Source of the DNA: Bacteroidota bacterium
Lineage (GTDB): Bacteria; Bacteroidota; Bacteroidia; B-17B0; Aurantibacillaceae
DNA length: 64,000 nt
Assembly: GCA_030684395.1 (NCBI GenBank)
Contig: JAUXTT010000013.1
Location: forward strand, 1 to 64,000
Reading direction: 5' to 3'
This document shows positions 1 to 64,000 of this stretch, one piece after another. A program made the position numbers and the translations under genes. Position 1 is the first letter of the stretch; each line of letters begins with the position of its first letter. The notes under the pieces are model-generated. The model was not told the origin of the DNA. It made no database searches and saw nothing but the letters and a program-made list of their open reading frames with translations.

Positions 1-57
1 ATCTCTTAGCACAGGGTGGATTTGCCCTGTATTGTTTTTCTTTTATACTCATCAGCT

Positions 58-231
58 ATGAACGAGGAAGAAAGACAAAATATAATTGAATACATTAAGG
101 CGAATGACAGCACCTATAACTATAATGCAGTCAACTTTAAGTATTACAGCGATGAGGATTTATTAGTTCTTAAAAAAAGGCTTGATCGCGAAATAGAGGG
201 GAAAAATAACAAAGGTTTCGATTCAAAATAA
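58..231 (+). CDS. Small hypothetical protein, 57 aa
   Basis: A short acidic and lysine-rich reading frame. I start it at the internal ATG that gives MNEEERQNIIEYIKAND, because the upstream extension is hydrophobic and looks like read-through of non-coding sequence. The product seems largely helical, has no signal peptide, and resembles no family I recognise. It lies at the left edge of an accessory region, 0.7 kb before tRNA-His and close to an ORF6N remnant, so it could belong to a decayed mobile element. That is inference only; no phage or integrase motif is visible in the protein itself. Confidence 0.4.
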   Translation: MNEEERQNIIEYIKANDSTYNYNAVNFKYYSDEDLLVLKKRLDREIEGKNNKGFDSK

Positions 232-452
232 TCCTCCAATTGCAGGCAATACAGCATTGGTAAAAGCAAATTTTTTATTTACCGGAAAGGATTTATATTT
301 GCATTGTGATCTTTGAAATATTGCCGGATAAAAGGGGATAACAAAACCCAAAGGAAGCCCAAGAACTTTCGAGTAACAATTCATGCCTGATTATGCAGGA
401 CTTGTTACCAGTTTGTTACCTTTCCCTTCTTAAAACCCCTCCAAACCTTTGA
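232..452. other. Non-coding stretch between small ORF and ORF6N remnant
   Basis: No open frame of convincing composition is present. The segment from about 375 to 425 repeats the words GTTACC and TTGTTACC and may be a decayed junction of a mobile element. Nothing here is firm enough to call a gene. Confidence 0.3.
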
Positions 453-812
453 TTATCTAAGCGGCACGGCGATTTTATGATGTCGCAATTTGTGACCTCC
501 AAATCTGACAATATAGGTTTAAGGCATGCTCCTTTTTGTTTTACGGAACAAGGCGTGACCATGTTGGCTTGTATTTTAAACAGCGATAAAGCGATTCAGG
601 TTAATCTTCAAATCATCCGAATCTTTACTCGTATTCGTAAGATGCTTACAGACAATACTGAGATCAGGCTTGAAATAGAAAAAATCAAAAAGAAGCTTGA
701 CAATCAGGATAAAAACCTGGAAATTGTGTTTCGCTATTTAGATGAGTTGATTGAAAATAAAGACCTCCGGAGCAACGAACGAAAAACAATCGGATATAAA
801 ATGCAGCCCTGA
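453..812 (+). pseudogene. ORF6N-family protein, N-terminally truncated remnant
   Basis: The frame encodes the second half of an ORF6N (KilA-N-related) DNA-binding family protein: GDFM, then FCFTEQGVTMLACIL and NSDKAIQVNLQIIRIF, followed by a charged helix (about residues 55-100) of the type that normally closes these proteins. The first 70-80 residues are missing, because a stop codon lies just upstream of LSKRHGDFM. The spacing between GDFM and the SQFVTSK segment also looks shortened relative to my memory of the family, so an internal deletion is likely. An ATG exists at position 477, but a functional product is doubtful. ORF6N proteins are typical of phages and integrated elements. Confidence 0.62.
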
Positions 813-906
813 AACGAGTAAATATTGGAGGACGCAAAATGCGTCCTCCAAATTCATTACCCTTCCAACTAATTGACATTTAGTGCGCTTTTCATTTTAA
901 ATTTAT

Positions 907-939
907 TTTGTCTTGGAATTAGAAAAATTTGTATATTTA
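907..939 (+). promoter_or_regulatory. Bacteroidota-type promoter for tRNA-His
   Basis: A TTTG -33 element and TATATTTA -7 element (TAnnTTTG with the last base changed) are separated by 21 bp. The -7 box ends 12 bp before the tRNA. Spacing and sequence fit the Bacteroidota sigma-A consensus; the assignment is by pattern only. Confidence 0.55.
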
Positions 940-951
940 CAGCCTCAAAAC

Positions 952-1026
952 GGTAGGTATAGCTCAGTTGGTTAGAGCATCGGTTTGTGGTACCGAGGGT
1001 CGTCGGTTCGAGCCCGATTACTTACC
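952..1026 (+). tRNA. tRNA-His (anticodon GTG)
   Basis: A full cloverleaf can be drawn. The acceptor arm GTAGGTA pairs with TACTTAC. An extra 5' G (G-1) lies opposite a discriminator C, the hallmark of tRNA-His. The anticodon stem TCGGT/ACCGA encloses the loop TTGTGGT with anticodon GTG at 987-989. The T arm carries GGTTCGAGCC. No CCA is encoded. It stands alone, with its own promoter and terminator. tRNA genes are frequent integration sites, and the region after it is accessory in character, but I found no second copy of its 3' end in the window. Confidence 0.96.
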
Positions 1027-1030
1027 CGCA

Positions 1031-1066
1031 AAAGTCCTTCGATTCTCGGAGGACTTTTTGTTTTTG
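1031..1066 (+). terminator. Rho-independent terminator after tRNA-His
   Basis: AAGTCCT pairs with AGGACTT, extended by a T-G pair and an inner CG/CG pair, with the loop ATTCT and a following TTTTTGTTTTTG tract. It lies 5 nt after the tRNA and closes a single-tRNA transcription unit. Confidence 0.85.
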
Positions 1067-1181
1067 TACATAATCCCTATATTTGATCTTATACATTACT
1101 TGTAAGCATTTGTAAATAATTATTTACAGACAAGTGTGTAAGTTGTGCGTAATTTTAAAGACAACGAACTTAAACAAGAAA

Positions 1182-1883
1182 ATGATTACAATTGACAATT
1201 ATTTAGATAATCATTATATACACAGAAGTAACTGGCTAAGAGCTGCCGTATTAGGAGCAAACGATGGAATAATATCTATTTCAAGTCTTGCAATAGGTGT
1301 TGCAGCTGCAAGTTCAACGAGAGAACCCATAGTTTTAGCAACAGTTGCAGGACTTGTTGCAGGTGCATTATCTATGGCTGCTGGTGAATATGTTTCTGTA
1401 AGTTCACAAACTGATATAGAAAAAGCAGATATTGAAAGAGAAATAAAAGAGCTTGCGGAAATGCCAGAAGAAGAGTTAAACATATTAGCTCAAATTTATG
1501 AGAAGAGAGGGCTAAAAAAAGAAACAGCAATGCAAGTAGCCATTGAATTGACCGAAAAAGATGCTTTGGGAACACACATTAGAGACGAATTAGGTATAAA
1601 CGAAATTAGTCAAGCAAACCCAATACAAGCTGCAATTGCATCAGGAGCAGCATTTACGGTTGGAGGTGTATTGCCTCTATTGGTAATCCTTTTTTTACCA
1701 GTAAAAGATATAGAATATTGGCTCTATAGCTTCACACTAATTTTTCTAATTACATTAGGAACTATTGCTGCAAAAACAGGCGGGTCAAATGTAAAAAAAG
1801 CAGTTTTACGAATTACAATATGGGGAACACTTGCAATGGGATTATCTGCATTGGTAGGCTATATCTTTGGCGTTAATGTATAA
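1182..1883 (+). CDS. VIT/CCC1-family transporter (Fe/Mn)
   Basis: This is a vacuolar iron transporter (VIT/CCC1) family membrane protein of 233 aa, the usual bacterial length. The diagnostic N-terminal signature LRAAVLGANDGIISISSLAIGV covers transmembrane helix 1. A second helix (VAGLVAGALSMAAGEYVSVSSQ) precedes a soluble acidic region (ADIEREIKELAEMPEEELN) that in VIT proteins binds metal, and three more hydrophobic helices follow at about 155-230. Relatives move Fe2+ or Mn2+ out of the cytoplasm. I use the internal ATG giving MITIDNYLDNHY; the upstream 16 residues are atypical. The next intact gene is a bestrophin channel, so this may be a small ion-homeostasis island beside the tRNA. Metal specificity cannot be read from sequence. 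Confidence 0.88.
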   Translation: MITIDNYLDNHYIHRSNWLRAAVLGANDGIISISSLAIGVAAASSTREPIVLATVAGLVAGALSMAAGEYVSVSSQTDIEKADIEREIKELAEMPEEELNILAQIYEKRGLKKETAMQVAIELTEKDALGTHIRDELGINEISQANPIQAAIASGAAFTVGGVLPLLVILFLPVKDIEYWLYSFTLIFLITLGTIAAKTGGSNVKKAVLRITIWGTLAMGLSALVGYIFGVNV

Positions 1884-1901
1884 TTTTAAAATTCAACAAA
1901 T

Positions 1902-2130
1902 ATGAACGGAGTACATTTTCATTTAGTAGCAACCCATTTATCCTCATTTTCCTCACAACAGGTTTTAAACAAAAAACGTTTTCTCATATATTGAAGCATT
2001 AATATTTGCATTTGTGGTTTTATTCTTCGCTAAACTGGCAGGAACAACCGGTGGCGAAATAAGACATACAGAAATTAGAAGTGGAAATAATGTTCCTGCT
2101 ATTAACATTAACAACACTGAAAAAGTGTAA
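1902..2130 (+). pseudogene. Broken small membrane protein gene
   Basis: The start codon and first residues MNGVHFHLVATHL look like the start of a short Bacteroidota membrane protein family that begins with M-N-x-x-H-x-H-L. The frame ends after about 30 codons. In another frame the C-terminal half of a membrane protein follows (SYIEALIFAFVVLFFAKLAGTTGGEIRH, ending NNTEKV and a stop). The N- and C-terminal halves are joined out of frame with most of the middle missing, so this is best read as an internal deletion plus frameshift. It sits between the VIT and bestrophin genes. The family name is not certain to me. Confidence 0.6.
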
Positions 2131-2143
2131 TGACAATTAACAA

Positions 2144-3046
2144 ATGATAAAAACAGAAAAGCAAGGCTTATTTCAATTACTGAAAATTGCTACACCATTC
2201 ATTGTTATTACAACGGTTTATTCAATTTTAGTGCTTGGACTTGAAGAATATTTTGGCGACCATATATACAAAATATCTGGACAAATAGGTTCAGTATTTG
2301 GACTTGCGGTTGCTTTTTTCCTAGGTTTCAGAATGAACTCAGCGTATGACAGATGGTGGGAGGCAAGAAAAATATTTGGCGAATTGACAAACAACACTAG
2401 GAGTTTTGTTACTAAAATATATGTTTATTGTGATAATATAGAGAATTTTAAGGAAAAAGAAAATACAGATTTAAAAAAGCAAGCTCAAAAGTTAATAGAA
2501 TTAACTATTTTATACATACGCCAATTGAAAAATGAAATGCACGATAATTTTAAACCAACATTTAATGAACAGGCCTACGAACTATTGAATGAGTTTAAAA
2601 TAAATACCGAAAACAAAATTTCAAACGAAATATTAGTTTCCCTTACGAAGTATATTGAAGGTACTTTTTCTTCAAAAGCTAATATTGAAAAAGGAGATTT
2701 AATGCAACATATCAATCGTTTTTATGACATTCAGGGTAAAGCAGAAAGAATAAAGAACACACCTTTTTTAATGATTTATAGTGCATTCACTAAAATAATT
2801 GTGAGCTTCTATGTTGTGCTTATTCCGTTATTTATTGGCGACATTGACTTAGGCGGAGAAGAAAGCGGGTTTGAGTTTTTAGCTATTCCGATTATGGTAA
2901 TTATTAGTACAGCTTTTTTGACGATAAACAAATTGGCGAATTTATATGGAGAGCCATTTTCCGAAAATAAAACTTCTGTTACCATTGACGAAATTTGTAA
3001 AACCATAGAACAGAATTGTAATGAAGTAAAAGCAAAACTGAAATAA
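2144..3046 (+). CDS. Bestrophin family ion channel
   Basis: A 300-aa inner-membrane protein of the bestrophin/RFP-TM (UPF0187) family. N-terminal helices around residues 15-35 and 45-65 are followed by the family signature FRMNSAYDRWWEARKIFGELTNNTRSF (about 66-92), then a long helical cytoplasmic part. Two further hydrophobic helices occur near 205-265 (IYSAFTKIIVSFYVVLIPLF and FLAIPIMVIISTAFLTI), and YGEPF follows, a conserved post-TM4 segment. Bacterial homologues form pentameric ion channels, often cation selective, while the eukaryotic ones conduct chloride. It follows the broken membrane gene by 13 nt, so it may once have shared its transcript. Its ion and role here are unknown. Confidence 0.9.
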   Translation: MIKTEKQGLFQLLKIATPFIVITTVYSILVLGLEEYFGDHIYKISGQIGSVFGLAVAFFLGFRMNSAYDRWWEARKIFGELTNNTRSFVTKIYVYCDNIENFKEKENTDLKKQAQKLIELTILYIRQLKNEMHDNFKPTFNEQAYELLNEFKINTENKISNEILVSLTKYIEGTFSSKANIEKGDLMQHINRFYDIQGKAERIKNTPFLMIYSAFTKIIVSFYVVLIPLFIGDIDLGGEESGFEFLAIPIMVIISTAFLTINKLANLYGEPFSENKTSVTIDEICKTIEQNCNEVKAKLK

Positions 3047-3061
3047 AAATTAGTGCAACAA

Positions 3062-3171
3062 GGTATTGCTAAAATAGCGGATGAAATGCTTCTATAAAAC
3101 ATTTGTGCAAGGTTTAACTAACGTGCTTCTATTGAGCTTTTGTGCTAATAATTCGCTACTTTGGCAATACC
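3062..3171. repeat. attC-like imperfect inverted repeat with inner direct repeats
   Basis: The left arm GGTATTGCTAAAATAGCG and the right arm CGCTACTTTGGCAATACC match at 16 of 18 positions when one is reversed and complemented. Between them are two copies of a 23-nt direct repeat (3086-3108 and 3123-3145) that share TGCTTCTAT and TTTGTGC. Flanking triplets AAC (3057-3059) and GTT (3178-3180) recall the R'' and R' ends of integron attC sites. It lies between the bestrophin and S37 peptidase genes. Similar elements around single-gene inserts are, to my recollection, common in Bacteroidota, but I cannot check this here. Confidence 0.55.
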
Positions 3172-3201
3172 CGAGCAGTTAGTACTAATCATTAAGAACG
3201 A

Positions 3202-4467
3202 ATGAACATACAACCTAAAATACAAATACTTTTCATTCTATTAACCTTAAGCTTCTTTACGGCATTTTCGCAGACCAATATTTTTCAAGATAAATTTTCA
3301 AAGCTTTTTGACTTTTCTATCATTCCCAAAACTAACATCAACTTTAAAGAATACTACGAAATAACTATTCAACAATCTGCTGACCATTCAAACCCTAAAA
3401 GCAAGTTTAACCAGCGGATTTATATCGGGTTTCAGGACTTTAGTGCCCCAACAGTAATCGTGACGGACGGTTATGCCATCGACTATGCATCAAAACCAGA
3501 CTACTCTAACGAACTCGCAAAAGAACTAAAAGCAAACATTGTGGTGGTCGAACACCGTTTTTTCGGCAAGTCAGTTCCTGATAGTATTGAATGGAAACTA
3601 TTAACATTAAAACAAGCCGCCGACGATTATCATTTCATTAAATCAATGCTCGGCAAAATCTTAACAGGTAAATGGCTATCCACAGGAATAAGTAAAGGTG
3701 GTCAAGCTGCTTTATCCTATAAAATGTTCTATCCAAAAGACATTTCTGCAGTCGTTGCTTATGGTACCGCGGTAAAAAGCAAACAAACGGTTTTCACAGA
3801 CACTATTCTATCAAATTTATCTCAAACCGTATGCGGTAAAAAAATAACCGAACTGCAAAACTATTTATTTAGGCATAAAAACATTTTACTTCCTTATTTT
3901 GCTGCCTTTGTTTCTCAGAAAAATTACAACTTTACACCTCTTGACAATGAAACCGTGCTTGATTATCTATTGCTTGAACTTCCATTTTCATTCTGGCAAA
4001 ACGGCAACAAATGTGAGGATATTCCCGACACTACTAATACTCCTTCAAATTTAACGAACTATTTAATCAAAGTTGTTCCGCCTCGCTTTTTCTCAACAAC
4101 GAATAAAAAGCAACTCGAACCCTCCTTCTATATGTTCTACCACGAATTGGGCTATTACGAATATAACACCACTCCGTTTATAAAATACCTTAAGCAAAAA
4201 AATTATTCAAACAACTACTTCGCTCCTCCAAACACGACTATTCAATTTGATGACACCTTTCAAAAAACTGTGGGTACATTTGTAAGCAGCAGTAGTTCTA
4301 AAAACGTATTCTTTATCTATGGTCAAAACGACCCTTGGGCATTGCAGACAAGGGCAATTAAAAATGTTTATATAGTTCCGGCAGGCAGCCATAAAAGTAG
4401 AATTGCTGACTTTTCTGCTGAGCAACAAGCAGACATTTATACTAAAATAAGAACTTGCATAAAGTAA
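3202..4467 (+). CDS. Secreted S37-family (PS-10) aminopeptidase-like protein
   Basis: A 421-aa alpha/beta-hydrolase with a signal peptide ending FTAFSQ (about residues 1-24). The nucleophile elbow GISKGG places Ser164 as catalytic serine. QNDPW gives Asp377 and GSHKS gives His397, a complete Ser-Asp-His triad in the right order. The segment IVVVEHRFFGKSVPDS (about 113-128) is the family signature. S37 enzymes, known from Streptomyces, remove tripeptides from peptide N-termini; the related S28 family is less likely given the spacing. It stands alone between an attC-like repeat and a non-coding stretch with repeat-like words, so it may be a mobile single-gene cassette. It probably acts in the periplasm or outside. 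Confidence 0.82.
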   Translation: MNIQPKIQILFILLTLSFFTAFSQTNIFQDKFSKLFDFSIIPKTNINFKEYYEITIQQSADHSNPKSKFNQRIYIGFQDFSAPTVIVTDGYAIDYASKPDYSNELAKELKANIVVVEHRFFGKSVPDSIEWKLLTLKQAADDYHFIKSMLGKILTGKWLSTGISKGGQAALSYKMFYPKDISAVVAYGTAVKSKQTVFTDTILSNLSQTVCGKKITELQNYLFRHKNILLPYFAAFVSQKNYNFTPLDNETVLDYLLLELPFSFWQNGNKCEDIPDTTNTPSNLTNYLIKVVPPRFFSTTNKKQLEPSFYMFYHELGYYEYNTTPFIKYLKQKNYSNNYFAPPNTTIQFDDTFQKTVGTFVSSSSSKNVFFIYGQNDPWALQTRAIKNVYIVPAGSHKSRIADFSAEQQADIYTKIRTCIK

Positions 4468-4678
4468 TAAGACAAACAACTGGTAGCAACAGGGGTTGTG
4501 GCGCAATATGTGCTGGCGAGGGAATAAGAACTTTAGTATCTTTGTATAAATATTTGCGCATATAGCTACAGGAAGTCACGAAATCCTACACGAACACCAA
4601 AGCTGAAATACTTCCAGCTTAAACAGAAATTCTAAAAAATCAATAATTTGCACCTCTTAATATCATTGTTTACAACAC
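4468..4678. other. Non-coding stretch with a -7 box and small inverted repeats
   Basis: No plausible protein frame is present. Visible elements are the inverted pair GCAACA/TTGTGGC near 4484-4503, GCGCAA matched by TTGCGC about 55 bp later, a perfect -7 sequence TATCTTTG near 4537, and GGAAGT (4572) matched by ACTTCC (4610). The stretch could contain the far end of the cassette structure around the S37 gene, or a small RNA. Both readings are speculative. Confidence 0.35.
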
Positions 4679-4697
4679 TTCATTTCTCTGAAATGAA
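4679..4697. promoter_or_regulatory. Perfect palindrome upstream of aspartate kinase
   Basis: TTCATTTC and GAAATGAA form an 8-bp perfect inverted repeat around TCT. It ends about 16 bp before a -7-like TAATTTTA and 41 bp before the start codon. The position suits an operator near the -33 region, but the factor is unknown and chance is possible in AT-rich DNA. Confidence 0.35.
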
Positions 4698-4737
4698 TTC
4701 TAATATTTTCCCTTAATTTTACACGCAAATTAGTTTT

Positions 4738-6003
4738 ATGTTGGTTTTCAAATTTGGTGGTGCTTCAGTTAAAGATGCGAATGCTGTAAAAAATGTTGCA
4801 ACCATTCTTCAAAAATTTAAAGGAAAAAAAATAGCTGTCGTAATTTCTGCAATGGGCAAAACCACCAATGCATTGGAAAGACTTACAGACGCTTTCTTCT
4901 ACAAAAAAGAGGGTACGCAAGTTATTCTTGAAGAAATTAAAAACTATCATTTTTCTATTGCAAACGACCTGTTCGGGAACAAACAACACCCTTTTTATAA
5001 TGAACTCGAAAATACATTTGTAGAACTACAATGGGCAATAGAAGATGAACCAACGCATTCCTACGATCACGAATACGACCAGATTGTAAGTATGGGTGAA
5101 TTGATCTCCACTAAAATAGTTTCCGCATATTTAAACCATGTTTCCATCAACAATAAATGGCTTGATGTAAGAGGAATTATACAAACTGATAATACTTACC
5201 GCGAAGGGAAAATTAATTTCGAGTTGACAGAAAATTTGGTAAAAGAAGAATTAATCCCATTGTTTTCTACTACTGACATTGTGATCACACAAGGTTTTTT
5301 AGGCGGTACCTCAGAAAATTTCACCACTACACTTGGAAGAGAAGGTTCTGATTACACAGCAGCGGTGCTTTCTTATTGTTTGAATGCAGAAAATGTAACT
5401 ATATGGAAAGATGTTCCCGGTGTTTTAAATGCCGATCCAAAGTGGTTTGCAAATACTGTTAAGATAGATGAATTAACCTATCAGGATGCAATAGAGCTTA
5501 CTTATTATGGAGCAACCGTTATTCATCCCAAAACAATCAAGCCTCTACAAAACAAAAACATTCCATTGTTCGTTCGATCATTTTTGAACCCTGATGAAGA
5601 AGGCACCATCATTAAAGATTCGAATAAAAAACTATCCATCCCTTCATTTATTTTTAAAGTGGATCAGGTTCTTATTACCATTCAGCCAAAAGATTTTTCA
5701 TTTATTGCCGAAGATAACCTTAGTTCTATCTTCAACATATTTCATATCCACGGCGTTAAAATCCACATGATGCAATTATCTGCCATTAACTTCTCTTTAT
5801 GTACTGATAATAATCCTGTTAAAATGGAAAATCTTTTAAGGGATCTTCAAAACGACTATAAAGTTCTGTATAATGAAGATGTTGAATTATGTACCATCCG
5901 TTATTACGATCAAAGCACTTTGGACAGAGTAAGCGTAAACAAACAGATCTTGCTAGAACAAAAAAGCAGATATACCGCTCAATTGGTAATGAAACCCTCT
6001 TAA
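4738..6003 (+). CDS. lysC: Aspartate kinase
   Basis: Phosphorylates aspartate to aspartyl-4-phosphate, the first step to lysine, threonine and methionine, in the cytoplasm. The amino acid kinase domain starts at KFGGASVKDA (residues 5-14) and contains VISAMGKTT (about 36-44), TQGFLGG, TTLGREGSDYTAA (about 200-212), VWKDVPGV-like IWKDVPGVLNADP, and ELTYYGATVIHPKT (about 250-263). The last 120 residues (VDQVLITIQPKDFSF and following) are ACT-type regulatory sequence. At 421 aa it is monofunctional, with no homoserine dehydrogenase part. No lysine riboswitch was seen upstream. Allosteric control by end products is usual for the family but cannot be assigned. Confidence 0.93.
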   Translation: MLVFKFGGASVKDANAVKNVATILQKFKGKKIAVVISAMGKTTNALERLTDAFFYKKEGTQVILEEIKNYHFSIANDLFGNKQHPFYNELENTFVELQWAIEDEPTHSYDHEYDQIVSMGELISTKIVSAYLNHVSINNKWLDVRGIIQTDNTYREGKINFELTENLVKEELIPLFSTTDIVITQGFLGGTSENFTTTLGREGSDYTAAVLSYCLNAENVTIWKDVPGVLNADPKWFANTVKIDELTYQDAIELTYYGATVIHPKTIKPLQNKNIPLFVRSFLNPDEEGTIIKDSNKKLSIPSFIFKVDQVLITIQPKDFSFIAEDNLSSIFNIFHIHGVKIHMMQLSAINFSLCTDNNPVKMENLLRDLQNDYKVLYNEDVELCTIRYYDQSTLDRVSVNKQILLEQKSRYTAQLVMKPS

Positions 6004-6015
6004 CACCTCAAAGAA

Positions 6016-6046
6016 TTTGTAGGCACAAATATTGTGGTTATATTTG
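6016..6046 (+). promoter_or_regulatory. Consensus promoter for the PD40 gene
   Basis: TTTG, exactly 19 bp, then TATATTTG: a full match to the Bacteroidota -33/-7 consensus. Transcription would start near 6052, giving a leader of roughly 15 nt. It shows that the PD40/PorQ pair is transcribed separately from aspartate kinase. Confidence 0.7.
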
Positions 6047-6066
6047 ATAGTAGTTAATCATTAAAC

Positions 6067-8067
6067 ATGAAACCTCTAGCCAAACTTTATTTTCCTCTTT
6101 TCCTTTTCTTTTGCTCACTTTCTTCTTTTGCCCAAATCAACGAAGAACTGAAGGATGATCTGTTAAATAAACTTTCGCCCGCAGAAATAGAAAATCTTAC
6201 TATAGCCGATAACTACTTTAGTAATAAAGAATTTCTTCTTGCCCTTCCCATTTATGACTCTCTTTATTTGAAAAATAAAGGAAATTTATACCTCACCTAC
6301 TTGTTGGGCACTTGTTATGCATACGATGCGGAAAACCAAAAAAACAGTGAAGCCCTTATTCGTAGCGCTTCAAGTATTAAAAACAAATTATTGGATTTTG
6401 ATTATTACCTTGGAAAGGCTTGTTTAGAAGGCGAAAAATATGATGAAGCCATTGCTCAATTTGAAGCATATTTAAAAAATCCGCTAAAAGAAGAATTACA
6501 GGCAGAAGTAAAACGTCAAATAAATATCTGTAAGTATGCTAAAGAAAGTGTAAATAAACTGAGTCTGGCAACAATTACTAATATTGGTGAACCAGTAAAC
6601 ACAAAGGGATCGGAATATTGTCCCATTTTTCCATCAGATGAAAGATTTATGGTTTTCACCTACAGAGGTGAAAAATCAAAAGGCGGTAAACAAGTTCTTC
6701 CCGGAAAAAAAGACCCTAAAAAAGGAATTTATTTTGAGGATGTATTTATTTCATACAAAGGTCCAAGAGGTGAATGGTCAGAGCCTTTTGGTATAGACGC
6801 CATTAATACAAACGGGCACGATGCGGCTATCTTTATTTCGCAGGACGGGCAACGTTTATTTATATATAGAAACACCGATTCTGGAAACGGGGATATATAT
6901 GAAAGCAAATCAAATGGCACTTCCTGGAGTAAACCACAAAAGGTAAAGGGAATAAATTCTAAGTCGTGGGAAGGGAGTGTTTGTTTGGCACCTGATCAAA
7001 AAACAATTTATTTTTCGAGTGAAAGACCGGGAGGTATTGGCGGAAGGGATATTTATTTCGCACAACTATTGCTCGATGGAAGCTGGGGAGAGGTTAAAAA
7101 TTTAGGAACTGAAATCAACACTAAATTTGATGAAGATGCTCCTTTTGTTCATTCAGACGGAAAGACACTCTTCTTTGCTTCAAAAGGGCATAAAACACTT
7201 GGTGGTTACGATATTTTCAGAAGTGAATTAAAGGAAGGAAAATGGAGTAAACCTTTTAATGTAGGAAAACCAATCAACACTAATGGTGATGACAAATTTT
7301 ATGTAGTATCTTCCGACGGACAAAAAGGTTATTATTCTTCCGAACAAAGCGGAGGAATGGGTCAACAGGATATTTACTCTGCGGAGCCCGGAATGTTTGG
7401 AAAACCCACTTCTTTAATACTTGTTACAGGCATAGTTACTTATAATGATAAACCTATAGAAGCAACTATAAAAGTAAAATCTAAATTATACAAAAGAGAA
7501 TATACAAGAGTTAAGGCCGAGGAAACAAAAGGTGATTACCTGGTGAATCTTCCTTCTGGTAATGAATTTGAAATCACCTATTCATATAGAGACATTTCTC
7601 AAACAAAAACCTTATCAACCGCGCTAATAGATTCATTTGCACGCATCGAAATGAATACACAATTATACTCTGAGTCTTTCATCAAAAGTAAAATGCCGAA
7701 AGTTGATTCTCTTCAAATTAAGCCTGAAGATTTGGGTAAAAAAGGGCTAAGTTATGATGACTTTATTGCAAAATACGGCGATAAAAAAGTAGACAGTTTA
7801 GATTATCGTGTTCAGATCGGGGCTTATCGTTACATAGAAAATTTCAATCATTCCATTTTATTGGGATTACCAAGAGTGCTGCGGAAAACATACCACGATG
7901 GAATAACACGCTTTACCATTGGTGAACAAAAAACACTTAACGATGCGGTTGCTTTATGTAACAAAGTAAAAAAGAAAGGAATTAAAGACGCATTTATTAT
8001 TGCCATATACAAAGATGAACGCATCTTTTTTGATGAACTTCTTAGTTCAGGCATTATTGAAAAATAA
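6067..8067 (+). CDS. Secreted TPR / PD40 beta-propeller protein with SPOR-like C-terminus
   Basis: A 666-aa exported protein; the signal peptide ends SSFAQ (about residues 1-23). Residues 45-165 look like TPR helices. Residues 175-445 hold at least four WD40-like (PD40) blades, recognised by endings such as GNGDIYESK, GGRDIYFAQ, GGYDIFRSE and GQQDIYSAE. A small beta domain follows at about 455-530. The C-terminal 90 residues (YRVQIGAYRYIENFNHS and following) resemble a SPOR peptidoglycan-binding fold rather than the OmpA domain common in such proteins. Related PD40 proteins include the type IX secretion component PorE and gliding proteins. The next gene downstream is porQ, which supports an envelope or T9SS-linked role, but I do not assign a name. 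Confidence 0.78.
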   Translation: MKPLAKLYFPLFLFFCSLSSFAQINEELKDDLLNKLSPAEIENLTIADNYFSNKEFLLALPIYDSLYLKNKGNLYLTYLLGTCYAYDAENQKNSEALIRSASSIKNKLLDFDYYLGKACLEGEKYDEAIAQFEAYLKNPLKEELQAEVKRQINICKYAKESVNKLSLATITNIGEPVNTKGSEYCPIFPSDERFMVFTYRGEKSKGGKQVLPGKKDPKKGIYFEDVFISYKGPRGEWSEPFGIDAINTNGHDAAIFISQDGQRLFIYRNTDSGNGDIYESKSNGTSWSKPQKVKGINSKSWEGSVCLAPDQKTIYFSSERPGGIGGRDIYFAQLLLDGSWGEVKNLGTEINTKFDEDAPFVHSDGKTLFFASKGHKTLGGYDIFRSELKEGKWSKPFNVGKPINTNGDDKFYVVSSDGQKGYYSSEQSGGMGQQDIYSAEPGMFGKPTSLILVTGIVTYNDKPIEATIKVKSKLYKREYTRVKAEETKGDYLVNLPSGNEFEITYSYRDISQTKTLSTALIDSFARIEMNTQLYSESFIKSKMPKVDSLQIKPEDLGKKGLSYDDFIAKYGDKKVDSLDYRVQIGAYRYIENFNHSILLGLPRVLRKTYHDGITRFTIGEQKTLNDAVALCNKVKKKGIKDAFIIAIYKDERIFFDELLSSGIIEK

Positions 8068-8160
8068 ACCGGAATATGGTTAATTTATCTATTATAGTAA
8101 CGAAACCGGTAGAAATTTTTTATTTCTCCCACAATAATTACCTTTAGACTTCGTTTACAA

Positions 8161-9219
8161 ATGGTGTTCAGGAAAGTCATAACAAGTATTGTTTTAGTTA
8201 TAGTTTTTTTCTCTTGTTTTTCACAAACAGGAGGCTTAACTACATACTCTTTTTTGAACTTACCTGTGCCAGCCCGAACAGCCGCTTTAGCAGGAAATAC
8301 TATTGGATTAAAGGACGACGATGTAAACCTGGTTGCCCAAAACCCTGCTTCTTTAAACGGAGGCATGAGTAATCAATTAAGTTTAAGTTACATAAATTAT
8401 ATTGCTGATATTAATTATTTATACGCAACCTATGCCCATAGTTTTGACAGTATTGGGAACTTTGCCGCTTCCATTCAAAATGTTGGTTACGGAAAATTTA
8501 AAGAAACAGACGAATACGGTGCAGAAATTGGAACTTTCAGGGCAAATGACTACAATTTTGCATTGTCCTATGCATACGATATGGATTCCATGTTTACCTG
8601 CGGTGTTAGTGTAAAAACTATCTTTTCAAAATACTACACCTATTCATCATTAGGAAATGCATTGGATGCGGGTTTGACTTATAGAAATAAGAAAAAACAA
8701 TTCGTTGCAAGTATTGTGCTTAACAATTTTGGTTACCAGTGGCGAACCTATTCGGGTGCAGAAAAAGAAAAACTACCTGCTTATTTTAATATTGGGATCT
8801 CAAAAAAAGTTGCAAAAGCTCCATTCAGATTATTACTTTCTTATGAGAACATGAACAAATGGGATCTTACTTACTCTGATCCAAATAACCCGGAGCCCAC
8901 AGTAGATCCGTTTACTAAGGAACCAATTAAAAAAAGTAAATTCAGAACCGGTGGAGATAGGCTTTTAAGACATCTGGTAGTTGGAACAGAAGTTATCCTT
9001 TCAAAAAATTTCAACCTGCGTGTTGGATATAATTACCGAAGAAGAAAAGAAATGACCTTACCTGATAAAGGTGGCTTGGTTGGATTTAGTATGGGGCTTG
9101 GCTTTAAGATCTCTAAATTTCAGTTCAGTTATGCCTTCAGTAAATACCATGCCGCAGGCAATGTGAATCACTTTACAGTTACTACTAATTTGGGTTCTTT
9201 TGTGAAGCAAAACAAATAG
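8161..9219 (+). CDS. porQ: Type IX secretion system protein PorQ
   Basis: An outer-membrane protein of 352 aa with a signal peptide (residues 1-20, ending FSCFSQ). The family signature NLPVPARTAALAGNTIGLKDDDVNLVAQNPASL (about 31-63) is PorQ-like, and the remainder is alternating amphipathic strands of a barrel. In Porphyromonas, PorQ, PorV, PorU and PorZ are linked in attachment of T9SS cargo to the cell surface. It lies 93 bp after the PD40 protein gene, with a -7-like TACCTTTA close to its start, so it may have its own promoter. A secreted protein with a type A sorting domain is encoded elsewhere in the window and would be a cargo. Confidence 0.85.
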   Translation: MVFRKVITSIVLVIVFFSCFSQTGGLTTYSFLNLPVPARTAALAGNTIGLKDDDVNLVAQNPASLNGGMSNQLSLSYINYIADINYLYATYAHSFDSIGNFAASIQNVGYGKFKETDEYGAEIGTFRANDYNFALSYAYDMDSMFTCGVSVKTIFSKYYTYSSLGNALDAGLTYRNKKKQFVASIVLNNFGYQWRTYSGAEKEKLPAYFNIGISKKVAKAPFRLLLSYENMNKWDLTYSDPNNPEPTVDPFTKEPIKKSKFRTGGDRLLRHLVVGTEVILSKNFNLRVGYNYRRRKEMTLPDKGGLVGFSMGLGFKISKFQFSYAFSKYHAAGNVNHFTVTTNLGSFVKQNK

Positions 9220-9265
9220 GAGACAGGTCTTCTCAAAAGAAACCAGCGACTAGAAATATATAATA

Positions 9266-10288
9266 TTATATCTTCATCCTCACCATTGGAGCTACATCCA
9301 GTTTACAAAAATCATTTTTCAAATATTTGTAATAAGCTGTGACCGCAATCATCGCAGCATTATCAGTACAGTATTCAAGCTTAGGAATAAATACATTCCA
9401 GTTATTTTCTTTCCCTGCCTTTTCAATTTGTTTACGCACTTCCGAATTTGCAGATACTCCACCTGCAATGGCAACATCTTTAATCCCCGTTTGTTCCGCA
9501 GCTTTCAATAATTTTTTCATCAATACACTCACCAAATGTTTTTGATAAGAGGCACAGATGTCGTTTAAATTCTCATCAACAAACCTGATATTCTTTTGCG
9601 TGTGGTTTTGTACAAAATAAAGGAAAGATGTTTTTATTCCACTGAAACTAAAATTCAATTCATCTACTTTACTCTCTGCAAATTTGAATTTAGTATAATC
9701 TCCCTGTTGGGCGAGTTTATCAATTTGCGGTCCACCCGGATAACCAAGACCTAAAATCTTTGCTGCTTTATCAAAAGCTTCTCCAACGGCATCGTCGGTT
9801 GTTTCTCCCAACAATTCAAAATCCAGGTAATCTTTTACTTTCACCAGTTGTGTGTGCCCGCCACTTATTGTTAAACATAAAAAAGGGAAAGAAGGTATTT
9901 TCTGCAGGTCGTTTTCTTTAATGAAATGTGCTAAAATATGTCCCTGCATGTGGTTCACTTCTATCAACGGAATATCCAGTGATAATGAAAGCGATTTTGC
10001 CACAGATGCCCCAACTAACAAAGAACCCATTAAACCAGGTCCACGAGTAAATGCAATACCGTTAATTTGTGAAAGATTAACACCCGCTTTTTTTAATGCG
10101 GCATCTATAACAGGAATGATATTCTTCTGATGATCGCGGCTTGCCAACTCCGGAACTACTCCTCCATATTGCTCATGAATTTTTTGAGTTGCAGTAATAT
10201 TGGCTAGTATTTTGTCGTTACATATTATAGCAGCAGAAGTATCGTCACAACTGGACTCTATGGCTAAAATTAGTACTTCTTTTTGCAT
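9266..10288 (-). CDS. tsaD: tRNA N6-adenosine threonylcarbamoyltransferase TsaD
   Basis: Transfers the threonylcarbamoyl group from threonylcarbamoyl-AMP to A37 of ANN-decoding tRNAs, acting with TsaB and TsaE. The start at MQKEVLILAIESSCDDTSAAII is chosen because the 22 upstream residues read through the promoter. Visible motifs: NHMQGH (metal-binding histidines), LTISGGHTQLV (about 137-147), LGLGYPGGPQIDKLA (about 177-191), SGIKTS, VAGGVSANSEVR (about 283-294) and CTDNAAMIA near the C-terminus. The length, 340 aa, is normal. The gene is divergent from tamB, with only 22 bp between start codons. A perfect -7 box (TAACTTTG on the minus strand) lies inside tamB. Confidence 0.96.
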   Translation of the reverse strand: MQKEVLILAIESSCDDTSAAIICNDKILANITATQKIHEQYGGVVPELASRDHQKNIIPVIDAALKKAGVNLSQINGIAFTRGPGLMGSLLVGASVAKSLSLSLDIPLIEVNHMQGHILAHFIKENDLQKIPSFPFLCLTISGGHTQLVKVKDYLDFELLGETTDDAVGEAFDKAAKILGLGYPGGPQIDKLAQQGDYTKFKFAESKVDELNFSFSGIKTSFLYFVQNHTQKNIRFVDENLNDICASYQKHLVSVLMKKLLKAAEQTGIKDVAIAGGVSANSEVRKQIEKAGKENNWNVFIPKLEYCTDNAAMIAVTAYYKYLKNDFCKLDVAPMVRMKI

Positions 10289-10297
10289 ATAAATGTT

Positions 10298-10305
10298 TAC
10301 TTTTG
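10298..10305 (+). promoter_or_regulatory. -7 box 5 nt before the tamB start
   Basis: TACTTTTG matches TAnnTTTG and ends 5 nt before ATG 10311. A transcript starting at the usual distance would begin at the start codon, implying a leaderless mRNA. No clear -33 TTTG at 19-21 bp was found. Confidence 0.5.
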
Positions 10306-10310
10306 TTAGG

Positions 10311-13300
10311 ATGCAGTTTTTACGCAAAGTTATACGTTTTCTCGGGCGATTCATAAAGTATTCGCTGATTTGCGTATTAGTGCTGCTGATCGCTTTTTTT
10401 ATAGCTATTCAAACCTCCACCTTTCAAACTTATCTGGGTAAAAAAGCTTCTGCCTGGTTATCGGAAGAACTAAAAACTACCATCAGCATCGAAAAAGTAG
10501 ATATTGACTTCTTTAGTTCCCTTGTTTTAAAAGGTGTGTATGTTGAAGATCTTGAAAAGGATACTTTGTTATATGGCAGCGAGGTTATCTGTAAAATAAG
10601 TGATTTTAGCTACAGTGAATACAAACTGGATATTGATGAGATCCAGCTAAACAACATCGATGCGAATTTGATAAAATATAAAGGGGAAAGCGTATACAAT
10701 TATGAATTTATTACCGATTATTTTGTTCCTGCAAATACCATAAAAGACACAACGCCTTCAGAGTTTAAGATTGGTTACGGTGATCTAATCCTTGATAATG
10801 TAAACTTTGCATACATTAATGAAAATGATACATCCAAAACAAAAGGGATGAATTTTTCTAAACTAAGATTTACCGGAGCGAGTGGAACTTTCAGCGATTT
10901 TAGGTCAGAAAAAGATACCATTAATGTTACCATAAAGGGTTTTAAGGCAAAAGAACAATGTGGCTTCGCATTGGAAAACCTCAGTACTATTGCACATATC
11001 AGCCCGCTCAACATAAAACTGGATTCTCTTTACCTGAAAACTGATAAAACACTTTTGATTGGAAGGTATTATATGCAAACCAATTCATGGGATTCATACA
11101 ACGACTACATCAATAAAGTGTATATGGATGCCGACTTAAAAGACAGTTGCTATGTGAGTGCCGCCGATATAGCATGGTTTGTTCCTGAAATACATGGAGA
11201 CCAAAATAGAATCAGTATTTCAGGAAAAGTGAAAGGGACAGTAAACTCTTTGAAAGGTAAAAATCTTTATCTCGCATTTGGAAAAAACACAGAGTTCAGA
11301 GGTGACTTTAACATTGAAGGCTTGCCCAATATTGACGAAACTTATATTCATTTTGACATCAAGAATTTAACTACCAGCAGAAGTGATTTGCAAACCATTC
11401 AGATTCCACCATTTGAAAAAAACAGACACCTCGAAATACCTGCCAATATTGGAAAGTTTGGCGTAATGAAGTTTAAAGGAAAAATAGATGGTTTAGTAAA
11501 TGATATTGCAGCTTATGGAACCCTTAGTACAGCTATCGGGAATTTGAATGCGGATGCCGGAATTTCCAACTTAAGTGACAGAAAAAAAACATTAGCATAT
11601 CACGGTAAATTAAAAACGAATAAACTTAACCTCGGTGTTCTTCTTGAAAACAAAGATATTGGAATGGTTTCTATGAATGTAAATCTTAGCGGAAAAGGTT
11701 TTACTCTTGATGATTTGGACGCCAAGATGGAAGGAGACATTCATGAAGTACAATTCAAAGGCTACCCTTACAGCAACATTAAAATAACGGGAGATTTTAA
11801 AAAGCGGCTTTTTAACGGTAAATTCGAAAGCCGTGATCCGAACGCAAATATTGATTTTTATGGTAGTGCAAGTTTTGTAAACAAAATTCCAGAGTTGGAT
11901 TTCATTGCCACTGTACACCGTTTGGATTTCTCAAAACTTAATTTCTTTAAGCAGGATTCCACTTCTGATTTTTCTTCGCAGATCTCCATTCAACTGAACG
12001 GCTCTGACATTGATAAGATGACCGGGCGTATTAACTTTGATGATACCAAATACAAATATCTTGGAAAAGAATATAAACTAAGTACTTTCGATTTACAGTT
12101 AGATCAAAATGTTTCCCCGAAAGTGATAAAATTAAGCTCAGGGGTGGCTGATGTAAAACTAAGTGGTGATTTTAATATATCTAATCTTGGGGACGCTTTT
12201 ACGCAAGTGTTTGCTACCTACTACCCTACTTTTATCAAACAAAGTGTGGAGCAAAAAAACAAACGGAACTATGATAATTTTGATTACAAGATAAAAATCA
12301 AAAAAATCAGTCTTATAAATGGTTTATTCATGCCGGACCTGATGATTGCACCTAACTCAGTTGTTGAAGGACAATTTGATGCTTCATCCAATACTTTTAC
12401 AATGAAAGGAAATTCGGAAAAAATTTCATACGGGAATTATAATTTGAGGAATTGGGCATTGAACATTCAGTCGAATAGTGATAATACCATGATGATCTCA
12501 ACCACAGCAGACAAGATTCATGTTTCGGATAGTGTTTACTTTTCTGCATTTAAATTTAATGCACAATCGCTCGACAAAAAATCAACTTTTGCAATCAATT
12601 GGGACAATCAACTAAAGTCTAAACAAAATGCCGGTGGAATAGCAGGTGCTGTAGATTTTTCGAATTCAGGCATGGATGTATTATTTAAAAAAATAGACTT
12701 GATTGTTTCTGATAGTGTTTGGTCATTAAATAAAGAAAACCACTTAAGCATTGACTCTTCCGGCATCATTAATTTCAATGATCTTGGGCTCTCCAACAAC
12801 GGTCAAAGAATTGCATTAAAAGGCCTTTTAAGCAAAAACCCAAAAGATCAGTTAATGATTTCATTTGAAAGCTTTAAGCTTGTTCAATTAAATCCCATTT
12901 TAAAAAGTGCCAATTTGAGTTTAGATGGAACCATTTCAGGAACCAGTAATGTTTCTGACATTTTCGGTAACGTTATTTTTTCCTCCGCTCTCGATTTCAA
13001 AAAATTAACGATCAACGGAAAAGCAATAGGGACAGGAGAAGTAAACAGCTTTTATGACAAAAACAAAGAAGTGATTTCATTGAATGGAAGTTTCAAAAAA
13101 GACTATGCTGCCGGAACATTGAGTGACCCTAATTTTAAAAATTTATATTTCTCAGGTTATTACTACCCATCAAAAAAAGAGAACAACCTGGATGTAGACT
13201 TCACTTTACAATCTATTGACATTGCAATTATACAGCCATATGTACAGGGGATCTTAAATTTCGGGAAAGGTTACATATCAGGAACAGCAAGAGTTACAGG

Positions 13301-14885
13301 AAGCCTAAACAAACCTTTAATCAACGGGAAACTCTCTTTAGAATCTGTGCGCAATATGCGGGTTGATTATTTAAACACTTATTATACCGTGAGTGGAAAC
13401 ATACTTTTAGAACCAGACAGGATTGCATTTGAAGGTCTTTCATTGTTTGACATGAATGGTAAAGAGGCAATTGTGTGGGGAAATATTTTCCATAATAACT
13501 TTAAAGATCTTAAACTCGATTTTGACATTCAGGCAAACAAATTCATGGTACTTAATACCAACCAATTTCTGAATTCGAGCTATTACGGAAAAGCATTTGT
13601 TACCGGAAATGTTGGTATTTGGGGGTCTCCCGAATTTATGAATATGGAATTAAATTTAAAAACTGAAAAAGGAACTCAGTTTAATATTCCACTGGGTGGT
13701 CCGGCAGAAGTAGCAGACAACGACTTTATACGCTTCATTAAAAAAGACACCTCAGCTATTCCGGAAGAAAAAACTGATCTCTCAGGTATGAGTTTGAAGT
13801 TTAACCTGGAAGCTACTCCTGATGCAGAGATTCAATTAATATTTGATGAAAAAGCCGGCGATGTTATTAAAGCAAGTGGAAAAGGAAACATAACCATGGA
13901 TATTAATACCAATGGTAATTTTGAGATGTTTGGAACCTATACTCTAACAGATGGAAGTTATTTGTTTACGCTTGAAAATTTTATCAACAAAAAATTTGAT
14001 ATTGAAAGTGGCAGTACTATTAAATGGTCAGGCAGTCCTTACAATGCCGACATCAATATAACCGCCAACTACAAACAGAGAGCATCTCTTGCTCCATTCT
14101 TCCCTTCGGTTTCTTCATCCACATCAAGCACAACAGCAACTGGAACCGCCGCTTCCACAACAACCAATGTTAGTTCAGCGGGAACAAGTAACGGCGATAT
14201 AAATAAACGTTATCCGGTAGAATGTAAATTGTATATGCGCGATAAACTCTTAACTCCCGAAATTACTTTCGGTATCGCCCTTCCTTCTGTAACGGATGAT
14301 AAAAGGCAGCAAGTGCTTGGTTATATTAACAACGAGCAGGAATTGAATCGGCAGGTATTTTCACTTTTATTATTAAAGAGTTTTGTAACGCCATTAGCCT
14401 TAAATAATCAATCAGGCGTAAACGCAGGAAATGCAGTAGGTGCTAATGCTACAGAGATGCTTTCAAATCAGCTGAGTAACTGGCTTTCCCAACTATCAAC
14501 TAATATTGATGTGGGTGTAAACTATACTCCCGGAACTACCTTAAGTAATGAAGAATTGGATCTTGCTTTGTCCACTCAATTATTCAACGATAAATTAAGT
14601 ATTGATGGTAACGTGGGTGTAAACAATAATACTCAAACCAAAACGAGTAATATGATCGGTGATTTGAACATTGATTACAAACTTACAGACGAAGGTAAGG
14701 TGCGTGTAAAAGCATTCAACCGTTCGAATGACACCTATCAAACAACAACGTCCGGCGGGCAGTTCACACAAGGTGTAGGAGTTTTCTTCAGGGAAGATTT
14801 TGAATCGGTAGCTGAGTTATACAGACGCTACAAACAAAAAGTTGGTAAAAAGAAGAAGACACCTGTAGACGAACAAAAGACTTAA
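10311..14885 (+). CDS. tamB: Translocation/assembly module protein TamB (DUF490)
   Basis: A very large (about 1524 aa) AsmA/TamB-type protein. One N-terminal hydrophobic helix (FIKYSLICVLVLLIAFFIAI, about 15-35) anchors it in the inner membrane. The rest is long repetitive beta structure spanning the periplasm, and the C-terminal 350 residues have TamB-domain character (YTLTDGSYLFTLENFINKKFDIESGS, KRYPVECKLYMRDKLLTPEITFGIALP, VGVNYTPG). A Ser/Thr/Ala-rich linker interrupts the domain near 1270-1300. TamB-like proteins help outer-membrane protein insertion or lipid transport between membranes. An alternative ATG lies 18 nt upstream, but the -7 box falls between the two, so I use the later one. 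No adjacent tamA/bamA homologue is present. Confidence 0.88.
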   Translation: MQFLRKVIRFLGRFIKYSLICVLVLLIAFFIAIQTSTFQTYLGKKASAWLSEELKTTISIEKVDIDFFSSLVLKGVYVEDLEKDTLLYGSEVICKISDFSYSEYKLDIDEIQLNNIDANLIKYKGESVYNYEFITDYFVPANTIKDTTPSEFKIGYGDLILDNVNFAYINENDTSKTKGMNFSKLRFTGASGTFSDFRSEKDTINVTIKGFKAKEQCGFALENLSTIAHISPLNIKLDSLYLKTDKTLLIGRYYMQTNSWDSYNDYINKVYMDADLKDSCYVSAADIAWFVPEIHGDQNRISISGKVKGTVNSLKGKNLYLAFGKNTEFRGDFNIEGLPNIDETYIHFDIKNLTTSRSDLQTIQIPPFEKNRHLEIPANIGKFGVMKFKGKIDGLVNDIAAYGTLSTAIGNLNADAGISNLSDRKKTLAYHGKLKTNKLNLGVLLENKDIGMVSMNVNLSGKGFTLDDLDAKMEGDIHEVQFKGYPYSNIKITGDFKKRLFNGKFESRDPNANIDFYGSASFVNKIPELDFIATVHRLDFSKLNFFKQDSTSDFSSQISIQLNGSDIDKMTGRINFDDTKYKYLGKEYKLSTFDLQLDQNVSPKVIKLSSGVADVKLSGDFNISNLGDAFTQVFATYYPTFIKQSVEQKNKRNYDNFDYKIKIKKISLINGLFMPDLMIAPNSVVEGQFDASSNTFTMKGNSEKISYGNYNLRNWALNIQSNSDNTMMISTTADKIHVSDSVYFSAFKFNAQSLDKKSTFAINWDNQLKSKQNAGGIAGAVDFSNSGMDVLFKKIDLIVSDSVWSLNKENHLSIDSSGIINFNDLGLSNNGQRIALKGLLSKNPKDQLMISFESFKLVQLNPILKSANLSLDGTISGTSNVSDIFGNVIFSSALDFKKLTINGKAIGTGEVNSFYDKNKEVISLNGSFKKDYAAGTLSDPNFKNLYFSGYYYPSKKENNLDVDFTLQSIDIAIIQPYVQGILNFGKGYISGTARVTGSLNKPLINGKLSLESVRNMRVDYLNTYYTVSGNILLEPDRIAFEGLSLFDMNGKEAIVWGNIFHNNFKDLKLDFDIQANKFMVLNTNQFLNSSYYGKAFVTGNVGIWGSPEFMNMELNLKTEKGTQFNIPLGGPAEVADNDFIRFIKKDTSAIPEEKTDLSGMSLKFNLEATPDAEIQLIFDEKAGDVIKASGKGNITMDINTNGNFEMFGTYTLTDGSYLFTLENFINKKFDIESGSTIKWSGSPYNADINITANYKQRASLAPFFPSVSSSTSSTTATGTAASTTTNVSSAGTSNGDINKRYPVECKLYMRDKLLTPEITFGIALPSVTDDKRQQVLGYINNEQELNRQVFSLLLLKSFVTPLALNNQSGVNAGNAVGANATEMLSNQLSNWLSQLSTNIDVGVNYTPGTTLSNEELDLALSTQLFNDKLSIDGNVGVNNNTQTKTSNMIGDLNIDYKLTDEGKVRVKAFNRSNDTYQTTTSGGQFTQGVGVFFREDFESVAELYRRYKQKVGKKKKTPVDEQKT
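10325..10332 (-). promoter_or_regulatory. -7 box for tsaD inside tamB
   Basis: On the minus strand the sequence reads TAACTTTG, a full TAnnTTTG match, 36 nt before the tsaD ATG. It lies within the first codons of tamB, so the two divergent promoters overlap and may compete. Confidence 0.5.
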
Positions 14886-14897
14886 CAAGAGAGGGAA

Positions 14898-15980
14898 TCA
14901 CATTCTCTTAAACAATCCTTTGATGTAATCTAAATTCACAGTTTTTTCCCAATCGTCACCAAAAGCATGATGCCACATAAACGGTAAATTTAATGATACC
15001 TGTGCCATTGCGGTTAAAGTAGCATCGTCCCAATCTTTACTTAAATTTTGAGGTAATTCAATTTTATGTTTCTCGATCATTTTCATAAACTCTGTATGAG
15101 CAGAACCATAAATATCGCCAAGGTGTTGAAAGATGATACAGTTTGCATAACAGTGGCGTGTGCCATGTATTTTAGAAAGTCCATAACTGAGTGAGTGACA
15201 AACGCCAACTTCACTATAAGTCAAACTTAAACCACCCATCAAAGAAGCAACCATTAATTTATCATTGTTCTCAGGTGTTTGCCCTGAGTTTTCACCTAAA
15301 TAAACTTCTCTGCATAATTTTAAAGCTGTTTCACCATAAGCTAAACTAAATGCATTATTACGAATTCCACTTTCTGATTCAATACAATGAATGTAAGTAT
15401 CCATTCCTGTATAAAACCACCAATCTGTTGGAACACTTGCAATTAATTCAGGATCCAGGATTACCTGATTAAAAACAGTCCAGTCACATTTTAAACCTAA
15501 TTTTTTTTCAGGACCTGTAAGTACTGCGGTCATTGATACTTCAGCACCTGTACCTGAAATGGTTGGAACACCCAAATGATAAATCCCTGCTTTCTTAATA
15601 AGATTCAAGCCCTGATACAAAGTAGAAGAACCTTCGTTGGTTAACATCAGGGACAGTGCTTTTGCAATATCCATAATGCTTCCACCACCGATACCAATTA
15701 CACCGCTTGGTAAACCTTTTTTCGCAAGGATCTCATCACGCAATGAATCTATTTGCTCAGTAGTTGGTTCATGCGGATCTACATCAATAAAATAAACAAG
15801 ATCTTCCGGTTTATTCTGAAAACGCTTTACAAGTTCTTTGCCTTTGAAATAATTATCTACTACATAAACAAAATACTTATTGTTTTCTTTACGGATCGGT
15901 TCAACTGTTTCAGCCAACTGATTAAAAGAACCTCTTCCGTAGGTTACTTTGTCTATGTTCTTAAAATTTTTGTGTTGCAT
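14898..15980 (-). CDS. kdnB: KdnB, Kdo 8-oxidase (iron-type alcohol dehydrogenase)
   Basis: A 360-aa group III metal-dependent alcohol dehydrogenase. It carries the NAD(P)-binding turn GIGGGSIMDIAKALSLML (about 96-113), PTISGTGAEVSMTAV (about 139-153), and the metal ligands in GMDTYIHCIESESG (about 192-205) and CHSLSYGLSKIHGTRHCYAN (about 250-270). In Shewanella, KdnB oxidises the C8 hydroxyl of Kdo to an aldehyde, which KdnA aminates to 8-amino-8-deoxy-Kdo (Kdo8N). The pairing with a KdnA-type aminotransferase 0.5 kb upstream is the main reason for this name over a generic dehydrogenase. It lies 18 nt after the GIY-YIG gene and is probably co-transcribed with it. Confidence 0.82.
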   Translation of the reverse strand: MQHKNFKNIDKVTYGRGSFNQLAETVEPIRKENNKYFVYVVDNYFKGKELVKRFQNKPEDLVYFIDVDPHEPTTEQIDSLRDEILAKKGLPSGVIGIGGGSIMDIAKALSLMLTNEGSSTLYQGLNLIKKAGIYHLGVPTISGTGAEVSMTAVLTGPEKKLGLKCDWTVFNQVILDPELIASVPTDWWFYTGMDTYIHCIESESGIRNNAFSLAYGETALKLCREVYLGENSGQTPENNDKLMVASLMGGLSLTYSEVGVCHSLSYGLSKIHGTRHCYANCIIFQHLGDIYGSAHTEFMKMIEKHKIELPQNLSKDWDDATLTAMAQVSLNLPFMWHHAFGDDWEKTVNLDYIKGLFKRM

Positions 15981-15998
15981 GTTAATTATATGATGTTC

Positions 15999-16289
15999 TT
16001 AATTTTTTGATCTCGACAATTCTTTAAGTTTTTCAATATCACCTATTATTAATGCTTCTTTTTTTGCCCGAGTCCACCCTTTTATTTGCTTTTCAAAAGC
16101 AATTGCTTCTCTTGGACTTTGAAACTCTTTTTGAAACATTAATTCTAATGACCTTCTTGAATAAGTATAACAAGTTTCATTCAATCCTGAAACGTGTTCT
16201 TCAAATCTTCTTTCAACGTTATTTGTAACCCCAATATAATAAGAATCATCTGCACATTTTAATATGTAAACGAATAGATGCCTTGCCAT
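15999..16289 (-). CDS. GIY-YIG nuclease domain protein, 96 aa
   Basis: A stand-alone GIY-YIG protein of the UPF0213/URI type. The first strand pair reads FVYILKCADDSYYIGVTNN (residues 5-23), with the GIY and YIG equivalents VYI and YIG. Arg27/Arg28 (VERRFEEH) and Glu-containing helix REAIAFEKQIKGWTRAKKEALI (about 61-82) complete the fold. Function is unknown for most members; DNA or RNA cleavage is plausible. It separates kdnA from kdnB, and two REP-like hairpins lie just upstream of it. In Bacteroidota such genes often occur near short dispersed palindromes (my recollection), so it may be part of a small mobile unit that entered the kdn operon. Confidence 0.85.
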   Translation of the reverse strand: MARHLFVYILKCADDSYYIGVTNNVERRFEEHVSGLNETCYTYSRRSLELMFQKEFQSPREAIAFEKQIKGWTRAKKEALIIGDIEKLKELSRSKN

Positions 16290-16337
16290 TTTAATTTTCT
16301 TTCAATTAAATATTTCGTTGTCCTTCACCCTTCGTCT

Positions 16338-16364
16338 CCTTCGTCAAGCTCAGGATGACGAAGG
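16338..16364. repeat. REP-like hairpin, copy 1
   Basis: CCTTCGTC and GACGAAGG form a perfect 8-bp stem around an 11-nt loop. On the minus strand the loop side reads GTCAT-CC-TGAGCTTGACGA. That core recurs in opposite orientation 40 bp away with a different stem. It lies between kdnA and the GIY-YIG gene. Confidence 0.75.
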
Positions 16365-16405
16365 CCTTCCAAAGAGAAAACTCGTAAACAAATTTGAAAT
16401 CGTTA

Positions 16406-16434
16406 CGTCATAGTGAGCTTGACGAACTATGACG
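16406..16434. repeat. REP-like hairpin, copy 2 (inverted relative to copy 1)
   Basis: CGTCATAGT and ACTATGACG form a perfect 9-bp stem with loop GAGCTTGACGA. The core TGAGCTTGACGA is shared with copy 1, while the stem has different but still complementary bases. It ends 4 bp from the kdnA stop codon, so it may also help end or stabilise the kdnA message. The opposed pair resembles a REPIN. Confidence 0.75.
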
Positions 16435-16438
16435 ATTA

Positions 16439-17647
16439 TTAAGCATTAACCGGCTTCATAGCTTTCTCAGCACACTCTGCAATTTTTGTTGCTAAAGCAT
16501 TTACTTCTTCGTTTGTCCAGGTGCAACGGATGCCGAAAGAAATTAAGCGACCAACTACGGCTTGTGTTTTTGGAATCTCTAAGTTGTTATAATCCTGTGG
16601 TGCGCCTAAAACCTGAATCGCTAATTTAGATGCAGTCTTAAGATTTTTGATATGTTCCCACTGATTGATGAAGTGATACATATTGGTGAACCAATAATTA
16701 AACCCTGTAACACCTGCCTTGTTGAATTCATCAACAGTACGTTTTGCAGTTTCTGTATCCGACATCAGAATATTTAAGAAAGTTCCTGAATCTCCATTAT
16801 CATCACCCAATTTTGCAAATGAAACTCCTTCTACTTTTGATAGTACAGATTGCATTTGTTTTTTGATACGCAAATTGTTTTCGCGGATGTATGGAACCTT
16901 ACGTGTTTGTGCAGCACCAACAGCAGCGTGTAATTCACTTATTCTATAATTAAATCCGATCACCGGATGATTCTCCATTCCGCGGTTGTTTCCAATATGG
17001 TCGTGACCGTGATCACAGAAACTATCTGCTAATTTGTATGTAGCTTCATCATTAGTCACGAAAATCCCACCTTCACCTGCAGTTGCTATTTTGAAAAAAT
17101 CAAATGAATATGCTCCTGCTTTTCCGAATAAACCGGTTGCGGTTCCTTTATAAGAAGCAGCAAATGCCTGCCCCGCATCTTCCACTAAAATTAAATTATG
17201 TTTTTTTACAACAGCCATAATCGCATCCATATTGGCATTACCACCACACATATGAACCAAACAAACAGCTTTCGTTTTTGGAGTAATTGCTTTTTCAATT
17301 CCTTCTGCACTCAAACACAGTGTTTCATCAATTTCAGCAAACACCGGTAAACCACCTAACATCAATACTGCTTCAATAGTTGCAATGTATGTAAACGGTG
17401 GACAAATTACTTCATCACCTGTTCCTATACCTGATGCAGCCAATGCAGCCATAATAGCCGCAGAACCATTAGAAACTGCCAATGCATATTTTGCATTAGT
17501 TATTTTTTTAGCTTCTTCTTCAAAATCTTTTGCTTTCCAGATATTGTTACGTTGAGCATCATGATTAAAACGAAACATGATTCCTGTTGACAACACATCT
17601 TCTATTTCTTTGCGCTCTTCTGCGCCAAATAATTCTGTTCCCGGCAT
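16439..17647 (-). CDS. kdnA: KdnA, 8-amino-3,8-dideoxy-Kdo transaminase
   Basis: A 402-aa DegT/DnrJ/EryC1-type PLP aminotransferase. SNGSAAIMAALAASGIGTGDEVICPPFTYIATIEAVL (about 59-95) is the phosphate and cofactor region, VEDAGQAFAASYKG holds the Asp that pairs with the pyridine nitrogen, and FDFFKIATAGEGG places the Schiff-base lysine at Lys186. KdnA aminates the 8-oxo-Kdo made by KdnB, with glutamate as usual donor, to give Kdo8N for the LPS inner core. General sugar aminotransferases look similar; the neighbouring kdnB makes the specific call likely. The ATG is preceded by a perfect minus-strand -7 TAAATTTG with a leader of about 12 nt. Confidence 0.84.
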   Translation of the reverse strand: MPGTELFGAEERKEIEDVLSTGIMFRFNHDAQRNNIWKAKDFEEEAKKITNAKYALAVSNGSAAIMAALAASGIGTGDEVICPPFTYIATIEAVLMLGGLPVFAEIDETLCLSAEGIEKAITPKTKAVCLVHMCGGNANMDAIMAVVKKHNLILVEDAGQAFAASYKGTATGLFGKAGAYSFDFFKIATAGEGGIFVTNDEATYKLADSFCDHGHDHIGNNRGMENHPVIGFNYRISELHAAVGAAQTRKVPYIRENNLRIKKQMQSVLSKVEGVSFAKLGDDNGDSGTFLNILMSDTETAKRTVDEFNKAGVTGFNYWFTNMYHFINQWEHIKNLKTASKLAIQVLGAPQDYNNLEIPKTQAVVGRLISFGIRCTWTNEEVNALATKIAECAEKAMKPVNA

Positions 17648-17666
17648 AGTGGTTAATTTTAAGCAA

Positions 17667-17674
17667 CAAATTTA
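17667..17674 (-). promoter_or_regulatory. -7 box for kdnA
   Basis: TAAATTTG on the minus strand, a full TAnnTTTG match, 19 bp before the kdnA start codon. No clear -33 element was found. Confidence 0.45.
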
Positions 17675-17799
17675 CGGAAAATCAGGGAGTTTTTGAAAGA
17701 AAATAAAGTCTTTGTTTCATCGGTGTTTTCGACAAAGCAACCGCAAAACTCACAGCTTTTAAGTTGTTTCAAGCAATAAATGATAGAAGGGAATCAATA

Positions 17800-18189
17800 C
17801 TATTTTGCTAAACGGAAGCCTATCCAGGCAAATGGCACATACAATAATAAATTCACGACCATAAACCAGGTTGGATGAGGAATCATTACCAAATTAACAA
17901 TACCCAATGTCATAAGTATTATTGCTACAAGTGTGGAATTCACTTTTCCATTTTCTTTATTGATTTTCGTAGCAACAAAACCTCCTGTAAAACTTCCCAG
18001 TGCCATTGCAATGAGTACCGACATAAAAGCTCCCAAAGGCAGGTTTGCCACGTATGCAGCCATTTCTTCCTTCGTTTTCATATCGGCAGGAACCGGTGTC
18101 GCAAAAATCATGTGTCCTATCATTTCTACAAGTGCTATAACAGCTACTGCGGCAGCAAGGCCTCCCAATATTGATACTATTCTTTTCAT
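17800..18189 (-). CDS. Small four-helix membrane protein, unknown
   Basis: A 129-aa protein with four predicted membrane helices: residues 5-28 (ILGGLAAAVAVIALVEMIGHMIF), 50-72 (PLGAFMSVLIAMALGSFTGGFVA), 85-100 (STLVAIILMTLGIVNL) and 106-127 (TWFMVVNLLLYVPFAWIGFRLAK). It has no cysteines or metal-binding cluster and I recognise no named family. It is a single-gene unit between kdnA and the divergent M1 peptidase gene. Its promoter, TATATTTG on the minus strand, ends 5 nt before the ATG, suggesting a leaderless message. Confidence 0.75.
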   Translation of the reverse strand: MKRIVSILGGLAAAVAVIALVEMIGHMIFATPVPADMKTKEEMAAYVANLPLGAFMSVLIAMALGSFTGGFVATKINKENGKVNSTLVAIILMTLGIVNLVMIPHPTWFMVVNLLLYVPFAWIGFRLAK

Positions 18190-18194
18190 GTGAG

Positions 18195-18202
18195 CAAATA
18201 TA
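18195..18202 (-). promoter_or_regulatory. -7 box 5 nt before a membrane protein start
   Basis: TATATTTG on the minus strand, a full consensus match, is followed by CTCAC and then the ATG. The spacing leaves no room for a leader. Confidence 0.6.
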
Positions 18203-18306
18203 GGTGCTGGAATTTTCTTTCACAAAGAATTTTGAAATATACAAAAGGTAATTATTCCTTCTCGGGTGGCTAATTATTAGTAAATTCGCTCCTTTAATCA
18301 GATACC

Positions 18307-21300
18307 ATGAACGCCAGGTTCAACGCAACTTTATACACCCTCTTTTTGCTGATCTTTTCTTTTCAGAAAGTTCATGCTCAAGACAATTATTTTCAGCAAG
18401 ACGTAAGCTATACCATCAATGTTTCTTTAAATGATGTAAAACATGAACTAAACGCATTTGAAGAAATAAAATACACCAACAATTCTTCCATCGAATTACC
18501 TTATTTATATTTTCATATTTGGCCGAACGCATACAAAAACAGCGAGACCGATTTGGGCAAGCAATTATTAGAAAGCGGAGAAACAAAAATGTATTTTGCT
18601 GAAGAAAAAGACCTTGGATATATTGATAGTTTAGATTTTAAGGTGAATGGATTAAACATCAAATGGGAAATTGATACTAAGCACATCGATATTTGCAAAT
18701 TATTTTTGCAACAACCATTAAAAAAAGGCGAGAGTATTACTATCACTACTCCATTTCACGTAAAACTTCCCAGTGCAGAAATTTCGCGCTTAGGTCACTT
18801 AGGTCAAGCTTATATGATCACACAATGGTATCCAAAACCTGCAGTATTTGACGCCAATGGTTGGAATGCTATGCCCTACCTTAATCAAGGTGAATTTTAT
18901 TCGGAGTTTGGGAGTTTTGACGTGAGCATTACCTTACCAAAAAATTATTTACTTGCCGCCACCGGCGATCGTATTGATGGAAACGCGGAAGAAGACAAAT
19001 TTATCGAAGACAAATTCGAAGAAACAAAAGCAAAAATTCAGCGCTACGAAAAAGGCGGCGACATTGCCTTTTTAGAAGACATGACGTTTCCCAAAAGTGA
19101 TAGTTCCTTAAAAACACTTCGCTTCAAACAATATAATGTACATGACTTTGCGTGGTTTGCCGATAAACGTTTTAATGTATTGCAGGGTGAAGTTGAATTA
19201 CCGAAATCACAAAAAACAGTTAAAACCTGGGCCTTTTTTACAAATAAAAATCTTCCTCTCTGGAAAGACTCCAGAGCCTATTTAAATGATGCAACTTTTT
19301 TCTATTCCTTGTGGAATGGAGATTACCAATATAATCATGTTACAGCAATTGACGGAACCATTAGTGCAGGTGGAGGAATGGAATATCCGAATATCACAGT
19401 GATAGGTGATTCACATAATGCTTTTGAATTAGAAACCGTTATTATGCATGAAGTTGGGCACAATTGGTTTTATGGCATGTTGGGTAGTAATGAGCGTGTA
19501 CATGGATGGATGGATGAAGGGATCAACTCTTTTAATGAGATGCGGTATATCAGAACCAAATATCCTTCGACCACATTAGGGGCAATGTTTGGGCAAGATA
19601 GCTCCTTTTCTTTGGGAGGATTAAATAAATTCAAACAGGCCTCTCAATACGAACTACTTTATAAATACTCTGCTTCACAAAATATTGATCAGGCTTGTGA
19701 GTTGCATTCATCTAAATATACAAGCCTGAATTACGGAGCAATTGTATATAGCAAAACAGCAGTGTTATTTAATTATCTTATGAATTATATGGGAGAAGAA
19801 GATTTTGACCGGGCCATGCAATTCTACTTCAACAACTTTAAATTCAAACACCCGCAACCACAGGATCTTAGAAAGACAATGGAATATTTTAGCGGAAAAA
19901 ATTTATCCTGGTTTTTCGATGATCTGATTGGAACAACAAAAAAACTGGATTATAAAGTTTCGAAAGTCAAAAAAAACAAAGACGGTCAATATGAAGTAAC
20001 CATAAAAAACACAGGCGACATTGCCGGCCCGGTTGCCATTTGCGGATTATTTAAAGGTGAGATCAGAGCTATGATGTGGCTGGATGGTTTCGAAGGGAAA
20101 AGAACGGTAAGTTATCCACCTGCAGAAGTAGATGAATTTAAGATTGATTATTTTCAATTTATGCCTGACATAAAACGAAAAAATAATTCCTGCAGAACAA
20201 CCGGTATTTTCAAAAAAGTGGAACCTGTTAAATTTCCGTTGTTGGGTGCATTAGATGATCCATACCAGTCACAGTTGTTCTGGACACCTACCGTTGGTTA
20301 CAATAATTACAATGGGTTTATGGCAGGTCTCGCCTTTTATAACCATGTAGCTTTTCAAAAAACATTGGAGTACGAATTCATGCCTTTTTACGGATTTAAG
20401 AATAAGAGCATTGCCGGTTATGGAAATGTACAATTGAACTTAAAACCCAAAACAAGGTTTCAGCAAGTGAGCCTTGGTGTGAAAGCTGCCCGTTTTGCCT
20501 ATGAGAACGAACCTTTTGATGTGAACTACAATAAGGTTGCACCTTTTATCAATTTTATTTTCAAGAAGAAAAATGCCAGAAGTACTATCACACAAAATCT
20601 TTCTTACAGGGCAGTACTGTTATTTATAGAAGATTCCAATTATTACATTGATCCTGCAAGCAATGAGTTTGCACCTCAAAAGTCAGAAAACAATTATCTG
20701 ATCAATGATTTCACCTACAAACTCGACAATAAAAGAAGCATAAATCCGTTCTCTGTAATTGCCAATTATCAAAGTGCTATTGGAATGGACAAAGCATCTG
20801 TTACAGGAAATTATTACATCACTTTAAAAAACAAAAAAGCATTTCATTTCAGGATGTTTGCCGGTAAAGTATTTAGCAATACTTCTAAATTTTTTGACGC
20901 GCGTTTTCGTATGAGTGGGCAATCAGGTTACCAGGATTATATGTACGATAATTTTTATTTTGGAAGAAGTGCTTACTCTGCCCCTGATGTGGCAACTCAA
21001 CAATTTACTGAAACAGACGGTGCCTTTAAAACAGGTTCTTATGCCGGACAAAGCGATGACTGGATTGTTTCATTTAATATTAAAACACCCAAGGTTTTTA
21101 AATTACCATTATTTATTTATGCAGATGCAGGGGCTTATCATGCAAATGGAATGGATAAAAGCGCGGAAATGTTGTGGACCGCCGGCGTTGGTATTCCCAT
21201 CATAAAGAATTTTGTAGAAGTATTTTTTCCGGTGATCAGCAGTCAGAATATTTTGGATGCGCAAAAAAATTACAGTGAGAGATATATTGATAAAGTTCGT

Positions 21301-21363
21301 TTTACTTTTTATCTTAACCGCGCAAACCCCTTTGAAATTATTAAAAACAATTTGCCTTTTTAA
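18307..21363 (+). CDS. M1 metallopeptidase with C-terminal barrel-like region (copy 1)
   Basis: A 1018-aa exported protein with a signal peptide ending VHAQ (about 1-24). Residues 30-600 are an M1 (aminopeptidase N/LTA4H-type) unit. The exopeptidase motif appears as GGGMEYPN, and the zinc site HEVGH-x18-E uses His381, His385 and Glu404, with Glu382 as catalytic base. The final 370 residues change character: alternating aromatic-rich strands (FMAGLAFYNHVAF, YEFMPFYGF, GYGNVQLNLKP, VRFTFYLN) ending in Phe, as in outer-membrane barrels. The protein may therefore anchor its own peptidase to the outer membrane. Its stop codon overlaps the next start by 1 nt. A second protein of the same plan lies at 52.6-55.8 kb. 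Confidence 0.88.
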   Translation: MNARFNATLYTLFLLIFSFQKVHAQDNYFQQDVSYTINVSLNDVKHELNAFEEIKYTNNSSIELPYLYFHIWPNAYKNSETDLGKQLLESGETKMYFAEEKDLGYIDSLDFKVNGLNIKWEIDTKHIDICKLFLQQPLKKGESITITTPFHVKLPSAEISRLGHLGQAYMITQWYPKPAVFDANGWNAMPYLNQGEFYSEFGSFDVSITLPKNYLLAATGDRIDGNAEEDKFIEDKFEETKAKIQRYEKGGDIAFLEDMTFPKSDSSLKTLRFKQYNVHDFAWFADKRFNVLQGEVELPKSQKTVKTWAFFTNKNLPLWKDSRAYLNDATFFYSLWNGDYQYNHVTAIDGTISAGGGMEYPNITVIGDSHNAFELETVIMHEVGHNWFYGMLGSNERVHGWMDEGINSFNEMRYIRTKYPSTTLGAMFGQDSSFSLGGLNKFKQASQYELLYKYSASQNIDQACELHSSKYTSLNYGAIVYSKTAVLFNYLMNYMGEEDFDRAMQFYFNNFKFKHPQPQDLRKTMEYFSGKNLSWFFDDLIGTTKKLDYKVSKVKKNKDGQYEVTIKNTGDIAGPVAICGLFKGEIRAMMWLDGFEGKRTVSYPPAEVDEFKIDYFQFMPDIKRKNNSCRTTGIFKKVEPVKFPLLGALDDPYQSQLFWTPTVGYNNYNGFMAGLAFYNHVAFQKTLEYEFMPFYGFKNKSIAGYGNVQLNLKPKTRFQQVSLGVKAARFAYENEPFDVNYNKVAPFINFIFKKKNARSTITQNLSYRAVLLFIEDSNYYIDPASNEFAPQKSENNYLINDFTYKLDNKRSINPFSVIANYQSAIGMDKASVTGNYYITLKNKKAFHFRMFAGKVFSNTSKFFDARFRMSGQSGYQDYMYDNFYFGRSAYSAPDVATQQFTETDGAFKTGSYAGQSDDWIVSFNIKTPKVFKLPLFIYADAGAYHANGMDKSAEMLWTAGVGIPIIKNFVEVFFPVISSQNILDAQKNYSERYIDKVRFTFYLNRANPFEIIKNNLPF

Positions 21364-22109
21364 TGAATAACAAAAAAATATATTTCGCTTCCGATTTTCA
21401 CTTAGGTGTTCCCACTTATGAGAAGAGCCTTACGCGTGAACGCCTTTTGGTAAGATGGTTAGACACTGTTAAACAGGATGCGGAAGAGATCTATTTAGTT
21501 GGTGATCTTTTTGATTTTTGGTTCGAATACAAATACACAGCACCAAAAGGATACATTCGTTTCCTCGGGAAGATAGCAGAGATTGTTGATTCAGGAATTC
21601 CTGTACATGTATTCACGGGCAATCACGATATGTGGATGTATGGTTATTTACCAAAAGAACTTGGAGTTACCATGCATCGCGAACCAATCACACGCATTTG
21701 GAATGAAAAGAAATTGGTAATTGGTCATGGCGACGGGCTTGGACCCGGAGATCGTAAATACAAATTCCTTAAAAAATTCTTTGCAAGTAAAGTATGCCAG
21801 TGGTTGTTTGCCCGTATCCATCCTAACCTTGCATTTGGAATAGCTAATTATTTCAGCAAAAGCAGCAGGGCTTCAACAGGAAAAAAAGATGAGATCTTTA
21901 AAGGAAATGAAGACGAGTGGTTATATACTTATTGCAAAGAATACCTTCAAAAAGAACATGTAGATTATTTCATTTTCGGACATCGTCACTTACCTCTTGA
22001 TATTCAACTAAACGACAACAGTAAATACATCAATTTAGGTGAGTGGCTGAATTATAATACCTATGCGGTGTTCGATGGGGAAAAAGTTGAGTTAAATACA
22101 TTCAAGTAA
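21363..22109 (+). CDS. lpxH: UDP-2,3-diacylglucosamine diphosphatase, LpxH-like
   Basis: A 248-aa calcineurin-like metallophosphoesterase. The metal-binding series is complete: SDFHLG (residues 10-15), GDLFDFW, GNHDMW (about 88-93), GHGDGLGPGD (about 118-127) and FGHRH (about 206-210). LpxH removes UMP from UDP-diacylglucosamine to give lipid X in lipid A synthesis, at the cytoplasmic face of the inner membrane. Length and motif spacing suit LpxH rather than the LpxI or LpxG types. It starts on the last base of the M1 peptidase stop codon (TAATG), so translation is probably coupled. Other LPS genes in the window are kdnA, kdnB and waaA. Confidence 0.85.
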   Translation: MNNKKIYFASDFHLGVPTYEKSLTRERLLVRWLDTVKQDAEEIYLVGDLFDFWFEYKYTAPKGYIRFLGKIAEIVDSGIPVHVFTGNHDMWMYGYLPKELGVTMHREPITRIWNEKKLVIGHGDGLGPGDRKYKFLKKFFASKVCQWLFARIHPNLAFGIANYFSKSSRASTGKKDEIFKGNEDEWLYTYCKEYLQKEHVDYFIFGHRHLPLDIQLNDNSKYINLGEWLNYNTYAVFDGEKVELNTFK

Positions 22110-22121
22110 ATTCTTGTAAAA

Positions 22122-22197
22122 CCATATAAGGCATGTAAGGCTTGATAGAGACGAATAGAATACAACGAACTTATATGTTCCTCTATGCCTTATATGG
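22122..22197. repeat. 13-bp perfect inverted repeat between convergent genes, copy 1
   Basis: CCATATAAGGCAT and ATGCCTTATATGG enclose 50 bp. The same 13-bp arms recur at 52503-52602. This copy sits between the lpxH stop and the argS stop, a place suited to a bidirectional terminator, though there is no long T tract. The alternative is a non-autonomous mobile repeat. Confidence 0.8.
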
Positions 22198-22211
22198 CTC
22201 AAAAACAAAAA

Positions 22212-24014
22212 CTACATCCTTTCCGGCACTTCCACTCCTAATAATTTCATTCCTGTTTTTATCACTTCGCTGCATTTATAAGAAAGCGCTAAGCGGAATT
22301 TTTTCACAGCAGCATTTTCTTCACGCACTATATTCAATTCAGGTACGTTATAAAACTGACTGTATGCTTTGGAAAGTTCGTACACATAATTTGCTACCAA
22401 TGCTGGGCTGTACGTCTTGCCTGCTTCCTGAATTACATTTGGCAACTCATGCATTAAGCAGATCAGTTCTTTTTCTTTCTCGTGCAAAGTAGTTGTGGCA
22501 ACTACATCACTCTTATTAAAAGTGTATTCTGCTTTACGCAAAATAGATTTGATGCGTGCGTGCGTATATTGAATGAAAGGTCCTGTATTCCCATTAAAAT
22601 CAATACTTTCTTTTGGATCAAACAGCATTTTCTTTTTTGGGTCTACTTTTAAGATAAAGTATTTTAATGCACCCAAACTTATAGTACGATATAAATTTGC
22701 AGCCTCTTCTTCTGAGAACCCATCGATCTTTCCCAATTCACTAGTAGTAGCTTCCGCAGTTTCATACATTCCTTGCAAAAGATCATCCGCATCCACAACA
22801 GTTCCTTCACGGCTTTTCATTTTGCCCTCAGGAAGCTCCACCATTCCGTAACTTAAGTGATAACATTCTTTTGCCCATGCATATCCCATTTTAATTAAAA
22901 TATGGAATAGTACTTTGAAATGATAATCCTGTTCGTTACCAACAGTGTAGATCATTTGAGTAACATCCGGATTATCTTTGTAACGTAATGCTGCTGTTCC
23001 AATATCCTGTGTTATGTAAACAGAAGTCCCATCAGCACGTAATACTAATTTTTGATCCAGTCCTTCAGCAGTAAGATCGATCCAAACAGAACCATCATCC
23101 TTTTTAAAGAACACGCCTTTTTTCAAACCTTCCTCTACAATATCTTTTCCTAATAAATAGGTATTACTTTCGTAATAAGTAGAATCAAAATCAACACCCA
23201 GTTTTTTGTAAGTAACGTCGAAACCTGCATATACCCAACTATTCATCGTTTTCCACAAATTCATTACTTCCGAATCACCATCTTCCCATTTAAGCAACAT
23301 AGCTTGCACTTCTAACATCGAAGGAGCTTTTTTCTCTGCTTCTTCTTTGCTCATTCCTTGTGCAACTAACTCCTCAATTTCCTTTTTATACTGTTTATCA
23401 AAAGCAACATAATACTTTCCTACCAAATGGTCGCCCTTCATTCCGCTGCTTTCAGGAGTTTCTCCATTCCCGAATTTCTGCCATGCCAACATTGATTTAC
23501 AAATGTGCACACCTCTGTCGTTTACGATACATGTTTTAGAAACGCGTTTGCCATTTGCTTTTAAAATCTCAGCAACCGAATAACCAACCAGGTGATTACG
23601 TACGTGCCCTAAATGCAAAGGTTTATTGGTGTTAGGAGAAGAGTATTCCAATAATACAAGCGGCGAGGTTGCATTCGCTTTTATAATGCCGTAGTTTTCT
23701 ATTTTCAGGATCTCAGCAAAAAATGATTGCCAGTAATCATTACTCAATAAAAGATTTAAGAATCCTTTTACCACATTAAAAGAAATCAATTCCTTACAAT
23801 GTGTTTTAATATAATTTCCAATTTCTTCCGCAGTTTGCTCGGGGCCTTTTTTGGATGCTTTTACATATGGAAAAGTAACCAATGTAAAGTCGCCTTCAAA
23901 CTCCTTTTTGGTTTGCTGGAATGAGATGGTATTTAATTCAACATTTAATTGATACAATTCAGCCAAAGCCTTTTGCACCTGAACACCTAATATATCTGTA
24001 GCTTTTGTAAGCAT
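22212..24014 (-). CDS. argS: Arginyl-tRNA synthetase
   Basis: A 600-aa class I synthetase that charges tRNA-Arg. The N-terminal 110 residues form the Add-1 domain. The HIGH signature is HLGHVRNHLVGYSVAEIL (about 137-154). The KMSKS-like loop reads GKMKSREGTVV (about 397-407). The C-terminal part has an anticodon-binding helical bundle, with QYTHARIKSI near 500 and the usual ending MKLLGVEVPERM. The length is normal for bacteria. It is convergent with lpxH, separated by an inverted repeat, and its promoter region carries a CAACTTTG -7-like sequence. Confidence 0.96.
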   Translation of the reverse strand: MLTKATDILGVQVQKALAELYQLNVELNTISFQQTKKEFEGDFTLVTFPYVKASKKGPEQTAEEIGNYIKTHCKELISFNVVKGFLNLLLSNDYWQSFFAEILKIENYGIIKANATSPLVLLEYSSPNTNKPLHLGHVRNHLVGYSVAEILKANGKRVSKTCIVNDRGVHICKSMLAWQKFGNGETPESSGMKGDHLVGKYYVAFDKQYKKEIEELVAQGMSKEEAEKKAPSMLEVQAMLLKWEDGDSEVMNLWKTMNSWVYAGFDVTYKKLGVDFDSTYYESNTYLLGKDIVEEGLKKGVFFKKDDGSVWIDLTAEGLDQKLVLRADGTSVYITQDIGTAALRYKDNPDVTQMIYTVGNEQDYHFKVLFHILIKMGYAWAKECYHLSYGMVELPEGKMKSREGTVVDADDLLQGMYETAEATTSELGKIDGFSEEEAANLYRTISLGALKYFILKVDPKKKMLFDPKESIDFNGNTGPFIQYTHARIKSILRKAEYTFNKSDVVATTTLHEKEKELICLMHELPNVIQEAGKTYSPALVANYVYELSKAYSQFYNVPELNIVREENAAVKKFRLALSYKCSEVIKTGMKLLGVEVPERM

Positions 24015-24098
24015 GGTTTTATCTGTCTAATAATGAAATGCAAAGTTGCGAAAAATGTTTGAGTTTTTGGGATAAAAGACATAATGGAGTATGGAAAA

Positions 24099-24196
24099 TT
24101 AACCACAAAGGGCGCAAAGGAGGCACAAAGGGCACAATATATTTAGCCAAACCCTTTGTGAACTCTGCGAAAAAGCTTTGTGTACTTTGTGGTTAA
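24099..24196. repeat. Nested inverted repeat of the CCACAAAG type
   Basis: TTAACCACAAAG and CTTTGTGGTTAA are perfect 12-bp outer arms. Inside, CACAAAGGG is matched by CCCTTTGTG. The internal sequence is a run of near-repeats of GGCACAAAG. It lies between mqnD and argS, both on the minus strand. Related single-arm copies are seen at 25043 and 33260. Confidence 0.75.
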
Positions 24197-24202
24197 AACT
24201 TA

Positions 24203-25036
24203 CTAAACCACCAATTCCTTATTCACTCCCTCAATCAATCTCAGCTCCACCGCTTTATCCATCATCAGCTTCACCGCTTTCTTTCCCAGTTCTCCCAAAT
24301 CAACAGAGTATTGATTTACATAGAGATCAATGTGTTTTTGCATTACCGTTTCGTCCATTTCCTGTGCGTGTTCTTTTACAAAAGGTCGCGAAGCCATAGG
24401 ATTAGCGAAAGCATATTCTACACTTTTACTGATCAAACGATCTACTTTTTGTTTTAGTTCGAGAGGCAAACTTCTTTTGATCACAATTCCACCTAAAGGA
24501 ATCGGTGCATGGATGAGACTTTCCCAAAACTCGCCCAGATCAATTATCTTTTTTAATCCCTTTTGTTGGTAGGTGAAGCGATTCTCGTGAATGATCAAAC
24601 CTGCATCATATTTACCTGATAAAACTCCCTCTTCAATTTCAGAGAACACTAACTCAGTCTTATTTGTAGCATTCGGGAAAGCAAGTGATAATAAAAAATT
24701 GGCTGTAGTTAATTTGCCCGGAATGGCGATTTTCAAATTATTATTTTTTACTTCTTCAATGGAAATTTCTCTTTTGGAAATAAGCAAGGGCCCACAATTA
24801 AAACCTAAAGCACTTCCTGCATTTAATAATTGATATTGTTCGGTTAAATAAGAAAACGCATGGAAACTTAATTTCGTACAGTCCAATTTTCCTTCCACCG
24901 CCCAACGGTTAAGGGTTTCTACATCTTCCATCTTCACGTTAAATTCCAAACCTTCCAAATCAATTCGTTTATTGATAATGGCATCGAAAATAAAACAGTC
25001 GTTGGGACAAGGGCTAAATCCTAATGTAATTCTCAT
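24203..25036 (-). CDS. mqnD: 1,4-dihydroxy-6-naphthoate synthase MqnD
   Basis: Converts cyclic dehypoxanthinyl futalosine to 1,4-dihydroxy-6-naphthoate in the futalosine route to menaquinone. The protein (277 aa) has the periplasmic-binding-protein-like fold of the MqnA/MqnD family. It starts LGFSPCPNDCFIFDAI (residues 4-19), the MqnD signature with the Asn-Asp pair, and continues with CTKLSFHAFSY (about 53-63), GPLLISKR, IPGKLTTANFLLSLAFP (about 110-126) and AGLIIHENRFTY (about 145-156), which holds the catalytic histidine. It lies just downstream of mqnB on the same strand, with a short repeat between, so the two are probably expressed together. Confidence 0.93.
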   Translation of the reverse strand: MRITLGFSPCPNDCFIFDAIINKRIDLEGLEFNVKMEDVETLNRWAVEGKLDCTKLSFHAFSYLTEQYQLLNAGSALGFNCGPLLISKREISIEEVKNNNLKIAIPGKLTTANFLLSLAFPNATNKTELVFSEIEEGVLSGKYDAGLIIHENRFTYQQKGLKKIIDLGEFWESLIHAPIPLGGIVIKRSLPLELKQKVDRLISKSVEYAFANPMASRPFVKEHAQEMDETVMQKHIDLYVNQYSVDLGELGKKAVKLMMDKAVELRLIEGVNKELVV

Positions 25037-25042
25037 CTTTTT

Positions 25043-25080
25043 ACCACGGAGACACAGAGAGCACTAAGGCACACGGAGTC
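25043..25080. repeat. Short CCACGGAGACACAGAG-type repeat
   Basis: This A/G-rich run with periodic CACAGAG, CACTAAGG and CACACGGAG words resembles the arms of the nested repeat near 24.1 kb. It fills most of the mqnB-mqnD gap. Such runs are common intergenic filler in Bacteroidota by my recollection. Confidence 0.45.
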
Positions 25081-25092
25081 TTTATATTTTAA

Positions 25093-25737
25093 TTATTCTA
25101 ATTCTTTTAAAGCTATTAATAAAGTATCATTCAAATTTTTCACAGCTAGTGGAATATCCCAGGCATCCCGATTACGTTTGGTTACGTAGTTAGAAATAGC
25201 TCTCAATTGTATGTAGGGAATTTTTTCCTGCTCACACACCAATGCCACTGCGGCACCTTCCATGCTTTCTATTTCAACATCAAATTGTTTTAATAAACGA
25301 TTGATGCTGTCTTCATTTCCATGTACTTTGTTTACGGTTGCACCTAATACCTTTTTGAGTTCATCCAGGCAAGGCGTTTGTTTATGCAAAGAGTTAGAAT
25401 AACTATTTGTGCCGGGTAAGTTTAATTTAGCGAATTCTAAAAACGCATCACCATCCTCTGCTCCCATTTCGGTAATACACTCGCTTACTACCTGCACCAC
25501 CTCTCCCACCATGATCCCACGATAAAATGATCCTGCAATACCCACGTTAATAATCAAATCATATGGCTGGCGTAATGCTTTAGTCAGTGCATAAGCAGTT
25601 TGAGTCATGCCTACACCTGTATGAAGGAATTCAATAGTATTACCATTTAACTTCAGTTCCGTGTTTTCCTTATATAACAAAGTATCCATTATCGGTTTAA
25701 GCTCTAAGGCAGTGGCAGAAACAATAAGTATTCGCAT
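25093..25737 (-). CDS. mqnB: Futalosine hydrolase MqnB
   Basis: A 214-aa nucleoside phosphorylase/hydrolase family enzyme that removes hypoxanthine from futalosine. Visible motifs are LIVSATALELKPI (residues 3-15), GVGMTQTAYALTKAL (about 57-71), INVGIAGSFYRGIMVGEVVQV (about 82-102) and the late MEGAAVALVCEQEKIPYIQLRAISN (about 158-182), where the Glu after Met contacts the ribose. MTA/SAH nucleosidase is the nearest alternative, but the mqnD neighbour and the GAEDGDAF segment favour MqnB. The ATG follows a perfect -7 TATCTTTG by 5 nt, suggesting a leaderless mRNA. Confidence 0.9.
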   Translation of the reverse strand: MRILIVSATALELKPIMDTLLYKENTELKLNGNTIEFLHTGVGMTQTAYALTKALRQPYDLIINVGIAGSFYRGIMVGEVVQVVSECITEMGAEDGDAFLEFAKLNLPGTNSYSNSLHKQTPCLDELKKVLGATVNKVHGNEDSINRLLKQFDVEIESMEGAAVALVCEQEKIPYIQLRAISNYVTKRNRDAWDIPLAVKNLNDTLLIALKELE

Positions 25738-25742
25738 ATGAG

Positions 25743-25750
25743 CAAAGATA
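25743..25750 (-). promoter_or_regulatory. -7 box 5 nt before mqnB start
   Basis: TATCTTTG on the minus strand, then CTCAT, then ATG. It has the same geometry as the promoter at 18195 and drives mqnB and probably mqnD. Confidence 0.6.
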
Positions 25751-25844
25751 AGGAATTGTATATCTTTTCGGGTCTTATACTATTAACGAGTTTTGCACCA
25801 TTTGATAATTTTCACCAAACCCTTCTACACACCACATTTTAGAG

Positions 25845-25852
25845 TAAATTTG
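25845..25852 (+). promoter_or_regulatory. -7 box before the beta-barrel/ubiX genes
   Basis: TAAATTTG, a full match, ends 10 nt before the ATG at 25863. No clear TTTG was seen 19-21 bp upstream. The leader would be only a few bases. Confidence 0.5.
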
Positions 25853-25862
25853 TAGTTGTTAA

Positions 25863-26501
25863 ATGAAAAAACTGCTATCTATATCTTTTTATCTGTATGC
25901 CCTATTAGGCTTTTCTCAGGAAAACAAGCCTTTTAATCTGATATTGACTGCCGGAGCCATTGGAAGTCAGGTTGACGGAGATATGCTTGGTGGTTATAAT
26001 AAATTCGGGACAGTTGGGGGAATTAATCTGAACAAAGGAATTGGAGAGAAATCGGGAATAGATTTTGGATTAACTTATGTGCAAAAGGGAGCCAGAAAAA
26101 ACCCAAGCAATATGGATCCTACATATTATTTGGTAAGGTTAAATTACGTGGAAGTTCCATTCATGCTTTCCACCAACTACAAAGTAAAATACCGTTTTGA
26201 AGGAGGATTGAGTTTTGCCTACTTATTTAAAAGTCACGAAGAAAGTTCTCAGGTTGGCGTTATAGACAACCCCTTTAAACCCTATGATTTTTGCTACAAT
26301 GTTGGCTTCGGATATCGTTTATCTGAAAAATTCTACAGCAACCTTCGTTACAGCTATTCACTGGTACCAATAAGGGATTACAATAACAATGTTTATTTAG
26401 GAACATTTTGGACACGCATCTTCAACAAAGGATTGTATAATAACGTTCTTCAGGTATCGATTAATTACATCATTTCACCAAAAGAAAAATCAAGTGAGTA
26501 A
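25863..26501 (+). CDS. Small outer-membrane beta-barrel protein
   Basis: A 212-aa exported protein with a short signal peptide ending GFSQ (residues 1-19). The rest is a series of amphipathic strands with aromatic girdles (SGIDFGLTYVQKG, YLVRLNYVEVPFMLSTNY, YRFEGGLSFAYLF, FCYNVGFGYRL, YSNLRYSYSLVPI, VLQVSINYI), matching the PorT/outer-membrane-protein-beta-barrel type of Bacteroidota. An eight-stranded barrel is likely. It overlaps ubiX by 8 nt, so the two are co-translated although their jobs appear unrelated. The function is unknown. Confidence 0.78.
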   Translation: MKKLLSISFYLYALLGFSQENKPFNLILTAGAIGSQVDGDMLGGYNKFGTVGGINLNKGIGEKSGIDFGLTYVQKGARKNPSNMDPTYYLVRLNYVEVPFMLSTNYKVKYRFEGGLSFAYLFKSHEESSQVGVIDNPFKPYDFCYNVGFGYRLSEKFYSNLRYSYSLVPIRDYNNNVYLGTFWTRIFNKGLYNNVLQVSINYIISPKEKSSE

Positions 26502-27066
26502 TCATAAAACTAAAATAGTTGTAGCAGTTACAGGTGCCAGTGGTTCTATCTATGCAAAAGTATTGTTGGATTCACTTAGCAAGCTTTTGGAACAAATTGA
26601 AACTGTTGGTGTGGTGATGAGCGACAATGCCAAAGCGGTTTGGAAACACGAATTACAAAACGAGGACTACACTAAATATCCTTTTCAGTTTTACAAAAAA
26701 GATGATTTTTTTGCACCCTTTGCTTCCGGTTCTGCAAAGTATTCGCACATGATCGTTTGCCCGTGCAGTATGGGAACACTGGCTCGTATAGCAAGTGGTA
26801 TCAGCAACGACTTAACAACCCGCGCAGCTGATGTAGTTTTAAAAGAAAGAAGAAAATTGATTTTAGTAACCCGGGATACTCCGATCTCTTTGATCCATAT
26901 CAACAATATGAAAACCGTTACCGAAGCCGGTGCTATCATTTGCCCTGCTTCTCCCGGTTTTTACAGCAATCCTAAAACATTTGAAGAACTTGCAAAAACA
27001 GTAACCGATAGAGTAATTGACTTATGTGGATTTCAAAATGAGAGTTACAGATGGGGTGGAAAGTGA
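26494..27066 (+). CDS. ubiX: UbiX-family flavin prenyltransferase
   Basis: Makes prenylated FMN from FMN and dimethylallyl phosphate, the cofactor of UbiD decarboxylases. A 190-aa flavoprotein with VAVTGASGSIYAKVLL (about 9-24), VVMSDNAKAVW (about 39-49), SGSAKYSHMIVCPCSMGTLARIASGISNDLTTRAADVVLKERRKLILVTRDTPIS (split signature across about 78-132), and AGAIICPASPGFY. The start is GTG, within the previous gene's last codons, and gives the usual family N-terminus. A UbiD gene lies 1.5 kb downstream on the same strand. In the futalosine pathway this pair is thought to decarboxylate the naphthoate or its prenylated product (MqnM/MqnL of Streptomyces). Confidence 0.93.
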   Translation: MSNHKTKIVVAVTGASGSIYAKVLLDSLSKLLEQIETVGVVMSDNAKAVWKHELQNEDYTKYPFQFYKKDDFFAPFASGSAKYSHMIVCPCSMGTLARIASGISNDLTTRAADVVLKERRKLILVTRDTPISLIHINNMKTVTEAGAIICPASPGFYSNPKTFEELAKTVTDRVIDLCGFQNESYRWGGK

Positions 27067-27091
27067 TCTGCCCGGGAAAAGTTAAGCTGAA

Positions 27092-28426
27092 ATGAGAAAA
27101 ATTATTATTTTAACTGCGTTTCTAATCACATTATTTACCTCTCTGAAAGGTCAACACTGGACCCCTTTTTGTAATGGAAACACCAACGGCTTTATCGTTG
27201 ATTTTACTTATTACAGAGGTGATTTGATTGCCTGCGGTTTTTTTACTCAAATAGGAGGCATTAGTGCCAAGTACATTGCCCGATGGGATGGAAACAATTG
27301 GAATGCTCTTGGAGCCGGATTAAATGGAAGAGCTCATAGCTTATTGGTTAAAAACGATTCTTTATATGTTACCGGATATTTTACAACTGCCGGAGGAAGC
27401 AGTGCAAAACATATTGCCTGTTGGAACGGATCAAACTGGAGCACATTAGGAACAGGGTTTAACAGTAATACTTACGGTATTATTGAGCATGAAAATGAAC
27501 TTGTTGTTGGTGGAGAATTTACTCAGGCAGATGGTGGCACCGCATTAGGAATAGCCCGATGGAATGGATCTCAATGGCTCCCTATGGGTGCAGGCATTAA
27601 TGGAACAATGGATGGTTATCCGGCCTATATACATGGAATGACTCACTTCCAAAATAAACTTATTGTGGGAGGCAATTTTATAAGAGTTGGAAGCACCGAT
27701 GCAAATGGAGTTGCTCAATGGAATGGAACATCCTGGGATTCGTTGGGGGCAGGTTTCAACATGAATGGAGCACTGGGTTTTTGTGAATTTGGAAATGTAC
27801 TTGTTGCAGGAGGAAGTTTTGATTCTTCAGGGAATCAGGTACTGGGAAACATTGCTTCATGGGATGGTGCAAAATGGTTACCCCTTGGAGACAATGGAGG
27901 TTTTTCGGGGTATGTTCATACTCTCAAAGTTATTCAAAAGGATCTTTACATTGCCGGAGGGTTTGTAACAAACAATGTAGCACCAATTGACACCTTTAAC
28001 CACATTGCAAAATTTGATGGCGCCAATTGGTTGTTGCTTGGGAAAGGCGTAAACAATGATGCGGAGCCTATTATCTTATATGCCGATCATTTATTGCTTG
28101 GCGGCGATTTCATTACTGCAGGTGATACTACGGCAAAGAAAATGGCTCTCTGGAAATTGGAATCGTTACCGGAAGTAATTCTGGAAGAAGAATTTATAAT
28201 TTACCCGAATCCAATACAAACAACGCTTGAGATAAAATCAATTGAAAATATAGTTAAGGTTTGTATCTACAATCTTACCGGAGAAAAAATCGTATCCATA
28301 TCAAATCTCCAACTAAAATACCTGACGATGGACTTGTTTTCAATTGCTAATGGCTTTTATATATTAGAAGCACAAACACAAAGTGATAATTTTATTAATC
28401 GAAAATTTATAAAACATACTGATTAA
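27092..28426 (+). CDS. Secreted repeat protein with T9SS type A sorting domain
   Basis: A 444-aa exported protein. The signal peptide ends SLKGQ (about 1-20). Residues 25-355 consist of at least six repeats of about 50 aa with the pattern IARWDG-x-x-W-x-x-LG-x-G-x-N followed by L-x-V-x-G-x-F, suggesting a beta-propeller. The last 80 residues (FIIYPNPIQTTLEIKS to FINRKFIKHTD) are a type A C-terminal sorting domain that directs cargo through the type IX system to the surface. No catalytic residues are recognised. It lies between ubiX and ubiD, with 25 and 115 bp gaps, yet seems functionally unrelated to menaquinone. Confidence 0.85.
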   Translation: MRKIIILTAFLITLFTSLKGQHWTPFCNGNTNGFIVDFTYYRGDLIACGFFTQIGGISAKYIARWDGNNWNALGAGLNGRAHSLLVKNDSLYVTGYFTTAGGSSAKHIACWNGSNWSTLGTGFNSNTYGIIEHENELVVGGEFTQADGGTALGIARWNGSQWLPMGAGINGTMDGYPAYIHGMTHFQNKLIVGGNFIRVGSTDANGVAQWNGTSWDSLGAGFNMNGALGFCEFGNVLVAGGSFDSSGNQVLGNIASWDGAKWLPLGDNGGFSGYVHTLKVIQKDLYIAGGFVTNNVAPIDTFNHIAKFDGANWLLLGKGVNNDAEPIILYADHLLLGGDFITAGDTTAKKMALWKLESLPEVILEEEFIIYPNPIQTTLEIKSIENIVKVCIYNLTGEKIVSISNLQLKYLTMDLFSIANGFYILEAQTQSDNFINRKFIKHTD

Positions 28427-28541
28427 TGTTACCTGTGTTTCTGCCTGCCTGATTTATAGTAAAAGTAACCCGTTTTCAAATTGAACCGAATTTCACTAAA
28501 TCCTATATAATCCGTAAACTTGCAATAAAATTTATCCTTTT

Positions 28542-30365
28542 ATGGTTTATACTTCTCTTCAAGAATGCATTGATGACCTGGAAAAAAACGGGCAATTAAT
28601 TCGTATTAAAGAAGAAGTAGATCCAAACCTTGAAATGGCGGCTATTCATTTGCGCATTCATGAGGCAGGCGGCAAAGCTATTTTGTTTGAAAAAGTAAAA
28701 GGTACAAAGTATATGTGTGCATCCAATATTTTTGGAACAACAGAGCGTACACACTTTTTGTTCAGGAAGAATTTTGGTATGATGCAGCAGCTAATTGAGG
28801 TTAAGAATAACCCGATGGCATACATCAAAAAACCATTCAAGAATTTCTCTTTGGGATTAGCCGCATTTAAAGCACTTCCAAAAAAACTAAATGCAAGAGC
28901 AAAAGATTATTTTGAAGAAATAACAATTGATCAACTTCCATTAATAAAACACTGGGAAAAAGACGGAGGTGCATTTGTAACATTACCTCAAGTGTATAGC
29001 GAAGACATGGATCAACCCGGGATCATGCAATCCAATTTGGGGATGTATCGTATTCAGTTGAACGGGAACGATTATGAACTGAATAAAGAGATTGGTTTAC
29101 ATTATCAGATCCACAGAGGCATTGGTGTTCATCAAACAAAGGCTAATGTAAAAGGGAAACCACTTAAAGTAAGCATTTTTGTTGGCGGACCACCATCTCA
29201 TACACTGGCAGCTGTAATGCCTTTACCGGAAGGGCTTTCGGAGATGACCTTTGCAGGTGCATTAAATGGAAGGCGATTCCGTTACTTTTATGAGGATGAT
29301 TTTTGTATTTCTGCTGATGCAGATTTTGTAATTACAGGAGAAGTTTATCCGAATGAAAATAAACCTGAAGGACCTTTTGGAGATCATTTAGGATATTATA
29401 GTTTAACACATGCCTTTCCTTTAATGCGGGTACATAAAGTATACGCAAAGAAAAATGCGATCTGGGCTTTTACAGTTGTTGGAAGGCCACCGCAGGAAGA
29501 TACCGGTTTCGGAAATTTTATTCACGAACTTACAGGTGAAGGATTAAAAAAAGAGATCCCGGGATTAAAAGAAGTGCATGCAGTTGATGCAGCAGGCGTA
29601 CATCCTCTGTTACTCGCTATTGGGAGTGAACGTTACACGCCTTACGCAAAAACCAAGCAACCTGCGGAGATTCTAACCATTGCCAATCACATTTTAGGAA
29701 GCGGACAATTGAGTCTGGCTAAATTTTTATTTATTACTGCTGATGATACAAATACTATCTCAGTAAATAACATTGAGAATTACCTAAGCTATATTTTGCA
29801 ACGCATAGTTCTGAAACGCGATGTTCATTTTTATACCAACACTACCATTGATACGCTTGACTATTCAGGCACCGGATTAAATACAGGAAGTAAGGTTGTG
29901 TTTGCTGCTTATGGTGATATAAAAAGAAATTTAGTAAAGTCGGTTCCTTTTTATCTGGAAAATTTGCAGGGATTTTCAAATGCACGCTTGGTAATGAATG
30001 GCGTTATTTCCTTAACAGCAGGCAAATTCAAAGATTACGAAACTGCTACGAATGAGTTAGAATCACTAAATCAACAATTAACTGATCATATAGTTGAACT
30101 GAATGAAATTCCATTTATCATCATCGCAGATGACAGCGCCTTCATTGCAGAAACACTAAACAACTTCTTGTGGGCAACATTTACCCGTTGCAACCCATCC
30201 CACGATATATATGGTATTGGAAGCTTTACGAAATTTAAACATTGGGGCTGCAAAGGATCTTTGGTTATTGACGCAAGAGTTAAACCACATCACGCGCCTC
30301 CACTTATAAAAAACGAGGCTATTGAAAAAAGAGTGGATGAACTGGCTAAGAAATACGGGTTTTAA
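28542..30365 (+). CDS. UbiD-family decarboxylase (menaquinone biosynthesis type)
   Basis: A 607-aa prFMN-dependent decarboxylase. The UbiD core shows ERTHFLFRK, PLIKHWEKDGGAFVTLPQVYSED (about 132-154), NLGMYRIQLNG, MQ-free but conserved HYQIHRGIGVHQ (about 187-198), FVGGPPSHTLAAVMPLPEGLSEMTFAGAL, ITGEVYPNENKPEGPFGDHLGYY (about 269-291; the E-R/E-D-type catalytic glutamates lie here) and GKPPQ-like GRPPQEDTGFGNFIHELT. The length matches the menaquinone-associated UbiD branch in Bacteroidota rather than UbiD for ubiquinone. Together with ubiX, mqnB and mqnD it makes most of the late futalosine pathway local. A -7-like TAAACTTG precedes it. Confidence 0.9.
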   Translation: MVYTSLQECIDDLEKNGQLIRIKEEVDPNLEMAAIHLRIHEAGGKAILFEKVKGTKYMCASNIFGTTERTHFLFRKNFGMMQQLIEVKNNPMAYIKKPFKNFSLGLAAFKALPKKLNARAKDYFEEITIDQLPLIKHWEKDGGAFVTLPQVYSEDMDQPGIMQSNLGMYRIQLNGNDYELNKEIGLHYQIHRGIGVHQTKANVKGKPLKVSIFVGGPPSHTLAAVMPLPEGLSEMTFAGALNGRRFRYFYEDDFCISADADFVITGEVYPNENKPEGPFGDHLGYYSLTHAFPLMRVHKVYAKKNAIWAFTVVGRPPQEDTGFGNFIHELTGEGLKKEIPGLKEVHAVDAAGVHPLLLAIGSERYTPYAKTKQPAEILTIANHILGSGQLSLAKFLFITADDTNTISVNNIENYLSYILQRIVLKRDVHFYTNTTIDTLDYSGTGLNTGSKVVFAAYGDIKRNLVKSVPFYLENLQGFSNARLVMNGVISLTAGKFKDYETATNELESLNQQLTDHIVELNEIPFIIIADDSAFIAETLNNFLWATFTRCNPSHDIYGIGSFTKFKHWGCKGSLVIDARVKPHHAPPLIKNEAIEKRVDELAKKYGF

Positions 30366-30665
30366 TCAGAACCATTTTCTTCCGAATTATTCTTTCAATA
30401 AAATTTAGCCTTTTTCGCTGTTTTTCACAATTAATATTTGCAAATAATGCAAATCTGAAGTCTCCAATCTCAAAATTTGCAATTTTTCATCTTCTTCTAA
30501 GCTCAATTTATTGTTTTTTGTATAAAATGCTTATTGAAGATAAGTAGGCCCGAATTTCAATTGGGAAAAGGATGCATCCTGAATGACCTTTGTTCTGCAA
30601 TCAAAAAGCACCACGAAGTAGCATTGATACTTTAGGTAAAAACAAACATCAAATCAATAAAAGTT
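30366..30665. other. Intergenic stretch with short palindrome, no gene
   Basis: No convincing frame is present in 300 bp. ATTTGCA and TGCAAAT form a 7-bp inverted repeat at 30436-30454, and TTTGCA recurs near 30477. A TACTTTAG near 30629 may be the -7 of the following gene. There is no tRNA or clear RNA fold. Confidence 0.3.
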
Positions 30666-31499
30666 ATGAAAACAACAAACCCATGCGAAATGCGCCCGAA
30701 AACAAAAAGAACTTTCAAATCTAATTTAAACGTTCTTTTCCTATCCTTACTAATGATCACTTTTATAGGATCAATAAACTCACAGGATATTATTACCTTC
30801 AAAAATGGTGGTTATTTAAATGCAAAAGTCACCGAGATCAGCGACACAGATATAAAATGCAAAACCTCAGACGACCCAAATGCTACAAGGGTGATCAAAA
30901 AAACTGAAATCCTTGCAATCAACTATCAGAACGGAGTTAGAGAAGTTTTCCTAACTATAGATGAACCAAACAACACACCAAGTCCAGCTACTACAAAATC
31001 AGAAGACGACACAGACTTTGCCAAAATAAAACCAAAATCATTTGGCGGGCCAAGAATTGGAGCAACCGTAATCACTGATGGAACTATCTCTTCAAAACTG
31101 AAAGAAGGAGGGAAAAGACCTTTAATTACACAGTTCGGATGGCAGTTCGAAAAACGATTATTCACTCTGAGTAATGGTTTGTCAGGAGTGTTTGAATTTA
31201 TTCCTTTAATAGGTGGAGTTGAACAAAACCTGTTTCAATTGAGTGCAAGTGCTTTGGTGGGTGTTAGAGGAATTGGTAAAAAACAAAGATTTGAAGTTGC
31301 AATTGGTCCTAATCTTTCCAAAACAGGAATGGGAGTTGTGATTGCTGCAGGTGCAAATTTCAGCAAGGAAAATGTGAACTTCCCAATTACACTTGCTTAT
31401 GTTCCAACAGTTGGTAACAAGGACATGTTTACAGGTAAAACTTATTATACCGGACACAGAATTTCTCTTTTAGTTGGCTTTAATTATCGCAAAAAATAA
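30666..31499 (+). CDS. Exported beta-rich protein with ITFKNG-type domain
   Basis: A 277-aa protein. A basic N-terminus and hydrophobic segment (LNVLFLSLLMITFIGSINSQ, about 22-41) form a signal peptide, so the true start may be the second methionine at codon 9. Residues 42-95 form a small domain (DIITFKNGGYLNAKVTEISDTDIKC and ILAINYQNGVREVF) that is also present in the next gene. Residues 120-277 look like amphipathic strands (LFQLSASALVGVRGIG, FPITLAYVPTVG, ISLLVGFNY), so it may be a small outer-membrane barrel. The role is unknown. The next gene begins 17 nt downstream, so they form an operon. Confidence 0.7.
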   Translation: MKTTNPCEMRPKTKRTFKSNLNVLFLSLLMITFIGSINSQDIITFKNGGYLNAKVTEISDTDIKCKTSDDPNATRVIKKTEILAINYQNGVREVFLTIDEPNNTPSPATTKSEDDTDFAKIKPKSFGGPRIGATVITDGTISSKLKEGGKRPLITQFGWQFEKRLFTLSNGLSGVFEFIPLIGGVEQNLFQLSASALVGVRGIGKKQRFEVAIGPNLSKTGMGVVIAAGANFSKENVNFPITLAYVPTVGNKDMFTGKTYYTGHRISLLVGFNYRKK

Positions 31500-31516
31500 A
31501 CTTAATAAATAGTGTG

Positions 31517-32314
31517 ATGTTACCTTCAAAACATATTCCGCTTTACCTACTGCTGCTACTATTCTTTCTGTCGGCTTGTAGTATTCAAAAACGAACCTAT
31601 CGTAAAGGATACTACATCGACTGGAAGAAAAACAACATAGATGTACAGACAACAGGTACTAAAAAAACTATCACCACAAAAGAAACTCTTCCCGTTCAGG
31701 ATGAAATACAAAATCCTCAATTACTTTGTTTCAATGACAAGCAAGAAATTCCAACAGAAATACTTCAATCGAACAATAAGAATACAAAACCATTCATCGG
31801 AAAAAAGGTATTGAATAAAGAAGAAACTTGCAATGACACCATTGAATTAAGCAGCGGTGCGAAAATGATTGTTACGATTTTGGAAGTAAATGTTTCTGTT
31901 ATCAAATACAAAAAATGCAACCATTTGAATGGTCCACTTTATGAAATTTCGAAAACCAAGGTAAGAGCGATCACTTATGATGGCGGGCTAAAGCAAACTT
32001 TTAAACCAAGTGCATCCGCTGATTACTCATCGCAAACTAAACAACCTGCTCTAAAAAAAGATCCGAAATACCATCCTTTGGCAATAGCAAGTTTTGTTTG
32101 TTCATTGATTTCATTTTTGATAATTCCGGCTTTTATTACAGCTCCATTGGCAGTTATCTTCGGAATCGTTGCATTGAAAAAAATCAATGAAAGCTCTGGA
32201 GTTTACAAAGGAGAAATATTTGCATCCTTGGGGATTTTTTTCGGAATTCTTGGTTGTTTACTTGCTGCCTGGCTAATTCACGTTTTACTTAATTTTAGCT
32301 GGTTTCTCTTCTAG
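31517..32314 (+). CDS. Lipoprotein with ITFKNG-type domain and two C-terminal membrane helices
   Basis: A protein of about 265 aa. The N-terminal signal ends LLLLFFLSACSIQ, a clear lipobox with Cys near residue 20. Residues 105-160 (DTIELSSGAKMIVTILEVNVSVIKYKKC and VRAITYDGGLKQTF) repeat the small domain of the upstream gene. The last 80 residues carry two hydrophobic helices in a DUF4190-like arrangement (HPLAIASFVCSLISFLIIPAF, then VIFGIVALKKI and SLGIFFGILGCLLAAW). A lipoprotein with later membrane helices is unusual and suggests an inner-membrane lipoprotein. I start it at the ATG; a GTG sits one codon earlier. Function unknown. Confidence 0.7.
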   Translation: MLPSKHIPLYLLLLLFFLSACSIQKRTYRKGYYIDWKKNNIDVQTTGTKKTITTKETLPVQDEIQNPQLLCFNDKQEIPTEILQSNNKNTKPFIGKKVLNKEETCNDTIELSSGAKMIVTILEVNVSVIKYKKCNHLNGPLYEISKTKVRAITYDGGLKQTFKPSASADYSSQTKQPALKKDPKYHPLAIASFVCSLISFLIIPAFITAPLAVIFGIVALKKINESSGVYKGEIFASLGIFFGILGCLLAAWLIHVLLNFSWFLF

Positions 32315-32343
32315 TTCATAAAAATGCTTTCCGAGAAACGTTA

Positions 32344-33243
32344 CTAAGACAAAGCATCTTTCATGAATTCCCTTTCAAACTTAAAACCCTGCTGTAATGC
32401 CCTTTCCGGAATAACGAACCTGCTTTTCATAACAAGTTCCGGCTCCGTTCTCAGAAAAAAGGCACCAAGCTTTATCATCCATTCGGACTGAGAAAGTCCG
32501 AAACTTTTATGGCATTCCTCGCGAAGAAGCCTCATCATTTCTTCATTGGTAACAGGGTTTGGTGCACAGCAATTATAAATTGGATCCGCATCAGGTTTAT
32601 TCAACAACCATTCAGTCATCCATGCGTAATCACTTGCGTGGATCCAGCTCACCATTTGTTTACCACTGCCCTGCTTTCCGCCCAAGCCAAGTCGGGTCAG
32701 CTTTTTCAAAACCGGCAACACTCCTCCCTGACTTCCGAACACCATAGAGATTCGCATAGCAACCATTTTATCTGCGCTGTCATTATTAGAAAAAAATCTC
32801 TTCTCCCATTCCTTACAAACATTCATCGAGAAATCATCACCGATAACTCCTGTTGCTTCTGTTTGTGGTTTATCAAACGATGCATCGTAAATAGTTGCCG
32901 AAGCTGCGTTGATCCACACTTTAGGTTTATGATCATGCATTCTGATAGCTTTGGCAATAACATCAATAGCATTTAACCGAGAAGCCAGGATCTCCTTTTT
33001 ATTTTCTTCATTATACCTGCAATCAACACTTTTACCTGTAAGATTGATCACATGAGTAACATTACTAAACTCTCCCGCCCAATTGCCAATTGTTTTAGCA
33101 TCCCACTGCAAGTACTTTACATTTTTAACTCTATGCGAGCTTCCTCTTGAAAGTATAATGATCTCATCATACCTGTTTTTGAAATGATCGATCAATACTT
33201 TTCCAAGAAAGCCGGTGCCGGATGTTATGATGAGTTTTTTCAT
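32344..33243 (-). CDS. TIGR01777-family SDR epimerase-like protein
   Basis: A 299-aa extended short-chain dehydrogenase of the TIGR01777 (YfcH-like) family. The Rossmann motif is TSGTGFLGKVLIDHF (residues 7-21, the usual first Gly-x-x-Gly replaced by SGTG). VINLTGKSVDCRYNEENKKEILASRLNA (about 63-90) and NAASATIYD (about 112-120) are family hallmarks; the usual catalytic Tyr-Lys motif is altered, as it is across this family. The C-terminal DUF1731 segment reads PERALQQGFKFEREFM. The substrate is unknown. It is the last gene of a probable operon led by a GbsR-type regulator, 60 bp after the DCC-family gene. Confidence 0.85.
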   Translation of the reverse strand: MKKLIITSGTGFLGKVLIDHFKNRYDEIIILSRGSSHRVKNVKYLQWDAKTIGNWAGEFSNVTHVINLTGKSVDCRYNEENKKEILASRLNAIDVIAKAIRMHDHKPKVWINAASATIYDASFDKPQTEATGVIGDDFSMNVCKEWEKRFFSNNDSADKMVAMRISMVFGSQGGVLPVLKKLTRLGLGGKQGSGKQMVSWIHASDYAWMTEWLLNKPDADPIYNCCAPNPVTNEEMMRLLREECHKSFGLSQSEWMIKLGAFFLRTEPELVMKSRFVIPERALQQGFKFEREFMKDALS

Positions 33244-33259
33244 GTTTGCGATATTTTAA

Positions 33260-33298
33260 CCACTAAGGCCACAAAGCTGGCACTAAGATGCACAAAGA
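33260..33298. repeat. Short CCACTAAGGCCACAAAG-type repeat
   Basis: A run of CCACTAAGG, CCACAAAG, GGCACTAAG and GCACAAAG in the gap between the DCC and TIGR01777 genes. It belongs to the same word family as the repeats near 24.1 and 25.05 kb. Confidence 0.5.
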
Positions 33299-33303
33299 AT
33301 TTA

Positions 33304-34134
33304 TTATTTACTGACCATTAATATTAATACAAGAATCAGTATTCTATAACTAACCCAGGAAGCACTTAACCATTTTGGAGAGTTAGTTAGTTTCACCCTT
33401 CTTATATGATCGTACAACATCAAACATACTACCAATCCGAACCAGGCTAAGAAGAACAATGCAGGAATTGCAGGAAATAAAATTCCAATCAGCAATACAG
33501 GAATCAACAATAAAGAACCTATCATCGATACTGTCATCATAGTTCCCAAGTATTCCATTACTGCTTCTTTTCCTTTGGATACAATAACTAATAATATCAT
33601 CTGAAAAACAATTTGTCCGCCGCAAATCATAAACTCCCTTCCGAAACTTGTTCCGCCAATAAATTCCGTTAACAACGAAGAATAGGTAGTCAGAGTTAAT
33701 GATGTAACTAACCAAGTGAAGAGCAAATAAATTATTCTATACTTCAGATCAAAATCGGGAGCCGAATTGTATTTACATTCTCCATAAACACCCGGAATAA
33801 TAACACGTCGGTTATAAGAAATGAACTTGTAAGCCTTTTTTGCAAGGAATACCAAGGCATTCTGTTTTCCATACCATTTAAAGAAAGCCCATTTATCTCC
33901 AAGGATTTTTAGCAAAGCATCAACACCATAATACACTTTATTCTCTTTCTCATCTATCAAGGGAATTTCGTTTCTTGCTTTATTCCAGTCAACCGATTCA
34001 ATGAATTTTTGTTCATCCAGTTCAGAAAAAGAAACACGTCCTTCTCCATTCAGCATATTAAATTTGACAAATGCCTTTGTATAAGCCTTACACAAAGGGC
34101 ACTTGTCATCATATATCAATACAGAGTTGCTCAT
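33304..34134 (-). CDS. DCC-family thiol oxidoreductase-like membrane protein
   Basis: A 276-aa two-part protein. Residues 1-100 are a DCC1-like (DUF393) thioredoxin-fold domain with the family motif YDDKCPLCKAY, Cys12 and Cys15 forming the CxxC pair, and a DALLKILGDKW helix. Residues 130-275 contain four to five membrane helices (IIYLLFTWLVTSLTLTTYSSLL, MICGGQIVFQMILLVIV, MTVSMIGSLLLIPVLLIGILFPAIPALFFLAWFGLVVCLML, ILILVLILMV). Most DCC proteins are soluble and about 130 aa, so this fused form is worth noting. It is gene 5 of a regulator-led operon, 23 bp after a small membrane protein gene. The redox partner is unknown. Confidence 0.8.
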   Translation of the reverse strand: MSNSVLIYDDKCPLCKAYTKAFVKFNMLNGEGRVSFSELDEQKFIESVDWNKARNEIPLIDEKENKVYYGVDALLKILGDKWAFFKWYGKQNALVFLAKKAYKFISYNRRVIIPGVYGECKYNSAPDFDLKYRIIYLLFTWLVTSLTLTTYSSLLTEFIGGTSFGREFMICGGQIVFQMILLVIVSKGKEAVMEYLGTMMTVSMIGSLLLIPVLLIGILFPAIPALFFLAWFGLVVCLMLYDHIRRVKLTNSPKWLSASWVSYRILILVLILMVSK

Positions 34135-34157
34135 TTTTCTTGGTTCAAAATTTTCTT

Positions 34158-34607
34158 TTACACTCCTTGTCTTGGCTGCTGTTGTTGCTGCACATAACTC
34201 TGGATCACTGCCTGATGTTGTAATTTGTTTTTGTTGCTTTTACGCATGATCAACATCAAAAATAGATTTAAAAATAACATAAATCCAATAAACAAACTAA
34301 AGGCTCCCACTTTACTTGCAAGCTCTTCTATCATTTGTCGATACGATTCAAGGTCTGAGTATTCCCAGTTATTTCCTTCCCACACTACTTTTCCTTTCAT
34401 TCTTAATCTTACAAATCCGTAACCTAAAGACAAAAGATAAAATCCAACCTGCAATAAATTATTGGTAGCCTCCGCCACCTTTTCATGTTCTTTAAAGATC
34501 TCCGTCAAAAAAGCTGAAGTATTTTTATGCAGCATTCTTGCAACCCAAATGGTAAGACCTAATACAATTGGCACGTAAACTGTGTACGCTAAAACATTAT
34601 AGTTCAT
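34158..34607 (-). CDS. Small membrane protein A, paralogue of the preceding gene
   Basis: A 149-aa protein with three membrane helices at about 5-25, 50-66 and 98-118 and a Gln-rich tail (VQQQQQPRQG). It shares a pattern with the preceding gene of the operon: AYxxY near the start, then IW-x-x-R-x-LH-x-N, then FL-x-E, then A-x-x-TNN-x-L-x-V. The two genes are therefore tandem duplicates. No known family is recognised. It overlaps its upstream paralogue by 11 nt, so translation is coupled. Confidence 0.7.
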   Translation of the reverse strand: MNYNVLAYTVYVPIVLGLTIWVARMLHKNTSAFLTEIFKEHEKVAEATNNLLQVGFYLLSLGYGFVRLRMKGKVVWEGNNWEYSDLESYRQMIEELASKVGAFSLFIGFMLFLNLFLMLIMRKSNKNKLQHQAVIQSYVQQQQQPRQGV

Positions 34608-35010
34608 GGTGTGTTGATTTTATGTCAGACTTTTTTGTTTCATCCGACGGGTTAGTAATTAATTTAGAGGTATCTGCGAAAAACATAATGATCTTTGGAA
34701 CAATGAGCATATTAAGAAAATGCATTACTCCTAATGTGATCAGAATAAAACCTTCAGATGTAGCAATGAATTCAATAACATCGTTGAGATCTTTTAATGT
34801 AGCGAAACTATTTAAATGATAAAATGCAAAACCACTATTCATTAAACAATAACACACATACAATATATTGTTGGTGCTATCTGCCAACTGTTTATCAGGG
34901 CAAGTTTCTTCTAAAAAAAGTTTACCATTTCTATGAAGAATGCGTCCAATCCAGATCACAACAAACAGACTGCACAACAGGTAGATTATGTATGCTATAG
35001 AATTATACAT
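34597..35010 (-). CDS. Small membrane protein B, paralogue of the following gene
   Basis: A 137-aa protein with helices at about 4-24 (IAYIIYLLCSLFVVIWIGRIL), 48-66 and 85-108 and a charged tail (SDETKKSDIKSTHHEL). Conserved IWIGRILHRNGKLFLEE and ADSTNNILYV segments mark it as a paralogue of the next gene. It overlaps both neighbours, by 8 nt upstream and 11 nt downstream. The function is unknown. The TNN segment in the loop before helix 2 is the best conserved polar feature. Confidence 0.7.
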   Translation of the reverse strand: MYNSIAYIIYLLCSLFVVIWIGRILHRNGKLFLEETCPDKQLADSTNNILYVCYCLMNSGFAFYHLNSFATLKDLNDVIEFIATSEGFILITLGVMHFLNMLIVPKIIMFFADTSKLITNPSDETKKSDIKSTHHEL

Positions 35011-35374
35011 GAGCTCTTTTATTAGTAGAGTAATAAATATTTACAAAATACCAGGCAAGGATCAAGAGTATCGTTGAGAAATAGATTTTATAAAGTAAAG
35101 GATCAAGTACATTCGGCAAGTATGATCTAACGGAGATCAATAAAACAAAACCAACAAAATAGATCAGGTTGCTAAACCAATAAGTTTTAATAGCTGCAGC
35201 CATTCTCTTTCTATTGAACAAATAACGAAGTGAACGAATAGTAGCTCCAAAAAGCTGGAAGGAGTGAATTAATAAAATCAGCAGAACAAGATACATGGAG
35301 TAATCTAATACCGACATCCAAAAAACTCCGGCGCTTGCGAGGGCAAATACTTTTATTTTATTTTCTGTTTTCAT
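35003..35374 (-). CDS. Small membrane protein C
   Basis: A 123-aa protein with up to four membrane helices: about 5-35, 60-82 (WFSNLIYFVGFVLLISV) and 95-112 (IYFSTILLILAWYFVNIYY) are clearest. There is no obvious relation to the two paralogues that follow, apart from size and topology. It is the first gene after the GbsR regulator and starts 51 nt after its stop. That gap contains a near copy of the palindrome found before the regulator. No family is recognised. Confidence 0.7.
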   Translation of the reverse strand: MKTENKIKVFALASAGVFWMSVLDYSMYLVLLILLIHSFQLFGATIRSLRYLFNRKRMAAAIKTYWFSNLIYFVGFVLLISVRSYLPNVLDPLLYKIYFSTILLILAWYFVNIYYSTNKRAHV

Positions 35375-35387
35375 TTTAAACTTATTA

Positions 35388-35411
35388 AACTTTCAGTAAT
35401 TATTGAAACAT
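35388..35411. promoter_or_regulatory. Second GbsR-operon palindrome
   Basis: AACTTTCAGTA and TATTGAAACAT are separated by 2 bp. The site matches the upstream palindrome at 35971 at all but a few positions, with identical spacing. It lies between the regulator gene and membrane protein C, 13 bp before the latter's start codon, and overlaps a possible internal promoter (TAAGTTTA on the minus strand). Confidence 0.6.
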
Positions 35412-35425
35412 CTGAACAAATTTTT

Positions 35426-35932
35426 TTACTTGAAGAGTTTGAATAAAGCTCCAACAAGCGCATTCTCATCTAACTTGATTGCTTTTTCAAGAGCGAAATC
35501 AGCTTTTTCCACTACTCCTTCAATATTTGTAACGGCTTTTATCAATTCCTGATGTTTTCTATTATTCTTATCGCCTTCTACTTGTTTGATGTCTTCCAGA
35601 ACCGAGAATAGTGGCTCTATCTCACGTTTGCGACGTTCTTTAATGATCTGTTTGGCTACTTTCCAAATATCCTTTTCTGCTCTAAAAAATTCTTTTCTTT
35701 CACCGGCTTTCAATTCTTTGAATACCAATCCCCAATCCATCAGGTCGCGAATATTCATGTTTGCGTTCCCTCGTGAAATCTGAAGTTCTTCCATTACTTC
35801 CTCTGTTGACAAAGGATCTGGGCTGATTAACAATAAAGCGTGAACCTGTGCCATACTTCTACTGATACCCCAACTGCTCCCCAGTGTTCCCCAGGTCTGT
35901 AAAAATTTTTCTTTGGCTTCAGGATATTGCAT
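35426..35932 (-). CDS. GbsR/MarR-type transcriptional regulator
   Basis: A 168-aa winged-helix protein of the GbsR branch of MarR. The characteristic N-terminal part EKFLQTWGTLGSSWGISRSMAQVHALLLISPDPLSTEEVMEELQISRGNANMNIRDLMDWGLV (about 8-70, read in two parts: dimer helix then HTH) is followed by KELKAGERKEFFRAEKDIWKVAKQIIKERRKREIEPL, a wing and long helix. GbsR senses choline in Bacillus; relatives control membrane or osmolyte genes. It heads a minus-strand operon of small membrane proteins, a DCC protein and an SDR protein. A perfect 11-bp-arm palindrome covers its promoter, so autoregulation is likely. Confidence 0.86.
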   Translation of the reverse strand: MQYPEAKEKFLQTWGTLGSSWGISRSMAQVHALLLISPDPLSTEEVMEELQISRGNANMNIRDLMDWGLVFKELKAGERKEFFRAEKDIWKVAKQIIKERRKREIEPLFSVLEDIKQVEGDKNNRKHQELIKAVTNIEGVVEKADFALEKAIKLDENALVGALFKLFK

Positions 35933-35949
35933 GACTTTGATTTCTTATA

Positions 35950-35979
35950 CAAATATACTACAAGTTCTCTAACTTTCAA
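35950..35979 (-). promoter_or_regulatory. Promoter of the GbsR operon
   Basis: On the minus strand TTG (35979-35977), 19 bp, then TATATTTG (35957-35950). The -33 TTG falls inside the palindrome, so bound regulator would block RNA polymerase. The leader would be about 12 nt. Confidence 0.65.
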
Positions 35980-35994
35980 TATGTATTGAAAGTT
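35971..35994. promoter_or_regulatory. Perfect palindrome over the GbsR operon -33 element
   Basis: AACTTTCAATA and TATTGAAAGTT are perfect 11-bp arms with a 2-bp centre. The site overlaps the -33 TTG of the minus-strand promoter. A second near copy inside the operon makes chance unlikely. The likely ligand is the GbsR-type regulator encoded next to it. Confidence 0.7.
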
Positions 35995-36221
35995 TATTCT
36001 GAAAGAAAGTCTAATTATTTGAGAATCAACCCCACTTTTTGCTATACCGAAGTAAAAAACAATTATAGTTCAGGCTTCGCTGGCTCGTTTAAACTAGTTG
36101 TTTTTACAATCGGCATATACCACTGTAAGATTTAATAAATCACATTGGTATTACTTACTAACAGTTTAAGTTGCTTTGAAAAACAATTTGCAAATTTGTG
36201 GAACAGATTCTGATCTCAAAT

Positions 36222-39059
36222 ATGCCTCCTATAAAACGCGATATTTCATTATTAAATCCCAAGCAACACATCATCATTAAAGGTGCGCGTATGCACAACC
36301 TTAAGAATTTAGATGTAGCTATTCCACGTAACAAAATGGTGGTGATTACCGGCTTATCGGGCTCCGGGAAATCATCGCTTGCATTTGATACATTATATGC
36401 AGAGGGACAAAGAAGATATGTAGAAAGTTTATCTGCCTACGCTCGTCAGTTTTTGGGGCGTTTGGAAAAACCGGCAGTAGATTATATCAAAGGTATTTCC
36501 CCGGCTATTGCTATTGAACAAAAAGTTATTTCACGTAATCCACGCTCAACAGTTGGAACCGTTACAGAAATATATGATTACCTAAAATTACTTTTTGCAC
36601 GTGTTGGTAAAACCTATTCGCCTGTTTCAGGCAAGTTGGTAAAACGCCATACAATAAGTGATGTGGTTGATTACGTCTCTACTTTAAAAGATGAATCGGT
36701 TATGTTGGTTCTCGCAAAACTCATTGTCCCAAAAGACAGGAAAAAAGAGAAACACCTGGAGATCCTTTCTCAACAAGGATTCACACGTTTGCTTGTAGAT
36801 GATGTTATTACAAAAATTGCTGACTACAAAGCATCAAACCCGCCTAAAGGTAGGGCAGGAAATAAGAACGAAGAAATTTATTTATTAATAGATCGTATTC
36901 TTGTTGATCAAAAAAGTGATGATCTTCCTAATCGTGTTGCTGATTCAGTTCAAACTGCATTTTATGAAGGAGCGGGAGAGTGTTTCTTATTAGACCAAAC
37001 AAAAAATAAAATTCAACAGTTCTCCAATTTATTTGAATTGGATGGAATGTCGTTTGACGAACCTGATGTAAATTTCTTTACTTTTAATAATCCTATCGGC
37101 GCTTGTAAAACATGCGAAGGATTCGGAAGCATTATTGGCATTGATCCTGATCTGGTAATGCCGAATAAAAGTCTTTCGGTATATGAAAACGCGATTGCTT
37201 GCTGGAATGGCGAGACGATGAGCTGGTACAAGAAAGAATTATTAAAGAATGCGCACCAATTTAATTTTCCGGTTCACAAGCCTATTGCTGAATTAAATAA
37301 AGAAGATTACGATCTGTTATGGAAAGGTAATCAGCACTTTGAAGGCTTAGATGCGTTTTTTAAGATGCTGCAAAAAGAAAGTTACAAGATCCAGTTTCGT
37401 GTAATGCTTGCACGTTACAGAGGAAAAACGACTTGCCCGGATTGTCGCGGAACACGATTGCGTAAGGACGCGAACTATGTAAAGTTTGAAGGGAAAACAA
37501 TTACAGAAGTTGTATTGCAACCAGTTTCAGAATCATTAACTTTTTTCAAATCAGTTAAACTAAATGAGCACGATGCTAAAATTGCAAAGCGTTTATTAAC
37601 TGAAATCACAAACCGATTGCAATATCTTCATGATGTAGGATTACATTACCTCACCTTGAATCGTGTTGCGAATACTTTGAGTGGTGGAGAATCTCAACGT
37701 ATCAATTTGGCTACATCATTGGGAAGTAGTTTGGTTGGCAGTATGTACATTTTAGATGAACCAAGTATTGGATTACACTCACGAGATACCGAACGATTGA
37801 TAAAAGTATTACGTTCGTTGCAAGCACAAGGTAACACTGTAATCATAGTTGAACACGATGAAGAGATCATGCGTGAAGCAGATGAATTGATAGATATTGG
37901 TCCGGAAGCAGGAAGTTTGGGTGGGAATTTGGTTTTTCAGGGTACATTAAAAGATCTGGTAAAAAACGGTGGAAGCCTTACGGCAAAATACCTTACTAAA
38001 GAAATGGAAATTACCGTTCCATTTAATCGCCGTAAGTGGAATCACTTTATTGAAATAAAAAACGTAACAGAGAATAATCTGAAAAACGTTTCAGTAAAAT
38101 TTCCTTTGAATGTATTATGCGCTGTAACCGGCGTTAGTGGTTCAGGAAAATCAACACTGATCAAAAAAGCACTGCATCCTTATTTGCAGAAATATATTGA
38201 TGGTTATTTTGAGAAATCATCGGCATCGCATATGATCTCCGGTGACTTAAAAAAAATTGCGCAAGTTGAATATGTAGATCAGAATCCAATAGGAAAATCT
38301 TCTCGCTCAAATCCGGTTACGTACATCAAAGCTTATGATGAGATCCGTAATTTATATGCAGATCAACAACTGGCAAAACTCCGCGCTTACAAACCTTCAC
38401 ACTTTTCGTTTAACGTTGATGGCGGCAGATGTGAAGTATGCGAAGGAGAAGGAAGAATTACGGTTGAAATGCAATTTATGGCCGATGTTCAATTGGTATG
38501 CGAATCATGCAACGGCAAACGATTTAAATCTGAAACACTGGAAGTGAATTTTCATGGAAAGAATATTACGGATGTATTGGAAATGACCATCGATGATGCA
38601 ATCGGATTTTTCTCTTCACATGATAATAATAAAGTGAGTAAAAAAATTGCTGATAAACTTCAGCCTTTGAAGGATGTTGGATTAGGTTATGTGCAATTGG
38701 GTCAGGCATCCAGTACATTAAGCGGTGGTGAGGCACAACGTATCAAACTTGCTTCTTTCTTAGGAACAGGAATTAGTTCTAGTACTCCTACTCTATTTAT
38801 TTTTGATGAACCTACTACAGGTTTACATTTTCATGATATTCAAAAACTACTTAAATCATTCAACGCGTTATTAGAAAAAGGACATTCCATTGTGGTGATC
38901 GAACATAACCTGGAAGTAATTAAATGTGCTGATTGGGTTATTGACATGGGACCTGAAGGTGGTGATAATGGGGGAACTATTGTTTTCGAAGGAACACCTG
39001 ATGAATTGGCTCAGAATAAAAAGTCTTATACAGGAAAATACCTGAAAGAGAAATTATAA
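36222..39059 (+). CDS. uvrA: Excinuclease ABC subunit A
   Basis: The damage-recognition ATPase of nucleotide excision repair, about 945 aa. It has two ABC units: Walker [12 protein letters not shown] (near residue 45) and [12 protein letters not shown] (near 635), signatures LSGGESQR and LSGGEAQR, and Walker B regions [12 protein letters not shown] and [13 protein letters not shown]. Zinc-binding CxxC pairs occur in CKTCEGFG and CPDCRGTRL, and CEVCEGEG with [10 protein letters not shown] use the ATG giving [11 protein letters not shown]; an upstream GTG lies in the CAAATTTG -7 box (36191-36198). It is divergent from the GbsR operon. uvrB and uvrC are not in the window. Confidence 0.97.
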
Positions 39060-39120
39060 AAAGATCCGGCATTGCTACCGAACCTTTTTACATTTCTACC
39101 GATCTAGTTTTCTTATTAAA

Positions 39121-39936
39121 TTATCTCCAACCTATTGTTCCCATTTGTGTTATTTTGCCGTCCGTAACTACTACATTTTCGATAACAAATTCGCTGGGAG
39201 CTCCATTTATAATTGCTTCAGCAGTCGGGAAAATCTTCATTGTATAGGTGCCGGGTTTTAAACTATAAAGAATAAAATCACCCTTGGCATCTGCGTAAGT
39301 AGTCGATTGAACTCTGATGTCGTTCAGAACCACTGCAGCATGTGCACCGGCAGTAATGGCACCTCTCACGCCTGTCTTCATGTCTTTGATCTCTTTTATA
39401 ACAGGGGTAATAATGTATTCGCCTAACTGTTCTCTGATAGAACTTACTGCATCAAAATCCAAAACAACTTCTGTATTTCCAGTACTTTTAACTTCGGCAT
39501 AAATTGGAATTTCAACTTCCTTAGGTCCTAACCAGGTTAATTGAAAAGTGCCGGAAGCATTCCCTCCACCTGCAGCAGCATTTACCGTAATTGTATTCTC
39601 ATTGCCAAAAATCAATTTCAATTTAGTGTATAAACCTGCGGCAACATTTGTATTATAACTTAAGTCAGTTGTAATACCATTACTTAACTTCAGCACACTT
39701 ACATGATGTACATTATTATTCAAAGTTACCCAGCCGGCGTTTTCAAGGTATGCCTGAACTGAAACAATTGATACATCCAAAGATGCATACTCGCCAGGAC
39801 TATCCGTCATTTTGACTCTTAAAGACGAAGCGCCCGAAGAAGTGGGTTGTGTTGGATTAATCGCTTCTTTTTTACAAGACACGAAAAGCATTGATGTTAT
39901 AATAATCATAAATGCCAGAATGTTTTTTGTTTTCAT
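39121..39936 (-). CDS. DUF4382 lipoprotein
   Basis: A 271-aa lipoprotein with signal MKTKNILAFMIIITSMLFVSC, lipid-modified Cys21. Residues 38-185 match the DUF4382 pattern: LRVKMTDSPGEYASLDVSIVSVQAYLE, then GLYTKLKLIFGNENTITV. Residues 190-270 form a carboxypeptidase-regulatory-like beta domain (VRGAITAGAHAAVVLNDIRVQSTTYADAKGDFILYSLKPGTYTMKI, written here in parts). The role is unknown; probably at the cell surface or in the periplasm. Unusually for this window, a real Shine-Dalgarno GGAGG lies 9 nt before the ATG. Confidence 0.8.
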   Translation of the reverse strand: MKTKNILAFMIIITSMLFVSCKKEAINPTQPTSSGASSLRVKMTDSPGEYASLDVSIVSVQAYLENAGWVTLNNNVHHVSVLKLSNGITTDLSYNTNVAAGLYTKLKLIFGNENTITVNAAAGGGNASGTFQLTWLGPKEVEIPIYAEVKSTGNTEVVLDFDAVSSIREQLGEYIITPVIKEIKDMKTGVRGAITAGAHAAVVLNDIRVQSTTYADAKGDFILYSLKPGTYTMKIFPTAEAIINGAPSEFVIENVVVTDGKITQMGTIGWR

Positions 39937-39945
39937 AATTTGGTT

Positions 39946-39950
39946 CCTCC
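39946..39950 (-). promoter_or_regulatory. Shine-Dalgarno GGAGG before the DUF4382 gene
   Basis: GGAGG on the minus strand, 9 nt before the ATG. Other genes in the window lack such sites, as expected in Bacteroidota, so this one is notable, although the purine run could be coincidence. Confidence 0.4.
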
Positions 39951-40203
39951 ATTTTAAGTTTAACGTGTATTAACTGTTTTTCACATTAACAATGAAAATG
40001 CCAACGCTTACTAAAAATAAAAAAACAAAATAAAGTATTGATTTTCTTACCATTATAAACTAAAAACTAAATTCCGGGGTAAGAAATTTTCTCAGAATGA
40101 GAGGGAAATTATTTTTTTGAAAAAACCGTTAAACTTCTTCTGTATCCTATTCATAAACCGGCATTTTAAGTAAGCCACTAAATTCCTTACCTTCGCATTG
40201 TTT

Positions 40204-41466
40204 ATGCTCATCTACACCCTAGCCATACGATTCTACCATTTTATAGTAAGGATGCTTTCTCCTTTCAATAAGAAGGCAAGATTATTTACGGATGGGAGAA
40301 AAGGACTTCTTAAAAAAATTGCAAAAGCACTTCAAAATGAAACTTCACCGCTCATTTGGATCCATGCAGCTTCTTTAGGAGAGTTTGAACAGGGAAGGCC
40401 TGTAATTGAAAAGTTAAAGATTGAATTTCCCAAACATAAGATCCTGCTTACTTTTTTCTCCCCTTCCGGATACGAATTAAGAAAAGATTACGACAAAGCT
40501 GACTACATTTTTTATTTGCCATGTGATACTAAAAAGAATGCGCTTGAATTTTTAAAACTGGTTAAACCTTGTCTGGCCATTTTTGTTAAATACGAATTTT
40601 GGTTAAACTTTCTGAATCAACTTCACGTTGCTAAAGTTCCAACCCTCCTAATCAGTGGTATCTTTCGCCCTGATCAGCGGTTTTTTAAATGGTACGGTGG
40701 AGTATTTAAAAAAACTCTTTTTTATTACGAACACTTGTTTTTGCAAAACGAAGAGTCGATAAATATACTTAAACAACAAGGCATTAAAAAATGCTCAGTA
40801 GCAGGTGATACACGATTTGACCGTGTGATAGAGATCGCAGCTAAACCCGAAAAATTTGAAGAAATAGAAAAATTCACCAAAGATCGCTTTAGTATTTTAG
40901 CAGGAAGTTCCTGGGCAGAAGATGAAAAGTATTTATTAAATGCTTTCTTAAAGATCAGAAAAACAAAGCCTGATGTAAGATTACTTATTGCTCCGCATAA
41001 TATTGAAACAATTAATATTAATCAGTTAGTTTCACTCTTAAAAAGCAATGCTACCGAATTAAGTTTTCAGCTTTATACCAAATGGGATAAAAAAACAGAA
41101 GCTGATGTATTGATTATTGATACTATAGGAATGCTGTCCTCTCTTTATCAATATTCGCAAATTGCATACATTGGTGGAGGGTTTGGATCGGGAATTCATA
41201 ATATTTTAGAAGCACTGGTTTATGGGATCCCGGTTATATTTGGCCCGAACCATAAAAAATTTAACGAGGCCATTGAGTCTATACAAAAAAAAGTATCGTT
41301 TCCTTTTAATGATCAGTCTCAGTTGGATGAAATTCTGAGTACCCTGGTTAAAGATCCTTCTGAACTCTCAAACATAAAAGCAAAAAGCATCGAGTATGTG
41401 CAGGCTAACTCCGGATCGTCCGATAAAATTGTTTCACATGTTAAAACCCTTCTTTTTAAGGCTTAA
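40204..41466 (+). CDS. waaA: Kdo transferase WaaA
   Basis: A 420-aa inner-membrane-associated GT-B glycosyltransferase that adds Kdo to lipid A precursor. N-terminal features are a hydrophobic anchor (LIYTLAIRFYHFIVRML) and the acceptor-domain segment IWIHAASLGEFEQGRPVIEKLK (about 50-71, with the catalytic Glu in LGEFEQ), then LTFFSPSGYE and FVKYEFW. The donor domain shows VAGDTRFDRV, LAGSSWAEDE, APHNIE and YIGGGFGSGIHNILEALVYGIPVIFGPNHKKF (about 322-353, in parts). The start is ATG; a TTG two codons upstream is less likely. A -7-like TACCTTCG ends 8 nt before the ATG. In this genome the sugar may be 8-amino-Kdo, given kdnA/kdnB. Confidence 0.93.
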   Translation: MLIYTLAIRFYHFIVRMLSPFNKKARLFTDGRKGLLKKIAKALQNETSPLIWIHAASLGEFEQGRPVIEKLKIEFPKHKILLTFFSPSGYELRKDYDKADYIFYLPCDTKKNALEFLKLVKPCLAIFVKYEFWLNFLNQLHVAKVPTLLISGIFRPDQRFFKWYGGVFKKTLFYYEHLFLQNEESINILKQQGIKKCSVAGDTRFDRVIEIAAKPEKFEEIEKFTKDRFSILAGSSWAEDEKYLLNAFLKIRKTKPDVRLLIAPHNIETININQLVSLLKSNATELSFQLYTKWDKKTEADVLIIDTIGMLSSLYQYSQIAYIGGGFGSGIHNILEALVYGIPVIFGPNHKKFNEAIESIQKKVSFPFNDQSQLDEILSTLVKDPSELSNIKAKSIEYVQANSGSSDKIVSHVKTLLFKA

Positions 41467-41583
41467 TTGTGAACAAAACCAGTCGAACCGGTTAATAAAT
41501 GCGACCAACAATAAGTTTTGAGGTTTCAATTTTTTTTCCTTACTTGCACTGTTAATTTTTATAGCAAATTAATATATAAAATA

Positions 41584-42501
41584 ATGAAATTCAATTACTT
41601 AAGTTTAAAATCAGGAATTTTACTAATGGCGAGCGTTGCCTTCCTGAGTTTTTCGTGTTCAAACGATACTCCTACAGAAAACCCGGATGAACTTCCTGAG
41701 GATACTGCCAAAGTTACCAGCAATGGGGTTTTGAACGTTAACGGACAATTATTCAGTATTCCTTCGCCGGTACAAACTGCCATGCTTATTCAAAAAGCCG
41801 GAGCACCGTATGACAAAGCAATACTAAATCCGGTTTCAAATTCTTCTAAATATCAAACAGATTTTTCTAAAGCCTTAAACCTTGGAATTTTCGGAGCAGA
41901 CCTTGGTTATGTAACTATGTATAACAAATCACAGGATGCATTGGCTTATCTGGCTTCTCTAAAAAAGATTGCTGATGATCTTGGTGTTTCAAGTGCTTTC
42001 GACCAACAAACAATGGAGCGTATCTCAAAAAATATTTCCGTTCAGGACTCTATGCTGGTATTAGTAGGTATTGCTTACCGTTCAAGCGATCAATATTTGA
42101 AGGGTGAAAGCAAGGACGATGTTAGTGGATTGATACTTACCGGTGGTTGGTTAGAAAGTTTGAACTTTGCTATTCAGGTAAACAAAGCAAAAGAAAACAA
42201 TGAAGTGAAACTTCGTATTGCTCAGCAGCGTCAATCATTAAGCAGCATTATCAAATTATTATCTACTTACGAAACAAAACCTGAGTATGGTGATCTTGTC
42301 GCTCAATTGAAGGACCTTCAAAAAATATATGATACCATTGAGTTCAAATATGTTTACGAGAAGCCGGAGACAGATGTAGCTACAAAAACAACTACTCTTA
42401 ACAGTTATACCGATGTTAATTTCACAAAAGATCAATTAGATAAAATTTCAGCTAAAGTTCAGGAGATTCGTGAGAAGATTGTAAATCCTACGAAAGCTTA
42501 A
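41584..42501 (+). CDS. Lipoprotein of unknown function
   Basis: A 305-aa protein with a lipoprotein signal (LLMASVAFLSFSCSNDTPT, Cys near residue 25) followed by an acidic linker. The mature part is almost entirely helical, with SPVQTAMLIQKAGAPYDKAILNPV, LNLGIFGADLGYVTMYNKSQDALAYLASLKKIADDLG, and long charged helices to the end. I know no name for it. The upstream in-frame extension is discarded because the signal peptide fixes the start. The next gene, a small secreted protein, starts 19 bp downstream, and a strong terminator follows that gene, so the two form a transcription unit. Confidence 0.75.
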   Translation: MKFNYLSLKSGILLMASVAFLSFSCSNDTPTENPDELPEDTAKVTSNGVLNVNGQLFSIPSPVQTAMLIQKAGAPYDKAILNPVSNSSKYQTDFSKALNLGIFGADLGYVTMYNKSQDALAYLASLKKIADDLGVSSAFDQQTMERISKNISVQDSMLVLVGIAYRSSDQYLKGESKDDVSGLILTGGWLESLNFAIQVNKAKENNEVKLRIAQQRQSLSSIIKLLSTYETKPEYGDLVAQLKDLQKIYDTIEFKYVYEKPETDVATKTTTLNSYTDVNFTKDQLDKISAKVQEIREKIVNPTKA

Positions 42502-42520
42502 TCAATACAAAAAAGAAATT

Positions 42521-42970
42521 ATGAAGAAGTCAATAGCAAAAATCGCGATCATTTTATCGGCATTGTTTTTTGTAGGAAACAAAGCTCAGGCACAATGCGA
42601 CACTATAGCCAATCTCTGTGCAAAACACATTATCAATTCATTTATTTCCGACGGACAAACCTACAGAGCCCTGTTGTTAAACCCCGAAGAAACTGCTGAG
42701 TTCCACACAACCTTTTTCGGAGAAACCGTTTACCGTATTGCAGCTTGCAGTGGTATGACCGATGGCAATCTGACTTTCTACATTTACGATCAGGAAAACA
42801 ATTTATTGTTCTCCAACAAAGATCAAAAAAATGCCCCTTATTGGGATTTTAAAGTAAAATCTACTATCGATGATATTAGAATTGAAGCGAAACTGGATCC
42901 TATTAATGCAGGTTCAGGATGTGCTGTAATTTTGATAGGATTTAAAGAAGGAAAATCAGCGAAAAAATAA
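42521..42970 (+). CDS. Small secreted protein of unknown function
   Basis: A 149-aa exported protein. The signal peptide ends NKAQAQ (about 1-24), after which the mature protein starts CDTIANLCAKH. Four cysteines (CDTIANLC, AACSG, GSGC) could form two disulfides in the periplasm. The remainder is beta-rich (TYRALLLNPEETAEFHTTFFGETVYRIAA, LTFYIYDQENNLLFSN, AVILIGFKE), compatible with a small jelly-roll or pre-peptidase-like fold. It is paired with the upstream helical lipoprotein and ends before a perfect terminator. No family assigned. Confidence 0.7.
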   Translation: MKKSIAKIAIILSALFFVGNKAQAQCDTIANLCAKHIINSFISDGQTYRALLLNPEETAEFHTTFFGETVYRIAACSGMTDGNLTFYIYDQENNLLFSNKDQKNAPYWDFKVKSTIDDIRIEAKLDPINAGSGCAVILIGFKEGKSAKK

Positions 42971-42991
42971 TATTTTCAATCAATCACTTAT

Positions 42992-43025
42992 AAAGCAGGT
43001 TATGACTAACCTGCTTTTTCTTTTT
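42992..43025 (+). terminator. Rho-independent terminator
   Basis: AAAGCAGGTT and AACCTGCTTT form a perfect 10-bp stem with loop ATGACT, followed by a T-rich tract. It ends the lipoprotein/secreted-protein unit and separates it from rlmI. Confidence 0.9.
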
Positions 43026-43032
43026 AAGAACT

Positions 43033-44214
43033 ATGACACAATACAAACAAATTATACTGGCAAAAGGCAGAGAACAATCTTTCTTCCGTAAACACCCATG
43101 GATTTTTTCGGGTGCTATAAAACAAAAAGATGCAAACCTGCATGATGGAGAAATTGTAGAAGTACTCAGCTCAGAAAAGGTTTTTTTAGGCATTGGCCAT
43201 TATCAGGATGGAAGTATTGCTATACGCGTTCTTAGTTATGAATACACCGACATAAACACAGACTTCTGGTTCACAAAAATCAGTAAAGCATACAACTACC
43301 GAAAAGCAATTGGTTTGATCGATCAGCCCGATATGAACGCTTATCGGTTGGTTTTTGGTGAAGCTGATGAAATGCCGGGTTTGGTGATTGATTATTACAA
43401 CAACAATCTTGTAATTCAATGTCACGCAATAGGCATGCATTTAAGCATAAAAGATATTGTGGAAGCACTTAAGAAAATATACGGCAGTAAATTAGAAACC
43501 ATTTACGACAAGAGCGTAGAAAGCCTGCCTGCAACTTATGCATCTCAAATTAAAAACGGTTTCCTTTTCGGAAGTAATGAGAATACTATTATTCAGGAGT
43601 ACGGGAACAAATTTCAGATAGACTGGGTTCGCGGGCAAAAAACAGGTTTCTTTATTGACCAGCGTGAAAACAGAAAATTATTAGCGCATTACAGTAAAGG
43701 AAAAAAAGTACTAAATACATTCTGCTACACAGGAGGTTTTTCGGTTTATGCGAGTCTGGCAGGTGCAAGCCTTGTGCATTCCGTTGATTCCTCAAAAGCT
43801 GCTATTGAACTAACAAAAAAAAATATTGAATTAAACGGAATCACCAATCATGAAGCATTTGCTGTTGACACCTTTGATTTTTTCAAAACGAGCGATACTG
43901 ACTATGATGTAATTATATTAGATCCACCAGCATTTGCTAAGAGTAGAAAAGTGACACATAATGCAGTGATCGGTTACAAACGTTTGAATGCAGAAGCATT
44001 TAAGAGAATAAAAAGCGGAGGAATTGTTTTTACCTTTTCCTGTTCACAGGTTATTGATAAGGAACTCTTCTTTAACACTATTGTGTCTGCTGCAATAGAA
44101 GCAAAAAAAACAATTAAGGTTCTTCACTATCTTTCTCAACCGGCTGATCATCCTATTAATATGCATTTTTTAGAAGGCGAATATTTAAAAGGATTGGTAC
44201 TTTGGGTGGAGTAA
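43033..44214 (+). CDS. rlmI: Class I SAM-dependent rRNA methyltransferase, RlmI-like
   Basis: A 393-aa RNA m5C methyltransferase of the COG1092 type. An N-terminal PUA domain (IILAKGREQSFFRKHPWIFSGAI, residues 8-30, and DGEIVEVLSSEKVFLGIGHY) is followed by an EEHUD-like segment, then the SAM-binding fold: VLNTFCYTGGFSVYASLAGA (about 224-243), VDSSKAAIELTKKNIELNG (about 248-266) and the catalytic-loop motif DPPAFAKS (about 297-304). E. coli RlmI methylates C1962 of 23S rRNA. The exact site here is inferred from family membership. It starts just downstream of a terminator, with no obvious -7 box. Confidence 0.88.
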   Translation: MTQYKQIILAKGREQSFFRKHPWIFSGAIKQKDANLHDGEIVEVLSSEKVFLGIGHYQDGSIAIRVLSYEYTDINTDFWFTKISKAYNYRKAIGLIDQPDMNAYRLVFGEADEMPGLVIDYYNNNLVIQCHAIGMHLSIKDIVEALKKIYGSKLETIYDKSVESLPATYASQIKNGFLFGSNENTIIQEYGNKFQIDWVRGQKTGFFIDQRENRKLLAHYSKGKKVLNTFCYTGGFSVYASLAGASLVHSVDSSKAAIELTKKNIELNGITNHEAFAVDTFDFFKTSDTDYDVIILDPPAFAKSRKVTHNAVIGYKRLNAEAFKRIKSGGIVFTFSCSQVIDKELFFNTIVSAAIEAKKTIKVLHYLSQPADHPINMHFLEGEYLKGLVLWVE

Positions 44215-44301
44215 TGATTCGCAAAACGCAAGGTCTGGTTCATTTATTTTTTTACTTTTTAAAATAGATTAACTTTACTTTAATAACCCAATTGTTATCC
44301 T

Positions 44302-47300
44302 ATGATTCGAAATATTCTTTTGTATCTTCTGTGTTTATTAACTCTCCCTGCTTTCTCTCAAACTAAGGAAATTGACTGCAGCTATTCGTACGGTGAAAAG
44401 AGATTATGTGGAATCATTCATCTTCAATCAAAAAAATGGTTGACCCCTAAAACTTATATTGATATTGAAGAAATTAAATACTATAATGATTCTTCCAGTC
44501 AATATCAAACTATTTATTATGTTGCAAAAAACGACAAAGGAAAAATCATTATTGATTCGAACGGAACCACAAAGCTTAGTCCGATATTCCAAGAAATCAG
44601 GAGCATTCAGGATAATGCAGATTTGTTCATAGTAAAAATAAATGGGCTTTATGGGATCTACAGCTTAAAGAGTAAAAAAATGAATGCTCCTGCAAAGTAC
44701 TTAAGCCTAAGCAGAACAAATGCACATCGTTATCTGATTGCCAAAACAAAAACGGGTGTTCAACTTCTAAATGAAAATGGAACTAAAAATATAAGTGCCG
44801 AGTTTGACAAAATTTCTGAAACAACAGAAAAACATGATCTGTTTGTAGTTGAAACTAAGGGACAAAAGAATTTATTTATCCCGGGAAAAGGCATCGTAAA
44901 AAGTGCCGGCAGTTTTGATACCTATTCTTTGGGATATCAGAGCGATTATGTAACATTAAAAAAAGAAAATAAATATGCGTTCTTTAGTATCCCCGAAATG
45001 AATTGCACTTCTTTCGATTATGATAATTATTCTGAAGAATGGCACAAATACCTGATCGCAAAAAAAAACGGGAAGTATGGAATGCTTGATACACTCGGAA
45101 AAACAAGTATCCCTTTTGTATATGATGCTATTCAGCCTGAAAATAGCCATTTCTGCAATTTTCTTTTCGTACAACTAAATAATAAATGGGGAGCTGTAAA
45201 CGAAAAAGGAGAAGTACTTATTCCTTATAAATACGAAAATATTGATATAAAAAATATTTCTTCCCTTATTTCATACACGGGACAGTGTCCAAAATTTATT
45301 CCTGTAAAGGAAAATGGCAAGTGGGGTGTAATCAATCTTCAGCAAGAGTACATTATAAAATCGGAGTTTGATACCTTACTATACATTAATTCACCCCTAT
45401 TTGATACTTTAAGGAATCAACTAACACCCATTTCCTTCTGCTTTTTGAAAAATGGTAAACAAGGGACAATCGATGAAAACAACAAAGTAATTTTTCCTTT
45501 CAACTACACTTATTTTGAAAAAATAAATGAAGAAATGGGCCGAAGCTTAGGACCTAAACTTTATCTGATAAATAATGGCTGTAAAATTTGTGACGTATAT
45601 GAAACCGAAGGAAATTGGGGATTAGCAGATAGTTCCGGAAATATAATTACAGAACCTAATGCGTCAATCATTTCACTTTTAAATTATGACTTTTCCTATG
45701 AAAGAAATAATCCAATGTACTACGGAACTGCAGAGGAAAAGATAAAATGGATGCAAAAAGCTGATTCTACAGCTATAGGTTTTTTATGGAATATTGGTGG
45801 TAGAAAAATCAAGAACCTGCTTTCTGTAAACAGAGATTCGGTTGATTATGCAAATTTCGATGAAGATGGGAATGAATATTATACAAAAGTAGAAATGACG
45901 GATTCGCTATTCAGTTATAATATTGTTGGAGGGAAAACAGGGGTTATTGATCCCTGGGGAAAAATAATAATTCCAATCGAATATGAAGACTTTTCATTTG
46001 TAACCTATAATAGCAGAAAGTGGCACGGAGAGGGTGGTGTATCAATCGTGCCTTCTCTTTCTTCAATAAGTGAAGTTTACGAAAACACTTATACCTTAAA
46101 AGGGTTGCAACCATACTTCGCAAAAAGAAATGGCAAATGGGGTTATTATGCCTGGCCAAATAAAGAAATTATTGCCCCTTCTTTCGATTCTATAAACAGG
46201 ATGGCAATTGATAACGGCTGGCTTTACGAATTTGGTGATTCAATTGTTTCTGCATTAGGTTACCATAAAGAAATTCTTCAGGCTTATGAAAAAAAGAACA
46301 TCTATTATTACTCTTTAAAAGGTAAATTATTGTTTAAACAATTAGGAAATGAATGTGCCTCTTCTTACATAACTTTAAAATCAGAGTCAAAAGATCAGGC
46401 CCCGAAATTAAATGATTTCAACCAATATTTAGTGATAACAATAAATTCGAAACCCAAAGCTTTCTTTCATGAAGAAAGATACATGGAATATGAGAATTAC
46501 GACAGTTACGGAAATAACACACCCTATGAAAAAGTAATAACACACGAGTACATTACCGAACATGGAGGAACCTTTAATTTGCTGCATAGTGGAACTTTTA
46601 AATTTTTATTCAAAGAACCTGTTGAAGATCTCAGACTTGTTGTATCAAAAGAGTTCATCAATGAAAGTGCTCCGGGCATCTTAAAATGGTCGGATCTTAC
46701 CAATAGAATGCGATTTTTGTTCAAACAACCTGGTTTTAAAGAAGTGCCACTTGAGGCTTCAAAAGCAGACAGAACAAATCTTCCACAAATAGGAATCTTT
46801 GATCCGAAGATCTTTTTCAAAGAAAAAGGGAAATGGTATTTTCAAAACATGAAAGACACTGTCGCTTCAAATGCAGCGACAGGCTTCGATAGTATCGAGT
46901 TCCGAACTGAAAACACTTACAAAGCTTTTTTAAATGGTAAATCAGCATTTTTTAATTATGATCACAAAGGTCCTTTTGTTTTTGAAATAGAATTAAGATT
47001 TCCTGATTATCAGGGGAACTACAATCTTGTTTGCAAAGAAGGAAAGTATCGATATAAAACAATTTATCAGGAAAGAGAAGAGCAAATAGTAAATGAATAT
47101 GGTGAAGTAATGGAATCCAAATGGATCACTGATACGGTAAAAATTCCTTTTGTAGAGAAAGGATTTTTTAATATAACTGATTCGGCTGATAATATAGTTT
47201 TAAATAAATGGTATGACGAAATATTATTTCCCGTAACCAATGCCGGAGATCAATTTTCCCTGACAGACACTAACTCCTTTGTTTACCATCCACAAAGATT

Positions 47301-47526
47301 TCAGAATAGAGATTTTTCTGAGTATCTCAGAAGATGTACTATGACTCTTGCGGCTAAAGATGGAAACAACTGGCAACTGATAGATCTTAAAACGAAGGAG
47401 AAAACAATTGATGGCTTTGAAAGTATTAAAGCACAGAACGGTTCATGGATTGCTACAAAAAATGGGAAAAAATACAAATACAATATTTATAATATCTGGG
47501 ATGCTCCTGAAATTTTGGAAGAGTAA
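44302..47526 (+). CDS. Large secreted WG-repeat protein
   Basis: A 1074-aa exported protein, signal peptide ending PAFSQ (about 1-19). It has about ten WG (KWG) beta repeats of 40-60 aa between residues 110 and 680, for example NGKYGMLDTLGK, NNKWGAVNEKGE, NGKWGVINLQQE, GNWGLADSSGN and NGKWGYYAWPNKE. The later part (about 680-1074) is divergent beta-rich sequence with further repeat-like pieces (KGKWYFQNMKDT, NNWQLIDLKTKEKTIDGFESI). WG proteins are common in Bacteroidota but their function is generally unknown. It lacks a type A sorting domain at the C-terminus. It is convergent with purM and transcribed alone. Confidence 0.82.
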   Translation: MIRNILLYLLCLLTLPAFSQTKEIDCSYSYGEKRLCGIIHLQSKKWLTPKTYIDIEEIKYYNDSSSQYQTIYYVAKNDKGKIIIDSNGTTKLSPIFQEIRSIQDNADLFIVKINGLYGIYSLKSKKMNAPAKYLSLSRTNAHRYLIAKTKTGVQLLNENGTKNISAEFDKISETTEKHDLFVVETKGQKNLFIPGKGIVKSAGSFDTYSLGYQSDYVTLKKENKYAFFSIPEMNCTSFDYDNYSEEWHKYLIAKKNGKYGMLDTLGKTSIPFVYDAIQPENSHFCNFLFVQLNNKWGAVNEKGEVLIPYKYENIDIKNISSLISYTGQCPKFIPVKENGKWGVINLQQEYIIKSEFDTLLYINSPLFDTLRNQLTPISFCFLKNGKQGTIDENNKVIFPFNYTYFEKINEEMGRSLGPKLYLINNGCKICDVYETEGNWGLADSSGNIITEPNASIISLLNYDFSYERNNPMYYGTAEEKIKWMQKADSTAIGFLWNIGGRKIKNLLSVNRDSVDYANFDEDGNEYYTKVEMTDSLFSYNIVGGKTGVIDPWGKIIIPIEYEDFSFVTYNSRKWHGEGGVSIVPSLSSISEVYENTYTLKGLQPYFAKRNGKWGYYAWPNKEIIAPSFDSINRMAIDNGWLYEFGDSIVSALGYHKEILQAYEKKNIYYYSLKGKLLFKQLGNECASSYITLKSESKDQAPKLNDFNQYLVITINSKPKAFFHEERYMEYENYDSYGNNTPYEKVITHEYITEHGGTFNLLHSGTFKFLFKEPVEDLRLVVSKEFINESAPGILKWSDLTNRMRFLFKQPGFKEVPLEASKADRTNLPQIGIFDPKIFFKEKGKWYFQNMKDTVASNAATGFDSIEFRTENTYKAFLNGKSAFFNYDHKGPFVFEIELRFPDYQGNYNLVCKEGKYRYKTIYQEREEQIVNEYGEVMESKWITDTVKIPFVEKGFFNITDSADNIVLNKWYDEILFPVTNAGDQFSLTDTNSFVYHPQRFQNRDFSEYLRRCTMTLAAKDGNNWQLIDLKTKEKTIDGFESIKAQNGSWIATKNGKKYKYNIYNIWDAPEILEE

Positions 47527-47588
47527 TAAAGTATCTCATTATCTCTCACAGTATACTTGATAATGTAGCAATATACTCAGTGATAAGA

Positions 47589-48791
47589 TCAAGAATTATA
47601 CTCAAAAGTACCGTATACAGATTTCACAGTTACCTTCTTTTCAGTAGCCGCTTCAACTCTCCCAACGATTTTTGCCTCTACGTTAAATGAGTTTGCAATT
47701 GAAATGATCTCTTGTGCAAGTTCTTGTGGAACGTAGAATTCCATGCGGTGCCCCATATTGAATACCTTGTACATTTCTTTCCAATCGGTGTTAGATTGTT
47801 CCTGAATCAATTTGAATAATGGAGGAAGCTCAAATAAATTATCCTTAACCACATGCACATTATCTACAAAGTGAAGCACTTTGGTTTGTCCGCCGCCACT
47901 GCAATGCACCATGCCATGAATTTTTGAGCCCAATTTTTCTATTACCTTTTTCACAACGGGAGCATAAGTACGAGTTGGTGATAAAACTAATTTCCCCGCA
48001 TCTACTTTTTCAAAAACAATTTCTCCATTCTTTGAATACTTTACGTCTACTTTATCGGTAAGTTTCATATTACCTGAATACACAACTTCTTTAGGAACAC
48101 CGGGGTCAAAAGATTCAGGATATTTTTCTGCCAAATAATTTCCAAACACATCGTGACGCGCAGAAGTTAAACCATTGCTTCCCATGCCTCCGTTATATTC
48201 TGTCTCGTATGTTGCTTTCCCGGAAGAAGACAAACCAACAATTACATCACCTGCCTGAATAGTATGATTGGAAATAACATCAGAACGTTTCATCCGGCAA
48301 ACAACGGTAGAGTCAACAATAATAGTACGCACCAAGTCTCCTACATCTGCTGTTTCTCCGCCTGTTGAGTGAATTCCAATTCCTTGTTTACGTAATTCTT
48401 CTAATATCTCTTCTGTTCCGTTTATGATAGTTGATAACACTTCACCCGGAATTAAATTTTTATTTCTTCCTATTGTTGAGGATAGCAAAATATTATCGGT
48501 AGCTCCTACACACAACAAATCATCTGTATTCATGATCAAAGCATCCTGAGCAATTCCTTTCCACACAGAAATATCACCAGTTTCTTTCCAATACATATAA
48601 GCAAGAGAAGATTTTGTTCCTGCACCATCCGCATGCATTACGATGCAATAGTTTTCATCACCTGATAAAAAATCAGGAACAATTTTACAAAAAGCCTTTG
48701 GAAACAAACCCTTATCCAGTTTGGCAATTGCCTTATGTACATCTTCTTTGGAAGCGGAAACCCCGCGCTGATTGTAACGGTCGTTTGACAT
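47589..48791 (-). CDS. purM: Phosphoribosylformylglycinamidine cyclo-ligase (PurM-like)
   Basis: Closes the imidazole ring in purine synthesis (FGAM plus ATP to AIR). About 400 aa, slightly longer than the 345-aa E. coli enzyme, as in other Bacteroidota. The N-terminus SNDRYNQRGVSASKEDVHKAI is typical, and later motifs include HADGAGTKSSLAYMYW (about 48-63), DALIMNTDDLLCVGA (about 76-90), GGETADVGDLVRT (about 145-157), VGLSSSGKATYE and HCSGGGQTKVL (about 302-312). The start is fixed at MSND because the 47-codon upstream extension overlaps the divergent gene's promoter. A perfect minus-strand -7 (TAACTTTG, 48810-48817) precedes it. Confidence 0.88.
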   Translation of the reverse strand: MSNDRYNQRGVSASKEDVHKAIAKLDKGLFPKAFCKIVPDFLSGDENYCIVMHADGAGTKSSLAYMYWKETGDISVWKGIAQDALIMNTDDLLCVGATDNILLSSTIGRNKNLIPGEVLSTIINGTEEILEELRKQGIGIHSTGGETADVGDLVRTIIVDSTVVCRMKRSDVISNHTIQAGDVIVGLSSSGKATYETEYNGGMGSNGLTSARHDVFGNYLAEKYPESFDPGVPKEVVYSGNMKLTDKVDVKYSKNGEIVFEKVDAGKLVLSPTRTYAPVVKKVIEKLGSKIHGMVHCSGGGQTKVLHFVDNVHVVKDNLFELPPLFKLIQEQSNTDWKEMYKVFNMGHRMEFYVPQELAQEIISIANSFNVEAKIVGRVEAATEKKVTVKSVYGTFEYNS

Positions 48792-48809
48792 AACAGTAAA
48801 ATTTGTGCG

Positions 48810-48817
48810 CAAAGTTA
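48810..48817 (-). promoter_or_regulatory. -7 box for purM
   Basis: TAACTTTG on the minus strand, 18 nt before the purM ATG. It excludes the longer upstream reading frame as the true protein start. Confidence 0.55.
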
Positions 48818-48872
48818 ACAAAAGAAGGGCAATTGCCCCTGAAATTAATTGTTCTTTACCCATAAAATGCCG

Positions 48873-48880
48873 TAATTTTG
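48873..48880 (+). promoter_or_regulatory. -7 box 5 nt before a secreted protein start
   Basis: TAATTTTG, full match, then TAAAC, then ATG. It independently supports the start codon chosen from the signal peptide, and suggests a leaderless message. Confidence 0.6.
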
Positions 48881-48885
48881 TAAAC

Positions 48886-49671
48886 ATGTCATTAACCTTC
48901 AGGTCCATAACAATAGTGATCTCTTTAAGCATTTTAGTATTTTCAAAAGCTCGTGCTCAAACCAAAGTTATACATGTGTTTGTAGCATTGTGCGATAATA
49001 AATACCAGGGAATTGTGCCGGTTCCTGAAAAGATAGGAAACGGGCAAGACCCGAAAAATAATTTGTATTGGGGCTGCGGTTATGGAGTAAGAACTTTCTT
49101 TATTAAACACAGTAAAGACTGGACATTATTAAAAACACAAAAAGATCCTAAGAAAAATATTTTAGAACGCGTTGTCTTCAAACATAAAACAAAAGATTGT
49201 TACATGGTTGCAGATGCTTACGACGGGCAATTCATAAAACAAACGACTATTGACTTTCTGGAAAGCTGTGCCGGAAGTTTTAAGGATTCTGCATTGATCT
49301 CAGACACCAAATACATTCAATGTGGTGGAAAAGCTAATTTGATCTCTTATGTTGGTCACGATGGCTTAATGGATTTTCAATTGGAAAAATATCCTGAAAA
49401 GGCAAATGAAACCAAGCGCGAAACAATGATCTATGCATGCGCCAGCAAATCATTTTTTGAAGCAGCAATTAAAAAATCAGGAGCTTATCCTTTGGTATGG
49501 ACATCTGGCTTATGCTCCCCTGAAGCATATTCACTTTCTTTTGCTATTGATAGCTGGCTGAAAGGTCAGTCAGCCCAGGAAATAAGAAAAGCTGCTGCAA
49601 CCGGATACAGTACTTACCAAAAAACATGCAGTTTAAAATCAGCAATGGGATTGATGAGAACAGGGTTTTAA
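48886..49671 (+). CDS. Secreted protein of unknown function
   Basis: A 261-aa exported protein with a signal peptide (MSLTFRSITIVISLSILVFSKARAQ). The mature domain has VIHVFVALCDNKYQGIVPVPEKIGNGQDPKNNLYWGCGYGVRTFF (in parts, about 29-75) and a later GGKANLISYVGHDGLMDF with YACASKSFFEAAIKKSGAYPLVWTSGL, which recalls the C-terminal half of alpha/beta enzymes such as caspase-like folds (Gly-His after a strand, then Ala-Cys-x-Ser). That comparison is tentative. Possible catalytic His is in GHDG and Cys in ACASKS. I recall similar Bacteroidota hypotheticals but no name. It is divergent from purM. Confidence 0.7.
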   Translation: MSLTFRSITIVISLSILVFSKARAQTKVIHVFVALCDNKYQGIVPVPEKIGNGQDPKNNLYWGCGYGVRTFFIKHSKDWTLLKTQKDPKKNILERVVFKHKTKDCYMVADAYDGQFIKQTTIDFLESCAGSFKDSALISDTKYIQCGGKANLISYVGHDGLMDFQLEKYPEKANETKRETMIYACASKSFFEAAIKKSGAYPLVWTSGLCSPEAYSLSFAIDSWLKGQSAQEIRKAAATGYSTYQKTCSLKSAMGLMRTGF

Positions 49672-49686
49672 TTTTAATAATGTAAG

Positions 49687-50136
49687 ATGAAGAATTTATT
49701 TGAAAAAGAAGCGTACAACGAGGTTATTAAAAGACTAGATAATTTACAAGCAACGGCTCAACGTGAGTGGGGAAAAATGAATGTAGGCCAGATGCTTGCA
49801 CATTGTTCAGCCACGTTTGAAGTATCAACCGGAAAACACTCGCCTCCTCGTGTATTCATTGGAAGAGTTTTAGGTCCATTATTAAAAAAATCTTATGTAA
49901 GCGAAAAGCAATTCGAAAAGAATGGTCCCACCTACAAAGGTTTTGTAATAGGGGATGAGCGTAATTTTAATTTTGAAAAAGACAAACTTCATGCTTTTAT
50001 CACTGAATTCCACGAAGGAGGTGAAGCTAAATGCACCACAGCTCCTCATGCTTTTTTCGGGCATTTAAGCAAATCCGAATGGGCCATTGTGATGTACAAA
50101 CATTTGGATCATCATTTCCGTCAATTTGGTGCTTAG
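49687..50136 (+). CDS. DUF1569 / DinB-like protein
   Basis: A 149-aa soluble protein of the DUF1569 group of the DinB/YfiT four-helix superfamily. It starts KNLFEKEAYNEVIKRLDNLQ, then WGKMNVGQMLAHCSATFEVSTG (about 33-54, with the first metal-binding-type His in AHCS). The C-terminal helix has HAFFGHLSKSEWAIVMYKHLDHHFRQFG (about 120-148), giving the remaining His cluster (GHLS, KHLDHH). Superfamily members include thiol-dependent transferases and hydrolases; the substrate is unknown. It follows the secreted protein by 15 nt, and its end overlaps the convergent oxyR stop by 4 nt. Confidence 0.78.
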   Translation: MKNLFEKEAYNEVIKRLDNLQATAQREWGKMNVGQMLAHCSATFEVSTGKHSPPRVFIGRVLGPLLKKSYVSEKQFEKNGPTYKGFVIGDERNFNFEKDKLHAFITEFHEGGEAKCTTAPHAFFGHLSKSEWAIVMYKHLDHHFRQFGA

Positions 50137-51074
50137 GATTCAACCTCCACTATATTTTTCTTTTTTGTTGACTGCATTTCTTCCGGAATAAACTTCAGGA
50201 TTTCTGCCTGTAAGGCTTCCAGTAATTTGCGTTTTACAAAATAACGATAACTTACAATGCTAATCTCACGAACAGGAGCCGGACTTTTAAAATAGCGGAT
50301 GTTTTTTTTCTCTTTGGGCGAAAGATCAGCTACTGCCAACTCAGGTAATATGGTAATTCCACCGTTTATATCAACCATACGTTTCAGGGTTTCAATGCTG
50401 CCCGATTCAAAATCCAGTTGATGAATCTCTTTTTCTCTTTTCTTTAACTCACATAAATTCACCACCTGTGCTCTCAAACAATGCCCTTCTTCCAAAAGCC
50501 ATAATCTGTTGATGTCAATATCTTCAGCCAAAAGATATTTCTTCTTCATTAATTTTTCTTCTTTAGAACTATAAACTACAAATTGCTCATAGAACAATGG
50601 CTCCTCCAGCAGGTCTGCCTTGTGCAAGGGTGTTGCAAGAATTCCCGCATCCAAGATTCCCTGCTGTAATTGCTGAACTATTTGTTCGGTAGTTACTTCA
50701 CTGATCTTTAGTTTTACTTTAGAATATTTTTTTAGGAAAGAAGAAAGAAACAGGGGCAATAATTGCGGTGCAACAGTGGGAATGATCCCGATTCTTAATT
50801 CACCACTGATTTCTTTTGTTTCTTCCTTTATGATTTCTTTAAGTTTTTTAGTTTCACTTATGATTATTTTAGCCTGCTTGATCAATTTCATCCCAATCTC
50901 CGTTGGAACAACAGGTTGTTTGCTTCGGTCAAAGATCTTCACCTCCAGTTCATCTTCCAGCTTTTTGATCATCATGCTCAAAGTTGCCTGAGTAACAAAA
51001 CTTTTCTCTGCTGCCGTAACAAAATGACGGTAAGTGTCAACCGCAATTATGTATTCAAACTGTTGTAGGTTCAT
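50133..51074 (-). CDS. oxyR: Peroxide sensor OxyR (LysR family)
   Basis: A 313-aa LysR-type regulator. The N-terminal helix-turn-helix (FVTAAEKSFVTQATLSMMIKKLEDELEVKIFDR, about 18-50 in parts) is followed by a substrate-binding-like domain. The redox pair is intact: EEGHCLRAQVVNLC puts cysteines at residues 199 and 208, the same numbering as E. coli OxyR, which forms a disulfide on H2O2 exposure. It is divergent from ahpC-ahpD, its expected targets. A perfect -7 TATATTTG lies upstream, with an ATAG-N7-CTAT motif just downstream of it, consistent with autoregulation. Confidence 0.94.
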   Translation of the reverse strand: MNLQQFEYIIAVDTYRHFVTAAEKSFVTQATLSMMIKKLEDELEVKIFDRSKQPVVPTEIGMKLIKQAKIIISETKKLKEIIKEETKEISGELRIGIIPTVAPQLLPLFLSSFLKKYSKVKLKISEVTTEQIVQQLQQGILDAGILATPLHKADLLEEPLFYEQFVVYSSKEEKLMKKKYLLAEDIDINRLWLLEEGHCLRAQVVNLCELKKREKEIHQLDFESGSIETLKRMVDINGGITILPELAVADLSPKEKKNIRYFKSPAPVREISIVSYRYFVKRKLLEALQAEILKFIPEEMQSTKKKNIVEVES

Positions 51075-51078
51075 AGTT

Positions 51079-51093
51079 ATAGTTTTTATCTAT
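51079..51093. promoter_or_regulatory. OxyR-type half-site pair ATAG-N7-CTAT
   Basis: ATAG, seven bases, CTAT: one dimer half of the E. coli OxyR consensus. It lies between the oxyR -7 box and its start codon, a repressor position. A second CTAT occurs near 51126, without a good ATAG partner. OxyR specificity in Bacteroidota is assumed, not known from this sequence. Confidence 0.5.
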
Positions 51094-51094
51094 A

Positions 51095-51102
51095 CAAATA
51101 TA
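51095..51102 (-). promoter_or_regulatory. -7 box for oxyR
   Basis: TATATTTG on the minus strand, full consensus, 20 nt before the oxyR ATG and adjacent to the ATAG-N7-CTAT motif. Confidence 0.55.
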
Positions 51103-51113
51103 ATAAATATCAG

Positions 51114-51145
51114 TTTGATTTATATCTATAATCCGTGCAAATTTG
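51114..51145 (+). promoter_or_regulatory. Probable ahpC promoter
   Basis: TTTG, 20 bp, CAAATTTG (TAnnTTTG with the first base changed). The leader would be about 120 nt. The oxyR promoter overlaps this region on the other strand. Confidence 0.5.
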
Positions 51146-51271
51146 TGCTGTGGTTTTGGAAACAAGAATCAAGACGGCAGGATTCAGGACAGATCACAAT
51201 AAATAAAAGACAGAATACAAACAAAAATCCGTGGAATCAGTGAAATCTGCGGCTAAAAAGAAAACAACAAT

Positions 51272-51826
51272 ATGGAAACAAAAGTAACATCAGTAGGGTC
51301 TAAATTCCCTCAATTCAAAAAACAGGCAGTTGTATCAACAGAAAAAGGAAAAGAGTTTGCGGACATCAGCAATGAGATCCATACGGGGAAAAACAAGTGG
51401 ATGGTACTATTTTGGTGGCCGAAGGATTTTACATTCGTTTGCCCAACTGAGATTGCAGAGTTTGACAAACACAATGGAGATTTTGCGGACAGAGATACAG
51501 TTTTAATTGGCGCATCAACCGACAGTGAGTTTGTGCATTTGGCATGGAGAAAAAATCATGATGATTTGAAAAACCTTTCTATTCCAATGTTAGCAGATAC
51601 TTCTAAATCACTTGCAGAAGAACTAGGGATCTTAGATTCAAATGAAAAGGTTGCATACCGTGCTACTTACATAGTAGATCCTGAAGGAACAGTGCGTTGG
51701 GTAAGTGTTTATGATCTGAATGTAGGAAGAAATGTAAAGGAAGTAATTCGCGTATTGGATGCTTTGCAAACGGATGAATTATGTCCTTGCAACTGGCAAA
51801 AAGGGGAAGATACTATTCACGCTTAG
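51272..51826 (+). CDS. ahpC: Peroxiredoxin AhpC, actinobacterial-type
   Basis: A 184-aa peroxiredoxin that reduces H2O2 and organic peroxides. The peroxidatic motif PKDFTFVCPTEIAEF places Cys57. The C-terminal DELCPCNWQKG provides Cys171 and Cys173. That three-cysteine layout with CxCNW is known from mycobacterial AhpC, which is reduced by AhpD rather than AhpF. Fittingly, ahpD follows 77 bp downstream, while no ahpF is seen. The regulator oxyR is divergent upstream. The start is the ATG giving METKVTSVGSKFPQF. Confidence 0.92.
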   Translation: METKVTSVGSKFPQFKKQAVVSTEKGKEFADISNEIHTGKNKWMVLFWWPKDFTFVCPTEIAEFDKHNGDFADRDTVLIGASTDSEFVHLAWRKNHDDLKNLSIPMLADTSKSLAEELGILDSNEKVAYRATYIVDPEGTVRWVSVYDLNVGRNVKEVIRVLDALQTDELCPCNWQKGEDTIHA

Positions 51827-51903
51827 TATAGACCTAAGACTTGAAGACACAAGAGCCAAGATGCTTTTCGTGAATGTAGACAAATTTTACAAATAATTAA
51901 ATC

Positions 51904-52485
51904 ATGGAAACAATAACAAACGATACATTAAAAGGATTGATGAATGCGATCAATTACCAATCAGAGGCTCCGCAAGCTTTATTAGATATGGCTGAGCTGG
52001 ATACACGTTATTTAAAAGATCTGAAAATCAATGTGAGTAATGCATTGGCTTATGAGAACCTAAGTGAAAAAGAAAGCTCGTTACTAGGGTTAAGTGTAGC
52101 GATCAATGAAAAATCGAAATCACTAATTGAAAGCTTTGTACTAAAGGCAAAAGAAAAAGGAGCCACAGATGCAGAGATCTCTGAAACATATGCCTGCGTT
52201 TCGTTACTGAACGTAAACAACGTATTCTATCGCTTCAGGCACTTCACGAAAAAAGAATTCTATACCTCAACTCCTGCAGGAATTAAAATGACCATCATGG
52301 GAAATCCTGTTTTAGGAAAAGAGTTCTTTGAGTTGATGAGCCTAGCTGTATCTGCACTCAATGGTTGTGAGATGTGCGTTAATGCGCATGAGGAATCGTT
52401 GATGAAATTGGGAACCAATCAGCAAAGAGTTTATGATGCTGTTAGGTTAGCGGCAAATATAAAAGGTTTGGTTATTTTAGCTTAG
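51904..52485 (+). CDS. ahpD: Alkylhydroperoxidase AhpD
   Basis: A 193-aa helical protein of the carboxymuconolactone decarboxylase-like AhpD family. The active site NGCEMCVNAHEES gives the CxxC pair Cys155 and Cys158 and the proton-relay His162, and an upstream Glu is in the helix ending EISETYACVS. In mycobacteria AhpD passes electrons from dihydrolipoamide (SucB/Lpd) to AhpC. The gene order oxyR, ahpC, ahpD with oxyR divergent is the same as in mycobacteria. It ends before the 13-bp inverted repeat shared with the lpxH/argS junction. Confidence 0.92.
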   Translation: METITNDTLKGLMNAINYQSEAPQALLDMAELDTRYLKDLKINVSNALAYENLSEKESSLLGLSVAINEKSKSLIESFVLKAKEKGATDAEISETYACVSLLNVNNVFYRFRHFTKKEFYTSTPAGIKMTIMGNPVLGKEFFELMSLAVSALNGCEMCVNAHEESLMKLGTNQQRVYDAVRLAANIKGLVILA

Positions 52486-52502
52486 TTTACATCTGAATAA
52501 AA

Positions 52503-52602
52503 CCATATAAGGCATATAAGAACATGTGAGTCAGTGGGCATTTTATTGTAAATTGTAAAATCTTGGCTTCAATTCTTACATGACCTTAAATGCCTTATAT
52601 GG
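52503..52602. repeat. 13-bp perfect inverted repeat between convergent genes, copy 2
   Basis: CCATATAAGGCAT and ATGCCTTATATGG, identical to the arms at 22122-22197 but enclosing 74 bp of different sequence. It lies between the ahpD stop and the stop of the convergent M1 peptidase gene. Repetition of both sequence and context argues for a family of elements with terminator or transposition function. Confidence 0.8.
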
Positions 52603-52611
52603 TTCAAAAAA

Positions 52612-55600
52612 TTAAAACGCCCTATTCACACCAATCATCCAACGGAACTGCAGGTAATCTTTTTCTGCATATGGTAAACGATTAATGAATACAGGGAAAT
52701 CAGCGCGGATACTTAGTGGTTTTACAGTTTGCAATTTCCAAAAACGTTTGATAATTAATTCTAATCCCAAACCTGCATCCGCCATTATGTTGGAGAATGC
52801 CATGTTCTCAGTTGTGTAGTTGGTATTGATGACACCTGCATCTCCAAATAAATACGGTGTCAATTTAAAGGTGTTACGCAAAAGTGCTTTGTCTAATTTC
52901 ACCAGTTTATCAAATTCGATTTCCACACTTGCGGAAGTACCTGTCATGCCTTTGTAATTGTAATGAGGAATTCCATCAATATCTCCGCTATATAATAAAT
53001 AACCCATGTAACCTCTTAAGTTTAATCCACCACCCGCAGCGAAGTTGGTGGTTTTTGCACCGAAATCAAATGGAGGCATAATTCCCATTGAGCGCGTGTA
53101 TTTATTATCCATCAATTCTTCAGGGTTTGCTCCTGCTGCGTATAGCATTGATTCTAATGGAACATTGTTACCTGTTCCAACTTGTGCAAATAAACGAGTA
53201 TTGATGTTTACGATTCCTAATTTACTTTTTGTGATCCATGATCCGGTTAAAGCAGAGTAATCATAATCGCTGTAAACAAATGGAGTTCTCAGTGTTAAGT
53301 TCCATTTCCCCGCCCCTTTTCTGTAATTGTAATCGTGATCAAAACTTACATTCATTGTGTTATTCAGTTTACCCGGGATCCAATGACTTTTGTAGATCAA
53401 ATAAGTAAGGTCATTATCCACATCGCGTAACATGGTTTTTAACTGAATGAATAATTTATTTTTATCGTTATTACTTTTCTTTTCGAAACCTACCCATGCA
53501 GAACTTAATCCATCCAGCTCACGAATACTTGCACTGAAAGAAGATCGTTTCATAAATTTTTCTGTAGACGTTTTATAATTAACTAAAACAGAGACATTAT
53601 CATTACTATTAATATGTTCTGTGGTTAAATAAGACTGGCCAATTCTTGAGTTGAACCAAACTGTTGCATCAAACACATTTTTTATTCCCATGTAATTTCC
53701 GTTGGCATGTGCTCCGAATTTAATACCATCAAAACCGTTGTACCAAACGGCAGGACGGTAGAATAGTTCATAGTTATTACGATCAGGTAAATTAAAGATC
53801 TTTGAATCCAAACTAACAGTAACATTTTTTTTGCTTGAATTATTTACACCATACACATCAGCTAAACGGTGAGTTGTATCAATAACTACATTCTCAATTC
53901 CACCAGGAATAGTAACTGTAGCAGTATAAGTAGGTTTCACTTTATCCCAACCTATCCAACGTGGCAAAGTAGTTGCAGTTGTTTTTTTCTCGAACCAGGT
54001 ATTTGGAATATAAAAACTCTTGCTGGAAGAATCTTTTGAAATCACAGTAAAGTCGATTGGCATTTGCATTTTACCAATACGCTTGAAAGTTATTTTATAT
54101 TGATCCTTTGTCTTCCTTACCTTCTTAACTTTAGTTACAGCGTAATCAATTGTTTTGGTAGTTTCCATCCACTGATCAAAGAACCAATTCATATCTGCTT
54201 TGGTAGTTTTAGCAATTGAGTTTCTGAAATCTTCCGGATAAGGATGACACATCATCCATTCATCAAAATAATTTTGCATTGCAACAACAAACAAACTATC
54301 GCCCAATACATATTTCAAGTTGTATAACATTGTAGCAGTCTTGGTATAAACTTGACCGTATCCGCCACCGTGTCTGATTCCTCCGTTAAATCCATCACTG
54401 TGCGTGTTCAAAGTAACTTCTTCACCTTTGTTTACTGAATTGTAATATCCGTAATACACATCCGTTTCACGCACTTTATTTTTCTTGTGATATCTCTCAA
54501 CATAATTCGAACCACTTCCGTACTCAATATCATACACACCTTCTATATTTTCCCAGGTATCGGCAGTATAGAATTGAGTGAATCCTTCATCCATGCAGGC
54601 ACGATATGTTTCGTTACTCCCGATCATTCCGAAGAACCAGTTGTGTGATAATTCGTGAATAAATAAACCTCTGAACTCAGGATCGTATCCACCATTTAAA
54701 GCAATCATCGGATATTCCATTCCATCCTGCGCATCAGCTGAGATCATTTTAGGATAAGCATACATTCCAATATTTCTTGAGTTAGTCTCGATAATCTTAG
54801 CAACATATTTTGCAGCGTTTATCCAACCCGCAGCATGTGGTTCTTGCACCAATGCAATACAACGTATGTTTCCGTAATGCGCTTCTCCAATACGATAAGT
54901 TGGATCAAAAGTATAAGCAACATCGTGTACATTTACTGCAGAAAATTTCCATGTTTTAGTTGTACCATCTCGTTTCACCATTTCTCCTGCAGGAGAATTC
55001 CATGGCTTCTTTTTAAAATTAGAGATATCCAGTTTCTCACGTAATTCAATTGGTAACACTTGCGGCTCGTTGATCATTGCACCTGTACCATCTAAAATAT
55101 AATGATTCGGAACAGTGATTTCTACGTGGAAAGCACCATAGTCACCATAAAATTCGTGATCCATGTGTTGATCTGTATCCCAACCGAATTTTTTATCATA
55201 CACGGAAATACGAGGATACCAATGCACCATATCATAATGTTTGTATGGACCGGCATTAAACAATTTCATACGATTACGAATTGCTTCTTTATCAAAATAG
55301 GTTTTGAAATCAATATTAAAAGTGATTGAATCACCTGCTTTCAAAGGTTTATCGAGCCACACTTTTAAAATAGTATTGTCTAATTCTGTTTTCAGGTCTT
55401 TACCGTCAACCTGCATTTTGGTAACTTCAGTTCCCAAATTGTCTTTACGATACTTACCAAACTTTAAATGATAATTATTGTTTTTGTAGAGATCAGCTAA
55501 ATAAGAATCTTTCGTGTTTGCGTTTGCATATAAATGAAAATACACATAGTTCAATTCGTCAGGAGAGTTATTCCAATAGGTTAGCTCTTCGTTTCCTGTT

Positions 55601-55791
55601 ACTACATCAGTGCAATCGTTTACACTTGCTTTCAGGTTATAAAACACATCCTGTTGCCAATATGCATCATGCGGTTTTTTATTTTTCCAGTAGTATAGAT
55701 TTTTTGCTGAGCGGAATTGGGTATATTCTTTTTGTCCGAAAATGAACAGTGGAAGAATGAATAGGATGAGTAAGAGTGCTTTTGTTTTCAT
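52612..55791 (-). CDS. M1 metallopeptidase with Omp85-like C-terminal region (copy 2)
   Basis: A 1059-aa exported protein, signal peptide ending IFGQ (about 1-20). The M1 unit covers about residues 40-640: DGMEYPM as exopeptidase motif and HELSH-x18-E as zinc site (His379, His383, Glu402; base Glu380). From about 650 on the sequence becomes amphipathic aromatic strands, including GGGLNLRGYMGYLLY, which resembles the conserved strand of Omp85 barrels, and it ends in RWMIGVNRAF with a C-terminal Phe. This suggests an N-terminal peptidase carried by an outer-membrane barrel, in the style of type Vd autotransporters. No POTRA domain is evident. It is convergent with ahpD. Confidence 0.88.
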   Translation of the reverse strand: MKTKALLLILFILPLFIFGQKEYTQFRSAKNLYYWKNKKPHDAYWQQDVFYNLKASVNDCTDVVTGNEELTYWNNSPDELNYVYFHLYANANTKDSYLADLYKNNNYHLKFGKYRKDNLGTEVTKMQVDGKDLKTELDNTILKVWLDKPLKAGDSITFNIDFKTYFDKEAIRNRMKLFNAGPYKHYDMVHWYPRISVYDKKFGWDTDQHMDHEFYGDYGAFHVEITVPNHYILDGTGAMINEPQVLPIELREKLDISNFKKKPWNSPAGEMVKRDGTTKTWKFSAVNVHDVAYTFDPTYRIGEAHYGNIRCIALVQEPHAAGWINAAKYVAKIIETNSRNIGMYAYPKMISADAQDGMEYPMIALNGGYDPEFRGLFIHELSHNWFFGMIGSNETYRACMDEGFTQFYTADTWENIEGVYDIEYGSGSNYVERYHKKNKVRETDVYYGYYNSVNKGEEVTLNTHSDGFNGGIRHGGGYGQVYTKTATMLYNLKYVLGDSLFVVAMQNYFDEWMMCHPYPEDFRNSIAKTTKADMNWFFDQWMETTKTIDYAVTKVKKVRKTKDQYKITFKRIGKMQMPIDFTVISKDSSSKSFYIPNTWFEKKTTATTLPRWIGWDKVKPTYTATVTIPGGIENVVIDTTHRLADVYGVNNSSKKNVTVSLDSKIFNLPDRNNYELFYRPAVWYNGFDGIKFGAHANGNYMGIKNVFDATVWFNSRIGQSYLTTEHINSNDNVSVLVNYKTSTEKFMKRSSFSASIRELDGLSSAWVGFEKKSNNDKNKLFIQLKTMLRDVDNDLTYLIYKSHWIPGKLNNTMNVSFDHDYNYRKGAGKWNLTLRTPFVYSDYDYSALTGSWITKSKLGIVNINTRLFAQVGTGNNVPLESMLYAAGANPEELMDNKYTRSMGIMPPFDFGAKTTNFAAGGGLNLRGYMGYLLYSGDIDGIPHYNYKGMTGTSASVEIEFDKLVKLDKALLRNTFKLTPYLFGDAGVINTNYTTENMAFSNIMADAGLGLELIIKRFWKLQTVKPLSIRADFPVFINRLPYAEKDYLQFRWMIGVNRAF

Positions 55792-55800
55792 TTGGTGTTT

Positions 55801-55913
55801 GGCGCCTCGCCCTCTTATCCCTCTCCTAGGGAGAAGGACGATCGAGCTCGGTAGTTTTTAAATTTGTTCCTTTATCTTAGATTTTCTTTTAAATGCTTGC
55901 GCATTTCTTATTT
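55801..55913. other. Short intergenic with CCCTCTCCTAGGGAGAAGG word
   Basis: Near 55811-55840 is a C-rich then G-rich run containing CTCTCCTAGGGAGA, a near-palindrome of the type dispersed in many Bacteroidota genomes. It lies upstream of the M1 copy 2 gene and downstream of a hypothetical gene, both on the minus strand. No gene is visible. Confidence 0.35.
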
Positions 55914-56552
55914 CTAGTGCTTTTTTAATTCTTTACTTAATTCCTTGAATACTTTGTTTGCTTCTGCATCTGTTAGCTGTAAACCGAATCTTACAAACTT
56001 AGCGGCGTATCTGAACATCAGTCTTTCTCCACCAATTACCCAAAACGATTCCTGCATTTGCACAAAAAAATCTCCTCTGTTTGGTTTTAAAATTTCGAAT
56101 TCATTTATCAATGCCGGGTCGTATTCCTTTATTTTTCCCTTTTTATTAATTTCTCTTTGATAGAATAACTTTCCGTTTTTAATCCACATTTTTTCTTTCC
56201 CGAATTTTCTGAATAAAAAGGTCTTCCCTACTTTGTATTCGAAATAAGCCCAAAATGCAATGATGCCCATAATAAATAAGCGCTTATTCTGGTTTTTATC
56301 GATGCCTTTTTGAATATCGACCATAACCGGTTTATCATTCTTTTTATATGCCAATTCATATTGATAACGATAAAATGCACCTTCCTTAGAAGCATTATAA
56401 TACATGGAAATATAAATAATCCCGCTAATGGTCCAAAGCATTAACCAAATAAACAGTAGGTTTACTTTCCATTTTTTGTCAGTTGGTAATACCACCAAAC
56501 TAAAAACATTGTCTTTACTTAAAATACTTACTCTTTCGCTGATAACTTGCAT
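55914..56552 (-). CDS. Hypothetical protein with two membrane helices
   Basis: A protein of about 212 aa, starting at MQVISERVSILSKDN. The longer upstream frame would begin with TTG inside a promoter (TTTG-N21-TACCTTCG on the minus strand), so it is not used. Two membrane helices occur at about 32-52 (VNLLFIWLMLWTISGIIYISM) and 88-106 (KRLFIMGIIAFWAYFEYKV). The remaining C-terminal 100 residues are a soluble beta-rich domain with PH-like character (MWIKNGKLFYQREINKKG, then FFVQMQESFWVIGGERLMFRYA). The family is unknown to me, and the transcript is a single gene. Confidence 0.65.
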   Translation of the reverse strand: MQVISERVSILSKDNVFSLVVLPTDKKWKVNLLFIWLMLWTISGIIYISMYYNASKEGAFYRYQYELAYKKNDKPVMVDIQKGIDKNQNKRLFIMGIIAFWAYFEYKVGKTFLFRKFGKEKMWIKNGKLFYQREINKKGKIKEYDPALINEFEILKPNRGDFFVQMQESFWVIGGERLMFRYAAKFVRFGLQLTDAEANKVFKELSKELKKH

Positions 56553-56772
56553 AAATTCTTTCTTTCCGGTGACGGGTATAACCACCACTCCAAAACAGGG
56601 GCGAAGGTAGTATTTTTGCTCAAACCTCACCAAAAGGGAATGATGGAAGGGCTTATAGGTTTATAAAGCATTTATCTATTGAACCAAAGGCCCGAAAACC
56701 GCAAAACCTTCTTTTATTTATGGTGAAATTCACTTCCAATTTATTTATTTTCAAATATTTATATAATTTTTA

Positions 56773-56803
56773 TTTGGTAGTTCAGGATTTTAGGTTAACT
56801 TTG
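56773..56803 (+). promoter_or_regulatory. Consensus promoter for the RNA helicase gene, long leader
   Basis: TTTG, exactly 19 bp, TAACTTTG: a full match. The start codon is 129 bp further, so the leader would be about 120 nt, the longest predicted in this window. Long leaders are a feature of cold-shock genes elsewhere, and a cold-shock protein gene follows. Confidence 0.65.
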
Positions 56804-56931
56804 CATACTTCTTAGGAAGATTGTATCTCAATCTGTTTGTCAATCAAAATTGCAATTCGGTATTTTACATTTTTCTGAATGAAGCGCTCATTTGGCTGAA
56901 TTTATAGTCATTTGAAAGTAAAAAAAGATAA

Positions 56932-58059
56932 ATGACATTTTCGAATTTAAAACTTATTAAACCTCTCATTTCTGCATTAGAGAAAAAAGGATACACTGAT
57001 CCAACACCTATTCAGCAGCAAGCAATTCCAATTGTATTACAGGGCAGAGACATTTTTGGTTGTGCCCAAACAGGTACCGGAAAAACAGCCGCTTTCGCAT
57101 TACCCATCCTACAACTTTTAGACGCAAAGCGAGCAACAAGCAAAAAGGGAATTAAAGCCTTAATACTTGCTCCTACACGTGAATTAGCATTACAGATCAG
57201 CGAAAACTTTAAAGAATACGGAACAAACTTAGGTTTGTCTCATGTAACTATATTTGGAGGTGTTTCTCAGTTTCATCAGGTAGCTGCTTTAAAAAAAGGC
57301 GTTGACATACTGATAGCTACCCCAGGAAGATTATTAGACCTTATTCAACAAGGTTTCATTAAACTAAATGCCGTTGAACATTTTGTATTGGATGAAGCTG
57401 ATCGTATGTTGGATATGGGCTTTATCAATGATATCAAAAGAATTATCCCGATGTTGCCTGCTAAAAGACAAACTTTGTTCTTTTCGGCTACTGCAGCTCC
57501 GGATATTATGAAACTGGCAAATAAAATTTTGGTTAACCCTGAACATGTTGCGGTAACTCCGGTTTCTTCAACTACAACTTTGGTTAAACAATCTATTTAT
57601 TATGTGAAGAAAGAAGACAAACGCATGTTATTGAAGTTTGTTCTTAAACAGGAAAAAATTAATCACGTATTGGTATTTACACGTACAAAACGTGGGGCTG
57701 ATAAAGTGGCAAAAGATCTGAATAAAGATGGAATAAAGGCGGAAGCTATACATGGCGATAAATCTCAAGGTGCGCGCGAACGTGCATTAAAAGGATTTAA
57801 AGACAGAAAAATAAATGTGTTGGTGGCTACGGATGTTGCTTCAAGAGGAATAGATGTTGATAAATTGTCGCATGTTATTAACTTTGAACTTCCGGAAGTA
57901 GCCGAAACTTACGTTCACCGTATTGGAAGAACAGGTCGTGCAGGCGAATCAGGGATTGCAATGTCATTTTGTACGCGTGATGAGATGCCTTATTTAAAAG
58001 AAATTAGTAAATTGATCAACAAAAATATTGAGGTTGTAAAATCTCACCCCTATTCCTGA
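56932..58059 (+). CDS. rhlE: DEAD-box RNA helicase, RhlE-like
   Basis: An ATP-dependent RNA helicase of 375 aa. Motifs in order: F-x-x-L and the Q motif GYTDPTPIQQQAIP (about 20-33), AQTGTGKT (about 44-51), PTRELA, GG, TPGRLLDL, VLDEADRMLDMGF (about 152-164), SAT, then VFTRTKRGADKVAKDL, VATDVASRGIDVDKL and HRIGRTGRAG (about 334-343). It ends soon after the core, so it lacks the basic C-terminal tail of many RhlE/DeaD proteins. Such helicases unwind rRNA or mRNA and are often cold induced. A cold-shock protein gene lies 54 bp downstream. Confidence 0.92.
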   Translation: MTFSNLKLIKPLISALEKKGYTDPTPIQQQAIPIVLQGRDIFGCAQTGTGKTAAFALPILQLLDAKRATSKKGIKALILAPTRELALQISENFKEYGTNLGLSHVTIFGGVSQFHQVAALKKGVDILIATPGRLLDLIQQGFIKLNAVEHFVLDEADRMLDMGFINDIKRIIPMLPAKRQTLFFSATAAPDIMKLANKILVNPEHVAVTPVSSTTTLVKQSIYYVKKEDKRMLLKFVLKQEKINHVLVFTRTKRGADKVAKDLNKDGIKAEAIHGDKSQGARERALKGFKDRKINVLVATDVASRGIDVDKLSHVINFELPEVAETYVHRIGRTGRAGESGIAMSFCTRDEMPYLKEISKLINKNIEVVKSHPYS

Positions 58060-58112
58060 TCTTTTTCAGGGATACAACAGAATAAATAATAGTAAAGTAA
58101 AACAACAACAAA

Positions 58113-58301
58113 ATGAAAAACGGAGTAGTAAAATTCTTCAATGAAACCAAAGGTTTCGGATTTATCAAAGCTGAAGACGGTCAAGAAATTTTTGTTCACG
58201 TAAGTGGATTAAAAGAAGAAATTCAAGAGAACGACAATGTAGTATTTGACGTTCAAGAAGGAAAAAAAGGCTTAAACGCTGTTAACGTGAAACTTGCTTA
58301 A
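58113..58301 (+). CDS. Cold-shock domain protein
   Basis: A 62-aa CSD/OB-fold nucleic-acid-binding protein. RNP1 is KGFGFIK (residues 13-19) and RNP2 is IFVHVS (about 26-31). It starts NGVVKFFNETKGFGFI. It is 7-8 residues shorter than E. coli CspA but close to other Bacteroidota forms. It acts as an RNA chaperone, probably together with the helicase upstream, with which it may share a transcript. A strong terminator follows 30 bp after the stop, so the pair is a unit. Confidence 0.94.
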   Translation: MKNGVVKFFNETKGFGFIKAEDGQEIFVHVSGLKEEIQENDNVVFDVQEGKKGLNAVNVKLA

Positions 58302-58330
58302 TTGTAAGAATTACTTTAATTCAAACCTAC

Positions 58331-58358
58331 AAAAGGCTCCTCTTCAGGAGCCTTTTTG
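58331..58358 (+). terminator. Rho-independent terminator after cold-shock gene
   Basis: AAAAGGCTCCT and AGGAGCCTTTTT form an 11-bp stem with loop CTTC, followed by Ts. It excludes a read-through start for the next frame within the cold-shock gene. Confidence 0.9.
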
Positions 58359-58431
58359 CTTTTATAAAGTGGTGAATTTGAATGAGTCTGCAATTTTTCA
58401 AATTTCACTTGATTTCCCCTCACTAAACCAA

Positions 58432-58439
58432 TATCTTTG
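58432..58439 (+). promoter_or_regulatory. -7 box 4 nt before a GTG start
   Basis: TATCTTTG, full match, with TTG (58409-58411) 20 bp upstream. The next in-frame start codon, GTG 58444, comes 4 nt later, so the message would be leaderless. Confidence 0.6.
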
Positions 58440-58443
58440 TTCG

Positions 58444-58998
58444 GTGCCAAATAATTCAAAAAAATACACTTTAGCTCTTCAAAAAGGATTTAAGCCCGAA
58501 GCCTTAAACAAGGGGTGCTGGATAGGTGTTATCAATGCAGAAAGAATTCCTCCACATATTGGGATGATCTTTAACGGAAAGTACTGCTCTCTAAATATCA
58601 AAGGTAAAGAGATCGATGTGGAAGCAGCAGTGTTATTACGGAAAATGGAGATACTTAGGGTTCCGACCCTTTTTATTAAACTCATTCCTCACCCGGTTTT
58701 CAGTGTAGACTTTCTGCACGAACATTTTAAACTGGAATTAGAGAAGCACGAAAAAGTAACATTGGAAACAACCTGCTTTGCTCCCGTCAGGGCTTTCATG
58801 CAGGAAAATTATTTATTGAAACAGGAAGAACTTGATTTTTTATTTAAGTTATTTCCTATCTTGTACAGAGAACAAATGATAGAAAAAGCATTTGGCTTAC
58901 ATGTTTCTGACGATAATACCAACACTTTTTCTTTCGTACCGTATACACAAAAAAGTATTGAAGACAAGTTGAACGATATTCAGCACGTAAAACAATGA
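58444..58998 (+). CDS. Hypothetical soluble protein, 184 aa
   Basis: The start is GTG (giving V/M-PNNSKKYTLALQKGF), chosen because a terminator and a promoter lie in the longer upstream frame. The protein has no signal or membrane segment. It seems to mix small beta strands (GCWIGVINAERIPPHIGMIFNGKYCSLNI) with helices, and includes KLIPHPVFSVDFLHEHFKLELE and TCFAPVRAFMQENYLL. I recognise no family. It overlaps the next gene's start by 4 nt (ATGA), so the two are coupled. The first half may bind a small ligand, but this is a guess. Confidence 0.6.
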   Translation: MPNNSKKYTLALQKGFKPEALNKGCWIGVINAERIPPHIGMIFNGKYCSLNIKGKEIDVEAAVLLRKMEILRVPTLFIKLIPHPVFSVDFLHEHFKLELEKHEKVTLETTCFAPVRAFMQENYLLKQEELDFLFKLFPILYREQMIEKAFGLHVSDDNTNTFSFVPYTQKSIEDKLNDIQHVKQ

Positions 58999-59534
58999 TT
59001 AACCTGCAAGCACAACATACTTATTTGAGGGCACCTGAACAAAGCGACCTGGATGTTTTGTATAACTGGGAAAACAATACTACCATCTGGCAGGTAAGTA
59101 ATACGCTCGTTCCCTTCTCCCGTTTTGTACTGGAACAATATTTATTGAATGCTCATTTAGACCTCTTCACCAACAAACAATTACGTTTGATTATTTGCAC
59201 CAAAAACGATGAAACTATCGGATGTATTGATTTGTATGAATTTGATCCGCACCACAGCCGTGCAGGTATAGGGATTGTTATTGCAAAGGAGTATAGAAAT
59301 AAAGGTTTTGCTGACGATGCTTTAAAAGCATTGGTTAAGTATTGTTTTGAAACACTTTGTTTGAATCAATTATACTGTGCCATTTCTGAAAGTAATTTTG
59401 CAAGTATCAAATTGTTTGAGAACAATGGCTTCACAAAATCCGGCTTAAAAAAACAATGGTTAAAAATTGGCCCCGGCGTTTTTGAAAGCGAATGGACCTT
59501 CCAATTACTGAATCCTAACAAAGCAGGCATTTAA
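58995..59534 (+). CDS. GNAT family N-acetyltransferase
   Basis: A 179-aa acetyl-CoA-dependent transferase of the RimJ/RimL-SpeG type. YLRAPEQSDLDVLYNWENN (about 9-27) opens the fold, IGCIDLYEFDPHHSRAGIGIVIAKEYRNKGFADDALKALVKYCFE (about 75-117, in parts) contains the pyrophosphate-binding Arg/Gln-x-x-Gly-x-Gly/Ala-equivalent (YRNKGFA), and NFASIKLFENNGF is the typical late segment. SpeG acetylates polyamines and RimJ-type enzymes acetylate protein N-termini; this one cannot be told apart by sequence alone. It lies between a hypothetical gene and a multiheme cytochrome gene with a 1-nt gap. Confidence 0.85.
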   Translation: MINLQAQHTYLRAPEQSDLDVLYNWENNTTIWQVSNTLVPFSRFVLEQYLLNAHLDLFTNKQLRLIICTKNDETIGCIDLYEFDPHHSRAGIGIVIAKEYRNKGFADDALKALVKYCFETLCLNQLYCAISESNFASIKLFENNGFTKSGLKKQWLKIGPGVFESEWTFQLLNPNKAGI

Positions 59535-59535
59535 G

Positions 59536-61623
59536 GTGAAGCCTAAAAAATATATCATCGTTATACTAGTACTTGCTGTTACAATTATATATAATTGTTC
59601 GGGTGATCAACCAAAAGACCGGGAAACTACAACACCAAATGACACACTTGTTTATTTAAATCATGCTGACACAGCGAAATTTGTAGGAATGAAAACCTGT
59701 ATGCTTTGTCACCAGGATAAATACAATACATTCGTAAACACCGGGATGGGCAAGTCATTTGAGCATGCTCACAAACAAAAGTCAGCCGCCAATTTTCAGC
59801 ATGCATTGATCTACGATAAGTTTTCCGATTTTTACTATAAGGCTTTTTGGGCAGGTGATTCTATGAAGATTATGGAATTCAGGTTAGATAAAAAGGATAC
59901 CGTTTACAAGCGCATTGAAACCGTTAATTACATTATAGGTTCGGGGCAACACACCAATTCGCACATGCAAAGTGTAAACGGGTATTTTAACCAAATGCCG
60001 ATGACCTACTATACTCAATTAGGGAAATGGGACTTACCACCGGGTTTTGAAGATGGTCATAATACCAGATTTACAAGGAAGATTGGATTGGAATGTATGA
60101 GTTGTCACAATTCATATCCGGATTTTGTTGAAGGATCGGAGAATAAATACAATTCAGTTCCTGAAGGAATTACATGCGAAAGATGCCATGGTCCGGGAAG
60201 TATTCATGTTGCCCAACGGCAAACCGGAGAAAAAATAGACACTTCCAAATACATTGATTACAGCATTGTGAATCCTTCCAAATTAAGTATTGATGCGCAA
60301 TTTGATGTTTGTCAGCGTTGTCACCTACAAGGAAATGCAGTTGTGAAAGAAGGGAAATCATTTTACGATTTTAAACCGGGAATGAAGTTAAGTGATTACA
60401 TTTCTGTGTTCCTTCCAAAATATAAAAACGCAGATGATGAATTTATTATGGCGTCGCATGCAGATAGGTTAAAACAAAGTGCTTGTTTTATTAAATCAAA
60501 AGCAAAAGCCGAAAACGACAAACACATTTTACAAAACTTAAAGCCGTATAAAAATGCGATGACTTGTGTTACATGCCACAACCCGCATGTGAGTGTGAAA
60601 GAAACCAATAAAAATGTTTATAATGATGCTTGTAATTCTTGTCACGGTAACAATAAAAAAACGGAATTATTGTGTAGTGAAAAGACTGTGCGTGCAAAGA
60701 TTGAAACAATAAAAGGATTACAAAAAGAAGGAAAAGCAGATGCATCAAAGCTAGCTGAACTCCAATCAAAGATCAACTGTGTAGGCTGTCACATGCCCCG
60801 TTCAGGCTCCATTGATATTCCACACGTCACTGTTCACGATCACTATATTCGTAAACCCATCAGCAAAAAAGAAAAAGAGAAAATCAAAGAATTTGTAGGT
60901 TTATTTTCTATTAACGAAAAAAATCCGGATGCATTAACAAAAGCAAGAGCTTACATTAATCAGTATGAAAAGTTTGAATGGAAAAATTATTATTTGGATT
61001 CGGCACGACTATTATTAAAAGATAAAAGCATTGATGATGTATCAAAAAATATTGAAGCGCTGGTTCAATTGTATTTTCTGGAAAATAATTATCCTAAAAT
61101 AATTTCCTATGCAAATCTTGTTGGCACTGATGTTTTACTTAAACAACGTCTCACAAAAAAATCCTGGGGCAACGAAAATGCCTGGACATGTTATAGGATT
61201 GGTGACGCATTTATGAATACAGGTCAGGTAAAAAGCGCTTTATCATTCTTTACAAAAGCAAATGAATTAGCTCCATTTAATCCTGATTTCAAAGATAAAC
61301 TGGCTAGTTGTTATGCGCAAATAGGAGATGCCGTTTCAGCCGAGAAATATTATAAGGAAGCTTTATCTGAAAACCCAAAATTCACCAATGCACTGGCTAA
61401 TTATGGATTTTTGTGCATCTCCACCGGACGAATAAAGGAAGCCGAAGAATTGTACAAAAAAGGACTGGCTATTGATCCTGATCACGAAATGCTGATGATG
61501 AATCAGGCGGGATTATATAATTACAAAGGTGATTTAAAAAATGCTAAAACCCTGCTTCAGAAAGTGTTAAAAAAACACCCGGATAATAAGCAAGCTCAAA
61601 TGGTTTTGAGGCAATTACCCTAA
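59536..61623 (+). CDS. Seven-heme cytochrome c with C-terminal TPRs, lipoprotein
   Basis: A 695-aa exported cytochrome. GTG start; the signal IIVILVLAVTIIYNCSG suggests lipid modification at Cys21, although the lipobox is not ideal. Seven CxxCH heme sites are seen: CMLCH (from Cys55), CMSCH, CERCH, CQRCH, CVTCH, CNSCH and CVGCH, spread over about residues 55-420 in the cytochrome c554/doubled-CXXCH style. Residues 500-690 form TPR helices (AWTCYRIGDAFMNTG, FTNALANYGFLCISTGRIKEAEELYKKG in part). It likely transfers electrons in the periplasm or at the outer membrane. The redox partner is not obvious; no catalytic heme ligand pattern is clear. Covalent heme attachment needs a maturation system not in this window. 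Confidence 0.86.
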   Translation: MKPKKYIIVILVLAVTIIYNCSGDQPKDRETTTPNDTLVYLNHADTAKFVGMKTCMLCHQDKYNTFVNTGMGKSFEHAHKQKSAANFQHALIYDKFSDFYYKAFWAGDSMKIMEFRLDKKDTVYKRIETVNYIIGSGQHTNSHMQSVNGYFNQMPMTYYTQLGKWDLPPGFEDGHNTRFTRKIGLECMSCHNSYPDFVEGSENKYNSVPEGITCERCHGPGSIHVAQRQTGEKIDTSKYIDYSIVNPSKLSIDAQFDVCQRCHLQGNAVVKEGKSFYDFKPGMKLSDYISVFLPKYKNADDEFIMASHADRLKQSACFIKSKAKAENDKHILQNLKPYKNAMTCVTCHNPHVSVKETNKNVYNDACNSCHGNNKKTELLCSEKTVRAKIETIKGLQKEGKADASKLAELQSKINCVGCHMPRSGSIDIPHVTVHDHYIRKPISKKEKEKIKEFVGLFSINEKNPDALTKARAYINQYEKFEWKNYYLDSARLLLKDKSIDDVSKNIEALVQLYFLENNYPKIISYANLVGTDVLLKQRLTKKSWGNENAWTCYRIGDAFMNTGQVKSALSFFTKANELAPFNPDFKDKLASCYAQIGDAVSAEKYYKEALSENPKFTNALANYGFLCISTGRIKEAEELYKKGLAIDPDHEMLMMNQAGLYNYKGDLKNAKTLLQKVLKKHPDNKQAQMVLRQLP

Positions 61624-61701
61624 TAATGTACTTTAGTGGTTCAATGGGAGTTTTTATCCACAATATACCGAAATCCTTTTAATAAGTCAAGCCCTTGAAA
61701 A

Positions 61702-61732
61702 TTGCATATTTTTGAAGGATTACGTATGTTTG
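61702..61732 (+). promoter_or_regulatory. Promoter of the rhodanese gene
   Basis: TTG, 20 bp, TATGTTTG (full match). The leader would be about 17 nt. It starts a new transcription unit after the cytochrome gene. Confidence 0.6.
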
Positions 61733-61754
61733 GAACTTCTAAAAGTTTAATACC

Positions 61755-62072
61755 ATGAAAGAAATATCAGTAAGCAAATTGAAAGAAATGATCGATAAAA
61801 AAGAAGATTTTCAATTGATTGACGTTCGTGAAGAGCATGAGTTTGATATTTGTAATATAAATGGTGAACTGATCCCAATGGGCGAAGTGATGGATAATGT
61901 GGATAAGATATCGAAAAACAAAACCGTTGTAATTCATTGCAGAAGCGGAAAACGTTCGGCCACGGTTATAAACGCATTAGAACAACAACATGGTTTTACG
62001 AATTTATATAACTTACAGGGAGGTATATTGGCATGGGCTGCAGAGATTGATCCATCGATGCCAAGCTATTAA
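61755..62072 (+). CDS. Rhodanese-like domain protein
   Basis: A 105-aa single-domain sulfurtransferase. QLIDVREEHEFDICNI (about 20-35) is the CH2A region and VVIHCRSGKRSATVI (about 58-72) holds the active-site loop with Cys62. It is soluble, with no signal peptide. It could carry persulfide in sulfur transfer; the six-residue loop CRSGKRS is typical for small GlpE-like proteins. A DedA gene follows 42 bp downstream, probably on the same transcript but without clear functional link. Confidence 0.9.
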   Translation: MKEISVSKLKEMIDKKEDFQLIDVREEHEFDICNINGELIPMGEVMDNVDKISKNKTVVIHCRSGKRSATVINALEQQHGFTNLYNLQGGILAWAAEIDPSMPSY

Positions 62073-62114
62073 TTCTCTTTACACTGGAACACGCTTCCAT
62101 ATTATTCAAAACAA

Positions 62115-62756
62115 ATGATAGAATTATTTAAACATATATTACACTTAGATTTTGACTGGTTATTTGCCAATTACGGAACATACGTTTACGTGATTTTATT
62201 TTTGGTGATCTTTATAGAGACCGGTTTGGTAGCTATGCCTTTTTTACCAGGAGACTCATTATTGTTTACTGCCGGCTTGTTTGCACGTGCCGGGCATTTA
62301 AATTTAGCCTATGTTCTGATCTTATTATTCATTGCTGCTGTTTTAGGTGACAATTGTAATTATTGGATCGGAAGGAAAATTGGAATCAGGATTTTTGATT
62401 TTAAAATAAGGGGGAAATCACTTGTAAAAAGGGAATACCTCGACAAAACACATGCTTTCTTCGAAAAGAATGGAACCAAAGCTATTATAATGGCTCGCTT
62501 TGTACCTTTCGTAAGAACCTTTGCCCCTTTTGCAGCAGGTATCGGTGAAATGAATTACAAAAAATATTTGGCTTTTGATTTATTAGGTGGTGCCTTATGG
62601 ATCTTCAGTTTAACCATTGCCGGTTATTTATTAGGCGAAGTAGAATTTATCCGTAAACACATTGATTTGGTTTGTATTGGGATTATTATCGTTTCCGTGC
62701 TACCAATGATCATTAGTTTTCTTAAAAACAAACTCTCAAAAGCACCCGTGAGCTAG
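62115..62756 (+). CDS. DedA family membrane protein
   Basis: A 213-aa polytopic inner-membrane protein of the DedA/SNARE-associated family. Family marks are IFIETGLVAMPFLPGDSLLFTAGLFA (about 34-58, in parts), GDNCNYWIGRKIGIRIF (about 76-92), and the G-x-x-x-V/I-x-x-x-R-F-x-P-x-x-R motif as IIMARFVPFVRTFAPFAAG (about 125-143), with the essential arginines. DedA proteins in bacteria take part in undecaprenyl phosphate or phospholipid flipping. It follows the rhodanese gene closely and precedes a small gene by 12 bp. Confidence 0.92.
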   Translation: MIELFKHILHLDFDWLFANYGTYVYVILFLVIFIETGLVAMPFLPGDSLLFTAGLFARAGHLNLAYVLILLFIAAVLGDNCNYWIGRKIGIRIFDFKIRGKSLVKREYLDKTHAFFEKNGTKAIIMARFVPFVRTFAPFAAGIGEMNYKKYLAFDLLGGALWIFSLTIAGYLLGEVEFIRKHIDLVCIGIIIVSVLPMIISFLKNKLSKAPVS

Positions 62757-62768
62757 CCAGTCAGTTTT

Positions 62769-63203
62769 ATGAGCGACCCAACAGATATATATCCTATAGA
62801 GTTTCCCGCAATCAAATCGGCAAGCGTGTTCTATTTTAATACACCTTCGGGTTTACGTTATGAGGTACGCTTTGGAAGAAGGCAGGACAATATTTTGCAT
62901 GCAACAATTGTATTTGGCGTTATTAACGATGAGTTTGAAGGGGAAGAATACGTTGCAACAAACCGTGGAGAAGTTTACGGTGTAATGCGCACCATCTCCG
63001 AGATTGTAAGAGCCTTCATGCTGGAGCATCCAAAAATGATGACTTACGAATTTAATGCCGTTGATAAGGAAGATGAAGATGGAAGGCATCAAAATGCCCG
63101 TATGCTCTTATACAAACGCTATCTTCCTCAAATATTTGATACTAATCAATGGTATTTTGAGATAAACGATAACAATGCCTTGGTTAAGAAAAAACATGAG
63201 TAA
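62769..63203 (+). CDS. Hypothetical protein, 144 aa
   Basis: A soluble alpha/beta protein with an N-terminal beta part (ASVFYFNTPSGLRYEVRFGRRQ and LHATIVFGVINDEFEGEEYVATNRGEVYGVM, read in pieces) and a helical segment (ISEIVRAFMLEHPKMMTYEFNAVDKEDEDGRHQNARMLLYKRYL, about 75-118). Members of this kind occur in Bacteroidota and look like small immunity- or ligand-type folds, but I know no function. It ends the rhodanese-DedA unit. Confidence 0.65.
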   Translation: MSDPTDIYPIEFPAIKSASVFYFNTPSGLRYEVRFGRRQDNILHATIVFGVINDEFEGEEYVATNRGEVYGVMRTISEIVRAFMLEHPKMMTYEFNAVDKEDEDGRHQNARMLLYKRYLPQIFDTNQWYFEINDNNALVKKKHE

Positions 63204-63289
63204 TTAGGAGCTAGGAGTTAAGATTTAAAAGGGATTATTTAAATACCGACCTAAATAAACTAATAAACCCACTCAACTAATAACTAAAT

Positions 63290-64000
63290 ATGCTCTTCAA
63301 TTCACTCCACTTTCTTTTGTTTCTCCCAGTGGTGTTTGCTTTGTATTGGAGTGTTGCTCATCGCTGGAGATGGATTTTATTACTTGCAGCAAGTTTCTAT
63401 TTTTATCTGAGTTATAACCCGTGGTATTGTTTCCTTTTGTTGGGAACATCACTAATTGATTATTATGCTGCACGAAAAATAGGCGGCACATCGGATAAAA
63501 AACAAAAAAAAAGGTGGCTGCTCCTGAGCCTGGTGAGCAACATAGGTGTACTTGTTGCATTTAAATACAGCATCTTTTTCCTTAACTCCATTTTTTCGAT
63601 TGGGAATATTTTGGAACTCTCCAATTTTTCTATGCTGCAAGCCTTTATAATTCCTGCGGGTTTATCTTTTTACACATTTCAATCCTTAAGTTATACCATT
63701 GATGTGTATCGGGGAAAATACAAACCAAATGACAGTTATGGTATGTTCGCACTTTACGTTTCCTTCTTTCCTCACATGGTTGCTGGTCCCGTAGTGCGCT
63801 ATAATAGCCTGATGCCACAATTGTATACACAACACTATTTGCCAAAAATAGAATGGTCGTTGGCAACTAGAATGGTTGTATGGGGCTTCTTCAAAAAAAT
63901 TGTGATCGCTGATAGGTTAGGTGAAATCATAACTCCTGTATTTAATAACGTTGATGGGTACTCCGGTTCAACCTTATTAGTTTGTTCGTTTTTATTTGTA
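63290..64000 (+). CDS. MBOAT-family O-acyltransferase, 5' part
   Basis: The first 237 codons of a membrane-bound O-acyltransferase of the AlgI type, cut by the window end. N-terminal helix SLHFLLFLPVVFALYW, then WILLLAASFYFYLSYNPWYCFLLLGTSLIDYYAA (about 25-60), the PAGLSFYTFQSLSYTIDVYRGK signature (about 124-145), and FPHMVAGPVVRYNSLMPQL (about 162-180). The catalytic His of the family lies further downstream and is not included. AlgI-like enzymes acetylate exported polysaccharides. Partner genes (AlgJ/SGNH-like) would be expected beyond the edge. Confidence 0.9.
   Translation, partial: MLFNSLHFLLFLPVVFALYWSVAHRWRWILLLAASFYFYLSYNPWYCFLLLGTSLIDYYAARKIGGTSDKKQKKRWLLLSLVSNIGVLVAFKYSIFFLNSIFSIGNILELSNFSMLQAFIIPAGLSFYTFQSLSYTIDVYRGKYKPNDSYGMFALYVSFFPHMVAGPVVRYNSLMPQLYTQHYLPKIEWSLATRMVVWGFFKKIVIADRLGEIITPVFNNVDGYSGSTLLVCSFLFV

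Follow-up and report, generated by a model that had tools for sequence, protein, structure and literature searches.

The window, a 64,000-nucleotide stretch of a Bacteroidota genome, contains an M1-Omp85 fusion gene on its minus strand (52612..55791), an open reading frame with an ATG start that encodes 1059 amino acids. In a single chain, a signal for secretion is followed by a complete M1 metallopeptidase and a C-terminal barrel; domain architecture, motifs and conservation were computed directly for the fusion protein. All features of this gene given below lie on the minus strand. Residues 1-19 (MKTKALLLILFILPLFIFG, 55735..55791) were read from the sequence as a signal peptide, residues 2-17 appearing as a low-confidence helix in the structural model. 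Without a lipobox cysteine, the predicted signal peptide would be of the signal peptidase I type. The full-length AlphaFold2 model, based on 55 sequences, reached a pLDDT of 91.3 and a pTM of 0.88.

As the initial annotation had proposed, the chain includes an M1 peptidase. A Pfam scan of the window protein matched Peptidase_M1 (PF01433) at residues 377-541 with an E-value of 2.9e-11, and the best M1 match in the PDB to a profile of 28 relatives was the cold-active aminopeptidase 3cia (4.5e-16). When the full-length model was compared by Foldseek, all 50 matches listed were M1 aminopeptidases (IRAP, ERAP1, ERAP2), aligned over ~650 columns. AlphaFold2 secondary structure and the Foldseek alignments to these three enzymes place an M1 N-terminal beta domain at residues ~43-316 (54844..55665), its borders being inferred, and the PF01433 and 3cia profile matches place the catalytic domain at residues ~317-545 (54157..54843). 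The latter harbors the zinc motif HELSH (residues 379-383, 54643..54657), with the ligands H379 and H383 and the catalytic E380, all three invariant in the 49 fused and 6 soluble relatives aligned (49/49 and 6/6 rows). E402, in the pair D401-E402 (54586..54591), is assigned as the third zinc ligand on the basis of its invariance and completes an HExxH-(18)-E site. Y482 (54346..54348), likewise invariant across the 55 rows, lies in QVYTK, a motif like VYEK of E. coli PepN, and on this motif we take it to be the M1 catalytic tyrosine. The counterpart of the M1 exopeptidase motif GxMEN is GMEY (residues 357-360, 54712..54723), in which Asn is replaced by Tyr. Its G, E and Y are present in every fused and soluble row (49/49 and 6/6) and its M in 48/49 and 6/6; the replacement of Asn is a family-wide change, found in 55/55 rows of both forms. 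With this zinc site, the catalytic tyrosine and a motif of the GxMEN type, the protein belongs to the M1 metallopeptidases. Since H379, E380, H383, E402 and Y482 are invariant, the M1 domain is predicted to be active, and judged from its sequence it probably acts as an aminopeptidase. The soluble relatives share an identical active site, and hence the barrel is unnecessary for the chemistry.

The catalytic domain is followed in the AlphaFold2 model by a further M1 beta domain of the domain III type (residues ~546-640, 53872..54156) and a linker (residues 641-673). Residues 550-637 form six strands and no helix, and no helix-containing unit that could represent a POTRA domain is present in the model between the M1 domain and barrel strand 1. 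The initial annotation had seen no POTRA domain either, and the all-beta character of residues 546-640 with the short linker bears this out. The soluble M1 relatives (~610-630 aa) end at the homologous fusion point and likewise carry the all-beta domain. POTRA domains are usual in Omp85 proteins but not universal, being absent from the noNterm and Metallo subfamilies, and none is predicted in the M1-Omp85 protein.

Residues 674-1059 (52615..53772) form an Omp85-type beta barrel, as judged by AlphaFold2, Foldseek and a profile search of the PDB. The initial annotation had suspected Omp85 kinship in this part of the protein, and both profile search and structure prediction support it. Sixteen strands were predicted by AlphaFold2 (674-685, 689-700, 704-714, 733-742, 750-759, 762-772, 778-788, 810-823, 826-837, 844-858, 861-876, 951-959, 975-989, 1003-1014, 1026-1036 and 1052-1055), with pLDDT mostly >85; a model of the barrel alone gave a pLDDT of 89.1. 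In a Foldseek search with the latter, TamA (4c00) ranked first (E 8e-9, probability 1.00) and all 50 matches listed were TamA or BamA chains, including the Porphyromonas gingivalis BAM complex, at TM-scores that are moderate (0.38-0.52 by query length). The barrel sequence profile, run against the whole PDB, retrieved BamA as its sole match (7.8e-4; 2e-3 with a second alignment). In addition, L048, a distant fused relative, lies above the Pfam Omp85 cut-off (27.1 versus 24 bits), and in profile-profile alignment the barrel is colinear to the last Phe with short Omp85 proteins that lack POTRA and come from the same order (P ~4e-4), compared with 0.57-0.75 for the control barrels PorP/SprF, OMP_b-brl_2 and FadL. 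By sequence and fold the barrel thus matches Omp85 above other barrels, while the window sequence alone stays below the Pfam cut-off: Pfam and NCBIfam scans of the window protein, which did find M1, returned no Omp85 match, PF01103, scanned against all six frames of the genome, was silent at the gene even with E relaxed to 10, and a PDB search with the single sequence gave no match. The barrels of most fused relatives also escape the Pfam Omp85 model. Profile and fold methods were needed here, and a single-sequence test would wrongly have dismissed the kinship. The C-terminal strand, RWMIGVNRAF (52615..52644), is of the outer-membrane sorting type and ends in Phe, as had been stated in the initial annotation; 39/49 fused relatives likewise terminate in Phe.

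Omp85 barrels are marked by two motifs, (V/I)RG(Y/F) at the tip of the sixth extracellular loop (L6) and (F/G)xDxG on strand 13, the latter as described in PMC4490367. In the M1-Omp85 protein the long L6 spans residues 877-950 (52942..53163), between strands 11 and 12 of the AlphaFold2 model. It contains the stretch GGGLNLRGY, which begins at residue 920 and had earlier been singled out as an Omp85-type motif; within it, LRGY (925-928) carries Leu at the V/I place, and RGY (926-928, 53008..53016) is the L6 signature of Omp85. As RG[YF] has a chance expectation of 0.16 in a barrel of this composition, the L6 motif is weak evidence when taken alone. A chance occurrence was rejected, because RGY sits at the exact Omp85 position, the strand 11-12 loop of the predicted 16-strand barrel, and because 44/49 fused relatives retain R926 and the same number retain G927. 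On strand 13, FxDxG, the second signature, takes the form FGDAG (F982, D984 and G986; 52834..52848), with F conserved in 49/49, D in 46/49 and G in 47/49 fused relatives. That this lid lock of L6 RG and strand-13 FxDxG has been kept suggests a folded, lid-closed Omp85 state rather than a decayed anchor.

The fusion of enzyme and barrel is real and conserved. A match to the M1-Omp85 protein (P0001) was detected in 86/87 genomes of the order, mostly full-length orthologues with 53-79% identity, and in most genomes of the order it is a single open reading frame of ~1060-1100 codons. Fused relatives beyond the order occur in Ignavibacteriota, Calditrichota, Fidelibacterota, Rhodothermota and Candidatus Chrysopegis, and two M1-barrel genes are arranged in tandem on an Ignavibacteriota contig (L169:5932-12414, plus strand). 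The soluble form is carried by many flavobacteria, some Cytophagia and a Balneola. On the M1 tree the fused and soluble states need 2 changes, against a mean of 26 with shuffled labels, and the soluble forms are a nested group. This nesting suggests one loss of the barrel, though in a tree with three distant M1 outgroups these did not fall into one clade and gave no clean root. No window neighbour recurs beside the gene in 53 relatives, and the neighbouring genes give no clue to a substrate or pathway. The few relatives that share housekeeping neighbours (rlmH-like, nadC, brkB-like) are read as having inherited this context. The genome of the window (G000) gave 22 PorP/SprF-like matches with E-values of up to 1e-10; across the order the count ranged from 9 to 22 for each genome.

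A divergent paralogue of 1018 amino acids, also composed of an M1 peptidase (PF01433, 4.8e-19) and a related barrel, is encoded elsewhere in the window (18307..21363, plus strand). The initial annotation had described the two proteins as sharing one plan. This stands, the two barrels being homologous (profile-profile E 6e-6); the paralogue lacks the L6 RGY and has a tail beyond its last strand. Orthologues of the paralogue are present in most genomes of the order. Its stop is overlapped by ATGA with the start of an LpxH-like phosphoesterase gene (21363-22109, plus strand), the product of which matches PF00149 (3.6e-10), has LpxH as its best PDB relatives and lies below the NCBIfam cut-off. Within the order the two genes adjoin in 24/25 loci, a hint that the paralogue may be connected with lipid A or outer-membrane building. 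The window also encodes a TamB-family protein of 1530 aa (10293-14885, plus strand; PF04357, 4.7e-59), for which no link to the M1-Omp85 gene was found.

We consider it likely that the M1-Omp85 protein is embedded in the outer membrane as an integral protein and that its Omp85-type barrel holds an M1 metallopeptidase, exported by Sec and most likely an aminopeptidase, on the periplasmic face. Following export by Sec, the barrel would be inserted by BAM through its C-terminal Phe strand, and the enzyme, which precedes strand 1, would stay on the periplasmic side. There it could trim peptides or N-termini beside the membrane, with the barrel serving presumably as an anchor at least. Periplasmic placement is expected because the N-termini of Omp85 proteins face the periplasm, and it is favoured over autotransport because a 2024 study showed that PlpD, the prototype of type Vd, retains its enzyme domain in the periplasm instead of secreting it (PMC11116518).

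Other explanations of the architecture were weighed against periplasmic anchoring. A C-terminal half formed by an ordinary barrel of 16 strands without kinship to Omp85, its RGY acquired by chance, would agree with the missing Pfam match of the window protein and with the chance expectation of a single RG[YF]; this reading was rejected as extremely improbable, given the Foldseek and PDB profile results, the Pfam match of L048, the colinear alignment with its negative controls and the presence of both signatures at the right strands. Autotransport in the original type Vd sense, in which the barrel would carry the M1 domain out to act as a surface exopeptidase on environmental peptides, appears quite improbable. 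The order of enzyme and barrel does resemble the original description of PlpD, and a free-living Bacteroidota cell could well make use of peptidases on its surface. However, outward carriage of the enzyme is disputed even for PlpD (PMC11116518), no POTRA domain is predicted, and the M1 enzyme, with 640 residues, folds into a large globule, unlike the beta-helical passengers exported by type V systems. The strand-13 motif, moreover, has the FxDxG form of the insertases TamA and BamA and not the GxDxG form of FhaC transporters.

This insertase form of both lid-lock motifs is compatible with a side machine of BAM or TAM, an active insertase or translocase incorporating a protease, that would fold or handle some outer-membrane proteins and trim or remove failed ones. 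In the model strand 16 is short (1052-1055), as would be expected at a lateral seam, and the fusion has been conserved over a long time. In function such a machine would resemble BamA together with the metalloprotease BepA, which in E. coli is a periplasmic zinc peptidase acting at the BAM complex (PMC8423444). We nevertheless regard such a machine as unlikely: there is no POTRA domain to receive substrates, M1 enzymes normally remove single N-terminal residues and are a poor fit to folding quality control, and the order retains separate POTRA-size Omp85 proteins. A similar doubt applies to the idea that the fused proteins form an Omp85 subfamily of several phyla, not named before, with M1 substituted for POTRA and a barrel still active as insertase or translocase, so that one polypeptide would combine outer-membrane protein handling with peptide cutting. 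If the barrel were still active, outer-membrane protein assembly would be linked directly to proteolysis. For the periplasmic anchor that we favour, the fusion suggests a role for periplasmic aminopeptidases at the outer membrane in Bacteroidota and related phyla. It also offers a natural way of asking whether the lid lock persists in an Omp85 barrel that has no POTRA and does no insertase work.

The initial annotation had treated an M1 peptidase joined to an Omp85 barrel as a combination not known to be described, and in agreement with this, no description was found in the open-access literature or the family libraries searched. The ten Omp85 subfamilies defined by Heinz and Lithgow in 2014 include patatin, WD40, Metallo and noNterm classes and none with M1 (PMC4104836). 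The Metallo class was considered as a possible equivalent and rejected, as it carries PF00149 (PMC4104836), in Pfam a calcineurin-like phosphoesterase and not a protease. The search of Heinz and Lithgow began from Omp85 barrel sequences (PMC4104836), and the omission of the fusion may be explained by barrels that are invisible to the Pfam Omp85 model. A peptidase is likewise unmentioned in a recent paper on the structure of a Bacteroidota BAM complex (PMC12611786).

Among known proteins, the soluble Bacteroidota M1 peptidases (~610-630 aa) are related through the enzyme: they agree with the fused proteins in M1 domains and active site, are 30-35% identical and nest with them in one tree, but stop at the fusion point without a barrel. 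BamA and TamA, the best structural matches, share the 16 strands, the long L6 with RGY and the strand-13 FxDxG; they differ in having POTRA domains and in sequence (~12% identity), the enzyme of the M1-Omp85 protein standing in place of their substrate-receiving part. The absence of POTRA is common to the Metallo and noNterm subfamilies, and the short Omp85 proteins of the same order that align colinearly with the barrel are taken as noNterm; Metallo, however, carries PF00149 instead of an M1 peptidase, and noNterm carries no enzyme. The closest parallel in plan is PL-Omp85/PlpD, in which the enzyme domain also comes first and a 16-strand Omp85-type barrel last in one chain, the enzyme being probably periplasmic in the M1 protein too. 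A type Vd protein consists of a patatin domain, a linker, one POTRA domain and a barrel, whereas here an M1 metallopeptidase replaces patatin and no POTRA lies between enzyme and barrel. The type Vd-like arrangement suggested by the initial annotation therefore holds for domain order only and not for a secretion system, since POTRA is missing and the PlpD enzyme itself is periplasmic. According to the PlpD paper, all Omp85 proteins studied earlier build or move proteins at the outer membrane (PMC11116518); a conserved POTRA-less Omp85 barrel fused to a peptidase would represent a second clear case in which this scaffold has been put to new use in positioning an enzyme there.
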